Source of the DNA: a virus
Virus record (IMG/VR): IMGVR_UViG_3300009151_000001
Span: 1 to 64,000 of that record
Reading direction: 5' to 3' (one strand)
Length of the DNA stretch: 64,000 nt
Shown: one piece after another, positions 1-64,000 of the stretch
Layout: every line of letters begins with the position of its first letter
How positions within the stretch are numbered: position 1 is the first letter of the stretch
Position numbers and translations under genes: made by a program
The notes under the pieces: generated by a model
The model's database searches: none
The model's input: the letters and a program-made list of their open reading frames with translations, nothing else
What the model was told of the DNA's origin: nothing

Positions 1-306
1 AAAGTAAACAAATATCAACAAGGTGGAACAGCTGTTCCTAAAGGAATGGTGAAAGGAGAGATGACAGGTAAACTGTATTCTAAATCTGATATGGATAGTT
101 GGCAAACTAAACAAGCTGCTGCTCTTACTAAACAAGCTGCTGCTTATAAAAAACCTTCTCCATCTCCAATCCCTAGTAAGAAAATGGGTGGAAGTATTGG
201 GAAGACACCTTCTACTCCAGCTGAAAAAAAGTTTGCTGCTTTAGCTCCACCAAAAAATAAAATAACATTTGCTGATAAAGTAACAGGTGCTAAAAAGAAA
301 AAATAA
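1..306 (+). CDS. C-terminal part of a basic GG-motif phage protein (5' partial)
   Basis: The reading frame is open from the first base of the window, so the gene starts upstream; the ATG at 46 is probably internal. The visible part begins with KYQQGG, the aromatic-x-x-GG motif that recurs in the cargo proteins at 26903-33202, and has another Gly pair in KKMGGS. The rest is low-complexity, rich in Lys, Ala and Pro, with a KQAAA repeat and a KKKK C-terminus, so it is strongly basic and probably disordered or nucleic-acid binding. Its stop overlaps the next start (TAATG), indicating translational coupling. I do not recognise a defined family. A virion or DNA-associated role is inferred from the motif and the structural neighbours. 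Confidence 0.7.
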   Translation, partial: KVNKYQQGGTAVPKGMVKGEMTGKLYSKSDMDSWQTKQAAALTKQAAAYKKPSPSPIPSKKMGGSIGKTPSTPAEKKFAALAPPKNKITFADKVTGAKKKK

Positions 307-452
307 TGGCTAAAGAGATGATTAAAAGAGCTGATGGTTCTAAGTCACAAAGAGGACTTTGGGATAATATTCGGGATAATAAAGGTTCTGGTAAAAAACC
401 TACAGCTCAAATGTTGAAACAAGAAAAAAAAATAAAAGCTAAATCTAAGTAA
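306..452 (+). CDS. Small conserved basic phage protein (48 aa)
   Basis: A 48-codon gene whose ATG overlaps the stop of the upstream gene and whose TAA lies one base before the next ATG, so it fits tightly in the operon. The protein has the segments KRADGS, RGLWDNIR and GSGKKPTAQMLKQE, which I recognise as a recurrent small protein family in phages, often placed beside structural genes. It is basic and has no cysteine, signal peptide or membrane segment. Function is unknown. The arrangement between a GG-motif protein and the 78-aa protein at 454 supports a real gene rather than a chance ORF. Confidence 0.75.
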   Translation: MAKEMIKRADGSKSQRGLWDNIRDNKGSGKKPTAQMLKQEKKIKAKSK

Positions 453-453
453 T

Positions 454-690
454 ATGTCAGAAGCTTGGCAAAGAAAAGAAGGTAAAAATCCTAGTGGTGG
501 ACTAAATCAAAAAGGAAGAGATTCTTATAATAGAAGTCATCCGGGATCACATCTTAAAGCTCCTCAACCAGAAGGTGGTCCTAGAAAGAAGTCATTTTGT
601 GCTAGGATGTCTGGTGTAAAAGGTCCAATGAAAAAACCTAATGGTGAACCTACTAGAAAAGCTTTAGCTCTCAAAAAATGGAAGTGTTGA
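454..690 (+). CDS. DUF6321-like small phage protein
   Basis: A 78-aa protein with the hallmarks SEAWQRKEGKNPSGGL, a KAPQPEGGPRKKSFCARM core and a C-terminal KALALKKWKC. This pattern matches a small, highly conserved phage protein family that I recall as DUF6321, common in marine and T4-like phages; the family name is from memory. It is basic, with only two cysteines (in the SFCARM core and at the C-terminus), and is cotranscribed with its neighbours (start one base after the previous stop, next ATG two bases after its TGA). The molecular function is not known. Position suggests a role linked to virion assembly or DNA packaging, which is only inference. Confidence 0.8.
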   Translation: MSEAWQRKEGKNPSGGLNQKGRDSYNRSHPGSHLKAPQPEGGPRKKSFCARMSGVKGPMKKPNGEPTRKALALKKWKC

Positions 691-691
691 T

Positions 692-1393
692 ATGACAAAC
701 TCATTATTACAAATAAAAATAAAACAGAGATTGAACAAACTAGCTTCATTTGATTATGACAATATACAATGTTGGCAGATTCAAGAAGCGTTTAATAAAG
801 CTCAGTTGGATTGGGTGAGACGTCAGATTTACGGAATTAATTCTAGAAAAGAAGGAATGGAACAATCTACAGGATTAGTAGATGATCTAAGAATCCTTCT
901 TACCGATGCTTCTTTAAAAAAAATAAATAATAAAAAAGAATACGCAGAGTGTGAAATTCCAGAAAATTACTTATATTATAGTAGAGTAGATGCTTACGCT
1001 ATGACAGATTGTTGTCCTAAAAGAAGAATGACAGTTTATGAAGTAGAAGAAGCTAACATCTCGGTTATATTAAATAGTAAAAATATAGCTCCCAATTTTG
1101 AATGGTCTGAGACAGTTGCAACATTCTTAGGAAAAAACTTAAGAGTATATAGTAATGAATCTTTTAATATAACAGATGTTACATTAGTTTATTATAGACT
1201 TCCAAGACCAATACAGATAAAAGGATGTGTAAACATAGATGATGGAATAGCTTTTTTACAAGATCAGACTTGTGAGTTTAAAGATGATATAGCTGAAATA
1301 CTAACTATGGAAGCTGCATCAATACTAGCGGGAGATATAGAGAGTCAGATGCAATATCAAAGAAGTCAATCAGAAATACAAAAAGAAAGCTAA
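692..1393 (+). CDS. Probable tail/connector structural protein
   Basis: A 233-aa protein with N-terminal segments RLNKLASFDYDNIQCW and EAFNKAQLDWVRRQIYG and a C-terminal stretch (DDIAEILTMEAASILAGD) that looks helical. I recognise this as a conserved structural protein of Bacteroidota and marine podovirus-like phages; the layout resembles head-completion or tail ring proteins of crAss-like phages. The middle region holds a CC pair (TDCCPKRR). The stop overlaps the next start (TAATG at 1393). The exact ring or connector position cannot be decided from sequence alone; an accessory head protein is the main alternative. Confidence 0.6.
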   Translation: MTNSLLQIKIKQRLNKLASFDYDNIQCWQIQEAFNKAQLDWVRRQIYGINSRKEGMEQSTGLVDDLRILLTDASLKKINNKKEYAECEIPENYLYYSRVDAYAMTDCCPKRRMTVYEVEEANISVILNSKNIAPNFEWSETVATFLGKNLRVYSNESFNITDVTLVYYRLPRPIQIKGCVNIDDGIAFLQDQTCEFKDDIAEILTMEAASILAGDIESQMQYQRSQSEIQKES

Positions 1394-1815
1394 TGACAAA
1401 GTTACAAAGACCGGGATATACACAAAGCGGTAGTTCTTTAGAATCTAAAGTATCAGCTTTAGTATCTGAACTAATGAACGCGGGAACTAGTTTTCATAAG
1501 TTACATTTAAAGATAACAGGAATAGGTTCTTACGCTGGTCATAAAGCTCTTAATGAGATATATGACGCTATGCCAGATCACGCTGATGATTTAGCTGAAG
1601 GATTCCAAGGAGCTTCTGAAAAACTTTTAGAATATACTGATATAGCTCCTCGAGTATTAAACTCAGTACAAGAAGCTCTTTCTTATTGTAGAGATTTAAA
1701 ACAAATGATTGACGCGTTACAATCTATAATGCCATATTCAGAAATAATAAATGATTTGGATAACGTAAAGAGTTCTATAAACTCTGTAAAATATAAACTT
1801 TTATTCTTAAAATAA
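1393..1815 (+). CDS. Dps/DUF5856-like helical-bundle protein
   Basis: A 140-aa, mostly helical protein. Residues 28-73 show the pattern of phage Dps-like proteins (the family I recall as DUF5856): H35-x2-H38, then SYAGHKALNEIYDAM with H50 and D58, then DDLAEGFQG. In true Dps/ferritin proteins similar histidines and acids line the metal site. Iron or DNA binding here is therefore plausible but unproven, because the usual downstream ExxxH pair is not obvious. It is translationally coupled to the structural gene upstream and precedes a structural gene, so a virion or late-infection role is possible. Start: ATG overlapping the upstream stop. Confidence 0.55.
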   Translation: MTKLQRPGYTQSGSSLESKVSALVSELMNAGTSFHKLHLKITGIGSYAGHKALNEIYDAMPDHADDLAEGFQGASEKLLEYTDIAPRVLNSVQEALSYCRDLKQMIDALQSIMPYSEIINDLDNVKSSINSVKYKLLFLK

Positions 1816-1845
1816 TTTTTTTTATAACCCCAAAATTTAACAATT

Positions 1846-3804
1846 ATGTATTTTCCTAACGCGTTTCGGAAGTCGTTTCTTCCAGTACCTTCAAGTACTG
1901 TTTCATTAAGTACAGCTACATTAGGTACAACAACAGGTTTCGTTTTACCTGTAAGTTCTGCTACAAATATTGTAGCTAATCAATTAGTAAGTGGTACAGG
2001 TATTCAAGCTGGTACAACTGTAGTAAGTGTTTCTGGTAGTAATATTACAATTTCTTTACCAATTAACGCTTACATTGCAAGTGGTACAACTATTACCTTT
2101 GGTCCAGGTACAGCTGCTCCTACAACAACTGCGGCTCTTAATCTTCCTAACGTTTTAACATTTTCTTCTACAACAGGTGTTGTAATTGGTATGAGTGTTA
2201 GCGGTACAAGTATTCCTGCTGGAACAACAGTTACTGCTGTAACAAGTACTACAGTAACTTTATCAGCTAGTGTAACAGCTACAATTGCTACTACAGCAGC
2301 TATTTCTTTTGGTTCTAGTATAGCTTTAGCTAGTTCTGGTACTACAGCAGCTTTAACAGCTGGTAAACTAGGGTTTTTTAATTTTAAAGATTATAGTGCT
2401 CTTTTAACTCCAAGTACTACTCCATTTATCATTGCTCAAGGTTCTTACTTTACACAAGATAAGATTGGACCGGTTCATGGTGGATATCAAGAATCTGTAA
2501 AATCTAAAGTAATTAATCCTAAGTACATTAGTCGTGTAATTAAAGTAAATGCTAAAACTCCAGTTAACCAAGTAGTTAAAGTATCTGTAGGTGCTGGTGT
2601 TACAACTGATTCTACTTATAGATTACGTCTTGATATTAAAGGTTCTCCAGCTTTACGTTTTTTAAATCACCAATTGTATAGAACAATTGATGCTTACACA
2701 GGTTGCGCTAACACAACTAACCCAACTTATGTAAAAGATGCTGTATCTACCCTTCTTTTATGGAAAGATGCTATCAATAGTTATCCTACTATTAAAGATA
2801 TGGTACAAGCTAGAGTTTATAAATTAGCTTATAGCGCTTCTGCAGCAAGTGGTACATCTAGTATTACAACTACATCTGCAACTATAGCTAACACAGCTTT
2901 TACAACTGGTAATGGTGTTGCTGTTGGTCAAAAAGTTGTTGGTACTGGTATTCCAGCTAACGCTTTTGTAACTACATTAACTTCTGGTACAAGTGTTGTT
3001 ATTACTTTCCCTACTCAATCAGTGGCTCCTACTATCACCACACCATCTGTTAAATTTTATAACGATGTTTATAGTGCAGCTGGTGTTGTAGCTTATATTC
3101 CTAATACTCAATCTGAAACTGGAGTTGGTGGTAATTTAGTAAAAGGTCTTGGTATTCCAACGGGTTTAACATCTACAGTATATGTACCTGATGCTGAGGC
3201 AGCTTCTATAACTACAGATGCTCATATTGAGTTAACAGTAGCTTATATGGAAACTAAGTTTGGAACTTGTACTTTTACTCCTACAGATAAATATGATATC
3301 GAGCCTTTGATTATATATGCTTCTGTAGTAGATGAAGATGGTGATCCTTGTTCTGGTAATCCATTTGTAGCTAATACAACTGATGCAACTGGTATAGCTG
3401 CAACAACTCCATACTTATCTAGTCATGGTTTTGAAGTACAAAAACCAGTACAAGCGTTTGGTGTAGGTGAAACAGTTTTACGTGAGCTTATATTGGATGG
3501 TCGTTATTTACAAAATGCTTATCCAGATTCTAGTAGAGTTGAATCATTCCGTATGAGAGAGATTGAAGCTGATCCAGCTTTATCTACTATATCTCGTACT
3601 GGTTATTATGATAGAGTGATGATTCTTCATAATGTACCTCGTTTCTACAACCCAACCGCTACATTTGATAATGATCAGTATTTGATAGTTGTTCACGTTC
3701 CTAAAGGAACTGATACTACAGCTTTCACTAACTTCTTAGTAAATAGTGCTAACTTATCTCAAGGTTCTGGTTCAATATCTTTAGAAGGTGATGGTACATA
3801 TTAA
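1846..3804 (+). CDS. Structural virion protein with inserted beta-repeat modules
   Basis: A 652-aa protein. Residues about 40-160 hold two Ser/Thr-rich beta modules of the form GTGIxAGTTVxxVxxxxITIS, and a third copy lies at about 360-405. The rest is a core with HGGYQESVKSK, KGSPALRFLNHQLYRTIDAYTG and a C-terminal ELILDGRYLQN / VPRFYNP region. I recognise this core from structural proteins of Bacteroidota phages, so the repeats look like insertions into a conserved scaffold. It lacks features by which I would call it an HK97-type major capsid protein. An outer-capsid, sheath-like or tail-surface protein is possible. A strong terminator follows directly, so it ends an operon. The start ATG follows an A-rich leader (AATTTAACAATT). 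Confidence 0.6.
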   Translation: MYFPNAFRKSFLPVPSSTVSLSTATLGTTTGFVLPVSSATNIVANQLVSGTGIQAGTTVVSVSGSNITISLPINAYIASGTTITFGPGTAAPTTTAALNLPNVLTFSSTTGVVIGMSVSGTSIPAGTTVTAVTSTTVTLSASVTATIATTAAISFGSSIALASSGTTAALTAGKLGFFNFKDYSALLTPSTTPFIIAQGSYFTQDKIGPVHGGYQESVKSKVINPKYISRVIKVNAKTPVNQVVKVSVGAGVTTDSTYRLRLDIKGSPALRFLNHQLYRTIDAYTGCANTTNPTYVKDAVSTLLLWKDAINSYPTIKDMVQARVYKLAYSASAASGTSSITTTSATIANTAFTTGNGVAVGQKVVGTGIPANAFVTTLTSGTSVVITFPTQSVAPTITTPSVKFYNDVYSAAGVVAYIPNTQSETGVGGNLVKGLGIPTGLTSTVYVPDAEAASITTDAHIELTVAYMETKFGTCTFTPTDKYDIEPLIIYASVVDEDGDPCSGNPFVANTTDATGIAATTPYLSSHGFEVQKPVQAFGVGETVLRELILDGRYLQNAYPDSSRVESFRMREIEADPALSTISRTGYYDRVMILHNVPRFYNPTATFDNDQYLIVVHVPKGTDTTAFTNFLVNSANLSQGSGSISLEGDGTY

Positions 3805-3824
3805 TTAATATCCTTAAAAACCTT

Positions 3825-3858
3825 AAAGGGAGTAGATCTTTGGATCTCTCCCTTTTTT
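3825..3858 (+). terminator. Rho-independent terminator after the 652-aa structural gene
   Basis: Perfect 8-bp stem AAAGGGAG / CTCCCTTT, a one-base T bulge, then an inner 5-bp stem AGATC / GATCT around a TTTG loop, followed by a run of T. It starts 21 bases after the stop codon. Confidence 0.92.
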
Positions 3859-3875
3859 GTTTTTGGCAATGTCTC

Positions 3876-3906
3876 TTTTTTTTGTTATATTTATAATGTA
3901 TAATAA
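3876..3906 (+). promoter_or_regulatory. Candidate promoter for the first fibre operon
   Basis: Between the terminator and the ATG at 3915 lies a T-tract (TCTTTTTTTTG) followed by TATATTTATAATGTATAATA. The same layout, a T-run and then a TATA-type element, occurs before the genes at 11765, 18706, 20074 and 33255. Assigned by similarity and position only. Confidence 0.4.
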
Positions 3907-3914
3907 TTAACATC

Positions 3915-4469
3915 ATGTCTAATAAACATCAACTAAGTTTAGAAACACCAGACTCAAATAATATCAAAGTATTAAGATTATTTGATACTAGTTTTTATGC
4001 TGAAAATGTAAACGTAGATTGTGCTACGTTACGTATAACATCTCCCGGATTCAATCTTCCTATAGTAATAGATGTTCTTCCTAGTTTTAATCTAGTGTTG
4101 AGCGCGTGCAGTCTTGGTATACAACGATCTGGTTGTGGAGAACGTTCTATGCCTCTACCAGATGGTATATATGTTATTAATTATTCTGTAAGTCCTAATG
4201 ATAAAGTGTATGTAGAATACAATCATTTAAGAACTACTCAGATAATGAATAAATATTATGGAATACTTGGTCAATTAGAAATGGCCGCGTGTGAACCAGC
4301 CGCTGATGTAAAAGAGATGTTAAATGAACTAAGACTTATAAAGAGTTTTATAGATGCAGCTAAAGCTAAAGTTGAATATACATTACAACCAGAAGCTGGG
4401 ATGGATCTTTTTATATATGCTAAAAAACGTCTTGATAGATTAACATCAAGAGATTGTGTAAACTGTTAA
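3915..4469 (+). CDS. Conserved hypothetical phage protein, fibre operon leader
   Basis: A 184-aa protein. The first half is predicted mainly beta (SLETPDSNNIKVLRLFDTS, PLPDGIYVINYSVSP), and the second half is helical (GQLEMAACEPAADVKEMLNELRLIKSFIDAAKAKV), ending in a Cys-x2-Cys tail (DCVNC). I have seen this two-part architecture next to small CxxC proteins in Bacteroidota phage fibre clusters, but I cannot name a domain. It opens the operon after a terminator and a candidate promoter. The next gene is the 50-aa zinc-ribbon protein, 11 bases downstream. A structural, adaptor or chaperone role for the fibres is inferred from position. Confidence 0.55.
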   Translation: MSNKHQLSLETPDSNNIKVLRLFDTSFYAENVNVDCATLRITSPGFNLPIVIDVLPSFNLVLSACSLGIQRSGCGERSMPLPDGIYVINYSVSPNDKVYVEYNHLRTTQIMNKYYGILGQLEMAACEPAADVKEMLNELRLIKSFIDAAKAKVEYTLQPEAGMDLFIYAKKRLDRLTSRDCVNC

Positions 4470-4480
4470 AATAAACCAAT

Positions 4481-4633
4481 ATGTCAGTTTGTCCGAATTG
4501 TAAATCAACCCTATCTTGTGGTTGTCAAATAAGAACAGCTTCTGATGGAGCTAGAGTCTGTGCTAACTGTATCAGCGCTTATGAAAATTCTTTAGTAATG
4601 ATAAGAAACGCTTCACAAATTAAAAAACCCTAA
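4481..4633 (+). CDS. 50-aa zinc-ribbon-like microprotein
   Basis: A complete 50-codon gene between the stop at 4469 and the ATG at 4636. The protein starts MSVCPNCKSTLSCGCQ and continues ASDGARVCANCISAYE, giving CxxC, CxC and CxxC clusters that can form one or two zinc knuckles. The rest is a short helix. Spacing of 11 bases upstream and 2 bases downstream fits the operon. The even Cys pairing and the recurring position next to the 184-aa gene support it as real. A metal-binding adaptor or fibre assembly factor is plausible; there is no enzymatic signature. Confidence 0.75.
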   Translation: MSVCPNCKSTLSCGCQIRTASDGARVCANCISAYENSLVMIRNASQIKKP

Positions 4634-4635
4634 CT

Positions 4636-5253
4636 ATGAAAGATTTCTTTTCAAATAGAGAAAGATATTACGAAAACTTTGCTAATGCTGTCTATAGACA
4701 ACATAAGAAACTTCGTTATGGTATATCAACATGTAAACCAGATATTGATGTAGATCTTGCTACTATGAGAAGAGATTTAGTAGAGTGGCAATCTAAAAAT
4801 GATAGTGACGCTTTATGTTCTACTAATATATCTTATACAACATGGCTTCCTGTTAGTTATACACCACAGGAATTAGAAAGACTAGAACATGATGTTCCTG
4901 ATAATGGTCCCGGATATGTACATTCATATACTACTAGTGGACCTACTGGTATAGGACTAGGTTATCAATATGGAGATGGAACACAAAATATTATACAGGT
5001 GAATACTGGTGGATGTTTAACACGTATTAATCTTAATCCAGCGATCACTGTAAATAACGGAACAGCTTTTCAATTTAGTCAGGGAACACCTTTAGCTACT
5101 TGGATAATAAATCATAACTTAGGATATATTCCTAATGTGTGGGAAAAAGATCTTGCTGGTAATAATATAGAAGGAACTCTTGAAGTTGTTGATAATAATA
5201 ATATAAAAATTCACTTTAGCTCACCTGTAGCGGGTGTAGCCTATCTATCATAA
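4636..5253 (+). CDS. Fibre-associated protein with C-terminal fibre domain
   Basis: A 205-aa protein. Residues 1-70 are helical and charged (DFFSNRERYYENFANAVYRQ) and contain LATMRRDLVEWQ. The middle is Gly/Thr-rich. The last 60 residues (FSQGTPLATWIINHNLGYIP, then a GNNIEGTLEVVD strand and VAGVAYLS) match the short beta domain common at the C-terminus of phage fibre proteins, where the WxxxHNLG motif is typical. I infer a short fibre or fibre-adaptor subunit: a virion-binding helical N-terminus and a trimeric beta C-terminus. It is two bases from the zinc-ribbon gene and one base from the next fibre gene. Confidence 0.6.
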   Translation: MKDFFSNRERYYENFANAVYRQHKKLRYGISTCKPDIDVDLATMRRDLVEWQSKNDSDALCSTNISYTTWLPVSYTPQELERLEHDVPDNGPGYVHSYTTSGPTGIGLGYQYGDGTQNIIQVNTGGCLTRINLNPAITVNNGTAFQFSQGTPLATWIINHNLGYIPNVWEKDLAGNNIEGTLEVVDNNNIKIHFSSPVAGVAYLS

Positions 5254-5254
5254 C

Positions 5255-6895
5255 ATGGCTGAAGATAAAAAATACTATCATAATATTGACTTAGATAAAA
5301 ATAAAGTAAAGAATATATTACTTAATCCATTATCTACATCAGAAAGAACAGCACTTTCTTTATCAACTACTGATAAAGGATATGTTGTTTTTGATACTAG
5401 TTTAAATAGTCAATATTTTTGGAATGGTACACAATGGATACAATCTTCTGGATCTACACCTACATTACAATCTGTTCTTAATGTAGGAAACGGCGCGTCT
5501 AATTATGGTGGAATAGGTAATGCTAGTATTCAACTAACTAACTTTACTAATAATAGAACATTATATATAAATGATAATAATTATCCTACTATTAAAATAG
5601 TTGATAATCTTAATAGTAATCACACTCTATCTATAGATCTTGATACTATTACATTAAATGGAACATCTTATAATTGGTCAAGTATAATAAGTCCTTCTAG
5701 TCCAAGTTTACAACAAGTAACAAATATTAATAAAGTAGATGGATATAGTGTAACTACTAATCCTATAAAAGTTGATTCTACTAGTGCTTGGAGTCAGATA
5801 GATGCTGATGCTGTAGGTACAGAAAATAAAATAACAGGTACATATGCTTATATAGGAGCTGATGGAATAATTGGTTTAAAAAATACATTAAAAGAATCTA
5901 CATTAAAAAATACAAATGTTACAAATAATGTATATTTAGAATTTCCTAATCCAGTAGATGGTACTTATACACTTCCATTATCTGTAAATGGTGTACAACC
6001 TAATAGTTCTGGAGATATTTCTATTACTTCATCTACTAGTACAAATGTTGTAGCAGATGTTAGTGTTGGAGCTATTAACGCTGGAGACACTATACCAATT
6101 GGTACAGATATTCAGGAATTAGTAACACAAATATTCTCTAAAACATTCTATCCTACATTCACTGCTCCTACATTCTCTCTTAGCAATAATGCTGGAACAA
6201 GAGAAATTGGAAGTACAGCAACAGTAAGACTTACCTTTACATATAATAGAGGAAGTATAAATGGTAAATTAGTTACTTTAGCAGGTATAACTACATGGAA
6301 CCCATCTACATCACAAGGAACTAGATCTGGTGCTGCTACATCTTATTTAATAGATGGTAATACTACTAGTAATAATTATTATGATGTAAGTGTAACATTT
6401 ACACCAACTACTATTACAAAGTATGCTACTGTTACTTATGCAGCAGGTCCACAACCTACAGATAGTAAAACGAATAATTATGATGCTCCATATCCAGCTG
6501 GAACATCCCCATCACAATCAACAACTATTTCAGCTATATATCCTTATTTTTGGTATAAAAGTAGTAATCCTATAAGTGCTACAGATATGCAAACAGCTAT
6601 AGCTTCTGGAGCTGCTACAAAAGTTGTAGGTGATTCAACAGGAACATTATCTATAACATTTGCTGCGGCTGGTGAATATTTAGCTGTTGCATATCCAGCT
6701 ACATCTACTACTAAAACAAAATGGTGGGTTAGTATTTCAGATAACCAAGCTATTCCTGGAGGTACATTAAATAGTGCTGTATCATTAAATTGTACATCTA
6801 CATATTGGTCAGGGATATCATATAAAATACACGTTAGTCCAGCTCCAATAACAATGTCTGTTGATTATCCAACAGCAGAACTAAGAAATGTTTAA
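5255..6895 (+). CDS. Tail/head fibre with receptor-binding-type C-terminus
   Basis: A 546-aa fibre. The N-terminus (LDKNKVKNILLNPLSTSER, then GYVVFDTSLNSQYFWNGTQW) is the common phage fibre attachment/needle motif with a YFWNGTQW strand. The middle (about 70-270) is Thr/Asn/Ser-rich beta material. From about residue 275 there is a domain (AGDTIPIGTDIQELVTQIFS ... YPYFWYKSSNPISATDMQTA ... GEYLAVAYP) that recurs in diverged form at the C-terminus of the 15416 gene. This suggests a shared receptor-recognition module. There is no enzymatic motif. Host surface binding is inferred from this architecture and the neighbours. Confidence 0.75.
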   Translation: MAEDKKYYHNIDLDKNKVKNILLNPLSTSERTALSLSTTDKGYVVFDTSLNSQYFWNGTQWIQSSGSTPTLQSVLNVGNGASNYGGIGNASIQLTNFTNNRTLYINDNNYPTIKIVDNLNSNHTLSIDLDTITLNGTSYNWSSIISPSSPSLQQVTNINKVDGYSVTTNPIKVDSTSAWSQIDADAVGTENKITGTYAYIGADGIIGLKNTLKESTLKNTNVTNNVYLEFPNPVDGTYTLPLSVNGVQPNSSGDISITSSTSTNVVADVSVGAINAGDTIPIGTDIQELVTQIFSKTFYPTFTAPTFSLSNNAGTREIGSTATVRLTFTYNRGSINGKLVTLAGITTWNPSTSQGTRSGAATSYLIDGNTTSNNYYDVSVTFTPTTITKYATVTYAAGPQPTDSKTNNYDAPYPAGTSPSQSTTISAIYPYFWYKSSNPISATDMQTAIASGAATKVVGDSTGTLSITFAAAGEYLAVAYPATSTTKTKWWVSISDNQAIPGGTLNSAVSLNCTSTYWSGISYKIHVSPAPITMSVDYPTAELRNV

Positions 6896-6901
6896 TATAT
6901 T

Positions 6902-9900
6902 ATGGCAGTAGCATTTACAGATAATTTAAGTATAGGTCAACCTAAACCAGCTGATAGTAGATATTTTAATGGGCTTAGTCCATGGGCATCTACATCTGCT
7001 GTAACTACTGGTATTTTATCTACAGTAAGGTATAGAGGTTTAACAGTAAATATTAATGGTGTTGAATATTGGTTTAAAGATGGAGTAGCTAATAGCGATT
7101 TAGTAGTAAAATCTGTAGATTTATCAGGATATGTTCCATATACAGGAGCAACAACTGATGTTAACTTAGGAAGTTATGGTATTACTACTAACACTATTAC
7201 ACTACCAGGTACAACATCTCAATATGTAAGAGGTGATGGTAGTTTAGCCACTTTTACAACTTACAGTTTACCAACAGCTTCTTCTTCTATATTAGGAGGA
7301 GTTAAAATAGGAAGTGGTGTTTCTATAGATTTATATGGAATAATATCTGTATCTACTAATTATCAAGCTCCTTTAAATGGAACAGGATTTGTTAAAATAT
7401 CTGAAACTACTATCTCTTATGACAATAGTACATATCTTACAGCTAATCAAACAATAACTTTATCAGGAGATATTTCAGGAACAGGTTCTACATCTATTAC
7501 AACTTCTTTATCTACAATTACGCAAGCATCATCAGGAAGTTTTGTAAAAATTACTTTAGATACTAAAGGTAGAGTGGTAGGTAATACACCAGTAATAGCT
7601 TCTGATTTAACATCTTTATTAAATTCTTCATATTTTCCTTTATTAGGTGGTTCTATCACAGGAATAGGAGGAAATGGGTTTGTTGGTTATATTTCTCAAT
7701 CAGCTACACCATCCACACCTTCTAGTGGATTTAGATTATATGCTGATAACACTAATAGATTTAGTTGGATTGGAGCTAATGGATATATTAGAACTTTTGA
7801 TGGTGTTGCTAATACAGCAAGTAGAGTATATACACTTCCTGATAGAGATATTACATTTGATAATATTACAACATCTTCTACAACAAATGGTACAGGTTTT
7901 TTAAAAGGTAATGGCTCTAACATATCCTTTGATAATTCAACATATCTTACTTCTGTAGGTATTTCTAATCTAACAGCTACAGGCACACCTTCTTCTACTA
8001 CTTATCTAAGAGGTGATAATACTTGGGCTGCTATAACAAGTTCGCAATGGATTACAAGTGGTAATGATATTTATTATAATACAGGTAGAGTAGCTATAGG
8101 TACTACTCTATCTACAAGTTCACCATCTTTTCAAGTATTCCAACCAACAACAGGAGTAGGGACTATGACTATTACTTCTGGTGCAGTAGTTGGTTCTAGT
8201 ACTCAATTTACAAATACTTTTAAAGTAAGTGATACATTTGTTTCTAATGGAACAACTTACACAATAACAGTTGTAACATCTGATACAGCTATGACTGTTA
8301 CACCTACAACACCAAACCAAGCTGCTGGTTCTACTTATACATTAACAGGAGGAAGTAGATTTAGTGTTAGAGGTAATGGTAATGTAAGTATAGGAGGTGG
8401 AGAAATCCAATTTGTACCAACTAATACAAATGGGTTAGCTATATATAATGATTTGAATAATTTCAGTTCTAATAGTTATAATAGATTAAGGCTATATGGT
8501 GGTGGTCAAGGAAATTATAATTTTTATATTACTCCTGAAACAAATGTTGCTGGATATCAATCATCTACCTTAACAATAGGTGCTACTTATGGGACATCAA
8601 TAACTTCAATACAAGGAGGTACTGTTAATATTAGTAATGCTAAGTTTTTAAATAGTACAATATTGGGTGGATTTAATGTTGGTGATGGAGTTACAGTAGC
8701 ATCAATAAGCCCAAATAGAACAGCCGCTCAAGTTGGTGCGAGTTGGAATATGCTAAGTATAGTGCCTAGAATAAACGAAACAGATGCAGTATATACTCGA
8801 TACCTTATCAGTACTGGCGTATATAATGGTAATAATTTAAATACTCATACATTTTTTACAGTTAATATGAGTGGAAATGTTCAAATAGGTGGTGCTAATA
8901 CATTATCTTCATCATTTCAAGTATCTCAAGCTACTAATGGTATTGGGACTGTTTCTACATCAGGTACTACAATTACAGGTTATCAAACTCAATTTACAAA
9001 TACATTTAAAATAGGCGATATAATATTATTAGGAAGTACTGCTACTGTTTGGAGTAGTGGTACTGCTTATACAGTAGGTCAATCTGTTAGTAATGGTGGT
9101 AATACCTATGTAGTAACTACAGCAGGTACAGGTGGAACAGGTCCTACAGGTACAAGTAGTACACCAGCTCAATTTGGTGGAGCTGGAGCCTTTTTTGCTT
9201 ATAATGTTTATACAATATCAGCAATAGCTTCTGATACTAGTATGACTACTAATACTCTACCTACTATTGCTACATCTATAGCATACACTCTTACAGGCGG
9301 TGCTAGATTTAATGTATATGGTAATGGTAATGTATCTTGGGGAACTCCAGGTACAGGAGGTACTAGTTCTACAATGTGGTGGGATGCTAGATATAATGCT
9401 TTAAATATAGGTAGTTCTACAAGTCAGTCTAGTTATCTGTTAAATGTAAATGGTTCTATTGCTTGTGGTGCTCTCACACTTACTTCTACTACAGCTAGTA
9501 CATACACTAATACCCAAACAATGTCTGGTACTAACTTTTCTAATCCTTCTAATGTTTTTATAGGAGATAATAGAGTGTTGGGTCCAGCCTTATCAATAAG
9601 TGGAACGTCACAAGCTGGAATAACTGTAGGAACATATACAAATATATCTCCTACAGGTGGTACAGGAAGTGGATTGATATTAACAGTAGTAGTAAGTGGT
9701 ACTTCACCTTTTACTGTTATTGCTACTATTACAACAGCAGGAACAGGGTATTTAGCTGGTGATGCCATAATAATTAATCAATCAGCAATAGGAGGTACTA
9801 CAGGCACGATTACACTATATGTTAATAGTATTACTACTTCAGTTACTCAATTATATAATAATAGTGTAGTAGCTATAAGACCATATTTTATAGACCAAGC

Positions 9901-10933
9901 TACAGGTAACACTCCTATCCTAACTTTAGCTGGAAAACCTAGAAATATAGATATAGGCACTGTTAATGACTTTACTATCTCTCAGAATTACACTAGAAGT
10001 AATGGAGCTGTATTTACAACACTTAATATAGGTAATACTACTTATATTCAAATGTATGGAGGTGGTTTATCTTTCCCTCAAGGTTTTAGCACATCTGGTG
10101 CAGTAACAATGTCTGGAGCAGTAACTATTTCAAATACATTATCATTAAGCAGGGGGTTTTCTTTAACAGGAACACAAAATTCAACAAACCTTCAAAAAAT
10201 ACAAGGTATACAAACTACTAATACAAATGCAGGAACATTTCTATCTAATTCTGTCATTAATAAAGGTGTTACATCTGTAAATCCAACTATTGTAAGTGGA
10301 GGTAGTGGATACACTACAGGTAGTTATACTAATGTAACCATAACAGGTGGGAGTGGAACAGGGATGACTTGTAATTTTACTGTTAACAGTAGTGGTGTAG
10401 TTACGGTTGCAACGATTAATAGTTTTGGTGTAAGCTATGTTCAAGGGGAAACAATATCAGCAACTATAGCAGGTGGTAGTGGATTATCTATGACTGCTAA
10501 TCTGAGGAGTGAGACAATGAATATGTTTTCTTCTACAGATACTTTTAACTCAACATATTCTGATATTTTTAGAGCCTTTAACTCTTCTCCAATTATTAAT
10601 CAAACAGGTGCAGCAAGTGGTTCAATTACAGGATTTTATCATAACCCTACACTTACAGCATTACTAGGTCAAAATATAGGTTATCAAAATGTTACAGGAG
10701 ATAATTTAATGAACACATCTAGTGGTTCTACTGTTATAGGAAGTTCCAGTATTAGTACTTCGGCTATACTTACATTAGTATCTACTACTAAAGGATTATT
10801 ACCTCCAAGAATGACTACTACACAAAAAAATGCTATAAGTAGTCCAGCTACAGGTTTGTTTTTGTTTGATACCACTTTAAATAAACTTTGTGTGTTTACA
10901 GGAACCTTTTGGGAAACTATAACTTCAATTTAA
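6902..10933 (+). CDS. Very long mosaic tail fibre (1343 aa)
   Basis: The N-terminal domain (residues 20-75; [19 protein letters not shown]) is a Bacteroidota-phage fibre attachment domain. [18 protein letters not shown] and repeated [12 protein letters not shown] strands follow. Residues about 405-500 and 670-820 are a duplicated module (FQV ... [11 protein letters not shown] ... YTLTGGxRFxVxGNGNVS). The second copy carries an extra nested segment with a W-x2[17 protein letters not shown] pattern like a carbohydrate-binding module. GGSGxG-type repeats lie at about 910-960 and 1120-1190. The end ([16 protein letters not shown] ... LFDTTLNKL) is a widespread fibre C-terminus. It is probably a receptor-recognition fibre built by domain shuffling. 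Confidence 0.8.
8125..9350 (+). repeat. Internal duplication in the long fibre (about 8125-8395 and 8912-9350)
   Basis: At protein level the two stretches share TQFTNTFK, a SDTxMT segment, YTLTGG, RFxV and GNGNVS in the same order. The downstream copy is longer because it contains a nested module of about 55 residues near 9040-9210. The copies have diverged, so the duplication is not recent. Confidence 0.7.
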
Positions 10934-10945
10934 AAATATAAAAAT

Positions 10946-11245
10946 ATGATACAGTTTTCAAAATCAATAGAACTCATAGAAGATGAACTATTTAAACCTC
11001 AAATGGGTACATTCACCTTATTAGATGGTATAATCACTGATGAAAGTGGGGTGGAATATGTTACACTAGAATTTGAGTTATTACAAAATCATCAATCTGG
11101 TAATAGAACAATAAGAAAAGGAAATATAAAAGTTCTTAAATCTACATTTGATTCTTTAGATATTGATTATATTGGTAATATAAATAATCAAGAAACTTGT
11201 AAAGCTTTATTAGCAACATTTAATATAAATGATTTAACTTTGTAA
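10946..11245 (+). CDS. Small hypothetical protein in fibre operon
   Basis: A 99-aa, acidic protein with alternating beta strands (GTFTLLDGIITDESG, VEYVTLEFELLQ, NIKVLKSTFDSL) and no cysteine-rich or membrane segment. I do not recognise the family. It lies 12 bases after the long fibre and 13 bases before the next gene, so it is probably co-transcribed. Candidate roles by position are a fibre-assembly chaperone or a small virion decoration protein; neither is shown by the sequence. Confidence 0.6.
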   Translation: MIQFSKSIELIEDELFKPQMGTFTLLDGIITDESGVEYVTLEFELLQNHQSGNRTIRKGNIKVLKSTFDSLDIDYIGNINNQETCKALLATFNINDLTL

Positions 11246-11258
11246 AAAAATAAAATAT

Positions 11259-11657
11259 ATGAATATAGAATTAACCAATAGTGAACTAACAACACTATTA
11301 CAAGAAATCAATGGCGCCATTCCTCAGATTAGTAAAGAAGGTGGTCAACCATTAAAGTTTAACTTAGCTGTATTATTTCAAAAAGCTACAGATGCTCTTA
11401 AACCTTTTGAAAAACTTAAAGAAGAGTTTATTAAAGAAAAAGGTACATCAACAGAAGATGGTGGATACATTCTTAAACAACTAAAATATGAAACTCTTCC
11501 ACCATCTGATGATAATTTTACAGATGAATTTAAAGAGTTTTTAGAATTATTAAATCAAAAAGTAGAGATCACATTTAAAAAAATACCTGTTTCTTATTTT
11601 GAGAAACTTAACTCAGAGGCCGTTTATCCTATACTATCAAAGTTTGTAGAATTATAA
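11259..11657 (+). CDS. Small helical hypothetical protein, weakly DUF1617-like
   Basis: A 132-aa charged, mainly helical protein: MNIELTNSELTTLLQEIN, then LKPFEKLKEEFIKEKG, a central GGYILKQLKYETLPPSDD, and a C-terminal ELLNQKVEITFKKIPVSY. The arrangement (two helices, acidic loop, beta-ending with a short helical tail) recalls small phage proteins of the DUF1617 type found in tail regions, but the resemblance is weak and from memory. It is the last gene before a strong terminator. A tail-module accessory or chaperone function would fit the place. Confidence 0.55.
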   Translation: MNIELTNSELTTLLQEINGAIPQISKEGGQPLKFNLAVLFQKATDALKPFEKLKEEFIKEKGTSTEDGGYILKQLKYETLPPSDDNFTDEFKEFLELLNQKVEITFKKIPVSYFEKLNSEAVYPILSKFVEL

Positions 11658-11674
11658 TTAACTATTTTATGTTT

Positions 11675-11706
11675 AAAACCACTTCAAGAATGAAGTGGTT
11701 TTTTTT
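11675..11706 (+). terminator. Strong rho-independent terminator
   Basis: Perfect 12-bp stem AAAACCACTTCA / TGAAGTGGTTTT with an AGAA tetraloop and a T-run, starting 18 bases after the stop codon at 11657. Confidence 0.95.
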
Positions 11707-11718
11707 GTTTTATAAATA

Positions 11719-11750
11719 TTTTTTAGTATATTGTATTGTACAATAATTAT
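11719..11750 (+). promoter_or_regulatory. Candidate promoter for the second fibre operon
   Basis: Directly after the terminator, ATTTTTTAGTATATTGTA and then TTGTACAATAATTATA lead to the ATG at 11765. It shares the T-run plus TATA-type layout with the region before 3915. TTGTACAA is also a small palindrome. Assigned by position and similarity. Confidence 0.4.
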
Positions 11751-11764
11751 ATAAAATTACTATA

Positions 11765-13129
11765 ATGCCAATTACAAAACCTACTAAATCCAATACTTCT
11801 GATATAGGTTGTTCTCCTACAACTTCCAACTGTGTCACGTGGCAGGGTCCAGATCTTTCGTGTATAAATCTTTGCGCGGGAGATAATGTATCTGACGTAG
11901 TTTTTCAACTTGCGACAGAGATATGTAAACTAAAAACTGAAACAGATCTTTCTGATCTTGATTTGACGGGTCTTAAGTCTTTTTGTTCCCCTCAAATTCC
12001 TGCCCCGGACGTAGTTGATGTAGCAAAAGCTTTATCTTACATAACTAAAAGTATTATATGTTTAAAAGAATCTAGTTCTGGTTCTAATATAAATGACGGT
12101 AGTGTTAGTGTACCTAAATGTGTAGGTGGTACAGGAGGTACTTATACTTATAGTGATGCTATAGGTTTTATTAATGACAAAATTGTAAATACATTAAGTA
12201 CAAAAGATGGTCAATGTTCTAGTGAGATTATTAGAGATTTGTATAATAGTGTTGATAATCTTACACAAGAAACAAAGGTTACATTACCAAATCAAATTAA
12301 AGACGTATCTAATAGAGTAACCGTAATAGAAACACAAAATATTGTAGTTACTAAAAATGGTAAATCAGCTAGTGATTTTTATCCACCACCAAGTACAACT
12401 AGTGTACAAAAAGCTGTACAAGAGTTGGAGTATCAGATGATTTCTGTTATTGGTATGTTTAATAATGACTCACCTAAATATGATATAGAAAAAGCTTTAC
12501 CTGATTTAGCTCAAGCAAAAACTTTAGCTACTACATTTACAAGTAATAACTTAAGTTTATCTACTGGTGGTACTTTAATAAATTTAGGATTAATTGCTGA
12601 TGATAAAGTTAAAGGTATTGGTAATATGTTGAATAACATATGGGTAGCTTTAGGTGATGTACGTTCAGCTGTAAAAATAATTCAAGATAACTGTTGTAAA
12701 GTTAATTGTGATAGTATTATTATTGATTTCCAACAAACGTTTGATCTTGTAGCTAAAACACTTAGTCTTGATTTTACTAATTCTATAGTGCCAAAAGGAT
12801 TTAAAGATACTGGAACTAATATTAGTGTTACCGATGTAAATGGTTTATCTGTACATGTTACAACCAATGGTAGTACAACTTTACCATATATTGTAACTGA
12901 AGTTGATACTCCTGAATATAAACAAACTAAAGCTACTGCTTTAAAAATTCCTATTGATGGATTAGCTAATGGTAAGTTATTAATATCATTTAAAAATAAT
13001 ATAGGTAGTAGTACTGTTACATGTAATAATTGTTTTAGTAAAGAAATAAACTATGTAAATGAGTCTTGTTGTTCTATTACTAATACAGGAGCTGCAACAG
13101 TTACATTAACTATAAAAACCTGTTCATAA
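11765..13129 (+). CDS. Cys-rich fibre / fibre-base protein
   Basis: A 454-aa protein. The first 70 residues (SNCVTWQGPDLSCINLC, GDNVSDVVFQLATEICKL and DLSDLDLTGLKSFC) form a Cys-rich attachment domain that I recognise from tail fibre proteins of crAss-like and other Bacteroidota phages. A helical middle (residues 150-320, with EIIRDLYNSVDNLTQE and QNCC-type cysteines) follows. The C-terminus (330-454) is beta and ends in a cysteine-containing strand. The stop overlaps the next start (TAATG at 13129), linking it to the triplicated FN3-like genes, which may decorate it. The exact place in the virion is inferred. Confidence 0.65.
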   Translation: MPITKPTKSNTSDIGCSPTTSNCVTWQGPDLSCINLCAGDNVSDVVFQLATEICKLKTETDLSDLDLTGLKSFCSPQIPAPDVVDVAKALSYITKSIICLKESSSGSNINDGSVSVPKCVGGTGGTYTYSDAIGFINDKIVNTLSTKDGQCSSEIIRDLYNSVDNLTQETKVTLPNQIKDVSNRVTVIETQNIVVTKNGKSASDFYPPPSTTSVQKAVQELEYQMISVIGMFNNDSPKYDIEKALPDLAQAKTLATTFTSNNLSLSTGGTLINLGLIADDKVKGIGNMLNNIWVALGDVRSAVKIIQDNCCKVNCDSIIIDFQQTFDLVAKTLSLDFTNSIVPKGFKDTGTNISVTDVNGLSVHVTTNGSTTLPYIVTEVDTPEYKQTKATALKIPIDGLANGKLLISFKNNIGSSTVTCNNCFSKEINYVNESCCSITNTGAATVTLTIKTCS

Positions 13130-13650
13130 TGAGTTTTACAACTATTCCTCCATATCAATCAACACAAACCAGCGTAATGTGTGGTGGTAAAGGTATTCCA
13201 ATAAATTATAATGATGAAGGTGGTGATCATACTTTAGTATTATCTGCAAAAGGTATTTGTTGGAGTATATTTCCCAACCCTACATATGGTGGAACAACTT
13301 CTAATAATATACAATTATCTGGAACAAATAAAAAAGATTATACATTACAAATAAATGGTCTTTTACCTAATACCAAATATTATGTAAGAGCTTACATGAA
13401 TGTAGCGTCTCTTACATATATGCCTGAATATGTTGTTGGTTATAATTATGGAACAGAATATTCTTTCTTTACATTATCTACAGATCTTGATTCATCATAT
13501 TCACATTGTGTTAGTAAAGAGATACGTATAACACCTGGTGAGATTGTTATACTTCCTGATGGATATGATCTTATTGGAATAGACTATGGTAATAATAGTA
13601 CATCAACTTTAAAAGGTTCTACACCTGATTGTTTAATAATGGCTAAATAA
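13129..13650 (+). CDS. FN3-like adhesin protein, paralogue 1 of 3
   Basis: A 173-aa protein. Residues 1-120 form a Bacteroidota-type FN3-like domain: LSAKGICWSIFPNPT, then NGLLPNTKYYVRAY and NYGTEYSFFTL, the usual signature KGxCWSxxPxPT ... LxPxTxYYVRAY ... YGxExxFxT. The last 50 residues (CVSKEIRITPGEIVILPDGY ... DCLIM) are a second small domain that recurs in the next two genes. There is no signal peptide, consistent with a virion rather than a secreted protein. It probably decorates fibres and binds host surface polysaccharide or protein; the ligand is unknown. Confidence 0.7.
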   Translation: MSFTTIPPYQSTQTSVMCGGKGIPINYNDEGGDHTLVLSAKGICWSIFPNPTYGGTTSNNIQLSGTNKKDYTLQINGLLPNTKYYVRAYMNVASLTYMPEYVVGYNYGTEYSFFTLSTDLDSSYSHCVSKEIRITPGEIVILPDGYDLIGIDYGNNSTSTLKGSTPDCLIMAK

Positions 13651-13657
13651 TAAAAAA

Positions 13658-14440
13658 ATGGCGGGATCTCCATCTATAAGAACAGTAAAACCTTACAATA
13701 TAACATCTACTGGATTTACATCTGGTGGATATTCTATATATGATATAGTTCCTACAACTAAAGGATTATTATATAGTACAATATCAAATGATGGTTCTGC
13801 TGCAAAAAAAGAAATTAATACTGGAACATCAAATCCATATGAACAAATAATACTTTCAGAATTAACCAATAATACAGTATATTATGTAAGAGCTTATTGT
13901 TCTAATGGTACAACTAATGTTATTGGAGATGAATATCAAATAAGAACATTAGCTCAGGATGCTTTACCGAATACATGTGTAGAAAGATCTATAACATTAA
14001 ATCCTAATGTTACATATGATATACCCAAAGGTGTAGAAATAATATATAGTGATACTCCTACTAATGTACTTGAATCTAATTGTTTAGATGTAAACCTAAT
14101 ACCATATACACCATCTGTTACAAATCTTCCGGGCGCTCCTAGAAATTTAAGATGGTTTTATAGTGGTAATGGTCTGCTTCACATAGATTGGGAACCTCCT
14201 ACATTAATAGGAAATTCTCCTATAATTAAATATAAAATATATATATATAGAGGAGAATCTTTAAACTATACCAAAACACTTGATGTTGGAAGTTTTTTTA
14301 GTTATTCTCATACAGCATCACCTGTAACAAATAGTACATTAGGTAAAGTTAATACTTATTATTATGCTAGAATATCTGCTATAAACAGTGCTGGTGAAGG
14401 ACCTGTAGCGTTAAGTCCTGGAGGTGGTATTGTTATTTAA
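13658..14440 (+). CDS. FN3-like adhesin protein, paralogue 2 of 3, with extra FN3 domain
   Basis: A 260-aa protein. Residues 10-105 repeat the Bacteroidota FN3-like fold (TKGLLYST ... NNTVYYVRAYCSN ... YQIRTL). Residues 110-150 repeat the small domain (CVERSITLNPNVTYDIPKGV ... SNCLDV). Unlike its neighbours it has a classical FN3 domain at 155-255 (PGAPRNLRWFYSGNG, HIDWEPPTLIGNSPIIKYKI, YYYARISAINSAGEGP). It is preceded by AATAAAAAA instead of a Shine-Dalgarno sequence. A surface-binding fibre subunit is the best guess; the additional FN3 may extend the reach. Confidence 0.7.
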   Translation: MAGSPSIRTVKPYNITSTGFTSGGYSIYDIVPTTKGLLYSTISNDGSAAKKEINTGTSNPYEQIILSELTNNTVYYVRAYCSNGTTNVIGDEYQIRTLAQDALPNTCVERSITLNPNVTYDIPKGVEIIYSDTPTNVLESNCLDVNLIPYTPSVTNLPGAPRNLRWFYSGNGLLHIDWEPPTLIGNSPIIKYKIYIYRGESLNYTKTLDVGSFFSYSHTASPVTNSTLGKVNTYYYARISAINSAGEGPVALSPGGGIVI

Positions 14441-14451
14441 AATAAAAACTT

Positions 14452-15339
14452 ATGAGTTGTTTTATTGCTATAGATACTAAAAAGATTACTAATATAACTA
14501 CCAGTACATTAAATACTGGTGGATTAAATATTCTATCTACTGATCCTATTGTAGAAAAAGGAATAGTGTATTCTTATACTTCTATTCTTCCCACTATAGG
14601 TTTTAGTAATAAAGAGATATATTCAAAAAAAGGTGTTGGTAAGTTTGATGTTACACTTCAAGGATTATCTGAAGGATTCACTTATTATGTTCGCGCGTAT
14701 GCTATAAGTAATACAGGAGATGTATCTTATGGAAGAACACTAGAAGCTAAGATGTTAATCACAGCTCAATCTAGTTGTTCTATGAATGTATCTCTTCCTG
14801 TTGGAAAAATATATACTATTCCTGATGGTTATACATTAGTAGGATCTAGTAATAATGGTTCATTACAATCTACTTGTATTGATGTAGCTAATATACAACA
14901 ATTATCTAATACTTGTTATGGTTTAGTATTTACAGCTGGTGGTGGTGGTACTGGAAGTATAAATTTTGAAGGTATTATTTTAAATAATGTGACATATAAT
15001 TTTAATACTATTTTAAGTTTTACTAGTTATACTGATTCAGATATGCAAAATCAAATATTTCAACAAATAATTCAAATACCAGATTTACATAATTTAATTG
15101 ATAATCTATGTGTTAAATATATTACATATGGTAGTAGTGGTACTACTACAATTTATGAATTTTTATTTGCTTTTCATGGTGTTCCAGGATTAGATATTAA
15201 TTCTTATTTAAAACTTTCTTATAATGAAAGTATTAGTGGGGGGTATAAACAACCAATGAATGTACCTATAAAATTAAGATCAGATTTACCAACAACTGTT
15301 GGAGGTATTACACTTTCTACTCTTTGTTCTTGTACATAA
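14452..15339 (+). CDS. FN3-like adhesin protein, paralogue 3 of 3
   Basis: A 295-aa protein. Residues 5-105 are the FN3-like domain (TSTLNTGGLNILSTDP, VEKGIVYSYTS, LQGLSEGFTYYVRAYAIS). Residues 108-150 are the small domain (CSMNVSLPVGKIYTIPDGYT ... STCIDVANI). A unique C-terminal region at 155-295 (CYGLVFTAGGGGTGSINFEG ... LCSCT) may form a further recognition domain. With the two genes upstream it forms a tandem triplication. A gap of 76 bases with a possible promoter (TTTTGTAAC, A-rich leader) separates it from the next fibre gene. Confidence 0.7.
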   Translation: MSCFIAIDTKKITNITTSTLNTGGLNILSTDPIVEKGIVYSYTSILPTIGFSNKEIYSKKGVGKFDVTLQGLSEGFTYYVRAYAISNTGDVSYGRTLEAKMLITAQSSCSMNVSLPVGKIYTIPDGYTLVGSSNNGSLQSTCIDVANIQQLSNTCYGLVFTAGGGGTGSINFEGIILNNVTYNFNTILSFTSYTDSDMQNQIFQQIIQIPDLHNLIDNLCVKYITYGSSGTTTIYEFLFAFHGVPGLDINSYLKLSYNESISGGYKQPMNVPIKLRSDLPTTVGGITLSTLCSCT

Positions 15340-15415
15340 ATATTAAATACTGTTTTGTAACATAACTCATCATCAAATAATAAAAATATTTTATAAAATA
15401 AAAAAATAATTAATT

Positions 15416-17065
15416 ATGTCTTCTTGTCCTGGATGTCACGATACACCACTACCTTTATATAATGAGCATCATTGTGTAAGTAGTCAACCGGTTATATTAC
15501 CGGTATGTTCAAATGGTGAAAAATGTGAAGAAACTCTTGATGCTGGGTGTGTTATTTATAGTGGTGATCCAATATCTCGTTTTGGTATAGCTACAGATGA
15601 TAGAATGGATGCTATATTACACAAACTAGATACTAATTCTACTTCAAATAATATTATAGTAGCTAATACACCTACAGTTTTTTTAACTGGGTTGGTTAAC
15701 GGTGAAACTACTTTTACTAAAACAGTAGCATCAACAACAAACTCAACCACTTTAGTATTAAATAATGGAACTGATATAACTCCCGGACAACTAGTTACTG
15801 GAACTAATATTGATAGTGATACTAAAGTAGTGTCAATAACTGTTAATACATTAGTGATATCAAAACCTGTTTTAGGAATTGTTACTAACGGAACTCTCAC
15901 ATTTACAAGATCGGCTGGTGTTGGATTAGTTTCTAATCCTCTTATAGCTAATGTTAAAAAATCTACTTCAACAACTAATGGAGATAATCAACTTCAATTA
16001 TTATCTGATGGATTGTATATATCACCTAAAATAAAAACTACTAGTGATGATACAACACCGGCTTATTTAAATAATAAATTAGTAGCTGGAACAGGAGTAA
16101 CTATAACATCATCTACTGATACAACTTATGGTAAAATACTTACTATAGCTTCAACAGGTGGATCAAATATAGCCGTAGCTGATACAGCTACAATAGATTT
16201 AACATTAACACCTGGAGTTGGTAACGCACCTTCTACATTATCTGCTGATTTAAAATTAACAGGTACTACATTACCAACACCAGTTATAACTATAAATAGT
16301 AGTTTTTATAAAAATGATGGTATTACTGCATATACAGCTTCTTTTTCAGGTAATTCTGTAACTGTAGATGTAGGAGCCAAAATAAATATAAGTAATAGTA
16401 CTTATAAGTATACTAAAAGTGGTAGTCAATCTATTCCTACTTCTGTATCTGGAGATGGTGGTTGGCAAACTACACCTCCTCCTAATGATAATACTGATAG
16501 TCCTATTTTAGGAAGTTCTAGTTCAGCTTTAACTAGTAATACTCCTACAACTATAACAAAAAGTATTACATTATCAGCTCCTTCAAGTGGTTTAATAGTA
16601 GTAGGTAATCAAATTCAAGTTGGTGGATCAGGAACGCCTGTAACTACAACAGCTAGTATAAATATGAAATTTTCTTATAGATATTTTTATGGTAAAAGCA
16701 CTAATCCAGGACTAACTACTTTAACTGATTTTAGATCAGCTTTATTTAATAATGATTTTACATTAAATGCTCCAGTTACTGGTAGTGTAGTAGGAGGAGT
16801 TACTAGATCAGTTTTAGTAACTGGAGTAACTACTGTAGCTGGTGAATATTATTACTTTTGTATTCCAACAAATCAACCATTAACATCTATAATTAAAGAT
16901 GGTGCTACTGGTATATTACCTTCTTTTTTACCAATTGTTACAAATGCTTCATTTGTAAATGATGCAGGATTAACATTATCATATAATATATATAGAACTG
17001 GAGCTAATCCTTTTGGTCTTGGTGAACCAGCTTCTTTACAATTTAACTTTACAAGCCAAATTTAA
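15416..17065 (+). CDS. Tail fibre with Cys-rich anchor and receptor-binding-type C-terminus
   Basis: A 549-aa protein. The N-terminus has an 11-residue CxxC start (SSCPGCHD), then CEETLDAGCVIYSGDPI and GIATDDRMDAILHKLDT, a fibre anchor I recognise from crAss-like phages of Bacteroidota. Residues about 122-165 hold the same GTxIxxxTKVVSI beta module found in the 1846 gene. From about 255 a domain with TPGVGNAPSTLSADLKLTG, YRYFYGKSTNPGLTTLTDF and GEYYYFCIPTNQP resembles the C-terminus of the 5255 fibre. I infer a trimeric receptor-binding fibre. The A-rich leader before ATG has no Shine-Dalgarno sequence. Confidence 0.75.
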   Translation: MSSCPGCHDTPLPLYNEHHCVSSQPVILPVCSNGEKCEETLDAGCVIYSGDPISRFGIATDDRMDAILHKLDTNSTSNNIIVANTPTVFLTGLVNGETTFTKTVASTTNSTTLVLNNGTDITPGQLVTGTNIDSDTKVVSITVNTLVISKPVLGIVTNGTLTFTRSAGVGLVSNPLIANVKKSTSTTNGDNQLQLLSDGLYISPKIKTTSDDTTPAYLNNKLVAGTGVTITSSTDTTYGKILTIASTGGSNIAVADTATIDLTLTPGVGNAPSTLSADLKLTGTTLPTPVITINSSFYKNDGITAYTASFSGNSVTVDVGAKINISNSTYKYTKSGSQSIPTSVSGDGGWQTTPPPNDNTDSPILGSSSSALTSNTPTTITKSITLSAPSSGLIVVGNQIQVGGSGTPVTTTASINMKFSYRYFYGKSTNPGLTTLTDFRSALFNNDFTLNAPVTGSVVGGVTRSVLVTGVTTVAGEYYYFCIPTNQPLTSIIKDGATGILPSFLPIVTNASFVNDAGLTLSYNIYRTGANPFGLGEPASLQFNFTSQI

Positions 17066-17070
17066 TAAAA

Positions 17071-18564
17071 ATGAGTCAATTATCATATCCTTCAGAATTA
17101 ATACATGGTGATCCATTATCAGCATTAGTTGATTCTAATATAGTTAGAGGTGGATTAAGAACGGTAGGTTCAACAAGTGCGTTACTTACTATTCCAACAG
17201 ATCAAGTAAAACAATATGTTACTAGAGTATATGTAGCTGGTACTACTAATAAATGGTACACGTTTACAGGTAGTAATAGTACACTATCAATATCATGGAC
17301 TGCTGATGATCCGTCATATTCTTTACCTAGTGCTACTACTGATCAGAAAGGTGGTGTAACTATTTCATCTACTGGTGGTTTATCTGTAACTAGTAGTGTT
17401 TTATCAATTAATGCAAATAATGGTTTAAATGTTAGTAGTAATGCTGTTCGTCTAGGAGGTACATTAACTCAAAATACTGAACTTACTTGTACTACTTATG
17501 ATCTTAATATAAGAACTTCAGCTACTGTATCTATAGGAAATACTGAGTTTGGTACTAGTTCAAGTTATCTTTCTAATTTATATATAAAAGCAAGTAGTGG
17601 TAAACCTTATGCATTACGTTCATCAAAAGAACTTAGTGTAACAAGTGGTGATTCTAATAATATGTTAAGTAGTTATGCTGAATTAACTATAAATAATAGC
17701 TCATCTAATTCTTCATTTGCTGATACTATTACATATTCAAGTAGTTTTAATATACTAAATCTAAGTTCTGCATCATCAACTACACAAGTTCTTAATTCAG
17801 CAAATGTCACTTGTAGTACTAATTTAATAAGAATTGATAAACCTTCTTCAATATATAATGTAAACTCTAGTAGTATAAAAGGTACAACTAATGGTCTTCT
17901 TTTAAAAGGAACTACAACTAATTCAGGAGGAACGAAACTTTGGGCACCTAATACACCTTATTTAGCTGATGACACTACTTCAAGATATGCTGATTATGTA
18001 ATGGTAGTTGATTCAACTTCAAGAATATATAAATGTAAGACAAGTGGTACATCATCAACTACCGCTCCTACACATACTTCGGGAGATGTAACAGACGGTA
18101 GCGGACCCTTAGTTTGGACATATGTAGGACTTGCCGGTCCTGATTATAACTACCAGCTAGGTAATATATCTCTTATAAATACAGGAGTAATAGGTAGTAC
18201 TGAGTCAAATGGTTTACCTGTATTTAATGGAGTTATAAATAACTTACATGGATTGTATGTACAAAATATACCAAAAGGAATAAATAGTCTTAGTGGTACC
18301 AGTTCTACAGGAATTGCTAACACCACATATGGAATATATATAGATGGTGATAATGTTGCTTATTCTAAAATTGGTACTAGATATGGTATATACCAAAATG
18401 GTGAAATAGATGTAAATGTATTTAGAGGACCAACTAGAATTGATGGTGTATTTACTTTAGGTGGTACTAATAATCCTGTTACTACTAGTACTGCTACAGC
18501 AAGCAAAAAGATACGAATAAAAGTAAATGATACTTATTATTATTTATTAGCTGTTGAAAGTTAA
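17071..18564 (+). CDS. Tail fibre with CBM-like module (497 aa)
   Basis: The N-terminal domain (residues 10-75: SALVDSNIVRGGLRTVGST ... GTTNKWYTFTGS) is related in layout to the N-terminus of the 6902 fibre. A beta-helix-like, Ser/Asn-rich shaft follows. At 290-350 there is a module (KLWAPNTPYLADD ... RIYKCKTSGTSSTTAPTH ... WTYVG) resembling small aromatic-rich carbohydrate-binding modules and the nested segment of the 6902 fibre. The C-terminus (KKIRIKVNDTYYYLLA) is a typical final strand pair of fibres. It is the last fibre gene before a terminator. Confidence 0.7.
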   Translation: MSQLSYPSELIHGDPLSALVDSNIVRGGLRTVGSTSALLTIPTDQVKQYVTRVYVAGTTNKWYTFTGSNSTLSISWTADDPSYSLPSATTDQKGGVTISSTGGLSVTSSVLSINANNGLNVSSNAVRLGGTLTQNTELTCTTYDLNIRTSATVSIGNTEFGTSSSYLSNLYIKASSGKPYALRSSKELSVTSGDSNNMLSSYAELTINNSSSNSSFADTITYSSSFNILNLSSASSTTQVLNSANVTCSTNLIRIDKPSSIYNVNSSSIKGTTNGLLLKGTTTNSGGTKLWAPNTPYLADDTTSRYADYVMVVDSTSRIYKCKTSGTSSTTAPTHTSGDVTDGSGPLVWTYVGLAGPDYNYQLGNISLINTGVIGSTESNGLPVFNGVINNLHGLYVQNIPKGINSLSGTSSTGIANTTYGIYIDGDNVAYSKIGTRYGIYQNGEIDVNVFRGPTRIDGVFTLGGTNNPVTTSTATASKKIRIKVNDTYYYLLAVES

Positions 18565-18619
18565 AAATAATTAACAACTTATAAGTCAGCGGTTTGTTGG
18601 TTTATTCCTCTGAACATTC

Positions 18620-18652
18620 GTCCTGATATATCTATATCGGGACTTATTTTTT
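18620..18652 (+). terminator. Rho-independent terminator closing the fibre block
   Basis: An 11-bp stem GTCCTGATATA / TATATCGGGAC (one G-T wobble) with a very short loop, then TTATTTTTT. ATAAGTC at 18581 can also pair with GACTTAT at 18641, giving an alternative longer fold. Confidence 0.85.
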
Positions 18653-18668
18653 AATATATACAATAAAA
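18646..18668 (+). promoter_or_regulatory. Candidate promoter for the connector/muzzle operon
   Basis: TTTTTTAATATATACAATAA overlaps the terminator T-tract and resembles the T-run plus AATATATAGTATA element before 33255. The ATG is at 18706. Assigned by similarity only. Confidence 0.35.
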
Positions 18669-18705
18669 CCTCTAACTTTACACACCGTAATATAAACATT
18701 AATAT

Positions 18706-20016
18706 ATGAATTTAATCAATCAAGTTTACGGGTCCATAAAATGGAAAAAAACAGATCTTTTTTGTGCGGCTAAATTAGGTATTTCTATAGAAGAATATAG
18801 AAAGATTCGTGAACAAATAGAACAAACAAAATCTCTATTACAAGATGAAGTAGATAATAATCTTATTGAGATGTGTGGTAAACGAATGCTTGGCTTAATA
18901 ACTGATGATTCTGTAAAAACTCAGATTGAAGAACACCTCGGTGATCTTACCAATGTGTTAACAAGTAAAAGAATAGAGTTTGAAGAAAACTTAGAACAAG
19001 GAACCGGAAAGATTAAAATATTAGCTAGTAATGAACCAAAAGATCCAGATGAAGTAGAAGAACTTCTAAAGATAAAAAACTCTAAGAAATGGAAACTTTC
19101 CAACTACTATAATAAACAACAACCTAATGGATTATGGCTTATTACAGGATTTGTAACACAACGCCAACTAAACGCCAAAGATCTTCTAGAAGAAACGCTT
19201 AAAAACTTTGATCCTTTCTCAGCTTCCATAGATAAAATAGAAATCCCTTCCCCTTTTACTAATCCTGTTCAAGGAATTATATCTGCTCAAGATTTACACT
19301 TTGGTAAAGAAGGTAATGAATCTATTGTTGATTCATTTAAAGAAGCTCTTAAAGAGCTTATGTATAAAAGCTATAGTTGTCATAATTTAGATAAACTAAC
19401 TTTTGTATTAGGTGGTGATTTATTAAACATGGATACATTTATGGGAACCACAACAAGTGGTACACCAGTGTCAAATAACTCAAGCGCTCAGAAAGCTTAC
19501 GATACAGCTTTTGATACAATGTATTGGGCTATACAGTTTATGAGTGGGTTTACAAAAAATCTAGAAATAATATATCTTCCTGGTAATCATGATAGATTAA
19601 GTTCATATCACATGGCTCACGCTTTATCTAAGTGTTTTAAAAATGATCTTACAATAACATTTGATGTAGAGTATGCTGAAAGAAAAGTAAAGACTTATGG
19701 TATAAACTTCTTTGGATACGAACATGGTGATGTAAAGAGTAAGAACCCCGCGTTATTATATGCTACAGAGTTTTATCAAGAATGGGGAACTACAACTAAT
19801 CGTGTTTGTTTTACTGGACATTGGCATACTAAAAAAGTAACAGAATATGTCACTGAGAATGAACAACACGGCTTTACTGTAAAGAGTTTACCAAGCCTTT
19901 GTAGTACAGACTACTGGCACTACCATAACAAGTTTACTGGATCTAAACGTCAGATGATTATAGAACTATATGACAAAGTAAAAGGTAAAGTTTCTGAATT
20001 TGTAGTTAATAGTTAA
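18706..20016 (+). CDS. Calcineurin-like metallophosphoesterase
   Basis: A 436-aa protein. The C-terminal half has the full set of metallophosphoesterase motifs: D196-x-H198 (AQDLHFGK), GGD238, GN294-H295-D296 (PGNHDR) and GH372-W-H374, which bind two metal ions. The N-terminal 190 residues are helical and charged, ending with a domain containing GLWLITGFVTQRQLNAKD; its role is unknown. The substrate cannot be told from sequence; phosphodiesters such as nucleic acids or cyclic nucleotides are possible. It stands between the fibre block and the ring genes, after a terminator, so it belongs to late transcription. Confidence 0.88.
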   Translation: MNLINQVYGSIKWKKTDLFCAAKLGISIEEYRKIREQIEQTKSLLQDEVDNNLIEMCGKRMLGLITDDSVKTQIEEHLGDLTNVLTSKRIEFEENLEQGTGKIKILASNEPKDPDEVEELLKIKNSKKWKLSNYYNKQQPNGLWLITGFVTQRQLNAKDLLEETLKNFDPFSASIDKIEIPSPFTNPVQGIISAQDLHFGKEGNESIVDSFKEALKELMYKSYSCHNLDKLTFVLGGDLLNMDTFMGTTTSGTPVSNNSSAQKAYDTAFDTMYWAIQFMSGFTKNLEIIYLPGNHDRLSSYHMAHALSKCFKNDLTITFDVEYAERKVKTYGINFFGYEHGDVKSKNPALLYATEFYQEWGTTTNRVCFTGHWHTKKVTEYVTENEQHGFTVKSLPSLCSTDYWHYHNKFTGSKRQMIIELYDKVKGKVSEFVVNS

Positions 20017-20020
20017 ACAT

Positions 20021-20071
20021 TCTAAGTTTAATTTTAAAATGATACAAGTTTTTCGTAAATTATAGTATAAG
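20021..20071 (+). promoter_or_regulatory. Conserved intergenic element, copy 1
   Basis: A 51-base stretch starting TCTAAGTTTAATTTTAAA and ending GTAAATTATAGTATAAG aligns without gaps, with about 39 identities, to the region just before the 33255 gene. It has a T-run and then a TATAGTATA element, and lies right before a TTG start. Probably a promoter with a leading hairpin-like part. Confidence 0.5.
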
Positions 20072-20073
20072 TT

Positions 20074-20661
20074 TTGAAGAAAGTATTTAACAGTCCCGAT
20101 TTAAACGCGCCAAGATATAGACCCACAGAAGTTAATTTATGTAATGCTAAACATTACAAAATGTTCTTGGAGCAAAATCCTAAACACGCTAACATTACTC
20201 TTGATGAGTTTAAAAAAATCATATCAACGTTTAATGGAAACATTTGGAAAAATGTTATAGAAAGTAGAGATGGTATTGAGCTTCCAGAACAAGTGGGTTT
20301 TATATTTATAGGAACATGTCCAAGAAGAACAAAGATAAATGTAAACTTTACTAAATCTATTGAGCTAGGACAAATAGTTCAGTATCAAAACTGGGAAAGT
20401 GACAACTATACAGCTAAGATTTTTTATACAAACTTTGAAACTAAATATAGATTTAAAAACAATGATCTATGGGGTTTTGAAGCTGTAAGAAATTTTAAAA
20501 GAACCGTTGCTAAAACATATCCTGAAAAATGGAAACAATATATGTTAGTGGATGATTTAATCAGAGTGAGTAAACTTTTTAGAAGAAGTATAGGGAAAGA
20601 ACTCAGACAAAAAGAAACATTAGATATATTAAAAGATTACGATGAATTTAATTTAACATAA
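20074..20661 (+). CDS. Probable tail ring/connector protein (195 aa), TTG start
   Basis: The likely start is TTG at 20074, because the conserved-looking N-terminus KKVFNSPDLNAPRYRP follows at once and no ATG is available before it in frame. The protein contains FLEQNPKHANITLDEFKKII, a strand-rich middle (GFIFIGTCPRRTKINVNF) and a basic helical C-terminus (FRRSIGKELRQKETL). I recognise the family as a conserved late protein of crAss-like and related Bacteroidota phages that precedes the ring genes. The TTG start and possible promoter just upstream suggest separate control. The exact virion position is not certain. Confidence 0.65.
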   Translation: MKKVFNSPDLNAPRYRPTEVNLCNAKHYKMFLEQNPKHANITLDEFKKIISTFNGNIWKNVIESRDGIELPEQVGFIFIGTCPRRTKINVNFTKSIELGQIVQYQNWESDNYTAKIFYTNFETKYRFKNNDLWGFEAVRNFKRTVAKTYPEKWKQYMLVDDLIRVSKLFRRSIGKELRQKETLDILKDYDEFNLT

Positions 20662-20664
20662 GAT

Positions 20665-21339
20665 ATGCCAAAAAGTCTAATAGGTGATGTAGTATCGAGA
20701 ATACGTTCTCAAGTAAAAGCTGTTAAAACAGACAGTCTTCTTACAGACCGTGTTATATACACTTTTGTTTTAAAACACGCTAAGTTCCTTTTAAGACGAG
20801 AAGATTCTAAGAATAAGATAATGTCTATGACATCTGTTATTCAAACTCTTCCTATTGTAGATCTTATAGAGGTAGATAAAATTGAAGCTCAATGTTCTGG
20901 TGTAAGTTCTGATTGTAAAATAAAAAGAACAAAAGATAAGCTTCCTACATTTCTAGAAGGATACTACGGACCTCTTATTAGAACTGTTGCTTCTGTAGAT
21001 GGGTCAGAAGAGTTACAACCAACTCTTCCAAGTTCTTATTTAGCAATGGCTAATAGTAAAAACTTTAGATTTAATAAAACTAAATATTTTTGGTTCTTAA
21101 ATGACTATTTATATTTTCCTAACTTAGAATGGGACGCTGTAAGAATAGAAGGAATATTTGAAGAAGATATAAGTGCTTTTACCTGTGAGCCTGATGGTTG
21201 TATAGATAAAACAGCTCAACCTTTTAATGTACCAGATTATCTTTATAGTGAACTTGAAGCTAATGTTGTAAAAGACTTATTAGGTCTTTATAGTGTACCA
21301 ACTGATTCTACAATAGATAAACAAAATCCTTCTCGATAA
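20665..21339 (+). CDS. Probable tail ring protein (224 aa)
   Basis: The N-terminus is helical (VSRIRSQVKAVKTDSLLTDR and KHAKFLLRREDSKNK), followed by a beta region with PTFLEGYYGPLIRTVASVDG, NKTKYFWFLNDYLYFPNLEW and a Cys pair (CEPDGC). Order and architecture match the ring/connector proteins between portal and muzzle of crAss-like phages. It is four bases from the gene upstream and its stop overlaps the next start (TAATG at 21339). The last residues, EANVVKDLLGLYSVPTDST, are probably an extended arm that contacts the next ring; that is inference. Confidence 0.65.
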   Translation: MPKSLIGDVVSRIRSQVKAVKTDSLLTDRVIYTFVLKHAKFLLRREDSKNKIMSMTSVIQTLPIVDLIEVDKIEAQCSGVSSDCKIKRTKDKLPTFLEGYYGPLIRTVASVDGSEELQPTLPSSYLAMANSKNFRFNKTKYFWFLNDYLYFPNLEWDAVRIEGIFEEDISAFTCEPDGCIDKTAQPFNVPDYLYSELEANVVKDLLGLYSVPTDSTIDKQNPSR

Positions 21340-22274
21340 TGAATACCGAATTAAGATACAAAACTTTTGATGAGCTACTTAATGAAGTAGCTTCAGATTT
21401 TAGAGCTTATAACAATGAGGGTATGATTGAACCTGGGCAACTTATTAAAGTTGCTCAACGTGTTTCATATGATCTTGGTTTAAAAATTCATGGTACTAAA
21501 GAAAAGCTTATAGAAATAGAATATAGTAAAACAAAACTACCAGATGACTTTTACACTTTAAACTACGCAATGTTATGTAGAAGTTACAGAGTAGAAACTC
21601 CTGTTTTACAGGGAAGACAAACTGAGAATGTTGTTTTAAATAAAAAGAATGTTTATTTAAACGGTGAGCTTTGTAATAAATGTGGATATGAACAACAAGA
21701 ATGTGGTTGTGAATCTACATATAGTGTACAATGTGAAACCGGTGAAAAGATATTTGTACAAGTTGTAGAAAAACGTAAAACAGAAACACGAGTATACGAA
21801 GAATTTGAAAGAGTGTATATATCAGCTGATACTGGTAAACTAGATGCTTTAGATAGAGTTGGTAGTTATGATGAGCACCAATCACAACAAAAGACAGCTT
21901 ATATAAAGAATGGATTTATATATACTAATTTCCCTCAAGGAAAACTGTTTATATCCTATCAGGGGGCCCTGGAAGATGACAATGGAAATCTTCTTGTATT
22001 AGATCATCCTATGATTAATGAGTATTATGAATATGCATTAAAACAACGTATACTAGAAAATTTATATATAGAAGGAGAAGATGTTGTACAGAGATTACAA
22101 CTTATAGAAACCAAACTAAAACAAGCGCGTAACTATGCGTTATCTATAGTAAACACTCCTAACTTCTCTGAGATGTATCAATTATGGCAGATGAATCGTA
22201 AAGCTCAGTATAGTAAATATTACGATATGTTTAAAAACTATCAGGTACAAACATTAGTGTTACCTAAAAAATAA
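21339..22274 (+). CDS. Probable tail ring/tubular protein with Cys cluster (311 aa)
   Basis: The N-terminus has KTFDELLNEVASDFRAY and EPGQLIKVAQRVSYDLGLKI, as in podovirus tail-tubular proteins. Residues 105-128 contain a metal-site-like cluster CNKCGYEQQECGC, with another Cys soon after (SVQC). The later part has GKLFISYQGALEDDNGN, then DHPMINEYYEYALKQRILEN, a signature I associate with tail tube or ring subunits, and a helical C-terminus. The next gene is the muzzle. The zinc-knuckle-like insertion is unusual for a ring subunit and may be a stabilising element. Confidence 0.68.
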   Translation: MNTELRYKTFDELLNEVASDFRAYNNEGMIEPGQLIKVAQRVSYDLGLKIHGTKEKLIEIEYSKTKLPDDFYTLNYAMLCRSYRVETPVLQGRQTENVVLNKKNVYLNGELCNKCGYEQQECGCESTYSVQCETGEKIFVQVVEKRKTETRVYEEFERVYISADTGKLDALDRVGSYDEHQSQQKTAYIKNGFIYTNFPQGKLFISYQGALEDDNGNLLVLDHPMINEYYEYALKQRILENLYIEGEDVVQRLQLIETKLKQARNYALSIVNTPNFSEMYQLWQMNRKAQYSKYYDMFKNYQVQTLVLPKK

Positions 22275-22280
22275 TAAGAT

Positions 22281-25200
22281 ATGCCAGATCAACAACAACC
22301 TATGGCTCCAGGTGGTGTTAACACATTCTCTAAAGGAATGGTTAAAGATCATAATGAAACTTTTTTAGGAGAAGGTATATATACGCACGCGCGTAACGCG
22401 GTGAATAATTCACACGATGGTCAGATTGGTGTAATAGGTAATGAACCTTCTAATTTTAAATGTGTCCAACTACCATACACTCTTATTGGTAGTGTATATG
22501 TTTCTGAAAGTAAATGGGTAGTGTTTACTACTGATGATATTAATTCAGAAATAGGAATATTTGATGAGAATCTTTGTGGTAGTGAATTAGCTTATCAAAA
22601 GTTAGTTAACTCATCATGTTTAAACTTTAAACGTACAAATCCTATAACCGCAATATATCGTAAAAGATATGATTGTGAAAGAATAATATACTGGGATGAT
22701 GGATTAAATCCAACACGTTCTGTTGATATAGATATATTAGATTATACATCATCTCTTCCAAATCTTCCTTTTGAATATACAGAAACTAATGTCAATGGTT
22801 GTATACTTAAAAAATATACTTCAACATTAGATTGTGAGAAAATAAGAATTGTTCCTCGTATACAACACCCATGTTTAATTCTTACTAAGGGTGTATCCGC
22901 GGGAAGTTTACCTAACGGATCATATCAAGTATGTATAGCTTATACAGTAAATCAGGTAAGAGTTACAGATCTTATAGGTCTTTCTGAAGTACAAAGTGTT
23001 TTTACACATGAGAATACATCATCTAGTCTTAAACTCACTATTAGTAATATGGATTCATCTTTTGATGAGTTTGAAGTTGTATTAATAGCTGCGTTTAATC
23101 AACAAACAGTTGCTAAAAGTATTGGCTTTTATTCTACTAGTCAAGGAACTATTCTTATAGATAGACTTGATAATGAGTTTGTTAATGTTCCATTAAGTGA
23201 GGTGGTGTTAAGAACAGAACCTGTAGAAAAATCTGATGCGATATATACACTTAATAACTATGTACTTAGATTAGGCGTATATAGTAAATATAAGTTTAAC
23301 TATCAGTTACAAGCTAATGATATAAAAGCTAATTGGGTTGTTGTTAAATATCCTTTTGATTATTATTCTAAAGGCGGTAATAACACCGGATATATGAGAG
23401 ATGAACAATATTCATTCTTTATAAGATGGGTTTATAATACTGGTGAGTTTAGTGAAAGTTATCACATACCGGGTAGAAAAGGATCAATTGATGAATTAAG
23501 TGATTCTAGTAGTTTAGATGCATTTGAATCATTAGAAGGTGTTATTATTAAAAAGTGGCAGATTGAAAACACAGCTGTTATAACATCTTCTACTCAATCA
23601 ACACTTTCTGATGGTGGTGTTGTGATAGCTAAAGGATTAATGGGATATTGGGAATCTACAGAAAAATATCCTGGAGATAGACCTGATATATGGGGACCGC
23701 TTTGTGGTCAAGCTATAAGACATCATAAGATGCCAGATGTATCTATAAGTGATATGTTAAATCATTTTAGTGATGATGGAGGATCTATAAATATATTAGG
23801 TGTACAGTTTGATAATATAGCACATCCTTTAGATCAGAATGGTGATATTATTAGTTCTATAGTTGGGTATGAAATATTAAGAGGATCAAGAGAAGGAAAT
23901 AAAACAATAGTAGCAAAAGGTCTTTTAAATAATATGAGAGAATATCCTATTCCAGGAAATATCTCTAATAAAGGATTAATGCAAAACTATCCATATAATG
24001 ATTTAAGAGCTGATAGTTATTTAACTACTGAAGAACAAGATGGCTATAATGGATCCGCTACACCTTCTAGTAGTAAGATGAGTGGATATAGACAAGATAT
24101 ATTTAGTTTTCATAGTCCTGAAGTCTCTTTTAGTAATCCTTATTTAAGTCTTAGTGAAGTTAAGGTGTATCAACAATTGAATGGTATATCTACAGGATCT
24201 TTTACCACTCCTTATAAACATCCTAAATTTAAAGTATTAACTGACGCGGACTCTGTAATAGGAAGTATAGTTGGTGTTATATCTGCTGCTGCAATATTTA
24301 CTAAAGGAATAAATATAAGTGGTACTAATGACAATCCTATAGGAATAGATTTAGGACCCCTTCCTCCGTTTCCTACAACATCATCAATTTTACCAACTGT
24401 AAGTTCTACTGGAGCACCTATAGTACCTACACCAGCAGCTATCGCTAGTGACTTAGCTTATATTGGTAACTTAGCTCAATGGACTGTAGAAGCTGCTGAA
24501 CGTATTATATTTATAACAACATTTGCTGAGTTACAGAAAGAAAAGTTTCTTTCTCTAATGATGATGTTAATACCTAAAGGACAGTTTGCTGCTCAATATA
24601 CTAGTCATGGATTCTACAATAAATCAGTAACAAATAAAGCGGGAAATATTCGTAGAAAAGTAATAGATGTTTCTTATGTTGGAAATGGTGTACAACAGTT
24701 TGGTGTAGGTCATCAAATAAATAATCTAAACAGAAGCAAAGTAGTGGTGGTAAAAACAAGTAAAACACTACCAAACCCAACACTTCAAGATAATAGTAGA
24801 TATACTATGGGTGATATTAATACAGAACTAAATGTAAATAATACAACTAATATATCATCTTACTATGGCGCTTTGAAAACAAGTCTTCCGTCACAATATG
24901 GTCAACTAGAAAGTATTAAACAACTTCCTATATCTACATGTATACAAGCTTCTAATCCTAAAAAGAATCAAGTTGTATCATCTGATGTTATGTTTGGAGG
25001 AGATATTTATATTAACCGTTTTACAGAAAAGAATACAATGTTCTTTTTTAATTCTTGGTTAATGGGTGAACCAGATGAGATAGAGTATGATTATACATTA
25101 TACACTAACGTACCATATCCTAGATTTTGGCTTAATAGTATTGAACAAAAACGTTCATTATTAATGACATCATCTAAATATAGAGTGTTAGATAAACGTG

Positions 25201-26903
25201 AATCAGAAATCACTTATGTAAGAAAAGGATATTTTTATTTATTTAATTCTGGGGTAAGAGACTTTTTTGTAGAGAGCGAGATAAATCTAGGATATAGAGA
25301 TTGGGATGATGATATAGCTAAACGACATTATGACCCGGCCAGATATACAGATCTTGTTTCTCTTTTTAGAAGTGATGTAATTAGAAGTGGTAACTTCTAT
25401 AAATATGATTATAGTCTTAGTATTTCTAAGTTATTTAATAGTTCTATATCGTGGGGTAATATGTTACCAAGAGATTATAATCCTACTACCGCATCTACAT
25501 GTTATGTATATAGACCAAATAGAGTAATATATTCTCTTCCGCAAAATGATCAAAGTAAACAAGATGCTTGGAGATTATTTTTAGCTAATAATTTTAAAGA
25601 TTTTAGAAGTAGAGTAACTTCTATAAAAGCTATAAATAAAACAGGAGCGTTGTTTATGATGAAATATGCATCACCTGTTATGTTTATTGGTACAGAAGAA
25701 CTTAAATTAGATGGTACTAATACAGCTGTTACAATAGGTAATGGAGCTTTATTTGCAAATAATCAAAACTTACAATCTACAGCTAATGCTGAAGATAGTT
25801 ATGAATATGGATCTAATCAAAGTAGATTCTCATCTATAAATACAACTCATGGTGTATTCTGGGTAAGTCAGAATCAAGGTAAAATATTTGTATACGCTCC
25901 TCATAAAGGAGAAAATATGGTGGATATTACAGCTAATGGAATGATGAAGTATTGGTTTGCTAAATATCTTCCTTCACAGCTTTTAAAAGTGTATCCAGGA
26001 TATATTCAAGATGATAACACTATAATTGGAGTTGGTGTACAGATGAGTTATGATGCTACTAATGAAATAATTTATGTATCTAAAAAAGATTACAAACCAT
26101 TAACAGACAAACTAACATATGATGTAAATGGTAATTTTTATAACAATGGACAAAAAGTAGAACTCACTGATACAACTTATTTTGAAGAAGCATCTTGGAC
26201 CGCGTCATTTGATCCTAAATCTAAGATGTGGATATCATTCCATGACTGGATTCCTACATTAACTTTAGCTGGTAGATTACATCTTATGTCTGTAAATAGT
26301 GATTCTATATGGATGCATAATGTAAGATGTGATAGTTATTGTAACTTCTATGGAGTAGATTATCCATTTGATATTGAGTTTGTATCATCTACTGGTCAAC
26401 AAGTTAACTCTGTAAGAAACATTGAGTATCTTCTTGAAGTGTATAAGATGCATAATGATTGTAGAGATAAGTTTCATGTATTAGATACAAACTTTGATTA
26501 CGCCATAGTATATAACTCAGAACAGATTTCGGGAACATTACATCTTAACTTAATGGATAGAAATAATCCATTAACTGTATTAGGGTATCCTAAAATATAT
26601 TCTGATCATATAGATATTAACTTTTCTAAAGTAGAACATAAATATAGATTTAATCAGTTTTGGGATATAACAAAAGACCGTGGTGAGCGTAATTCATCTA
26701 TAGATGTTCCAATGTTTAATACCTCAGCTAATGGATATGAGTATCCAATTAATCCTGAGTATGTAAATTATGATAAAGTTTCTTTAGAACGTAAGAAGTT
26801 TAGACACACTATTAATAAAGTGTTTTTAAGAAAATCTTTATCCGGTAATCAAAAGCTTCTATTTAAAATCTCTAATGTTAAAAATCTTAATTCTCCTAGA
26901 TAA
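22281..26903 (+). CDS. Tail nozzle / muzzle protein (phage stabilisation protein-like, 1540 aa)
   Basis: The first 60 residues contain GGVNTFSKGMVKDHNETFL and GEGIYTHARNAVNNSHDG, followed by IGVIGNEPSN. This is the hallmark start of podovirus tail-nozzle and stabilisation proteins (P22 gp10-type, crAss-like muzzle). Repeated beta segments suggest a beta-propeller body (for example LIGSVYVSESKWVVFTTDD and ERIIYWDDGLNPTRSVDID). Central residues 660-770 contain a Gly/Ala/Pro-rich hydrophobic region (VIGSIVGVISAAAIFTKGI) that may be a loop insertion. The length of 1540 aa is large for a nozzle but usual in crAss-like phages. The stop overlaps the next start (TAATG at 26903). Confidence 0.8.
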   Translation: MPDQQQPMAPGGVNTFSKGMVKDHNETFLGEGIYTHARNAVNNSHDGQIGVIGNEPSNFKCVQLPYTLIGSVYVSESKWVVFTTDDINSEIGIFDENLCGSELAYQKLVNSSCLNFKRTNPITAIYRKRYDCERIIYWDDGLNPTRSVDIDILDYTSSLPNLPFEYTETNVNGCILKKYTSTLDCEKIRIVPRIQHPCLILTKGVSAGSLPNGSYQVCIAYTVNQVRVTDLIGLSEVQSVFTHENTSSSLKLTISNMDSSFDEFEVVLIAAFNQQTVAKSIGFYSTSQGTILIDRLDNEFVNVPLSEVVLRTEPVEKSDAIYTLNNYVLRLGVYSKYKFNYQLQANDIKANWVVVKYPFDYYSKGGNNTGYMRDEQYSFFIRWVYNTGEFSESYHIPGRKGSIDELSDSSSLDAFESLEGVIIKKWQIENTAVITSSTQSTLSDGGVVIAKGLMGYWESTEKYPGDRPDIWGPLCGQAIRHHKMPDVSISDMLNHFSDDGGSINILGVQFDNIAHPLDQNGDIISSIVGYEILRGSREGNKTIVAKGLLNNMREYPIPGNISNKGLMQNYPYNDLRADSYLTTEEQDGYNGSATPSSSKMSGYRQDIFSFHSPEVSFSNPYLSLSEVKVYQQLNGISTGSFTTPYKHPKFKVLTDADSVIGSIVGVISAAAIFTKGINISGTNDNPIGIDLGPLPPFPTTSSILPTVSSTGAPIVPTPAAIASDLAYIGNLAQWTVEAAERIIFITTFAELQKEKFLSLMMMLIPKGQFAAQYTSHGFYNKSVTNKAGNIRRKVIDVSYVGNGVQQFGVGHQINNLNRSKVVVVKTSKTLPNPTLQDNSRYTMGDINTELNVNNTTNISSYYGALKTSLPSQYGQLESIKQLPISTCIQASNPKKNQVVSSDVMFGGDIYINRFTEKNTMFFFNSWLMGEPDEIEYDYTLYTNVPYPRFWLNSIEQKRSLLMTSSKYRVLDKRESEITYVRKGYFYLFNSGVRDFFVESEINLGYRDWDDDIAKRHYDPARYTDLVSLFRSDVIRSGNFYKYDYSLSISKLFNSSISWGNMLPRDYNPTTASTCYVYRPNRVIYSLPQNDQSKQDAWRLFLANNFKDFRSRVTSIKAINKTGALFMMKYASPVMFIGTEELKLDGTNTAVTIGNGALFANNQNLQSTANAEDSYEYGSNQSRFSSINTTHGVFWVSQNQGKIFVYAPHKGENMVDITANGMMKYWFAKYLPSQLLKVYPGYIQDDNTIIGVGVQMSYDATNEIIYVSKKDYKPLTDKLTYDVNGNFYNNGQKVELTDTTYFEEASWTASFDPKSKMWISFHDWIPTLTLAGRLHLMSVNSDSIWMHNVRCDSYCNFYGVDYPFDIEFVSSTGQQVNSVRNIEYLLEVYKMHNDCRDKFHVLDTNFDYAIVYNSEQISGTLHLNLMDRNNPLTVLGYPKIYSDHIDINFSKVEHKYRFNQFWDITKDRGERNSSIDVPMFNTSANGYEYPINPEYVNYDKVSLERKKFRHTINKVFLRKSLSGNQKLLFKISNVKNLNSPR

Positions 26904-27784
26904 TGAAAAAACTTCTTCCTTTTATCTCTGATTCTTTGGGTCCTAGTTGGTTAGATAAATACCAGGGGGGTGGTAATGTAAAACCATTAATAGGTTACAC
27001 ACCTAATGGTGATATCAAAAATAATATCAAAGTAATTCCTTCAAAAGATACTTCTATAGATGATGTAAATTATGTTAGAAATTATAAACAACCTTACGAA
27101 CCAACACAAGGTGTTAAAGATTTAAAAGCTAAACTAGCCACTTTATCATTAGCTACAACACCCATTAAAGAAACTCCTTTAGGAGAAGGTATAGATTTAC
27201 TTAATACTGTAGGTGACTTTTATACAGGAAGTAGATATTTAATGGATGGACAAACTAAAAAAGGATTTATAGATATAGGTGAAGGTGTATTAAACTTTAT
27301 TCCATTTATAAAAGGAAAAATTCCTACAGGATGGGATGCAGCTCTTACAAAAGGTCCACTTTTACCACAATTAAGTAGATTAGGTAAATCTTATAACAAC
27401 ATATTACATTTTTCACAAAAAGCCGCTGATGTAGATAATATAAAAGATGGATCATGGTTAAATAAATATGCTCAAGGTGGTACATATGGTGATCCTCTTT
27501 CTCCACGTATTATGAATCTACCAGCATCTTATAAAATGAATAGTTATGATAAAGGTGGAAATATAATAACTGATCCTATGGGACAATGGGCCCATCCTGG
27601 TTCTATTACACGTATACCATCTAACAATATAACAATGAAAGGAATAAACTATTCTCTTTTAGGAATCAGTAACACTGGTCATACACAGATGATGCATCCA
27701 GGTAAAGATTATAAGTTTCATGGAAGTAGTGTTACAGAATATCCTATGATGCAGAATGGGGGTTGGTTAGACAACTATAATTAG
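26903..27784 (+). CDS. GG-motif cargo-like protein (293 aa)
   Basis: It contains PSWLDKYQGGG near the N-terminus, GSWLNKYAQGG and NSYDKGG in the middle, and YPMMQNGGWLDNYN at the very C-terminus. Residues 215-285 (QWAHPGSITRIPSN, LGISNTGHTQMMHPGKDYKF) match a segment I know from crAss-like virion cargo proteins. The centre (GEGIDLLNTVGDFYTGSRYL ... IGEGVLNFIPFIKG) is amphipathic. The aromatic-x-x-GG motifs are shared with three other genes here. I infer a virion cargo or scaffold component ejected with DNA, or a processing substrate. Catalytic residues are not seen. Confidence 0.6.
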   Translation: MKKLLPFISDSLGPSWLDKYQGGGNVKPLIGYTPNGDIKNNIKVIPSKDTSIDDVNYVRNYKQPYEPTQGVKDLKAKLATLSLATTPIKETPLGEGIDLLNTVGDFYTGSRYLMDGQTKKGFIDIGEGVLNFIPFIKGKIPTGWDAALTKGPLLPQLSRLGKSYNNILHFSQKAADVDNIKDGSWLNKYAQGGTYGDPLSPRIMNLPASYKMNSYDKGGNIITDPMGQWAHPGSITRIPSNNITMKGINYSLLGISNTGHTQMMHPGKDYKFHGSSVTEYPMMQNGGWLDNYN

Positions 27785-27815
27785 TTAAACAGATAAATAA
27801 AGATTATATTATATT

Positions 27816-30056
27816 ATGAAAAGTGAATTTTTAAAGATAGCAAATGTAAAGACTCAGAAAGAGTTTTACGATAAATACCCTAATGAAGCTTCTTTTTTTG
27901 CGGCTCATCCTGAAGCTAAACATCTTAAAACTATGGCTAGAGGTGGAAGCGCGTCTGGTAATAAACAACAGCAACAGATTATGCAAATAATCCAAGCTTA
28001 CGCTAAAGCTTCTGGATCTGATCCTAGACAGATTATGCAACAGTTACAACAGATGCAGCCCCAACAACAACAACAAGCTTTACAACAAATGATGCAAAGT
28101 TTACAGGGTCAAGGTCAACAGATGATGGCTCAACAACAAGGACAGCCTCAGATGCAACTGGGTGGTGGTGCTTATATAACACATCCTCAAATGTTTGCTG
28201 ATGGTGGTAGTAACGATATGATTGGTCCTCAACAAGGGGACGTAACATATAGTAAATCATCTAATAGACCAACACCTGTAATAGGTAATCCAATAGTAAA
28301 TGCTAAGAATATAGTAAATCCTCAAAAAAATGTTTCTGTTGTAGACTTTCTTGCAGCTCAAGGGATGAATAAAACAGATTATGCTTCAAGAAAACAATTA
28401 GCTGAAGCTGCAGGTATAATTGGATATAAAGGTACATCTTCTCAAAATCTTCAGTTAATGGATGTTTTAAAAAATCATCCCAATATGCTAAATAGTAATA
28501 TAAAAGATCCTATAAAACATATTGCTAAAAGTATATCTAAAACTTCTATATCAACTCCTATTACATCGGTTTCATCTAATAATTTAAATTTTTTAATAGA
28601 TCCTAATAATATAGAAGATCGTAAAAAGATGATGGGTGTAAATAAACCTAGATCTACAACAAAAGAACCACCTTTTGGTATAGCAGCTGCTAAATCTATG
28701 ACTGATCCTGTTCCTTTTTATAGTAATGAATATTATAACCAAACATTATCTAAACCTATGACACAAGATGATTCCAGATATCTAGAATCTGGAATGATTG
28801 AAGATAAAAATAAAAATGAACTATACGCTATAAAAAACGGTAAAGTTGTTAAAACAATACCTGTGATGACTGGTCTTAATAAAAACGGAAATATAAATGA
28901 TAAAGGTTTAGCATGGTTAGAAGCTCATCCAGAAGAAGCTAAAAAATTTAGAGCTACTCCTGTTGGAAGTTACATATCTAAATCTAATAAAGATATATAT
29001 GGACAACCTGGATTTAATATGTTACCTATTCAAGCTTTTGGTCAACCTGCGCCAAAAGCTGTAGGTCTTGCACAACACGTTGTATATGGAGCTAATGGTA
29101 TAGATCCAGCTGAATATAAAAGAAGGATGAAAATAATGTCTGGACCAGGAGAACAACGAGTTGGTAGTTATGGTTGTACTAATATGAATGGTCAAGATAT
29201 AGATTGTTTAACTGGTCAATTATTTCCTCAAGGTGACACTACAATAGTAACTGATAGTAGAAATCCAAAAGACCAAGATTTTCTAAGAAAAAAATATGGT
29301 ATTAAAAAAATGGGTGGAGAACCTTGTTATGAATGTGGTGGATCTTATGCTGAAGGTGGTTACTATATGGGTAATGATGGACAAAGACATAAATCTACTA
29401 AAGCTAACTGGAGTGGTAACGCTTTTTATGCTGATGGTGGCTCAGCTCCTTTAGAATATCCTCATATGTTTAAGTATCCTCCTACATATGAAATAGGACC
29501 ACACATGGCTTATGGTGGATATTATCAAGATGGTGGTATGCAACAAGATCCATCTCAAGAACAACCACAACAAGGTCAAGGTGTAGATCCTCAACAGATA
29601 ATGCAAGAGATAGCTCAGAAGTTACAACAAGGTGAAGATCCAAATCAGATAGTACAAGAACTTGTACAAGAAGGTGTACCACAAGACCAAGCTCAACAAA
29701 TGGTACAACAAGTTGTTCAACAGATGCAACAACAAGCGCCTCCGGATCAAGGACAAGGTCAGCCCGGTATGAAGTATGGTGGAATACATATTAATCCAGC
29801 TAATAAAGGTAAGTTTAACGCAACTAAAAAAGCTACAGGTAAATCTACAGAAGAATTAACTCATTCTAAAAATCCTATTACTAAGAAGCGCGCTATATTT
29901 GCTCAAAATTCTGCTAAGTGGAAACATGAAACCGGTGGACAATATGGTGGACAGTATATGCAAGATGGTGGTATATCTATAGGACAAACAATGGATGTTA
30001 CTCCAGAACAAGCTCAATACCTAAAACAAATGGGTTATACATTTGAAAAAATATAA
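27816..30056 (+). CDS. Virion cargo protein with L,D-transpeptidase-like domain and Gln-rich regions
   Basis: A 746-aa protein. Residues 50-115 are Gln/Met-rich (SDPRQIMQQLQQMQPQQQQQ), followed by GG motifs (MQLGGGAY, QMFADGG). Residues about 325-500 resemble an L,D-transpeptidase (YkuD-like) fold: LYAIKNGKVVKTIPVMTG at the start, H421 in QHVVYGANG, and the catalytic motif GS451-YG-C454-TN. The Cys and His would act on peptidoglycan peptides. A second Gln-rich stretch (about 575-645, with QEIAQKLQQGEDPNQIVQEL) and more GG motifs follow. I infer ejection with DNA and local action on the cell wall. Alternatively the domain could crosslink or process virion proteins. Confidence 0.7.
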   Translation: MKSEFLKIANVKTQKEFYDKYPNEASFFAAHPEAKHLKTMARGGSASGNKQQQQIMQIIQAYAKASGSDPRQIMQQLQQMQPQQQQQALQQMMQSLQGQGQQMMAQQQGQPQMQLGGGAYITHPQMFADGGSNDMIGPQQGDVTYSKSSNRPTPVIGNPIVNAKNIVNPQKNVSVVDFLAAQGMNKTDYASRKQLAEAAGIIGYKGTSSQNLQLMDVLKNHPNMLNSNIKDPIKHIAKSISKTSISTPITSVSSNNLNFLIDPNNIEDRKKMMGVNKPRSTTKEPPFGIAAAKSMTDPVPFYSNEYYNQTLSKPMTQDDSRYLESGMIEDKNKNELYAIKNGKVVKTIPVMTGLNKNGNINDKGLAWLEAHPEEAKKFRATPVGSYISKSNKDIYGQPGFNMLPIQAFGQPAPKAVGLAQHVVYGANGIDPAEYKRRMKIMSGPGEQRVGSYGCTNMNGQDIDCLTGQLFPQGDTTIVTDSRNPKDQDFLRKKYGIKKMGGEPCYECGGSYAEGGYYMGNDGQRHKSTKANWSGNAFYADGGSAPLEYPHMFKYPPTYEIGPHMAYGGYYQDGGMQQDPSQEQPQQGQGVDPQQIMQEIAQKLQQGEDPNQIVQELVQEGVPQDQAQQMVQQVVQQMQQQAPPDQGQGQPGMKYGGIHINPANKGKFNATKKATGKSTEELTHSKNPITKKRAIFAQNSAKWKHETGGQYGGQYMQDGGISIGQTMDVTPEQAQYLKQMGYTFEKI

Positions 30057-30061
30057 GAACT

Positions 30062-33000
30062 ATGAAAATAAGAATAACAGGACAGGGTTTAAAGAAAGCT
30101 CAGTTTGGTAATTGGAGACCTCCTCAACAAATTAATCCATCCGATATTAGAAATTCTCAAGAATATAAAGATTCACAAAAAATATCAGATGATATGAATA
30201 TGGCTCCTGACGCTCCTGATGTTTCTAATGATCCTTATTCAGAAAAATCTCGTGAAGAACAATGGAGATCAATGTATCCTAATGCTCCTAAAGAACTAAA
30301 GGGTCCTAGTGGTTCTTATTTAAATCAACCTGAATCAAAAGTAGGATATGTTCCACCCGTACCAAAACAACAAACTTCCAATAATCAAAAAAGTAAAGGA
30401 CTAGGTATGGGTATTTATAATACTTTAGAACTAGGTAATGCTTTTGGAAATCTTATACAACAACCACAAAAACAAAGAGACTGGTATAAAAAGTTTCGCG
30501 ATAGTAATTTAACAGATAATGCATATGCGGTTACACCTGGTAATGAATCAGGTAATAGAGGAGACTATGATATAAATAACGGTATGTTTAGACCTAATGA
30601 GACTGGGTTTAAAAGTAAAGGAATGTACACTAATAACTTTTCTACACCTCAAGCTCAATATGGTTTATCAGTAGAACCAGGTATGGTTGCTCCATCAAGT
30701 TATAGTTCATCAGATCCATTGAGTATGATGAGCGTTAATTATACTCCTGTTGGTACTACTAATTATGGACCTAAACCAGTTAGTTTTAGCGATTTTAAAG
30801 ATGATAAATCTAAAGGTAGTATTAGTGTAAGAAACAACAATCCTGGTAATATGATGTATTCACCATTTACAAAAAAGTTTGGAGCTGAGCCAGGTAGTCC
30901 TAGACCAGATGGAGAACCAGGTAATTACGCTTATTTTCCTGATTTACAACATGGATTACAAGCTCAAAAAGCTTTGTTAACAAATAAAGGATATGCTAAT
31001 CTTGATCTTACACATGCTATAAATAGATGGATAACAGGTGATGTAAATAGACCAGGAGCTTATACAGCTAATACAATAGCGCCATCTTTAGTTCATAAAA
31101 AAGTTGGTGATCTAACTAATGAAGAACTTGATGTAGTTCAAAAAGGTATAGTTAAAAATGAAGATACACATTTATATAAAATTCTTAAACAACAAGGTAT
31201 TTTTGATACCGGAGGTGAAACATCTAATATGAAAATACGTATAACAGCGGGCCCAGACTCTATAGATCATATGGCCTATGGTGGACAAAAAGGATATGGA
31301 TTTGATTTAGGTCAACGTAATACATATTCTAAAATGAATCAAAGTTCTTTTGCTGACGCATCTAACACTATACAAGAAGTTCCTCGTGATGAAGCTAATA
31401 TAGAAGCTGAAAAAGGAGAAACTGTATATGGTGATCTTGATGGTGATGGAATATTAGAACAAAAGATGATTGGGGGTAGACGTCACTCTGAAGGTGGTAC
31501 AGCTCTTAATGTTCCTGAAGGAAGCTTTATATTTTCTGATACTAAAAAGATGAAGATTAAAGATTCTAATATATTAAAATATTTTGGAAAGACATCTGTT
31601 CCAACCGGTGGTATTACTCCAGCTGATATAGCTAAACAATATAACATTACAAAATATAAAGCTATATTACAAGATCCATTATCTGATCCTATTGCTAAGA
31701 AGACCGCTGAGATGATGATCACTAACATGAACGCTAAGTTATCTAAACTAGCTGATGTACAAGAAGGTATGAAAGGATTCCCTCAAGGTCGTCCTAAAGT
31801 AGCTACAGATCAAGAACAAGGATTAGAACAAGCTGCTTATGGTGGATATTTACAAAAGTATCAACTTAAAGGACAAGTAACTGAAGAGTATAGAAAAAGA
31901 CATCCTGAACTTAATGAAGATAGAACGGATAATCCTTTTACTAATATTAATGATGTTACACATCATTGGTCTAAACAAGGATATACTGGTAAACAAGGAG
32001 ATGTACATGATTGGCAAAATTGGATATCTGATCCTACAAAACATAATGAACAATTCAATACTAAGTTTAGTAATTATCTTCATACAGTTCCTCAGACAAA
32101 TCTTGGTCATAAGTTATTTCCTGGTGTAACTAATCCTACAGATGAGCAATTACGTAAAGGTTTTAGAGATGATAAATATGATTTTAGAGCACCTAGTTTT
32201 ATAGCTCCCGGAGAAATAGTACCATCAACTCTTCCAAATCTTGATCAAGGAGAAAGAACAATACCCTTTACACCACTAAAAGATATACCTTGTGTTGGAC
32301 CAGGATGTAATCCATCAAAAGATATACCACATCATGATAAACCTGTTGAAAAACAAAAAAATAGTTATGACACAAATCGTGGTCCTTGGTGGTTACAAGA
32401 TAAGATAAACTTAACTAATGCTACAGCTAACTGGGCTGGTAATAAAAAGTATCTTCCTTATATACCTGATGTATCATTACAACACGCAGCTCCTACATTT
32501 GAAGATTGGAGAGGACAAGCGGGAGCTTTACAATCTGGTTATCAAAATAATGCTAGAGTAAGTGGAATATATGGACCATCTAGCGCTTTAAACTCTAATC
32601 TAAGTTCTTTAGCTGGTCAACAAGCTGAACAATTAGCGGGAGTAATAGGTGGTGTTGGTGCTAAGAATACAGCTACAGCTAATCAGTTTGCTGAATATAA
32701 CACTGGTCTTACTAATTCAGAAGCTGCTCAAAGAGCTCAGAATAGAGCTAAACTTTGGGAAGGTAATGTTATCGCTAATCAACAATATGACAATGCTAAT
32801 AGAGAAGGTAGAACTAACTTTGTTAATGCACTTAACCAAGGATTTACTAATGCAGCTAACACTTATAATGAAAACAGTGTTAATCCTCATTTTGGTGTAG
32901 ATCCTAGTAGTGGTGGTAATATGTATTTTAAAGGAAACAGTGGTAATATCTTTAATCAAAAATATAATAATCAAGGTGGAAATCAAGATTATTTAACAGA

Positions 33001-33202
33001 CTATCATAATGAATATCAAAAAGCTTTAAAAATGTTTAATGATTCACCAAATGATAAAGGTCAAAGAGATCAATTAATTAATCAACATTTAAATAACTGG
33101 TCTAAGATGAATACTGAAAAAGAAAGAGCTACAACAAATGCTTACGGATTACCTAAAGGATATGCTAGATCTAAAAGTGTATATACAGGTAATAATGATT
33201 AA
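30062..33202 (+). CDS. Virion cargo protein with lysozyme-like (RNNNPGN) domain
   Basis: A 1046-aa protein. Residues about 252-385 begin with SVRNNNPGNMMYSPFTKKFG and continue with NYAYFPDLQHGLQAQKALL and LDLTHAINRWITGD. This RNNNPGN-type domain is found in phage virion-associated muramidases or transglycosylase-like proteins. MKIRIT occurs twice (residue 1 and about 393), next to GG motifs (DTGGET, MAYGGQKGYG). Residues 430-590 (EAEKGETVYGDLDGDGI, GGRRHSEGGTALNVPEGSF, DPLSDPIAKKTAEMMITN, EGMKGFPQGRPK) are a conserved block I recognise from crAss-like cargo proteins. The C-terminus (860-1046) is helical and Asn-rich. It is probably ejected with the genome. Confidence 0.7.
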   Translation: MKIRITGQGLKKAQFGNWRPPQQINPSDIRNSQEYKDSQKISDDMNMAPDAPDVSNDPYSEKSREEQWRSMYPNAPKELKGPSGSYLNQPESKVGYVPPVPKQQTSNNQKSKGLGMGIYNTLELGNAFGNLIQQPQKQRDWYKKFRDSNLTDNAYAVTPGNESGNRGDYDINNGMFRPNETGFKSKGMYTNNFSTPQAQYGLSVEPGMVAPSSYSSSDPLSMMSVNYTPVGTTNYGPKPVSFSDFKDDKSKGSISVRNNNPGNMMYSPFTKKFGAEPGSPRPDGEPGNYAYFPDLQHGLQAQKALLTNKGYANLDLTHAINRWITGDVNRPGAYTANTIAPSLVHKKVGDLTNEELDVVQKGIVKNEDTHLYKILKQQGIFDTGGETSNMKIRITAGPDSIDHMAYGGQKGYGFDLGQRNTYSKMNQSSFADASNTIQEVPRDEANIEAEKGETVYGDLDGDGILEQKMIGGRRHSEGGTALNVPEGSFIFSDTKKMKIKDSNILKYFGKTSVPTGGITPADIAKQYNITKYKAILQDPLSDPIAKKTAEMMITNMNAKLSKLADVQEGMKGFPQGRPKVATDQEQGLEQAAYGGYLQKYQLKGQVTEEYRKRHPELNEDRTDNPFTNINDVTHHWSKQGYTGKQGDVHDWQNWISDPTKHNEQFNTKFSNYLHTVPQTNLGHKLFPGVTNPTDEQLRKGFRDDKYDFRAPSFIAPGEIVPSTLPNLDQGERTIPFTPLKDIPCVGPGCNPSKDIPHHDKPVEKQKNSYDTNRGPWWLQDKINLTNATANWAGNKKYLPYIPDVSLQHAAPTFEDWRGQAGALQSGYQNNARVSGIYGPSSALNSNLSSLAGQQAEQLAGVIGGVGAKNTATANQFAEYNTGLTNSEAAQRAQNRAKLWEGNVIANQQYDNANREGRTNFVNALNQGFTNAANTYNENSVNPHFGVDPSSGGNMYFKGNSGNIFNQKYNNQGGNQDYLTDYHNEYQKALKMFNDSPNDKGQRDQLINQHLNNWSKMNTEKERATTNAYGLPKGYARSKSVYTGNND

Positions 33203-33206
33203 ACCT

Positions 33207-33257
33207 TCCAAGTTTAGTTTTAAACTTTAAAAATTTTTTCTTAATATATAGTATATG
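33207..33257 (+). promoter_or_regulatory. Conserved intergenic element, copy 2
   Basis: A hairpin AAGTTTA-GTTT-TAAACTT (33210-33227) followed by a T-run and AATATATAGTATATG, ending on the ATG at 33255. It aligns without gaps to 20021-20071. Probably a weak terminator fused to a promoter. Confidence 0.55.
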
Positions 33258-36200
33258 GCAACTTTTTTGAGTGGTATGACCGATGTTAACTCGGCTCCCC
33301 AATTATTTACTCCCGATTATAATTTCTTAAGATATACACTAGGTAAACGTGAACAAAACTATGAACAAGGTTTGAGTCAAGTATCTAGTGCTTATAACTT
33401 TTTAAATAGTGAATTATCTAGTCCTATTAATACAGAACGTAGAAATCAATATTTAAAAAACGCTCAACAACAATTACAAAGTATATCATCATCTGATTTA
33501 TCACAACAACAAAATGTTGCTGCGGCTAATGATGTATTTGCTCCAATGGTTAATGATAAAGCTTTTTTGTTTGACGTCACAGCTACAGCTAATAATAAAA
33601 AACAATTAGCTCAAATGGAAGAATGGAGAGATTCTCCTGATATTGAACAACGTAAAAAATTTAATCAAGATATTTATAATTATGTTAAGTCAGATTTAGA
33701 TAGTCTTAAAAATGACAAAACAGGTGATATATCTAAATATAGATATCAAGGTAAAAAAGCTTATGCTTATACGGATCCTTTAGAAATTTTAGAAAAAGCT
33801 GCAAAAGATCAAGGATTTAAAATAGTAACAGATGTTGATGGCGGTCAGTATATCTATAAGATTACAGATGGTCCTGATCATAAACAAAACTATGAAGAGT
33901 TTGCTAGAAATGTCTTAAGTGGTAATATGGCTTTTCAACAACAAACTGGTATATTAGCTCAAGCTTATGATGAAAGTCTTATTAAAAAAGCTAGACTTAT
34001 TCCGGAAAATATTAATAAAACTGATGATCAGATTCGTAAAGATTATGCTGTAAACAGATTTGATCAGTTAAGAAAAAATAATTTAGATTATTTGAATAAT
34101 CTAAAAAAACCTATGGATACATTAGGTACAGATATAAATACATTTCTTACAGCTAACGAAGAAAAAATAGAAAAACAACTTCCGGGTTGGGAAGATTTAT
34201 ATAAAGAGTTAAATCTAAAACAACAAAAATATGCGTTATTAAAAAAAGAATATGATTTAAACAATTCTTCGTTTACTACCAAGTTTGGAGAACTAGACGC
34301 ATCTGGAGAAGCTGTAGCTAAAAAGAAAGATGACTATGGTAATAACTTTATGAAGAATGCTGTATCTGAATTCTTTAATCAATATTATAATGATGCTGTC
34401 ACTAGATTTTCTAATGTTAGATCTGCTAGTGGATCTAAAGAAATAAAAGAAAACAAAGCTTACTTTGACGCTTATAGAGTGATGAATCAATCACAAAATA
34501 TACTTGATAATTTTATAACTAAAGAACAAGGACTAGCTATTAAACAAGAAGATGAGGCTAGAAAAGAAGAATTACTAAAACTTAAAGAAGCTGAAACATA
34601 TGCTAAGATAAATAAGTTAACTGGAGCTACTGGTACTAAAGGTTCTAATGGTGAGTCAAAAAATGAAAGATTATACTTAGGAACTAGTGCTACACAAATT
34701 GATAAGTTTGACGCATATGAAACTTTAAAAAATAAAGCTCAGTTAGCAGCTAGTAAAAGTTTATCTTTGTTAACAGAACAAGATGGTGGTGTAGTGAATG
34801 TATTATCAAACTGGGGAGTTAATCCTAAATACATTCCTCAGATAAGAGAAGTATTTAAAAAAGCTTATAGTAATGGTCCTGACAAAGATCCTAACGTTAA
34901 ATGGACAACTGCTGATAAAGATGCTATGAACGGAGTATTTTCTGGTATATTAAGTTGGGCTAAAGCTAATGGTAAACAAGCTCTTATAGATGAAATGAGT
35001 AATGAGTATAAAGAGAAAGGCGGTCCTGAAACTTTTGATTTCCATAAAATAATGGATATAGGTATGGCCTCTATAAAATACGGTAATAATGATGAAGTAA
35101 ACAGAAAGTATATTCAACAATGGGAAGATTATAAAAGTTATGCTAGTGAGTTAAAAGCTAATAAAGCTCCTTTTGAAGCTGCAGAAAAAGCTTTAGTTTC
35201 TTCTATAAAAAATAGTAGTAATAATAGTTATAAACAATTATTAAATGATGATAAAACAGGGTTAATAGATGAGTCTACAGTAAAGAGTTGGTTAATAAAA
35301 AATAAAAAATTAATAGAGACTTTTACTGGAAATAATACAAAATTAACTGATGAAGATGTTGAAGATATAGCTAAACGTTACATGACAAATAGTTTAAATT
35401 ATAAAACTGAATCATATGGACATAGTGAAGGATTATTTGCTACTGGAACACATACAAGATATAACATTAATGTAAATAATAAAACTTTAAAAATTCCTGA
35501 AGACATTATAAAAATTCTTCCTAAAGAATATGCTAATTTAAGAAAACAAGCTCAAGATCATGTAGATCTACCAGGAGAAACAATACAATATCTAAAGAAT
35601 AATGCTGCACAAGCTTCACCAGCTTTTTATCCTGGTAAAGCTAATGAACAAGATTATTTAAAGATGTTATCTATTCCTACATTAACTAACTCAATTGTAT
35701 ATCGTGACGGTGTACAAATGGAACCAAAAGAAATAGAAAAAGTAAAGAATGCTTTATTAGATCCAAAAAGAGTTGTTAAAGGTAGTATGGTTATATATCC
35801 TTATAGTCCACAAACTAAAGGAATGGCTGTACAAGTACAGTTAGCTCCGGGTAATCCAAAAGATTTTGATGCTGCAGCTAAAGGTACATTCTTACTTCCT
35901 ATAAGTATAGATAAAACAACACCAGAAAGATTAAAAGTATTTGATATAAGTAATGAAATAAACAGATATCATAATATAGCTAGTAATTCAAATGATGATT
36001 ATCAAACAATACTAAATTATGAAGGACTTGGTATTAAAATACAGATTCAACCTGATGGTAAAGGTAGTCAAAGAGGAAATATAAAATTATTAGTACAAGA
36101 ATACGATCCTATAAAAGGTGTATATAAACAAGAATTTACTCCAGTAGATCTTGAATCAAAAAGTGCTAATAGATATGATATGGAATCAACAACATATGAT

Positions 36201-36338
36201 GATTTTGAAAAAGGTTTAAAATCTCTTGCTCAACAATACATAAGTGACAGATCTCAAAGAGAAGCTACTATTCGTAAAGTAGCCGAAACAAAAAAAACAC
36301 CTATTACTTTTCCAGATTATTTATTTAAAAGAAGATAA
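33255..36338 (+). CDS. Large virion cargo/ejection-type protein (1027 aa)
   Basis: The first residues (FLSGMTDVNSAPQLFTPDYN, FLRYTLGKREQNYEQGLSQ) and the long charged helices that follow are typical of large crAss-like cargo proteins just before the giant trio. The body is mostly helical with coiled-coil tendency (EDEARKEELLKLKEAETYAK). The C-terminal third is more beta (residues 720-1000, KEIEKVKNALLDPKR ... VQVQLAPGNPKDFD). No enzymatic motif was found. It is transcribed from its own candidate promoter and followed within nine bases by the 2731-aa gene. A role as an internal core or ejectosome component is inferred. Confidence 0.6.
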   Translation: MATFLSGMTDVNSAPQLFTPDYNFLRYTLGKREQNYEQGLSQVSSAYNFLNSELSSPINTERRNQYLKNAQQQLQSISSSDLSQQQNVAAANDVFAPMVNDKAFLFDVTATANNKKQLAQMEEWRDSPDIEQRKKFNQDIYNYVKSDLDSLKNDKTGDISKYRYQGKKAYAYTDPLEILEKAAKDQGFKIVTDVDGGQYIYKITDGPDHKQNYEEFARNVLSGNMAFQQQTGILAQAYDESLIKKARLIPENINKTDDQIRKDYAVNRFDQLRKNNLDYLNNLKKPMDTLGTDINTFLTANEEKIEKQLPGWEDLYKELNLKQQKYALLKKEYDLNNSSFTTKFGELDASGEAVAKKKDDYGNNFMKNAVSEFFNQYYNDAVTRFSNVRSASGSKEIKENKAYFDAYRVMNQSQNILDNFITKEQGLAIKQEDEARKEELLKLKEAETYAKINKLTGATGTKGSNGESKNERLYLGTSATQIDKFDAYETLKNKAQLAASKSLSLLTEQDGGVVNVLSNWGVNPKYIPQIREVFKKAYSNGPDKDPNVKWTTADKDAMNGVFSGILSWAKANGKQALIDEMSNEYKEKGGPETFDFHKIMDIGMASIKYGNNDEVNRKYIQQWEDYKSYASELKANKAPFEAAEKALVSSIKNSSNNSYKQLLNDDKTGLIDESTVKSWLIKNKKLIETFTGNNTKLTDEDVEDIAKRYMTNSLNYKTESYGHSEGLFATGTHTRYNINVNNKTLKIPEDIIKILPKEYANLRKQAQDHVDLPGETIQYLKNNAAQASPAFYPGKANEQDYLKMLSIPTLTNSIVYRDGVQMEPKEIEKVKNALLDPKRVVKGSMVIYPYSPQTKGMAVQVQLAPGNPKDFDAAAKGTFLLPISIDKTTPERLKVFDISNEINRYHNIASNSNDDYQTILNYEGLGIKIQIQPDGKGSQRGNIKLLVQEYDPIKGVYKQEFTPVDLESKSANRYDMESTTYDDFEKGLKSLAQQYISDRSQREATIRKVAETKKTPITFPDYLFKRR

Positions 36339-36346
36339 TTTTCATT

Positions 36347-39300
36347 ATGCCAGATACATTAAACATACTTCCAACCCCGGATACATCAGCTGCTGATTTA
36401 CAATTATCAGAACAGAGATATAATGATATGGAAAATAGAAACATAGAAAGTCAAAGAAATGATATATCTTCTATGTTTCATACTGATACACCAGTTAGTT
36501 TGGTAAATGGTCAAACTATAAATGATCTTATTAATCAAATAGATGCTATACAAGCTAAAACTAAAAATTTAGCTAATAATATAAATATAAATCTTAATAC
36601 ACCTAAACAACAACCGGTTTTTGATATATCTAAAGCTGCTTCTCAAATATTAGGATCTTTAAATAATAATCCAGAAACAACGTTTAATAAACAAAAACAA
36701 CTGGTAAGTCTTGGATCAGGAGAAGATCTTGATAGATATAAACAAAGTGATTATTATAATGTCTTTGGTTATAATCCATATATAGGAAAAGAACAAGAAT
36801 TTAGATATGGTGAAGCTATGACTATAGGTGATGTTCTTAAAAAAGCCGGTGGTGGTGCTATGAACTTAGCTTTACAAACTGGTTGGGAAGGTGTAAAAGG
36901 AACTGGAAGAATACTAGATTCTTTAATATCATTAGATCTATCTAAACTACATGGTAGTCCTGAAGAGTTATATCAGATGGCTGAAGATCAACAAAAAATC
37001 TTTGATAAATACGCTATATATGATACAGCTGAATCAGCTCAAGGTGGTCTGTTTAATAGACAGTTCTTTGGTAACATGTTACAACAAGCGGGATTTGCTA
37101 TAGGAGCTGGAGCAGAGATGTGGTTAGAAGGTGTTATAACAGGTGGTATAGCTGATTTCTTTTTAGCTCCTGAATATGGACTTTTAGCTTCTAAAATGGT
37201 AGGTAGACTTGGTGAAACTGATGAAGCTATTCGCGTTGCAGCTGGTCTTACTGAAAGAACGAGTACAATAGATAAAGCTAATAAAACATTTAACAAGATA
37301 GGTAAAATGTTTACTGCTGATGAAGCTATCAATGATATGCGTAAGATGAGTCAGCAAGTAACAGAAGCTAGTGGTATAAGTAAAAAAATAGGAGAGTTTG
37401 GAAAAAGCTTAGTTCCTTTATATGGTACTGCTGAAAACTTAATAAAACTTAATAAAGCTGGAGCTGGTGGATTACAGTTAGCTGTAGAAGGTATAGGTGG
37501 TATACATAGAGCTTTGAGTGAGATTAATATGGCTCGTTCAGAATCTATATTTGAATCCGCTTCTACATATAAACAACTACATGATAAATTAGTAAAAGAT
37601 TATATAGATGCTAATGGACAAGCTCCACAAGGAGCTGAACTAGAAAGAATAAAAAAACTTTCTGAAAACGCTTCTTCAGATAACTTCTGGGTTAATATGG
37701 GAGTGTTATCTGTTATGAATAGAATGCAGTTTAGTAATATGTTTAAAACATTTGACGGATCTCGTTCTATATTTAGTGAAGGTGTTCATTCTTTAGAAGA
37801 TCAAGCTTTTGAGGTAACTGGCAAGATAGCTGGTAAAACTGAAAAAAGAGCTTTTGTTAAAAGTCCTTATTTTGGTAAACTAGCTGCTATAGGTGAAATA
37901 GCTCAAGAGTTTGGTGGTAAAACAGCGGCTTGGGAAGCTACTAAAACTGTTGGTGGTAGAATGTTTAAGATGGAAGGGTTAGAAGGTTTACAAGAAATGA
38001 TACAAAACGCTTCTGACAAAGGTCTTGAAGATTATTATTACGATCTTTATCATTCACAGAAAGGATATGGTACAACATATCTTGGTAATGTAATGAGTAA
38101 GTATGATAAAATACAAAATGGTTTTGTTGATCAAATACCTTTTATTGGTAAAGATGGAGTAGAAGGTCTTAAAACTTTTGTAATGGGTGCTTATACAGGA
38201 GCGCTTCTTTCTCCTATGTATAAAATTATTGGTATTACAAATCAAAGATTTCAAGATAGAAAACAACTTAAAAATGATCCTACATATAAAACAGCTCAAC
38301 AAAGAGCTAAAGAAAGTGTAGATCTTGTTAATGCTTTTTACACAGGTGATAAAACAGCTTTTAAAAAAGAATGGATTGCTAGTGTAAAAGTACAAAATAA
38401 AGCTGCAGAAACAATGGAAGAAGCAGCTAAGAACCACGATAAATATGTTTTCTATAACGCTAAAGATTCAGCTTTTAATAAGATGGTTGAAGCGTCAATC
38501 AAACTTAATATGTTTGATTCTGTAAGAGATCATATAAAAGAAATGGGGGCAGCTCTAAAAGATGATGAAGAGTTTAAACAAGCTTATGGTATGGAAGCTA
38601 CCAAACAAAACCGTGGAAACGTAAAAGCTTTCATGGATAAAGTAGCTAATGATCTAGAAGACTATCATTCTTTACGTACTCAACTTATAGATAAATATGC
38701 TGACTTAGTAATGCCAGAGTTATATAGAAACAATGGTAAAGAAGTATATGAAAATATGAAAATAGCTCAAAGCGCTGTCTTTGATGCTATAGATATATTA
38801 ACTTTTAATATTCAAAAATCTAGACAATCTGTTTTAAGAGCTGAAAGTATTAGAAAAGATTTAGCTTCTATAAAAAGTATAGGAGCCTCAAGTAATAATA
38901 TATTGATTAAAGCTGGTAATCCAACCTCAATAAAAGATTCTATTAATATATTACAAGATGAGATAAAAGGAATGACTATTCCAAATACTACATTATCTGG
39001 AGAACAAAGAACACTACTATCTAAAAAACAAGAAGAACTAAATCTTCTTAGAAAGTGGGAGAACGTACACTATGATGTGATGACTGGTGAGTATGATAGT
39101 TATACTCCTGATATCTTAAAAAAAGAAGCATATGGTGTATTTAAAGATCTTACTAATTTTTACAACAAACAGAATAAAAATCTGTCTACTATATCTACAC
39201 AAGATTCTGAAAATGCTTTTATTGGTGTATTAGATCACATGAAACTTAATAGAGATGAGAAATCTTATATTGATGCTGTAAACCTTTTAGCTGATCCTAG

Positions 39301-42300
39301 AAACGAAAATTTAATAATATACGCTAAAGCTGCTGCAGCAGCTATATCTGTTGTTAATGACAGAATACATCAAGAACATTTAACAGCGGTTAATAATACA
39401 ATAAACGCTGGTGAAGAAACTGAAACAGAAGAAGATGTTAAAACTATAGGTGATTACACTATAAAACAAAATCAAGATAAATCATTTAGTGTATTTGATT
39501 CTGAAGAAAAAGAAATAGCTAAAGACTTAGCTACACATGATGACGCGGAAGAACTTATTAATAGTATTGTTAAAGAAGCTAATAAACAACCACCAGAACA
39601 AAAACAAACTTCTACACAAGAGAAAACATTAGAAGAACAAAAAGCTGATATAAAAAGAAGACAACAAGAAGAATTAAATCAAACTCAAAAATTTACTATA
39701 AATAGGGCTAATAAAGATTTAGAATTAGCCCCTGAAATAGAACTTTCTGAGATTGATTTAGAAAAATCAGGTTTGGGGGATCTTCAAAAAGCAGAAGTAA
39801 AAAGAGTAAGAGTTTTAGAATACAGAGGTATAAATTCAGAAGGTAAAAGAGTTGGAACAGTTATAATACAAACTAATGATTCTATAGAAACTTTTGAAGT
39901 ATTTTTTAATGATGTTAAAATTAATTCTAAATATGAAGCTATATTAGCTAAATTAGAAAAACAAGAAAAACCTAAAAAACCAGAAGAACCAAAGGGTATT
40001 ATATATCTAGATCCAGAAAGTAATGAGTTTAAACAAGAATATAATAACGCTTTAGATAAACTAGCTAGTGTTGTAAATCAACCTAATGCTACACCATCTG
40101 CTATAAAAGCTGCGTTTGATGATTTGTTTAATAACACTCTTATTAATCTTGATCCTTCTTTAGCTGCTAGAGCAGCATATAAAGAAAAACTTAAAGAAGA
40201 GATGGATACTTTAATATCTGAAGCTAATCGTAAGATTAAAGCTAATAATGTAACCGGAGCCAAACAATCTATCTCAAACTCATTTAAAAACGAAGAGTCT
40301 TCTACATTAAATGATATAGCTAATGATTCAGAAAATATATTAGACGAACTTAATCCTGAACATAAAGAAGAAGTTATACAACACTTTGAAACAAACTTTT
40401 TACAAAGTATTGGTAAAAGAATATCTAATCTTTTATCTAAAGCTAGTGAACTAGCTGGTGGTGAGTTATTATCATTCTTTAAAAAAAGCGCTAATGAAGC
40501 AAAAGAAAGAGTAACTAAAAATCTTGATAAATATAAAGAAGAATCAAATAAGATCAAAGAATCTATTAATAAAAGTGGTATAAGAATTAGTAAGATTAAT
40601 ATTAATGAATTTTTTGATAATCCTGTTAATATGAGTATACAGGATGATGAAAAAAACAGAGATAAATCAGCAACACCTGGACAATTAATAGCTATTGACA
40701 ACTTAATAAATTCTGGTATATTAGAATCTAATGAAACAAACAAATCTCTTCAAGGAGCTAGTTATTATATTAACCAAGGTGTAGGAAGAATATACACAAT
40801 AGAAATTAATAAACTTGTAAATAGTTATTTTAAATTAAAAAATAGTAAAACAAGTAATACTACAGAAGTAAATAATGCGTTAACTAGTTTAAAAGCGTCT
40901 GTTAAATCATATCTTGAAAGTTTTTCTACTGATCCTAAAGAAGATGTTCAAGCTGCTTTTGACGCTATTGAAAAAGCTAATGATCCTGATGAATTATTAG
41001 GTATATACGATAATGAGGGAAACTCTAAACCATTACAAGTAGAAAAATCTAATCAAAAAGATTTATCAGATGAAGAGTATAAATTATTAAAAGAGTTTAG
41101 AACTTCTTTATATAATATGCAGTTTCAAGGTAACTTGATGAATGTTCATAATAATATAGAACAAGCTGAACAAAACGCTTTATCTAATAGTGAAAGATTA
41201 AGACCAGAAGACTTAGTAACATCTGATCTTATAAATTCTATTCCAAATTCTTTATTTAAAGACTCTAATACCAAAAATAGTTTAAAAAATTCTATCATTT
41301 CTTTATTAGATTCTATAAAAGATCTTAATGATAAAAAAGAAATCAGTTCATTAATAAATAAACTATCAATAAAAGAGTTTAAATCTGGAGTAAAAATAGA
41401 AGGTGAAGGTATAATTAAAAGTATATACGCAACTTATTTAAATACTCAAACAAGTATAAATGAGGAAGAACAAGTTGGTCCAGTGTTATCTAAAGAGGAA
41501 ATGTTAACAGCTTTAGAAAATAGTAAAACAACAATTCTTAATAAAGCTCAAATAAATCAAGTAGATGAGTTTGCTAAAACAGAACTATTAAACGCTTATA
41601 AAGCTAAACTTAACGCTGCTATTGGATATTCTACTAAAGATTCTACATATACTCCTGAAAAACTAGGTTTAAATGAAGAACCAGGTGAAACATTTTCAAC
41701 GTTAAGACAAAAGTTTGCTGGTGATATAAGAACAGCTGAGGATCTTAAAAAAGATCTTAATGCTCAGGGTGATCAAGTATCTACTAAGAATGCTTTAAAC
41801 TTTATTGTAAATAGTGATTTTGCTACAGATGCTGAGAAAGAATTAGCTAGAAGTCTAATGAACGCTATCTCTGAAGATAGCTTTATAACATTAGCTAATA
41901 ATTCTGATTTTAAAACACCCACAGCTGGTGATTTTGATCCTAACACTAATAGAATCAGAATCAATATGAACGCTGTAGAACATAAAGATGGATACACTTC
42001 TTCTCCTATAGAGACAGTTATATTACATGAGCTTATACATCAGTTAACTGAAACAGCTTTATCTGACCCTAATAGTGAATTTTATAAAGGAATATCATCT
42101 TTGATGGCTGTTGTTAAAAAACAAAAAGGAGCTGATACATTTTACGCGTTCCAATCTAAACTATCTAATGATGAACAACGTCATGAGTTTGTAGCGGAAG
42201 CTTTAACTAACCCTGCGTTTCAACATTTATTAGCTAGTACACAATATGCTAACAGTAAAACTAGTGTATGGGATAAACTATTGGATATTATTAATAGGGT

Positions 42301-44542
42301 GTTACAAGCTGTCGGTATTGATGTAAGAGCTACAGCTCTTTCAGAAGTATTAAACTTAACTGGTGATTTATTAAATCCAGTGGATCCGGGTAGTTTTGTA
42401 GAAGCACAAAGTATAACAAGAAGTATAACTGAAGCTAAAACATTAGATGAGTTAAAAGCTATCAGAGAAGACTTATTTAATAATAAAGATATAACTAAAA
42501 TAAGTGAAGCTACTTTTAATTCTATGATTAATCTCATCTCTGGTAAAGAGAAGAGTATAAATCAAATGAAGATAAGAGATCAATATGAAAAGACTCATAC
42601 AGCAATAAAAATAAATAATAAAATCTACCATTATAAGTTAAATGATAATGGTAGATTATCTATTGTGTCTTTATCATCTACTGGTGTTAATAATGTCAGA
42701 AGTCAGAAAGTAATTGATAGTATTATTAATAATATTCTATCTAAAAAAGATGGTGTTAAAACACTACTTTCTAAAAATACTATTAACGATATAACACAAG
42801 AACTAAATAATTTAAAAGATAAAAATAAAATAAATAATTTATTAAAACAAAGCCTTGGTGTAAAGATATCTGATGATATACAAACTAAAATAGAAAATAA
42901 GTTGTTTTCTCAAGATATTCCTGTAGACCAAGGTCTACCAGAAACAGAAGTGATTGAGAATGATGTTCCTGCTGGTGGAACAACTACCACTGGTTCTAAA
43001 TCTATAACAGAAGCTGAAATAAATAAAAGTACAGCACAAAATCTAAAAGGACTAAGATCTTTTAATAGTGATGGGTATATAGATAGAAATACAGGTGACT
43101 TTATAGAAAACCCATCTTTTACAAAGTATTATAGTAAAATAAGAAGTATTATAAACGCTTTGTCTATAAAAGATTTAAGTGAGCTCAAAGACTATCATGT
43201 TACAATAGATAAAGATAACGAACATATTCGTTGGGATGATTCTTTTGAAGATCCAGGAGTTAAAAATAATCTAGGAATAGTTGGTTTTATTTCTGATGAA
43301 AAAGGAAATCCTATTGTATTTAATCCAAAAGGTGAGAAAGTAGGTGTAACAGATAGAAACAATCTATCTGACTATAAAGGATTACGAAATGGTGAAAATC
43401 AAATAGTATATATATATACTATAAATGAGAATAAGAATAAAAATAAAGATAATATAAATCCTGAAGAAATAAAACTAATTAAAGCTGCTAAAGAAGAAGC
43501 TTTAAAAGGTAATCCTCAGATATCTAGGTTAACTAAGATTAATCAAGGTAGAGCTAATACAAAGTCTAACATTAATAAAACTAGTTCTCAACTTAAACAT
43601 ACAAATGAAAAAGACTTTGTAGATAAACTTAGTCAAGATAATGTTACATTCTCACTTGATTTAACACCATCCGATAAAGAAGCTGGTAAAACTGGGGGAA
43701 GCTTATTAGTTCACATTAATGATTCAAATGGATCTGTTCATACAGAAGCTTTACAAGCTCCTAAAGTGGGTCAAGTAAGTATATCAACAAAAGATGGTAC
43801 GTTTTCTTTATTTGAATATGCTATTGATCTTATGAAAACTTATAGAGGTATGAGTGAACACATGACTAAAGATGAATTATCATATACACAATCTAATTTG
43901 AAATATTTTTTACAACATGTGTTCTTTTCTAAAAAAATAAACATGGGTGGTGAGTTTAAAGTGATAGAATTAATTACTCCTGAGAATAAACAAAAAGGAA
44001 TAACAAAAAGTGTAGATTCATATTTTATGTTTAAAAAAGATAAAAACGGTAACTATCAAACTATAGATGAAACTAGTGAAGCTTATAAGAAAGTTAAAAA
44101 ATGGATTAATGACTCAAAGTTAAACGTAGATAAAGAATGGTTACAAGGTAGACCATTTATGTTTCCTATAGTTAAAACAGATGAGAATGGTAAAAAAATG
44201 ATTACCTTTGTAGAGAAGGATTATGTTAACTTCTTATTGAAAGAAGTTGGTTTTACTACATATATGAATGATGTACCAACAGTTGATAATGTTAAGTTTT
44301 ATAATTCTATAGTTGAGTTTGGTAAACCTGAAAATCTAAATAGTACTGTACAACCTACTAAGTTAACAGAACAAAATATTGTTAATAATCCTAATGCTGT
44401 AGAAAACGAAATAAAAGATACTATACAAAAAATTGATGCATCTGATATTGATTTAGATAGTCTTCCTAATTTAGGAAATGAAGAAAACTTTAGACTTGTT
44501 CCTGCAAATAACAAAAAAATATTCAATATAAACTGTAAATAA
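36347..44542 (+). CDS. Giant virion protein 1 with zincin metalloprotease motif (2731 aa)
   Basis: Residues 150-290 contain hydrophobic, Gly-rich helices (LQQAGFAIGAGAEMWLEGV, ITGGIADFFLAPEY) that could insert into a membrane. Long helical and low-complexity stretches follow. At residue 1894 there is a zinc protease motif H1894-ELI-H1898 in SPIETVILHELIHQLTE. A third possible ligand lies in the segment HEFVAEALTNP (1946-1956), and FDPNTNRIRIN occurs just before. I infer a virion protease acting during maturation or after ejection. Acidic linkers (EEQKADIKRRQQEELNQ) separate the regions. The stop overlaps the next start (TAATG at 44542), coupling it to the RNA polymerase gene. Confidence 0.7.
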   Translation: MPDTLNILPTPDTSAADLQLSEQRYNDMENRNIESQRNDISSMFHTDTPVSLVNGQTINDLINQIDAIQAKTKNLANNININLNTPKQQPVFDISKAASQILGSLNNNPETTFNKQKQLVSLGSGEDLDRYKQSDYYNVFGYNPYIGKEQEFRYGEAMTIGDVLKKAGGGAMNLALQTGWEGVKGTGRILDSLISLDLSKLHGSPEELYQMAEDQQKIFDKYAIYDTAESAQGGLFNRQFFGNMLQQAGFAIGAGAEMWLEGVITGGIADFFLAPEYGLLASKMVGRLGETDEAIRVAAGLTERTSTIDKANKTFNKIGKMFTADEAINDMRKMSQQVTEASGISKKIGEFGKSLVPLYGTAENLIKLNKAGAGGLQLAVEGIGGIHRALSEINMARSESIFESASTYKQLHDKLVKDYIDANGQAPQGAELERIKKLSENASSDNFWVNMGVLSVMNRMQFSNMFKTFDGSRSIFSEGVHSLEDQAFEVTGKIAGKTEKRAFVKSPYFGKLAAIGEIAQEFGGKTAAWEATKTVGGRMFKMEGLEGLQEMIQNASDKGLEDYYYDLYHSQKGYGTTYLGNVMSKYDKIQNGFVDQIPFIGKDGVEGLKTFVMGAYTGALLSPMYKIIGITNQRFQDRKQLKNDPTYKTAQQRAKESVDLVNAFYTGDKTAFKKEWIASVKVQNKAAETMEEAAKNHDKYVFYNAKDSAFNKMVEASIKLNMFDSVRDHIKEMGAALKDDEEFKQAYGMEATKQNRGNVKAFMDKVANDLEDYHSLRTQLIDKYADLVMPELYRNNGKEVYENMKIAQSAVFDAIDILTFNIQKSRQSVLRAESIRKDLASIKSIGASSNNILIKAGNPTSIKDSINILQDEIKGMTIPNTTLSGEQRTLLSKKQEELNLLRKWENVHYDVMTGEYDSYTPDILKKEAYGVFKDLTNFYNKQNKNLSTISTQDSENAFIGVLDHMKLNRDEKSYIDAVNLLADPRNENLIIYAKAAAAAISVVNDRIHQEHLTAVNNTINAGEETETEEDVKTIGDYTIKQNQDKSFSVFDSEEKEIAKDLATHDDAEELINSIVKEANKQPPEQKQTSTQEKTLEEQKADIKRRQQEELNQTQKFTINRANKDLELAPEIELSEIDLEKSGLGDLQKAEVKRVRVLEYRGINSEGKRVGTVIIQTNDSIETFEVFFNDVKINSKYEAILAKLEKQEKPKKPEEPKGIIYLDPESNEFKQEYNNALDKLASVVNQPNATPSAIKAAFDDLFNNTLINLDPSLAARAAYKEKLKEEMDTLISEANRKIKANNVTGAKQSISNSFKNEESSTLNDIANDSENILDELNPEHKEEVIQHFETNFLQSIGKRISNLLSKASELAGGELLSFFKKSANEAKERVTKNLDKYKEESNKIKESINKSGIRISKININEFFDNPVNMSIQDDEKNRDKSATPGQLIAIDNLINSGILESNETNKSLQGASYYINQGVGRIYTIEINKLVNSYFKLKNSKTSNTTEVNNALTSLKASVKSYLESFSTDPKEDVQAAFDAIEKANDPDELLGIYDNEGNSKPLQVEKSNQKDLSDEEYKLLKEFRTSLYNMQFQGNLMNVHNNIEQAEQNALSNSERLRPEDLVTSDLINSIPNSLFKDSNTKNSLKNSIISLLDSIKDLNDKKEISSLINKLSIKEFKSGVKIEGEGIIKSIYATYLNTQTSINEEEQVGPVLSKEEMLTALENSKTTILNKAQINQVDEFAKTELLNAYKAKLNAAIGYSTKDSTYTPEKLGLNEEPGETFSTLRQKFAGDIRTAEDLKKDLNAQGDQVSTKNALNFIVNSDFATDAEKELARSLMNAISEDSFITLANNSDFKTPTAGDFDPNTNRIRINMNAVEHKDGYTSSPIETVILHELIHQLTETALSDPNSEFYKGISSLMAVVKKQKGADTFYAFQSKLSNDEQRHEFVAEALTNPAFQHLLASTQYANSKTSVWDKLLDIINRVLQAVGIDVRATALSEVLNLTGDLLNPVDPGSFVEAQSITRSITEAKTLDELKAIREDLFNNKDITKISEATFNSMINLISGKEKSINQMKIRDQYEKTHTAIKINNKIYHYKLNDNGRLSIVSLSSTGVNNVRSQKVIDSIINNILSKKDGVKTLLSKNTINDITQELNNLKDKNKINNLLKQSLGVKISDDIQTKIENKLFSQDIPVDQGLPETEVIENDVPAGGTTTTGSKSITEAEINKSTAQNLKGLRSFNSDGYIDRNTGDFIENPSFTKYYSKIRSIINALSIKDLSELKDYHVTIDKDNEHIRWDDSFEDPGVKNNLGIVGFISDEKGNPIVFNPKGEKVGVTDRNNLSDYKGLRNGENQIVYIYTINENKNKNKDNINPEEIKLIKAAKEEALKGNPQISRLTKINQGRANTKSNINKTSSQLKHTNEKDFVDKLSQDNVTFSLDLTPSDKEAGKTGGSLLVHINDSNGSVHTEALQAPKVGQVSISTKDGTFSLFEYAIDLMKTYRGMSEHMTKDELSYTQSNLKYFLQHVFFSKKINMGGEFKVIELITPENKQKGITKSVDSYFMFKKDKNGNYQTIDETSEAYKKVKKWINDSKLNVDKEWLQGRPFMFPIVKTDENGKKMITFVEKDYVNFLLKEVGFTTYMNDVPTVDNVKFYNSIVEFGKPENLNSTVQPTKLTEQNIVNNPNAVENEIKDTIQKIDASDIDLDSLPNLGNEENFRLVPANNKKIFNINCK

Positions 44543-47500
44543 TGGCGTGTTCAGTTAATCTACAAAAAGACAAACTACCTAAAATAATAAACAAAGTTGA
44601 ATACTTCTTATTCCGCGCGATGGAAAAAGAACAACTTGATTTTGCTGAAGTTGCTACTAATAAAAGTAATAACAGAGATGTTATATCTAATGATGATGTA
44701 AAAGCTTTTATTGAAGCTTCTAAGAATGGTCAACCTAAAGAATTTAAAGGTAATGATCCATATCTTGATCCAGTAACTGGAGCTTATATTCCAACACCTG
44801 AAACAGCTAGATGGGTGTTAGCAGAAGATGGGTTTTATAATCTTGTAGATGGTGATAATATTCTTACAAAAGGTGTTGATTTAAAATCAGGTAATCAAGT
44901 AAGTAACGTTGTTCGTCTTTTAAATACAGTAAAAAATACTATGATACCTGAAGCTGTAAATAAATATACAGCTACAGCTAAAGCTTATGAGAATAGATCT
45001 AAAACAGATAAAGCTTTACCAACCGATCTTAAAAACGCAGAATTATATCAATCATTTGCTACTAATCTACAGTCGCTTATTCCTATGTGGAATCAAGTGG
45101 TAGCTAACTTTTCTAAATATAGTACACAGTTTAGTTTTAAAACTAAATTTACTTTAGATGAAGATGGGCTTGTTAATCTAGATGACGTGGCTGATGATGA
45201 TGACAAGATGTTAAAGAAGATGGTATTTGATCAACCATCTAATGAAATCAATCCTGTAGATGATATAGATAAAAGTATAGAACTATATCTAAGAAGTCTT
45301 CAAGAAGCACCTAATCAATATGATGAGTTTGGTCCAGGACTATCTGTAAATTATTCAACCCTTGTTCGTGGGTTACTTGCTGATTTACAAAATACAACAA
45401 GTATGGACGAAATCATAAGTATTCTTAATAAGAAAGCTGAACAAACTCCAGTATATAAAGATATAATAAAAAAACTTACACTTCCAGATAAAGAAACTAC
45501 AAAAGACCTGGATACATATATTAAGTTTAGGAACTCTTTTACTAAAACCTTTATTCCTTTAATGCTTGTGTCTTTAGAAAGTGATAACACTGTAAAAGTA
45601 ATTGAAGCAGCTACAGGTAAAAAAGGAACATTTGAAAGAGTTATAGGATCTAACTTTTCTCTTAAAGGTATGCCGTTTATTATGAACGCTACAAATGGTG
45701 AGGTTGTTAATATAGGTCATAGAAACGAAGATGATGAATGGGTATTAGATCATACTGATTTACCTAAATTAGAAAAACTTAATATATATAATGCCAAAGA
45801 TAAAGATGATACAGGATCTATAGATAGAAGAATAGAGTTTCTTAAAGCTATAGGATTTGAATTAACTCCATCTACAGAAAAACAATTAAGAAATAATCAA
45901 AGTATTGTAGGTGGAGGTAGATATAACGCTGTAAACGCAATGTTTGAACATCTTAAATATAGACTTGAACAAGGTGACGTTATAAAAAATGTTATAAATA
46001 GTTTAAAAAAAGATTATGTAGTTGATGGTGATATAAAAAGTAAAGGTCAAGATAGTTTTATTACTGATATTGTAAACGCTGAATTAAAAAATAATAGAGA
46101 CTATAATGTTGACTATAGTATGGTTAATGCATCTGGAGATAGACAATACTCTATACAGCTTCATAATAACTTTACTATTCTTAATAAGTTCTATTCTGAT
46201 GTAGAAATATATCCTAACTTAGATAGCATAAGACAAGAACCTTCAATGTTCTGGTTAGATCCTGAAAAGAATCCAGCTATAAAAAATGATCCTATATTAA
46301 ATAGTCTTTTTTATTTTAAACCAGGAGAAGACAATTACGGTGATCGTAAATATGTAATAAAAATTGTTAAAAAAGAAAATAATAAGTTTATCATAACTTA
46401 TGAGTTTACAAATGATAAAAATAAACAAGGAGCTTTACCAGTACAAATAACTTTTAACAATACTGGTGGTGTAAATACAAGATTTGATAATGAAAGATCT
46501 AAAGGATCTTCATCTACTTCTTTAAATGAAATAGATAAACTATTACAAGATATATATTCTTTTTATTCAAAAAAATATTCATATAATAGTGTATTAAGAT
46601 TAGGTGATAAATCAACTGATCTTGGCATGTCTGTAAATTATTACGCGCATCCTATTACCGGTAAACCAGTTGTTACTGAAAAAAATACTCTATCTAGTAA
46701 TCCTTTAGGTGGAGTGGATAATTATGCAACAGTATTTAAGTCTGATGTTTTTTTACAATATGTAATAAACGGTATACAAGATGTAATGAATATGAAACGT
46801 GCTGCTCAAGAAAATGATTTCTTAAGTAAGTATAAGGTTTCAGCTAAAAACATACTTAACTCTTGGAGTTATTTTGATAAGATATTATCTTCAGAAACTA
46901 AAGATAAGTTAAAAACTATAGATAGTGCTGCTGATGTTAAAGAATTAATAGCTAAAGATATTATAACATATTTTGAAGGTGAAAACGGTGTTGTAAAAGA
47001 TTTTCTTAATAGATTTAAGGATGCCAGAAAAATAAACACTATATGGAATAACACCTCAATTAGTTTTGATTCAGCTGTTCGCTATTATTTAGCTAATAGT
47101 TTTATTACTGATATGAGTCAAATGAGACTCTTTTTTGGTGATCCTATATTCTTTAAAGATTTTCATAAAAGAGCTTCTAAAGATTCAGCTACAGGTATAT
47201 TTACATTTATAGATGACGAGCTTATTAAAAGGTTTAATGATCGCTCTAATCCAAATGGTTATGGAGCTACAATGAATCTATCAGCTAGACGACTTGCGGA
47301 AAGAGTATATCAACAAAAGTTAGCTGAGTTAGAAAGTAAAAACTTAAAAGAAAGTCAAAAGAAAGCTTTTAGAGATAAATATAAAACTGAAAGAGATCAA
47401 GCTATAGCAAGACAAGATATAAGTAAATCTTTTAAATCAGCTACACTACAAGATATTGATTTTAATAGCTTACAAAGTGAAAAAATTATAGAAAATGTAG

Positions 47501-50500
47501 ATAATCTTATTAAAGCTGGTCATTTATCTGAAAAGATGAAAACTTTATATGAACAATCTTTAAAACGTGTTATCCAAGACGGATATAAAAAAGGTAATGA
47601 AGCTGATGGTCAAGGTAAATGTACTTTTGATTTCTATAAACTAATGAGTATACTTACAGGTCAATGGAGTGATGATCAAGAACGTGTTTACAAAAAGATT
47701 GTAGATTACGCTCACTTTAGTGAATTAGCTGAGAATGAAAAAGATAGTGAAAAACGTTTAGAGTATATCAAACAAAGAGACGCGGTTGGATACAATCCTT
47801 CTGAAGAAGTTTATTTTCCTCCTAAAAAGTTTCAATATTCCGGAACTGAAAATAATGAATATGGAATGTATGTTCCTATATTTGATAAATTTTCTCTTCA
47901 ACCATTGATTCCTACTAATATAAAAAGAACAGCTGATGAACACTTAGCTAAAAGAATGGAATATAATGGTATTGGGTATATCAAGTTTGAAAGTGGTACA
48001 AAAACTGAAGTAGTTAAAGATAAAGACAGCTATTATAGTGAATATGATAAAAACAATCCTTCAGAAAGATCTATACTTCCTTTTAGTCCTGAACAAAAGT
48101 TTAAATCAGAACAAGAACTATTCTTTAATAATTTTAAAGAACAGCTTACTATAGATGCATCTATTCACGATCACGCTGTATTTGGTTCACAGATAAGAAA
48201 GCTTATCTTAATGAACTTAGATAAAGAACAGTTTAAACAACACTACAATAACTATAATAAATTTATAGCGCATCTTACTGAGTTAGAAAAAACAAGTCTT
48301 TATAATGAGATGGGAATAAACCGTGTAGATGGTAGACTTCATATATCTGATATAAACAAACTTGTTGATTATTTCTTTAAAGAAATAGACAAGAAGAATC
48401 AAGATTCTAATGTTAGAAAAGCTTTAAAGTATGATGAACAAACTAAAAAGTTTGAGATTCCTTTAGATGGATCTGTACAAGCTCAAATACTGGAAGGTAT
48501 TGTTATATCTGCTATTAATAATAGAGCTGTTAGATACAAAACTAATGGATCTATGTTGACCCAGGTAGCTATCACCGGGTCCGAACAAACAAATAAGTTT
48601 GACAAAGCTTCTTCAGATAAAGCATATAAAACATTTGGTAATAAAGAACTTAACTATTACAGCGTTGATAAAGATTCAACTGGTAAATATATAGTTAAAC
48701 CAATGGAAGTTAAAATAGCTTTAACTGGTCAATGGTTAAATCTATTAAATTTAAGTCATTATGATGGATACAAAATAAATAGTATAGGTAGATTAAACGA
48801 TTGTTTAAAAAATGAAAGATGGTTTGAAGTTAATAAAAGAAGCTTAGAGCTGGTAGCTTATCGTATTCCTACACAAGGTAGAAATTTTATGGATGTGATG
48901 AGAGTAAAAGAATTTATCCCTGCTTCATTTGGTGACGCTATCATAATGCCTAGTGAGTGTGTCATTAAATCTGGATCTGACTTTGATATAGATAAGATGT
49001 TTGTATTCTATCCTAATCTTAATCAGAATGGTGAGGCGCCTAATAATTCTTATACGGATAATCAACTTAAAGATCCAAACAACTATAAAGCATTAAAAGC
49101 TAATATTCAAAATAAGCTTTATAACACAATGTCTGATATCATATTAGATCCGGCTAACTATTTAGAACTTGTTACACCATCTGATAACTTTCATATAATG
49201 CCTATTATAGATGATATATATAAGTTATTAGGTAAACCTGTAAATAATGAAGGAAAACATATTAAATCTGACTTTGTTAATACAGATATAGTTAATCGTA
49301 ATATAAACATAGATAAGTTTATAAGTTTATTAAAAGGTAAATCCGATCTTGGTATTGCTGCAATAGCTAATACGTTTAATGTATTATTTCAACATGGAAA
49401 AGCTACTGGTAATACTAAATTCTTTACTAGTAATAATATCATATCTTTCTTTAATATCAAAGATTCTTTAGAAAAGGAAGAACTTATTATAAAGAATATA
49501 GATTACTCAAGTCCATATGACGAAGAAGGTGTATTAAAAAGTGAATTCTTTTCTGAGTTTATCAACGCTTTTGTTGACGCGGCCAAAGATGACTATGTAT
49601 TTGCTGTAAACGTTGTAACAGAACTAAGTCCTATAATGTTCTATATGAAATATGCAGGTATGTCTTCTAAAAAGATATTAGGGTTTGTAAACCAACCAGC
49701 TATTCGTCAATATATTAAAACACTATCTACATATCAAAATAAATTTGTAAAAGGAGAACAAGCTTTTGATGATGGTGTTAAAACAATAGTTTTAAGAGAT
49801 ACATTAACTAAATTAGGATATGAATTTAGTCAATCAGATATAGATCCAGAAACTGGATTTAACAAATATGGAACAAGAAATGGTATACAAGAATATCTTT
49901 TTGCTAGTAATAAACCTATAAATATAAATGAACTAATATCATATTTTAATAATGATGATAAGTTATTTAGTCAAATAAAAGATCAAAATATAAACATCAA
50001 TAGTCTTACAGATGATGAAAAGAAAAGACAGATTGCTTTTTTATTAGAGTTACAAAACTTAAGACTTCAGTCTAATAGTATTTCTGAAGCGCAAAAAGTT
50101 TTAAAGTTTGATACGTCACCATTTAAAAATACATTTGACATCTACCAAAGAGAGCAGATGTATAATGATATGATGAGTGGAAACAATGTATTAAGTCCTG
50201 AGTCTATTAGTAATATATATCATGATAGTACTATTAGTCCATTAAACGTTTCAAAAGATATAAAAGCGTTATTATCGTCATTGTTTCCTATAAGAAATAA
50301 CGATGAGCTTAACAACTTTCTTCTTAATAAAGCTATAGCTTATAAAAACGAAATGAGTAAAAATGGAGGAACATTCGTAACTAATGATGATATAATGAAA
50401 ATATCTCGTGTAGCTAAAAATGATATGATGAACTATATCCTTCAGAACTTAATAAGTAAGTCTGAAAAAGGTGTAGCTTATTTTAAAGAAAGATATAATA

Positions 50501-51315
50501 CTGATAAGTCGTTTAATGAATATTTGTTAGAATTAGCTCAAACAGATAAACTAAAAAATAACTGGTTAGCTATTAAAGAGTCACCAAGTTATAAAAGTAT
50601 GGCTGCTCAGTTTCCTATATTAAAAAATATTATTATAGAAAGAGGTGTTAATAATGGTAGAATTGTTAACTTTAGAATACTAGAGAATAGTTCTAATCCA
50701 GTAGAAAAAGAACAAACAATACAACAATTTGAAGATCTTACTAACAGTTCTAATGAACAACTATCTAGTTTCTTTAAGGATCTGTCATTGTATTCTATAT
50801 TCCAATCTGGTATGAATACTTCCGATATCAGTTTTATGTCTGTAGTACCAACTAATATAGTGAGTAGATTGTATGGTAGCGCTGTGGAGGAATATAATAA
50901 ACTTCCTAGTGAACGTAAGACAGCTATGTTGTCTACGTTTTATAAAATGTTTACAAGAAACAATCCTGAGTTATTTAGTAGAAAATCAACAGATACATTA
51001 ACAAAAGAAGTATCTAAAAGAGGTAAATGGTATTCTGAACAAGTACCGTTTAATGAAGTATCTAAGATACAAGTGTTACAACCTATTAAAGAAACTACTA
51101 AAGAAAAAATTAACAATCAAGAAAAAATAGAAGCTCCAGTTAAAGTAGAAGAATCATCAATAGAAGAAAAGATTAGTAAATGGTTTGAAAAAAACAAAGG
51201 AGAAGAGTCAATTAAAAACATACCTTTACAAGTTATAGTTGAATCATATAATCAAGAAAGAATAGGAAATCAAACAATAGAAGAATATCTAATTGATAAA
51301 TTCGGTTGTCAATAA
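44542..51315 (+). CDS. Virion RNA polymerase, crAss-like (2257 aa)
   Basis: The catalytic motif DFDID lies at residues 1480-1484 (KSGSDFDIDKMFVFYPNL), where the Asp residues would bind Mg2+. Just before it, YRIPTQGRNFMDVM (1440-1453) and EFIPASFGDAIIMPSE form the second double-psi beta barrel. This matches crAss-like phage RNA polymerases such as phi14:2 gp66, single-chain enzymes packaged in the virion that transcribe early genes; family size is about 2200 aa. The N-terminal 1000 residues and C-terminal 500 residues are helical and of unknown detail. Gene order (after the zincin giant, before the nuclease giant) also fits. Confidence 0.9.
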   Translation: MACSVNLQKDKLPKIINKVEYFLFRAMEKEQLDFAEVATNKSNNRDVISNDDVKAFIEASKNGQPKEFKGNDPYLDPVTGAYIPTPETARWVLAEDGFYNLVDGDNILTKGVDLKSGNQVSNVVRLLNTVKNTMIPEAVNKYTATAKAYENRSKTDKALPTDLKNAELYQSFATNLQSLIPMWNQVVANFSKYSTQFSFKTKFTLDEDGLVNLDDVADDDDKMLKKMVFDQPSNEINPVDDIDKSIELYLRSLQEAPNQYDEFGPGLSVNYSTLVRGLLADLQNTTSMDEIISILNKKAEQTPVYKDIIKKLTLPDKETTKDLDTYIKFRNSFTKTFIPLMLVSLESDNTVKVIEAATGKKGTFERVIGSNFSLKGMPFIMNATNGEVVNIGHRNEDDEWVLDHTDLPKLEKLNIYNAKDKDDTGSIDRRIEFLKAIGFELTPSTEKQLRNNQSIVGGGRYNAVNAMFEHLKYRLEQGDVIKNVINSLKKDYVVDGDIKSKGQDSFITDIVNAELKNNRDYNVDYSMVNASGDRQYSIQLHNNFTILNKFYSDVEIYPNLDSIRQEPSMFWLDPEKNPAIKNDPILNSLFYFKPGEDNYGDRKYVIKIVKKENNKFIITYEFTNDKNKQGALPVQITFNNTGGVNTRFDNERSKGSSSTSLNEIDKLLQDIYSFYSKKYSYNSVLRLGDKSTDLGMSVNYYAHPITGKPVVTEKNTLSSNPLGGVDNYATVFKSDVFLQYVINGIQDVMNMKRAAQENDFLSKYKVSAKNILNSWSYFDKILSSETKDKLKTIDSAADVKELIAKDIITYFEGENGVVKDFLNRFKDARKINTIWNNTSISFDSAVRYYLANSFITDMSQMRLFFGDPIFFKDFHKRASKDSATGIFTFIDDELIKRFNDRSNPNGYGATMNLSARRLAERVYQQKLAELESKNLKESQKKAFRDKYKTERDQAIARQDISKSFKSATLQDIDFNSLQSEKIIENVDNLIKAGHLSEKMKTLYEQSLKRVIQDGYKKGNEADGQGKCTFDFYKLMSILTGQWSDDQERVYKKIVDYAHFSELAENEKDSEKRLEYIKQRDAVGYNPSEEVYFPPKKFQYSGTENNEYGMYVPIFDKFSLQPLIPTNIKRTADEHLAKRMEYNGIGYIKFESGTKTEVVKDKDSYYSEYDKNNPSERSILPFSPEQKFKSEQELFFNNFKEQLTIDASIHDHAVFGSQIRKLILMNLDKEQFKQHYNNYNKFIAHLTELEKTSLYNEMGINRVDGRLHISDINKLVDYFFKEIDKKNQDSNVRKALKYDEQTKKFEIPLDGSVQAQILEGIVISAINNRAVRYKTNGSMLTQVAITGSEQTNKFDKASSDKAYKTFGNKELNYYSVDKDSTGKYIVKPMEVKIALTGQWLNLLNLSHYDGYKINSIGRLNDCLKNERWFEVNKRSLELVAYRIPTQGRNFMDVMRVKEFIPASFGDAIIMPSECVIKSGSDFDIDKMFVFYPNLNQNGEAPNNSYTDNQLKDPNNYKALKANIQNKLYNTMSDIILDPANYLELVTPSDNFHIMPIIDDIYKLLGKPVNNEGKHIKSDFVNTDIVNRNINIDKFISLLKGKSDLGIAAIANTFNVLFQHGKATGNTKFFTSNNIISFFNIKDSLEKEELIIKNIDYSSPYDEEGVLKSEFFSEFINAFVDAAKDDYVFAVNVVTELSPIMFYMKYAGMSSKKILGFVNQPAIRQYIKTLSTYQNKFVKGEQAFDDGVKTIVLRDTLTKLGYEFSQSDIDPETGFNKYGTRNGIQEYLFASNKPININELISYFNNDDKLFSQIKDQNININSLTDDEKKRQIAFLLELQNLRLQSNSISEAQKVLKFDTSPFKNTFDIYQREQMYNDMMSGNNVLSPESISNIYHDSTISPLNVSKDIKALLSSLFPIRNNDELNNFLLNKAIAYKNEMSKNGGTFVTNDDIMKISRVAKNDMMNYILQNLISKSEKGVAYFKERYNTDKSFNEYLLELAQTDKLKNNWLAIKESPSYKSMAAQFPILKNIIIERGVNNGRIVNFRILENSSNPVEKEQTIQQFEDLTNSSNEQLSSFFKDLSLYSIFQSGMNTSDISFMSVVPTNIVSRLYGSAVEEYNKLPSERKTAMLSTFYKMFTRNNPELFSRKSTDTLTKEVSKRGKWYSEQVPFNEVSKIQVLQPIKETTKEKINNQEKIEAPVKVEESSIEEKISKWFEKNKGEESIKNIPLQVIVESYNQERIGNQTIEEYLIDKFGCQ

Positions 51316-51326
51316 ATAAATAAATT

Positions 51327-54300
51327 ATGTTAATCTGTCCAAATAAGTCATCAAAACAATGGAAAGAGTTGTCAGATAAGATAGGTTCTAGACAAGCCAT
51401 GTTAGCTTTTATCCGTAATGGAAACGAAATACCTGAATCTGAAGCCAAGGCTAGAGAGTTAATAACAAATAGAGGAATTTTAGAAAGTCTACGTAATATG
51501 CCTAAACTTTCTGAAGATAATATATTTGGTACACTAAAAGCTAATGATTTTATTACTGATAATCAAGTAAAACGTGAGGGTAAAACTTGGTACCAATTAG
51601 CTGACATAGAAAACATTGGTAAAAGACTTGGTGAGTATACTGAACAATACGGTCCTATATTAGAATATGATAATGGATATGTTACAGTAGCTCAAGAGTC
51701 TGTAGATGCTTGGAACAAAGTAGCTGAAGTACAATCAGCTGAAAAACTTACATCTACAAGATTAGCTGAAGAGTTTCTAGATAAAATGGGAATATCTATA
51801 CAAGAAAGAAATGATGTATTACAACGTTATGGATCTAACGGTATAGCTGATATAGCTGAGCGTATGGTGTTGATACAATCAGGTATGCGAGATGTAGCGC
51901 TTCCGGAAGAAGCTTTACACTTCTTTTTAGAAATGCTTCCCCAAGATCACCCAGCTTTAGTAGAAGCTTTAGATAAGATAAGAGACAGGCCTATATATAG
52001 TCAGACACTGAATCAATATAAAAACAATCCAAACTATAGAATAGATGGTCAAGTTAACTTCTCTAAGATTAAAAAAGAAGCTTTAGCTAAAGAGATAGCT
52101 GCTAATATAAAATCTAAAGATAGTCAAACCTGGGTGGGTAGAATAATAGATGGTATATTAAACTTTATTAAATCTATTACTATACAAAAAACAGCTACTG
52201 AAAAACTTCAAGATTTATTCTATAGTGATAATATAGGTAATCTAAATAAAAACCTTAATTCATCAGAAATATATAATCAATTATCTGATGAATATAAAGC
52301 ATTCTATGAAGCTCAGCTTAAAGAAGCTACAGAAGAACAAAAGCAAACTATACAACAAGTATTAAAACATACAGCTTCTATAAACTTTAATAAAGAACAA
52401 CATATTCTTACACAACATAATGTAGCTGAACCTGACGGTGTTCGTCTTAAATCTGTTACACAAGTGTTGGGATCTGACTTCTATAGTGATTTAGATCATA
52501 TACAAGCTGTTCAAACTATTTTAGAAAACTATGCTGAACATTTTCCAGAAGTAACTAATAGTGATAAGGTAAATAAATATATTGATTCATTAAGTTCTAA
52601 CTTAGATACTGATGAAAAAGAAAAGTTGATTAATAAGTTTAAGTCTAAAGAAATTATTAATTATATAAGTAAAGAACTAATGGACCCAGAATCAGGTATT
52701 GATAAAGAGTTTATTGAAGCCTTTACTCCTGACTTAGCTAATGATATATTAAAAACTGCTGAAAACGCTAAAAAAACATTATTTGGAACAGCTGTACATA
52801 GTATTGTAGAAAGTATTATATTAGGAAAAGATATAGACTTTGATAATATAGACCCTATTATTGAATACTTTATGGATAAAAAAACTCTTCGTGAGTTAAT
52901 TTATGGTAAAGGATTAAAAGACACAGGTATAAAAGGATTATTACAAGAAATCCAAAAAGATGGAACTGTATTAATGACAGAAGTAGAAGTTGGTAATAGT
53001 AATCTTGGAGGTGTTATAGATATTGTTGGTGTTAAACCTGACGGAACTGTAGATATATATGACTTTAAAACTAAGTTTTTAAAAGAACATACTCGTAATA
53101 AAGAAAATATTAAAGAAGAGTTTGAACAAATTACACGTGAACAATCTATTTTTGGTGTTAAAAACGATCCGGATACTCTTCAAGATGTAGTTGATAAAAA
53201 ACGTTCTCTTAATCAGAAGTTTACACAACAGCTTTCGTTATATAAAAATATATTAATGGAAGCGGGTATACCAGTTGATAAGTTAAATATCATAGGTGTT
53301 CCTTATAGACTTAATGAAAATGGAAAAATACGTGAAATAAAACCATTTGTTGCTGATCCTATAGGATATAATGACAAGATTGGTAAACATCTTTTTAATA
53401 TAACTGATCCATCTTTGGATGCATCTAAAAAAACAGCTAAGACAGTTAGTATTGAGGATGAGCGTACTAAGACACTAGATAAATTAAGTAAAGAAGGTTT
53501 AAAAGAAACTTTTACTAAAGCTTTAGTAAGACTGGAAGAACTTCGTAGATTTTTTAATACAAGTAAAGATTCAAGAAAAACATATGAACTTCTTACAGAC
53601 TTAGAAACTAAAGTTAATAAAGTAGATGAACAAAGAACTATTGTAAAAACTATTCTTGATAACTTTGAAAACTTTAATGATGCGGCTACATTATTAAATG
53701 CTCAAAAAAGTTTACTAGAAGTAATTGACTCTTCAGTAGGTATTATACAAACCGTTACTAAAGAGTTTGATCGTTTAAAATCTTTACAATCTACAGATGA
53801 AGTTTCAGCTCAACAACGTATAAATGAGTTACAAAAAGTAAATGATTTTATTTCGGGATATGAAACGATATTTAAAGAGATGTTAGGAGCCATTGATAGT
53901 AATAATCTTGATAATCCTTTAGTTAAACGTCTTGTTGATTTATTAGGTGTCACATCTAGTATAAAAGATCAATATATAAATAGTATTTTACCGGATGTTG
54001 TTAATCTAATAAAAGATGAGTTTTCTGAAGAAGGTATTGAAAACATGAGAAGAACTTATACAGAAAACTTAATAGCTGCTAAACAAAGAGGTGATATCAA
54101 ACTAGCTGAAGATATTCAAAAAAGAATAGATGGTCTTCCTTCAAAAGAAACTATCGCTGAAACTATTAAAGGTAATAGAGGTGATGTTGGTTGGTTCTTT
54201 GGTAAGTTTGTAGCTACTATATCTAATCCTGATATGATATTAGCTGGGGTAGCTAAACGTTTAAAACGTGTATTAGATAGAGTAAGATTGATGAATAAAG

Positions 54301-57300
54301 ATTTAAGAGATAACTTAGGTAAGGAGTTTGATAAAAGAACCGCGGCTTATGGTAGAAATATTGACCCTAAAAAAACAAATGAATCTCTTGTATATAAAGT
54401 TAAAGAGTTTAATTCATCTACAGGGAAAGAAGATATGACCGTATTATATTTTAAAAGTGAATATGATGAAAAGTTATATAATGATTATAAAAAACTTCAG
54501 TATAATTTAAAACAAGCTCAAGAAGAAAAAGATGATACTAAAATAAAAGCTGCTAGACTAGCTGTTAAAAACTTTGAACAAAAATATTTTGAAAGTAATT
54601 TTACTTCTGAGTATTTTAAACTTACAGGTATTCTTGATAAGAATGTAACGTATGGGGGTAAAAATACAACAGTAAGAGAAATAGTAGCTGATATCTTTGA
54701 TAAACTTAATTCCATACAAAGAAGGAGTAACTATACAGATGAAGACATCACTAATGGAAATATGAATGATGAAGATCTTCAAGAACGTTTTGAGCTTCAA
54801 CAACAATATGCTTCATTAAAAGAAATGAAAGATTCTTTTGGTAATCCAAAAACTGGAGAAGATCTAAAGATTGCGGAAGCTTTAAAAGAGTATGAAAAAA
54901 ACTCAAGACTTATATATGATTATGTAGAAATGACTACATTATTTAATCGTAAAGAACAAGAGATAAAATTAAAATATGGAGAGAATAGTCTTGAACATGA
55001 ACAATGGATAGCTAAAAATACTAAGCTAACTACTATACCTGAATACTTTACTCGTAGACAAGAAATATTTGATAGGATAAAACAAATCAATAATAACGAT
55101 AATACTTCTGAACAATTAGCTGAGCTTTATAGAGAGCTTAGTGTATTATCTAAACCTTATAGAGATATTGATGGAAACATTCAGGCTCAAAATATGAAAC
55201 CTGAAATAACTGAAAAGATTAAAAATATTGAAAGCGAGATAGTAAGACTTAGACAAAACATGGATGGTTTTATTATGAACGGTAATACTGCAGAAGAAAA
55301 AGAAGAGATGAAAAAACTTAATTTCTTAAAGTATAATGATAAACCTTATGATAGAGAAAGATTAAATGAATTATATACTATTGGTAAACAACGTCTTGAG
55401 GATAAAATAAACTCTGATCCAGACTATGAAGCTAAGTTTGATGAAATGACTAGTCTTTTAGAAGAACTTTCTAATATGAGTAAAAAAGAAATTACCGATC
55501 ATTACTTTAATGAGCTCGAAAAACAAAAAAGATTATTTGCTGAAGCTAATAATGTTAGTTATGAAGAGTTTATGAAAGATAAAGATCTTTATCAAGAGTT
55601 TAAAAATAGTGACTGGTTTATTCAAAATCATAACATTACAAAAACTGTTTTGGAAGAAGGTGATGAGGATGATGATGAAGCAAAAGGATACTCAGTTGAA
55701 GAACCTATATGGTGTTGGAAACGTAATATGCCAGTAGAAAAATATATAACAAGAAAACCGGCTGATCACTTCTATAAAAGAGTGTTAAAAGATTCTTATA
55801 CTGATGAGAATGGTAAAGAAATAAAACTTAAGAACACTGACAACAAAGATGTACAAGATAGATATAAACCTAAAAGTAATGAAGATTATAAAAAAGAATA
55901 TGGAAAAGATCATCCATATCTAAATAAAGAATTCACTACATTAAGAGATAAGTATAATAATAATACAGCTTCTGAAAAAGAAAAAGTTGATTATGAAAAT
56001 TTATTATTTATTCATAAAGTACAACTAGACGCTCAAAAAGATATAGAATTATCTCAAAGATTAGGATTAGCTGTTTCATTCCAAGAAAAACATGGATTAG
56101 AAAGAACAATCGAAAGTGGTGGTAACAATATATTACAAAAAGGTAATAGTATATGGCAAGGTGTTAAAAGATCTTTTACATCTACAGAACAAGATATTGA
56201 TCAAGAAGGTCTAGCTTCTTCTAAAACTCAATACTCAAGATTAGCTACAATGGATAATAATGAGTATAAGTTTGTTCCAGTAAGATTTTCTACAAAAGGA
56301 GATGCTGATAACGCTAGTTATGATGTATGGGGAGCTACGTTAAACTATGTAGCTGCTATTAATCGTAAAAAAGAACTTCAAAAAGAGTTTGCTCTTATGA
56401 ATGGATTAGAAAAAATACTAGGTGATGAAAGTAATCAACCAAAAAGTGAAACTAATAATCTTATAGCTAATAGTATTTTTAAAAAGTATTTTCCTGAAGC
56501 TGCTGATAAAAAAATAAACAGTGGTAGTAATGTAAGATTAGATGTATTAAAAAGCTTTGTAAATACTATATTATTTAATGAAGAGTCGTTTAAAGGATAC
56601 GAAGTATTAGGCGCTAACTCTCAGAAAGTAGTAAACCAAGTAATGAAACTCATATCTAGAACTACACTTGGTATTGCTCCTTTTAACTGGACAACAAACT
56701 TGATATCTGGGCATGTTCAAAATGTTATAGAAGCTGTTGGTGGAAACAACATATCATTAAAAAAAGTTATGGAAGCCAGAAAGATTATATACACAGGATC
56801 TAGTAAATATGGTAATCCTATAAAAGATATGATAAGTGATTACACAAAATCTAAAGTGGGTAATCTTTCATACTGGGGTCAATTAATGGAAGTATTTGAT
56901 CCTATTCAAGGTGAGTTTGAAGATGAATATGGTCATAAAACACAAATGAATACTATTAAAAACATTCTAAACTTAGGTGTATATGGTGGTAGAATTTGGG
57001 GTGAGTGGGAAATACAAATGGGAACTTTTATAGCCTACATGTCAAATAATAAAGTATATGATGGTAAGGTTATGGATAGAGAAACTTTTATTACTAAAAA
57101 AGTGGGTGATATAACCGGATTATCTCTTAAAGAAATATCTTCTAAAAAACTAGATGCTATAAAAGAATTTGATTCTTTAGAAATATCTTTATTAGATATG
57201 TTTGAAAAAGATAAAACTGGTAAACTAGTTGTTAAAAATGAATATAAAGATGTATTCCAGTTGGGTAGTAAAGAGTTTAGTGAAATAGTAGCTAAGTTAC

Positions 57301-58067
57301 ACTCTATGCAAAAAAGACTAAATGGATCTTATAATAAATTTGATAGAACATATATAGAAAAAACATCTATAGGTAGAATGACAATGTTTTTTAGAAAACA
57401 CATTATACCATTAGGTGTTAACAGATGGGGTATGCGAAGAGAAAATTTTGAAAGTATGACTGCTGAAGAAGGATTCTATCTTACCTTCTGTAGAAGTATA
57501 GGTAAAGATCTTATTAAGTTCCGTTTAAATAATGTAGTTAATTGGCAAAATTATTCTGACGCGGAAAAAAGAGCTATAAAAAGAACATTAACAGACGTAG
57601 GTATTGTATTAAGTTGTTTAGCTGCTTATACACTTATAGGTGGATATAATGATAATGATAAGGATAAAATGAAAAAACTTAGAAGATCATCTTGGGCTAA
57701 TCAAGCATTAGTAGCTGAGCTTATGAAAATTAAATCAGAAACCGAACAGTTTATACCTCTTCCTGATATGGGACTTAATGAAATTAAAAGACTATATTCT
57801 AATCCATCTCTTATTCTTTCTGAAACAACTCAGATGTTATATATGAGTAAACTATTATTAGAACAAGGTGTAAATACAATACCTGGTGTTCACTATTTTG
57901 ATAATAATCTTTATTATCAAAAAGAAGTAGATCAAGGTGGACTAGGTGATGAAGGTGATTCTAAACTATTACATGAACTTGTTAGATCATTTATTGGATA
58001 TAGTGGTAAAACATTCCATCCATCAGACATGGTTAAATCACTTGAATATGGACAAAGAATTAAATAA
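51327..58067 (+). CDS. Giant virion protein 3 with embedded PD-(D/E)XK nuclease (2246 aa)
   Basis: Residues about 485-640 form a RecB/Cas4-like nuclease: H491 in FGTAVHSIVE, E552/E554 in TEVEVGN, D565 in GGVIDIVGV, D579-F-K581 in IYDFKTK and Q635 in QQLSLYKNIL. The rest is mainly long charged helices and coiled coils (for example 800-1600). Near the C-terminus (about 2090-2107) a hydrophobic stretch VGIVLSCLAAYTLIGGY may span a membrane. This would suit an ejected protein that helps move DNA through the inner membrane. Whether the nuclease is active is unknown. It ends four bases before a strong bidirectional terminator. Confidence 0.72.
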   Translation: MLICPNKSSKQWKELSDKIGSRQAMLAFIRNGNEIPESEAKARELITNRGILESLRNMPKLSEDNIFGTLKANDFITDNQVKREGKTWYQLADIENIGKRLGEYTEQYGPILEYDNGYVTVAQESVDAWNKVAEVQSAEKLTSTRLAEEFLDKMGISIQERNDVLQRYGSNGIADIAERMVLIQSGMRDVALPEEALHFFLEMLPQDHPALVEALDKIRDRPIYSQTLNQYKNNPNYRIDGQVNFSKIKKEALAKEIAANIKSKDSQTWVGRIIDGILNFIKSITIQKTATEKLQDLFYSDNIGNLNKNLNSSEIYNQLSDEYKAFYEAQLKEATEEQKQTIQQVLKHTASINFNKEQHILTQHNVAEPDGVRLKSVTQVLGSDFYSDLDHIQAVQTILENYAEHFPEVTNSDKVNKYIDSLSSNLDTDEKEKLINKFKSKEIINYISKELMDPESGIDKEFIEAFTPDLANDILKTAENAKKTLFGTAVHSIVESIILGKDIDFDNIDPIIEYFMDKKTLRELIYGKGLKDTGIKGLLQEIQKDGTVLMTEVEVGNSNLGGVIDIVGVKPDGTVDIYDFKTKFLKEHTRNKENIKEEFEQITREQSIFGVKNDPDTLQDVVDKKRSLNQKFTQQLSLYKNILMEAGIPVDKLNIIGVPYRLNENGKIREIKPFVADPIGYNDKIGKHLFNITDPSLDASKKTAKTVSIEDERTKTLDKLSKEGLKETFTKALVRLEELRRFFNTSKDSRKTYELLTDLETKVNKVDEQRTIVKTILDNFENFNDAATLLNAQKSLLEVIDSSVGIIQTVTKEFDRLKSLQSTDEVSAQQRINELQKVNDFISGYETIFKEMLGAIDSNNLDNPLVKRLVDLLGVTSSIKDQYINSILPDVVNLIKDEFSEEGIENMRRTYTENLIAAKQRGDIKLAEDIQKRIDGLPSKETIAETIKGNRGDVGWFFGKFVATISNPDMILAGVAKRLKRVLDRVRLMNKDLRDNLGKEFDKRTAAYGRNIDPKKTNESLVYKVKEFNSSTGKEDMTVLYFKSEYDEKLYNDYKKLQYNLKQAQEEKDDTKIKAARLAVKNFEQKYFESNFTSEYFKLTGILDKNVTYGGKNTTVREIVADIFDKLNSIQRRSNYTDEDITNGNMNDEDLQERFELQQQYASLKEMKDSFGNPKTGEDLKIAEALKEYEKNSRLIYDYVEMTTLFNRKEQEIKLKYGENSLEHEQWIAKNTKLTTIPEYFTRRQEIFDRIKQINNNDNTSEQLAELYRELSVLSKPYRDIDGNIQAQNMKPEITEKIKNIESEIVRLRQNMDGFIMNGNTAEEKEEMKKLNFLKYNDKPYDRERLNELYTIGKQRLEDKINSDPDYEAKFDEMTSLLEELSNMSKKEITDHYFNELEKQKRLFAEANNVSYEEFMKDKDLYQEFKNSDWFIQNHNITKTVLEEGDEDDDEAKGYSVEEPIWCWKRNMPVEKYITRKPADHFYKRVLKDSYTDENGKEIKLKNTDNKDVQDRYKPKSNEDYKKEYGKDHPYLNKEFTTLRDKYNNNTASEKEKVDYENLLFIHKVQLDAQKDIELSQRLGLAVSFQEKHGLERTIESGGNNILQKGNSIWQGVKRSFTSTEQDIDQEGLASSKTQYSRLATMDNNEYKFVPVRFSTKGDADNASYDVWGATLNYVAAINRKKELQKEFALMNGLEKILGDESNQPKSETNNLIANSIFKKYFPEAADKKINSGSNVRLDVLKSFVNTILFNEESFKGYEVLGANSQKVVNQVMKLISRTTLGIAPFNWTTNLISGHVQNVIEAVGGNNISLKKVMEARKIIYTGSSKYGNPIKDMISDYTKSKVGNLSYWGQLMEVFDPIQGEFEDEYGHKTQMNTIKNILNLGVYGGRIWGEWEIQMGTFIAYMSNNKVYDGKVMDRETFITKKVGDITGLSLKEISSKKLDAIKEFDSLEISLLDMFEKDKTGKLVVKNEYKDVFQLGSKEFSEIVAKLHSMQKRLNGSYNKFDRTYIEKTSIGRMTMFFRKHIIPLGVNRWGMRRENFESMTAEEGFYLTFCRSIGKDLIKFRLNNVVNWQNYSDAEKRAIKRTLTDVGIVLSCLAAYTLIGGYNDNDKDKMKKLRRSSWANQALVAELMKIKSETEQFIPLPDMGLNEIKRLYSNPSLILSETTQMLYMSKLLLEQGVNTIPGVHYFDNNLYYQKEVDQGGLGDEGDSKLLHELVRSFIGYSGKTFHPSDMVKSLEYGQRIK

Positions 58068-58070
58068 AAG

Positions 58071-58096
58071 AAAAGGAGATCTACTGATCTCCTTTT
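58071..58096. terminator. Bidirectional terminator between convergent operons
   Basis: Perfect 11-bp inverted repeat AAAAGGAGATC / GATCTCCTTTT with a TACT loop, right between the plus-strand late genes and the minus-strand genes. The stop codon of the minus-strand gene lies within the left arm and loop. Confidence 0.9.
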
Positions 58097-59199
58097 ACTT
58101 CAAAAGGATGTTTCATGATAAAACAATCCTGTGGTTGATCCGTGTGTTTTTTAAAGCCGTTAATATAGCTTTGTATATTTGTAGATCCAACTGGATTATG
58201 TGAATGACAACATGCTTTCCAAGATAATAAAGTTTTATACTCATTTTCTAAAATACTGATATCAGGAATAAAAAATGGATGTCTAAATTTATAATCTATA
58301 TTTGGTTGTAAAATAGATGGTTTTGTAATAGGTAAATCATTAGCATTTTTCCATATAAAACCTTTACTTGTTTTATATAAATTTCTTGCACAAGCTCTTA
58401 TTGATGAAGCACTAAATCCTAGTTGTCTAGCAGCTTCTTCACTACTACCATAAACGTCAATTAAGTTATTATTAATATCATATTGAGCTATTGGTATACT
58501 AATAGACGTATTTTCAGAAACTCTGCTTCTTTTTTTTGGTCTTATATTATTATTTATAGCATGTTCATTATTTTCTTTAGATGTACACCATTCTAAATTA
58601 CTCCAATGATTATTCCATCTATTCCCATCTATATGATTTATTTGTGATTTATTATCAATATTAACAATAAACGATTCAGCAACAAGTCTATGAATCTTTT
58701 TTCTACTTTTATTACCATTACCATCATATAATGTTACCATTAAACCAGTAACTGATTTATCAGGTTTAAGAAAAGCATTTGTCTTTCCATTTTTTTTATT
58801 ATATCCTTTATGAATAATTCTTCCAAAATTAGATACTTTATAAATAGATTCATAACCAGGTATGTCTTTCCATACTTCTTCTGTATATAATAATCTTTTC
58901 TGACAATGTTCTACTAACCAACGCGCGCAATCTAGTCCGGTTTTTTCTTTATACTGTCCATAGTTAGGATGTTGAAATCCTTCTATCATAAGTTGTTTGT
59001 AATAGTCATCCATATGTTCCTGGGCCAGGTCATGATCAAAAGAGATCAGATCTGGTATACCGTTTTTGGATATGTATTCTACAAACTCATCATAGTTTCT
59101 TACAACATTCCATGGATGATATCCGGGAATAGTAGTGGTTGGCGTACGCGTATCATCGAGGTAACAACACTTTTTTAATTTTTGATTTTCTTTATCCAT
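58081..59199 (-). CDS. cREC (cyclic-phosphate receiver-like) protein interrupted in frame by an HNH homing endonuclease
   Basis: A 372-aa chimera. Residues 1-103 are a cREC-type receiver domain: LDDTRTP (D15, D16), LISFDHDL (D55, D57) and KTGLDCARWLVEHC. Normally CHSxNPVG follows after some 10-15 residues; here CHSHNPVGSTNIQSYINGF comes only at 331-349. In between are a NUMOD4 domain (WKDIPGYESIYKVSNFGRI, 110-128), an HNH region (INHIDGNRWNNHWSNLEWC, 187-205), a NUMOD1 repeat (IAQYDINNNLIDVYGSSEEA, 237-256; FIWK at 281-284) and a spacer of about 45 residues. The frame is kept, with no intein blocks visible. The start overlaps the upstream stop. Confidence 0.82.
   Translation of the reverse strand: MDKENQKLKKCCYLDDTRTPTTTIPGYHPWNVVRNYDEFVEYISKNGIPDLISFDHDLAQEHMDDYYKQLMIEGFQHPNYGQYKEKTGLDCARWLVEHCQKRLLYTEEVWKDIPGYESIYKVSNFGRIIHKGYNKKNGKTNAFLKPDKSVTGLMVTLYDGNGNKSRKKIHRLVAESFIVNIDNKSQINHIDGNRWNNHWSNLEWCTSKENNEHAINNNIRPKKRSRVSENTSISIPIAQYDINNNLIDVYGSSEEAARQLGFSASSIRACARNLYKTSKGFIWKNANDLPITKPSILQPNIDYKFRHPFFIPDISILENEYKTLLSWKACCHSHNPVGSTNIQSYINGFKKHTDQPQDCFIMKHPFEVKGDQ
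58348..58872 (-). mobile_element. HNH homing endonuclease core inserted into cREC gene
   Basis: The NUMOD4-HNH-NUMOD1 order is the standard layout of free-standing phage homing endonucleases, but here it lies inside another reading frame without its own stop. The exact borders are unclear: the interruption may extend from about 58212 to 58900. Confidence 0.75.
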
Positions 59200-59368
59200 C
59201 TTTTTTAAATTCGTTTTCTAAATACTCAATTAGATACTTAGCGTATCCTGTTAATATCTCTTTATCCTGAAAAATAAAGCTGTTAAGATTAGACTCAACA
59301 GCTTTATTATATTCTTCTTTTAGTAGTTTTAAACTACTTTTATTAATATACAGACTTTCCTGATTCAC
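59192..59368 (-). CDS. Small hypothetical protein (58 aa), GTG start
   Basis: I prefer the GTG at 59368 (MNQESLYINKSS...), which overlaps the dCTP deaminase gene by 26 bases; the ATG at 59443 would overlap by about 100 bases. The C-terminal part FIFQDKEILTGYAKYLIEYL is a pattern I recall from small helical phage proteins. It overlaps the start of the cREC/HNH gene by eight bases (GATGGATAA). No known domain. It probably has a regulatory or nucleotide-metabolism-associated role by position only. Confidence 0.55.
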   Translation of the reverse strand: MNQESLYINKSSLKLLKEEYNKAVESNLNSFIFQDKEILTGYAKYLIEYLENEFKKDG

Positions 59369-59999
59369 TACTATAATTTTGATGATATTTTGATTCTTGT
59401 ACACCAGTTTGACCGTGGTATTTACTACCTGCTTTTTGATCATAGGATTCTTCTATTTCTCCCTCCACTCTAGCAAACTCTAACTGACATATTTTCATGT
59501 TAGGATATACTAATATAGGACGTGTAGCAACAAGTTCTAACACTAAGCTTCCTTCGAATCCTGGATCTATAAAACCAGCAGTTATATGTATAAACAATCC
59601 AAGTCTACCTAAAGAAGATTTACCTTCAACCTTAGCTCTTATATTACCTTTTACACCGATACGTTCGTTTACAGCATAAAGATAAACATCTCCCGGCATA
59701 AGAACACATCCATAATCTGGAATAGTAAATTCTTCTACTTCATTAGGTTTGCGTGGATCCAATGGTTCAGTGTAAACATACATACCATGACTATCTATAA
59801 AATATAGTTCTTCTTTATCTAATATATATTGAGGAACTTGATCTTTAAATACTTTTTTTACAGGCGTTTTATATATCTTAAAACTAGGCGCCAGCGTAAG
59901 ATCAACACTAACTGGATTCAAATACTTTTCTTCAAAAGGAGCTATAATAACTTTACCTTTTAATAACTCATCTTTAATTACTTTGTCTGATAATATCAT
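59343..59999 (-). CDS. dcd: dCTP deaminase (possibly bifunctional dCTP deaminase/dUTPase)
   Basis: A 218-aa protein of the Dcd/dUTPase trimer family. It shows LNPVSVDLTL (28-36), GVKGNIRAKVEGKSSLGRLG and HITAGFIDPGFEGSLVLEL. S128 and E155 align with catalytic S111 and E138 of E. coli Dcd, and R132 with R115; E. coli R110 is Lys127 here. It converts dCTP to dUTP (and, if bifunctional, dUMP), feeding dTMP synthesis. The extra N-terminal loop (44-92) is longer than in E. coli. It lies beside the dNMP kinase in a nucleotide-metabolism operon. The start overlaps the upstream stop (TATGA). Confidence 0.88.
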   Translation of the reverse strand: MILSDKVIKDELLKGKVIIAPFEEKYLNPVSVDLTLAPSFKIYKTPVKKVFKDQVPQYILDKEELYFIDSHGMYVYTEPLDPRKPNEVEEFTIPDYGCVLMPGDVYLYAVNERIGVKGNIRAKVEGKSSLGRLGLFIHITAGFIDPGFEGSLVLELVATRPILVYPNMKICQLEFARVEGEIEESYDQKAGSKYHGQTGVQESKYHQNYSSESGKSVY

Positions 60000-60274
60000 A
60001 ATGGTATATTTTTTAATGTTTTTTCTATTAACTCTTTATCTCCTGGTTTTAAAGCCGACATTCTTAATGCTATATCTTTCTTTAAAACAGAAGAATATAT
60101 TTGTGTTTTTCTTACACATCTTTTTTGTACATCTGCTGGTGGTATACCCAATCTATTACCAGCTTTGTTAAAGTTCTCATACACACCTATAAGTTTAGAA
60201 TCCCCCTGTAAAAGAGGATCATAAACTTTAACACATGTATCAGAACACACATCATTTCTTAAAGCTAAACTCAT
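59996..60274 (-). CDS. Small NUMOD1-like putative DNA-binding protein (92 aa)
   Basis: The middle region DSKLIGVYENFNKAGNRLGI then PPADVQKRCVRKTQIYSSVL looks like a NUMOD1-type helix-turn-helix (strand, then helices with A-x3-LGI and a Cys-containing turn). The C-terminus (ALKPGDKELIEKTLK) is helical. Such single-motif proteins occur in phages near homing endonucleases but also alone. It could bind DNA or regulate nearby genes. It overlaps the dcd start by four bases, so it is coupled. I do not see catalytic residues. Confidence 0.55.
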   Translation of the reverse strand: MSLALRNDVCSDTCVKVYDPLLQGDSKLIGVYENFNKAGNRLGIPPADVQKRCVRKTQIYSSVLKKDIALRMSALKPGDKELIEKTLKNIPL

Positions 60275-60275
60275 T

Positions 60276-60560
60276 CTATAAATTTAAATTATTTAATTTT
60301 TTAAAATTATCAACTTGATGTTTAGCTTGTTTTAAATCAAGTCCTGTAAAATCCTTGTGTTCTTTTACAGATTGTAGATACTCTTCATTGATTATATGGT
60401 GAATAGTTTTTCCAGATAAGTTATCTGGATTTTTATATTCAACATAAAAATACGTGCTCATTCTTTTATCTATAGTGGCTTTAAATATTTCTAATTCTTC
60501 TTTAGAAGCTTTAGTTGCTAGATATATGTTTACAGTAGCTGTATGTTTTGTTAAGCCCAT
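60276..60560 (-). CDS. Small hypothetical protein with L7/L12-C-terminal-like helix (94 aa)
   Basis: The N-terminal half is beta (KHTATVNIYLATKASKEELE) with ATIDKRMSTYFYVEYKNPDN. The C-terminal helix TGLDLKQAKHQVDNFKKL resembles the GLxLKEAKxxVD pattern of ribosomal protein L7/L12 C-terminal domains, which also appears in small phage proteins of unknown use. It is coupled to the dNMP kinase gene (stop-start overlap at 60560) and lies one base from the next gene. A function is not clear. Confidence 0.5.
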   Translation of the reverse strand: MGLTKHTATVNIYLATKASKEELEIFKATIDKRMSTYFYVEYKNPDNLSGKTIHHIINEEYLQSVKEHKDFTGLDLKQAKHQVDNFKKLNNLNL

Positions 60561-61177
60561 TATAATAACTTTATTTGTTTTAATATTTCTTTTACTGTTA
60601 ATTCAAGACTAGTTATATCAGAAACATTAGCTATCTTAAAATCAAACTCCCAATCATCTAAGGCTACTTCGCTAGGATGACTATTTATTGGTTTATATCC
60701 CGGACGATCAACACGAATAATAACACCTCCTTTATCTTTAATAGCTTTAGCTTCATTAGGAAATCTAACATCTGTTATCACCCATTTACTAGGGTGATGT
60801 TCAGACATCTTTGGTGATTTATAATCCGCGAATAAAGCGTTCACCCATATATTATCGTGTAAACAGTTTCTCATAGCGTCTGTACCAAGAAGCTGTAAAA
60901 ACATCCTTACAGTCATTGATTTAGAAATGTCTTCTCTGTCTATACCTTTTGGTAGCCACTTTTTTTCTATAACTTTAGTATTCCATTCAGGTCCTAAATC
61001 AGTTTTTTTAAACTCTTGATCTTCAAACATTTCTACGGGAATACCTGTTAGGATAGAAGCTATGAGTTTTAACTTACCCGCAAACATTTTCATTTCCCAG
61101 GTATGATCTAATTCCCATATAATCTTTCCTATTGTACTTTTACCAGAACCACTATATCCTGAAACTCCGATTATCAT
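60560..61177 (-). CDS. Deoxynucleoside monophosphate kinase
   Basis: A 205-aa P-loop kinase. The Walker A motif GYSGSGKST is at residues 7-15. The middle part has TVRMFLQLLGTDAMRN and DNIWVNALFADYKS; VITDVRFPNEAKAIKDKGG then IIRVDRPGY matches the dNMP kinase family (T4 gp1-like). It phosphorylates dNMPs with ATP to give dNDPs for phage DNA synthesis. It is located between nucleotide-metabolism genes, in an operon with dcd. Length fits the family, and I see no missing key residue. Confidence 0.88.
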   Translation of the reverse strand: MIIGVSGYSGSGKSTIGKIIWELDHTWEMKMFAGKLKLIASILTGIPVEMFEDQEFKKTDLGPEWNTKVIEKKWLPKGIDREDISKSMTVRMFLQLLGTDAMRNCLHDNIWVNALFADYKSPKMSEHHPSKWVITDVRFPNEAKAIKDKGGVIIRVDRPGYKPINSHPSEVALDDWEFDFKIANVSDITSLELTVKEILKQIKLL

Positions 61178-61178
61178 T

Positions 61179-61520
61179 TTATTTATATTTATTATTAATA
61201 AATGTTTGAATCATGTCCACTACTTCTTCTACATCATCTGGTGGAACTCTAAATACTTCTTCAGTAATCAACATCAAATATACAAGATCTGCTCTATCTA
61301 AATACTTTTTTACTGTTAATACTGACTTACTATCTGGCATTAAGCTACAGACTTCGTTTACAGCTAATTGAGCTGCTTTTAGAGCTTTACCTAATATATA
61401 TTTTTGTTGTTTACTAGTTAAAGATTTACTAGCTTCAATTCTTATTTCTATACACTTTAGATGTTGTAAAACACAAGCAAATAAATCAGATATACTATTT
61501 TCACTTAGTTGATCATCCAT
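61179..61520 (-). CDS. Small helical hypothetical protein (113 aa)
   Basis: Almost wholly helical (LFACVLQHLKCIEIRIEASK, KYILGKALKAAQLAVNEVCS, LVYLMLITEEVFRVPPDDVE), acidic, with three cysteines. I do not recognise the family. It starts the operon that contains dNMP kinase and dcd, right after a terminator at 61531-61559 that ends the upstream gene. No promoter-like element is obvious in the 40-base gap, so some read-through from upstream is possible. Confidence 0.55.
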   Translation of the reverse strand: MDDQLSENSISDLFACVLQHLKCIEIRIEASKSLTSKQQKYILGKALKAAQLAVNEVCSLMPDSKSVLTVKKYLDRADLVYLMLITEEVFRVPPDDVEEVVDMIQTFINNKYK

Positions 61521-61530
61521 AAATAAATTT

Positions 61531-61559
61531 AAAAAATTAGGGAGATTATTCTCCCTAAT
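61531..61559 (-). terminator. Rho-independent terminator on the minus strand
   Basis: Perfect 10-bp inverted repeat ATTAGGGAGA / TCTCCCTAAT with a TTAT loop. On the minus strand it is followed by a T-run (AAAAAA at 61531-61536 on the plus strand). It is five bases after the stop of the 61564 gene. Confidence 0.88.
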
Positions 61560-61563
61560 TACA

Positions 61564-62337
61564 TTACAAAAATATTACACCCATATTAGGTTGTTCAAAC
61601 TCTTTCATTATTTCTATTACATCAATAACCTCACGATGTGTCACTGGTGACACCGGAACATTTATACCATTGTTTGATATAGTTGGTCTAAAATAATTTT
61701 TTAAATAATTATATAATACCAACCGATCATCAATGTATGAATAAGGATGTGACTCATCTAAAACGTCTGTCAACTTTTCAAACAACTCTAACACAGTTTT
61801 TGGAACGGATAAATCTAATTGTTTTTTTAATATACCAACTTGTGTTAGATTTAATATGTTTTCTATAAACAACAACTGACCTATAATACTTGATGTAGTT
61901 AGTTTATCAATAGGCATATTTATAAATGAGTCTATTGTTTCATCAATTTTTGATATATCTGATACAGTGTTTAATTGTGATTGTACAGATGCATCTATAT
62001 CACTGATAGTTAACCCTGTTCTCATTTTACAGATATTAGGTGTTCTGTTAATGATTATTTTATCCATATAACTTTTACCTAACACACATCTAAATCCAAA
62101 CGAGTTAACATAAGAATTAACCCATATTAATATATGACCTGATGTTGTATAATGAATACCTTGAACTACATCTTTAGTTGGAGTCATTCTATAATGTTCA
62201 AAAGAAATAGTATATCCATTTTTTGATAATGAGTCTTTTACACTATTTTTTACATCATTGTGTGATGTAAACCCATTTTTAGCAGGGCCACTATTTATAA
62301 TAGCTTCTTCTATTACATATCCTACTTTAAGAGGCAT
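61564..62337 (-). CDS. Hypothetical protein (257 aa)
   Basis: The N-terminal half has alternating strands (MPLKVGYVIEEAIINSG, SFEHYRMTPTKDVVQGIHYT, SGHILIWVNSYVNSFGFRC). The second half is helical (SDIDASVQSQLNTVSDISK, QLLFIENILNLTQVGILKKQ), ending with VIDVIEIMKEFEQPNMGVIFL. I do not recognise the family; I considered and rejected DUF932. It lies 12 bases downstream of the DNA polymerase gene and ends at a terminator, so it is co-transcribed with the polymerase. A replication-associated role is inferred by position only. Confidence 0.6.
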   Translation of the reverse strand: MPLKVGYVIEEAIINSGPAKNGFTSHNDVKNSVKDSLSKNGYTISFEHYRMTPTKDVVQGIHYTTSGHILIWVNSYVNSFGFRCVLGKSYMDKIIINRTPNICKMRTGLTISDIDASVQSQLNTVSDISKIDETIDSFINMPIDKLTTSSIIGQLLFIENILNLTQVGILKKQLDLSVPKTVLELFEKLTDVLDESHPYSYIDDRLVLYNYLKNYFRPTISNNGINVPVSPVTHREVIDVIEIMKEFEQPNMGVIFL

Positions 62338-62349
62338 AATCTATAATTT

Positions 62350-64000
62350 TTAAAATAATGATAATTGTTTAACGTTTCTGTTTTTTACCTTTTCTATCTG
62401 ATTGATTTCTTTATAAATAGCTTCTAGATAATAACTAAAATTAATGTCATAAGATTCAAACGGTTTATTAATATCTATCTCATTAGCTACTATTTGTCTC
62501 CATACACCAGCTTCTACTTGTAACTCTCTTCCGTCAGTATGACATTTTATAAGCTTAGTACCGCGATTAGATACATAATACCTAACAATCTTTTTAAGCT
62601 TTGTTACTTGTTGTTGATTATTAACAAAGTCTCTACCTTCATAATGCCATCCAGATTTAGCTTTTACACCTCCACAATAATCAAAAATGTTAGTGTTAGT
62701 TGCTAAGAAGTCTTCATGTTTTACACCATTAACAAAATACGCGTGGATAGCTTTAGGAATAATCAAGAAAGATTTATTCTTGTGTAACGTAGCTGTTTTC
62801 TTTTTATCAAGATCTTCCCACTCAAATCTACCTTTACATTTTACTTTACCTTTCTTATTTACCGCAATATAATTATTTACATCACCGATAACCATTTTGG
62901 TATATTCATCATGTTCAAGTTGAAGTTTAGTAAGTAGTTCCCATTGATGACATACTGACATATAAGTAGAAACCGCTGTAACAGGAATCATCATCTCTAA
63001 ACCATCTGTATTCTGCATAAGAGGTGCAGCATCAGGTATAGCTTCACACAACATCTCGTACAACATACTTAACAGTAGTTGTCCATTAATAGTGATTTGC
63101 ATGGTCATCTTAGGATCATAAAGAAAACTATTTTCATCACCAGATAAACCATATGTACTATTAAGAATAATCTTATACACGTAGTTTCTAGGATCTGTTT
63201 TAGGAATCTTCACTCTCTCATTAAAAAACCACTCATACTGTTCACAGAATTCTTTTTGAGGAAGATGTCCCGGATGAAAACCGTTACGAATAGCTAGATT
63301 AGGATAATAACTTGTAACATCTGAAGTCATAATAACCCATCCAGGTTTAGCTTCATACACACCCATATCTGCAGCTCCATGGATACCACCAAGTCCATAA
63401 TCAGTTTTAACTCCTCTATTTATAAGAGAATATTTAAACCCATCTTTAGTAGATGTAATAACTGTTTTTTTAAAAAAGTCGTGTAGCTTTTGAAACTCTA
63501 GAGTTTTAAACTTAACATAAGGAAGAATACAATCAGCTAACACTATATAACTACGCGGAGTACGCATGTCTTTTATAACACTTTTATCAAGTCCTGTCTT
63601 CTTAGAAAGAAAGAACATAAATAACTCTTTAGATATACGGGGTTCAGAAGCTGAATATAGATCTACACCGTATTCTGTAGTAAGAAGTGTTCTTAAACTT
63701 AGTTGTTCTTTTGATAAGTGTAAAATTTGTTTAGTACTCTTTACATCATTGACACAATAATCAACAATCATAGCTAGAGTCTTTTGATCGGGTACCGGTT
63801 CATAATGCGGATGAGGCATCTCTTCTACATTATACCAGTCCATAGAATACTGTATCCATTTAAGACTAGACATCTTGGCTTTATTATCCCAATGGTTCAT
63901 CTTAAAAAGATCAATACACTTAATCTTAAATTGTCTAGGACTAAACTCAGCAAATTCAGATCTGTTTTTACGATCTATAACATCTTGAGCGTGTTTATAT
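62350..64000 (-). CDS. Family B DNA polymerase (5' partial)
   Basis: The frame is open to the right edge, so the N-terminus is missing. Visible motifs in order: exonuclease III (YCVND at about 63743-63757), polymerase motif A (SDVTSYYPN, about 63310-63335), motif B (KIILNSTYG, about 63148-63174) and motif C (MQNTDGLEM; N at 63010-63012, D at 63004-63006), where the usual DTD is NTD. This is a family B replicative polymerase with proofreading, as in many crAss-like phages. It would copy the phage genome. The gene starts upstream on the minus strand. Confidence 0.9.
   Translation of the reverse strand, partial: YKHAQDVIDRKNRSEFAEFSPRQFKIKCIDLFKMNHWDNKAKMSSLKWIQYSMDWYNVEEMPHPHYEPVPDQKTLAMIVDYCVNDVKSTKQILHLSKEQLSLRTLLTTEYGVDLYSASEPRISKELFMFFLSKKTGLDKSVIKDMRTPRSYIVLADCILPYVKFKTLEFQKLHDFFKKTVITSTKDGFKYSLINRGVKTDYGLGGIHGAADMGVYEAKPGWVIMTSDVTSYYPNLAIRNGFHPGHLPQKEFCEQYEWFFNERVKIPKTDPRNYVYKIILNSTYGLSGDENSFLYDPKMTMQITINGQLLLSMLYEMLCEAIPDAAPLMQNTDGLEMMIPVTAVSTYMSVCHQWELLTKLQLEHDEYTKMVIGDVNNYIAVNKKGKVKCKGRFEWEDLDKKKTATLHKNKSFLIIPKAIHAYFVNGVKHEDFLATNTNIFDYCGGVKAKSGWHYEGRDFVNNQQQVTKLKKIVRYYVSNRGTKLIKCHTDGRELQVEAGVWRQIVANEIDINKPFESYDINFSYYLEAIYKEINQIEKVKNRNVKQLSLF

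What the first reader, a model, noticed from the sequence alone, without database searches (positions are those of the whole stretch)
58081..59199. HNH homing endonuclease inserted in frame inside a cREC-type receiver gene
The two halves of a cyclic-phosphate-processing receiver protein (LDDTRTP ... WLVEHC, and CHSHNPVG ... to the C-terminus) are split by a NUMOD4-HNH-NUMOD1 endonuclease plus a spacer of about 45 residues. The frame is unbroken across both joints. I see neither intein blocks nor obvious group I intron signals. Either this is a true fusion protein that still folds, or an unrecognised splicing element.
Basis: partly seen in the sequence, partly recalled or inferred. Interest (0 to 1): 0.82.

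Follow-up and report, generated by a model that had tools for sequence, protein, structure and literature searches.

The report
Endonuclease inserted inside phage receiver protein
A selfish DNA-cutting enzyme gene sits in the middle of a phage enzyme gene without breaking its reading frame or bringing a recognisable splicing device, so the phage most likely makes one fused protein that still folds, an unusual but not wholly unprecedented way for such a gene to hide.

Summary
The 372-codon ORF at 58081-59199 (-) encodes a cREC receiver domain split by an I-HmuI-like NUMOD4-HNH-NUMOD1 endonuclease. Of 86 cREC loci from other viral contigs, 83 have 20-26 residues between the two conserved motifs flanking the insertion point. 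Only two sister contigs are interrupted (240 residues), and one is cut off by its contig end. The insert adds about 221 codons. It is delimited by an imperfect direct repeat (AAAAGATTATTAT / AAAACTTTATTAT). Joining across it restores a linker of native length minus one codon. The 40-residue spacer belongs to the insert: its GC3 is 7%, like the HNH's 8%, against 31% and 21% in the cREC halves. It has no relatives elsewhere. The HNH has no start codon of its own, unlike nearly all of its 79 nearest relatives. I found no intein and no Rfam intron signal; the Rfam control is only moderately sensitive. AlphaFold predicts both folds, with the insert in the surface alpha3-beta4 loop. Best explanation: an unspliced domain-insertion fusion that homes into uninterrupted cREC genes. 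Closest precedent: the ShiLan element, whose HNH is out of frame. New variant of a known kind; splicing not excluded.

The parts
58081..59199 (-). Chimeric ORF, 372 codons: cREC N-half, HNH insert, spacer, cREC C-half
58894..59199 (-). cREC N-terminal part (residues 1-102): beta1 YLDD, beta3 SFDHD, helix alpha3 ending at ...HCQKR
   Evidence: Pfam PF20274 E 6e-17; alignment to uninterrupted homologues; GC3 0.31
58231..58893 (-). Inferred insertion, 221 codons (663 nt), taking one copy of the TTATTAT repeat as part of it
   Evidence: Length difference 240 versus 20 aa; repeat-to-repeat distance 221 codons
58887..58899 (-). Border repeat copy 1, AAAAGATTATTAT
   Evidence: 11 of 13 identical to copy 2; chance 1.3-1.9%
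58224..58236 (-). Border repeat copy 2, AAAACTTTATTAT
58345..58881 (-). I-HmuI-like endonuclease, residues 107-285, no start codon of its own
   Evidence: PDB 1u3e by sequence E 1e-12 and by fold E 1.4e-12; free-standing relatives end at the same place; start codon scan
58807..58878 (-). NUMOD4 motif
58567..58698 (-). HNH catalytic motif (INHIDGNRWNNHWSNLEWCT; H189, N197 and N201 retained)
58387..58497 (-). NUMOD1 DNA-binding helix-turn-helix
58225..58344 (-). Spacer (residues 286-325), part of the insert, no relatives; disordered 290-315 then helix 314-325 in the model
58081..58224 (-). cREC C-terminal part (residues 326-372 and stop): beta4, HSHNPVG motif, last helix
   Evidence: helix and strand order restored in the model

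Best explanation
A homing endonuclease of the I-HmuI/NUMOD4-HNH type, with a 40-residue tail, has been inserted in frame into the alpha3-beta4 surface loop of a phage cREC (cyclic-phosphate-processing receiver) gene, and the product is an unspliced domain-insertion protein. The endonuclease is translated only as part of the host protein (shown: no start codon of its own). It sits as a separate lobe, with the disordered tail closing the loop so that both cREC halves can meet (predicted). It would cleave or nick uninterrupted cREC genes at the loop and be copied in by recombination repair. The insertion destroys that target site and so protects the carrier (both inferred). Retained cREC active-site residues suggest the host enzyme still works (inferred).
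For: Uninterrupted homologues fix the borders, with a gain of about 220 aa and nothing else lost but one codon. GC3 drops and returns at the borders. The insert is open throughout in one frame, and the longest open stretch in any other frame is 52 codons. In-frame ATG/GTG/TTG are absent from codon 91 to 153; the ATG at 154 would remove NUMOD4. No other relative among the 79 nearest is embedded in a larger gene: their upstream open frames are short, and the one reaching 100 codons has an ATG at the HNH start. Intein and Hint models are absent and Rfam introns are absent. AlphaFold mean pLDDT is 79.8, with most HNH blocks at 89-96 and the C-half strand and helix at 84-90. Secondary-structure order equals that of the intact protein, whose alpha3 and beta4 flank the insertion. 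Residues invariant in seven intact homologues are kept at 59 of 66 positions; three of the seven losses lie in the linker.
Against: No RNA, protein or cleavage data exist for this phage. The Rfam test is only moderately sensitive: a known SPO1-type intron scored 24 bits, below its cut-off. One conserved residue (V or I before HSxNP) is missing next to the active site. The insert is not measurably less diverged between sister phages than their flanks (8% of equal windows are as conserved), so recent homing is not shown. RNA folding of the region is somewhat more stable than shuffles (z -2.25), which leaves room for RNA structure. Predicted orientation of the lobes is uncertain (pTM 0.57).
Confidence: 0.7

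Rival explanations
1. A group I intron whose ORF is read in frame with the upstream exon; the RNA core overlaps the HNH coding sequence and lies in the spacer.
For: I-HmuI-type enzymes are commonly intron-encoded (1u3e). The best NCBIfam hit is 'group I intron endonuclease', below cut-off. The region folds somewhat better than shuffles.
Against: No Rfam intron at E up to 10. Only about 10-20 nt lie before the HNH domain and about 120 nt after it. No GACTA/TAGTC pairing typical of P7 in the insert. The spacer frame is open (1.7% by chance).
Confidence: 0.12
2. An unusual protein-splicing element, with the endonuclease excised after translation and the cREC halves ligated.
For: In-frame insertion at a fixed site with no start codon of its own, as for inteins.
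Against: No Hint/intein family in Pfam or NCBIfam. Only about 5 residues lie between the border and NUMOD4, too few for an N-terminal splicing domain. No terminal His-Asn before Cys/Ser/Thr.
Confidence: 0.04
3. A decaying insertion: the endonuclease killed the cREC gene and the open frame simply has not yet decayed.
For: Only two alleles of one lineage carry it, the insert differs by one synonymous change between them, and one conserved residue is missing beside HSxNP.
Against: No stop or frameshift in either allele. cREC identity to relatives (59-68%) resembles that among relatives (62-72%) and the catalytic motifs are retained. A clean in-frame join at a surface loop would be a coincidence.
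Confidence: 0.12

Closest known systems
ShiLan domain in mycobacteriophage DNA methylases (PMC11855218)
   Same: HNH endonuclease in an insertion that keeps the host phage gene open, with no intein or intron detected, proposed to be retained in the host protein and to avoid interfering with it by looping out
   Different: In ShiLan the HNH is in another reading frame with its own GTG start, so the host protein carries meaningless sequence. Here the HNH is in the host frame, has no start of its own and is a folded domain of the fusion
Split genes caused by mobile endonucleases: phage Aeh1 nrdA/mobE, T4 gene 60/39 and mobA (PMC2988022)
   Same: HNH homing endonuclease inserted inside a phage enzyme gene without a splicing element, with the host enzyme still working in the nrdA case
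   Different: There the host gene is cut into separate polypeptides that reassemble. Here one continuous polypeptide is kept
I-HmuI (PDB 1u3e) and phage NUMOD4-HNH-NUMOD1 endonucleases
   Same: Sequence, fold and catalytic motif
   Different: I-HmuI is intron-encoded and its phage relatives are free-standing or intronic, about 165-195 aa with their own start
Fungal mitochondrial rps3 with fused homing endonuclease (cited in PMC5626475)
   Same: Endonuclease fused to a host protein gene outside any intein
   Different: Different endonuclease class, organelle context and fusion position

Membership tests
cREC receiver family (PF20274) | YLDD, SFDHD and HSxNPxG motifs in receiver order | tested here: met
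   predicted receiver fold of the intact homologue matches receiver domains only weakly (best E 2.6e-3)
cREC receiver family (PF20274) | Cyclic-phosphate processing activity | not testable with these tools
   the activity is itself a proposal in PMC7824862
HNH homing endonucleases, I-HmuI type | NUMOD4, HNH motif with catalytic His and Asn, NUMOD1 | tested here: met
HNH homing endonucleases, I-HmuI type | Own translation start | tested here: not met
   no ATG/GTG/TTG in frame from codon 91 to 153
Homing endonuclease (function) | Cuts the uninterrupted allele and is copied in | not testable with these tools
   sporadic distribution fits; recent transfer not demonstrated
Group I intron | Conserved core P3-P8 with guanosine-binding P7 | tested here: not met
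   no match to E 10, no GACTA/TAGTC pair; control shows limited sensitivity
Group II intron | Domain V and a reverse-transcriptase ORF or long RNA | tested here: not met
Intein | Hint fold blocks A, B, F, G | tested here: not met
ShiLan-type element | Endonuclease out of frame with the host, own start and stop at the borders | tested here: not met
   HNH is in the host frame; other frames open for at most 52 codons

The most novel reading that the evidence does not exclude
The insert is a minimal, undescribed self-removing element (RNA or protein level) that uses the 40-residue tail and the short border repeat instead of an intron core or Hint fold, so that the cREC protein is restored.
Probability: 0.08. 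Interest if true: 0.85.

Novelty: new variant of a known kind. Interest (0 to 1): 0.55.

Why it matters
Endonuclease genes normally avoid killing their host gene by self-splicing (introns, inteins) or by sitting between genes. An in-frame, startless endonuclease in a permissive surface loop would be a third way: sharing the host protein's expression and fold with no splicing. It would suggest how inteins and domain-insertion enzymes can begin, and it is directly testable with one expression construct. It also warns that annotated 'HNH endonucleases' in phages may be host enzymes in disguise, and the reverse.

Tried and rejected
Spacer as a native cREC extension: rejected, since no relative was found in viral contigs, phages or related genomes and its codon bias matches the HNH. 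Spacer as a copy of the cREC C-terminus (HPFFIP versus HPFEVK) or of the YYTPDIS gene found near cREC in L001, L036, L038 and L055: only weak resemblance (tblastn E 1.7 or worse), left open. Recent homing shown by low divergence between sisters: the insert has 1 difference in 684 nt, but 8% of equal windows are as conserved, so not claimed. Hidden ORF in another frame, as in ShiLan: none. Aligning all cREC and HNH relatives at once misplaced the HNH rows, corrected by using fewer cREC rows.

Full report
What is there. The minus-strand ORF 58081-59199 is open for 372 codons. Pfam finds cREC_REC at residues 13-100, NUMOD4 at 108-131, HNH_3 at 168-211 and NUMOD1 at 235-271. By sequence, the only significant solved relative is I-HmuI, 1u3e (E 1e-12). 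Residues 332-366 are the C-terminal third of cREC, starting at HSHNPVG.

The gene is interrupted. I collected cREC relatives from viral contigs. In 86 loci the distance from EKTGxxC to HSxNP is 20 aa in 76, 21 in 5, 25 in 1, 26 in 1 and 240 in two. One further locus ends at its contig edge. The two with 240 are the sisters L001/L002 (98% identical to the window; both listed again as L050 and L053). They come from two metagenomes and are identical to each other over 9,089 bp, so the chimera is known in three contigs and two alleles. The two alleles differ in the insert by one synonymous base.

Borders. The uninterrupted relative L032 reads CQK-MKVSL-KACC-V-HSHNP. The window reads CQK-RLL...LLS-WKACC-HSHNP. 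An imperfect direct repeat, AAAAGATTATTAT / AAAACTTTATTAT, lies at the two ends, 221 codons apart; a repeat this good has a chance of 1.3-1.9%. Joining across the repeat gives CQK-RLLSW-KACC-HSHNP, the native length less the V codon. The net gain of 220 codons equals 221 minus 1. I therefore place the insertion at about 58231-58893. The repeat may be a target duplication or a microhomology; this is inference. Codon third positions confirm the borders: GC3 is 0.31 in the N-half, 0.08 in the HNH, 0.07 in the spacer and 0.21 in the C-half. So the roughly 40-residue spacer came with the endonuclease. It has no relatives in viral contigs or phage records; of 13 phage genomes searched directly, only the window's own and its two sisters hold it. 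It matches nothing in Pfam or PHROGs.

No start, no splicing signal. Between codons 91 and 153 there is no in-frame ATG, GTG or TTG; the ATG at 154 would cost the NUMOD4 motif. Of the 80 best HNH matches in viral contigs, 79 are other phages. Their open frames begin at or shortly before the HNH; the one frame open for 100 codons upstream (L149) has an ATG at the HNH start. None is embedded in a larger gene. Rfam finds no intron in the window or the insert. As a control, the SPO1-type intron of Bacillus phage Goe9 gives a sub-threshold group I hit (24 bits, E 0.014), so silence is moderate, not strong, evidence. The insert has no GACTA/TAGTC pair of the kind found in P7 (the motif is from my own knowledge) and almost no room for a core before the HNH domain. 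No intein family is found. RNA folding is slightly better than shuffles (z -2.25).

Structure. AlphaFold2 on an alignment of cREC and HNH relatives gives mean pLDDT 79.8. Most blocks of the HNH lobe are at 89-96, residues 290-315 are disordered, a helix spans 314-325, then come strand 328-331 and helix 336-352 of the cREC C-half. The intact homologue L009 has alpha3 at 89-103 and beta4 at 109-113, so the insertion is in the alpha3-beta4 loop. Foldseek matches the lobe to I-HmuI (E 1.4e-12) and, weakly, the rest to receiver domains. The intact model matches receivers weakly as well. Relative orientation is not determined (pTM 0.57).

Mechanism. Best supported: an unspliced domain-insertion fusion. 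Shown: in-frame insertion at a surface loop, dependence on host translation (no start codon of its own), intact HNH motif, intact cREC motifs, absence of known splicing signals. Inferred: that the fusion cuts insert-free cREC genes and is copied in, that the insertion protects the carrier, and that cREC still works. cREC itself is proposed to process cyclic phosphates in NAD/RNA-repair conflict systems (PMC7824862), so the host gene need not be essential, which would lower the cost of a clumsy insertion (inference).

What is known. The nearest precedent is the ShiLan domain of mycobacteriophage methylases: an unspliced, in-frame-open insertion that hides an HNH gene in another frame (PMC11855218). 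Aeh1 nrdA/mobE shows an HNH splitting a phage enzyme into two working polypeptides (PMC2988022). The present case differs from both: the HNH is itself the in-frame domain, and the host chain is unbroken. I therefore call it a new variant of a known kind. The literature search covered open-licence PubMed Central papers only, so a closer precedent elsewhere is possible.

Limits. There is no transcript or protein evidence. The lineage is represented by two alleles only. Low divergence of the insert between sisters is not unusual for these genomes, so active homing is not shown.

Noticed in passing
window 32373-58092 versus L198/L199: The sister genome G001 is about 98% identical over most of the window but diverges strongly through the large ORFs (82%, then 69%, then nothing alignable). 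Similarity returns abruptly at 58093, within the last few codons of the cREC-HNH gene, so this gene marks a boundary of genetic exchange.
   Followed up: partly
L009:1448-2575: A GIY-YIG-type endonuclease ORF precedes a 126-aa ORF that looks like the C-terminal half of the dNMP kinase gene, directly upstream of an intact cREC gene; probably a kinase gene split by a homing endonuclease.
   Followed up: no
L011:2360-3010: A GIY-YIG-type endonuclease ORF overlaps the start of an intact cREC gene, suggesting this neighbourhood is repeatedly visited by homing endonucleases.
   Followed up: no
L001:3529-4002: A 157-aa gene (MENKYYTPDISDLHIGYECEW...) lies between the upstream ORF and cREC in the sister but is absent from the window. 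Relatives also occur in L036, L038 and L055. Its start weakly resembles the insert's spacer (FFIPDIS...).
   Followed up: partly
L111:812-2590: In Dulem virus 42 the major capsid protein is annotated in two pieces with an HNH endonuclease between them; likely an intron or split gene.
   Followed up: no
window 36347-58067: Three giant ORFs in a row (2731, 2257 and 2246 aa). The first has no match in the phage collection and the last no Pfam domain.
   Followed up: partly
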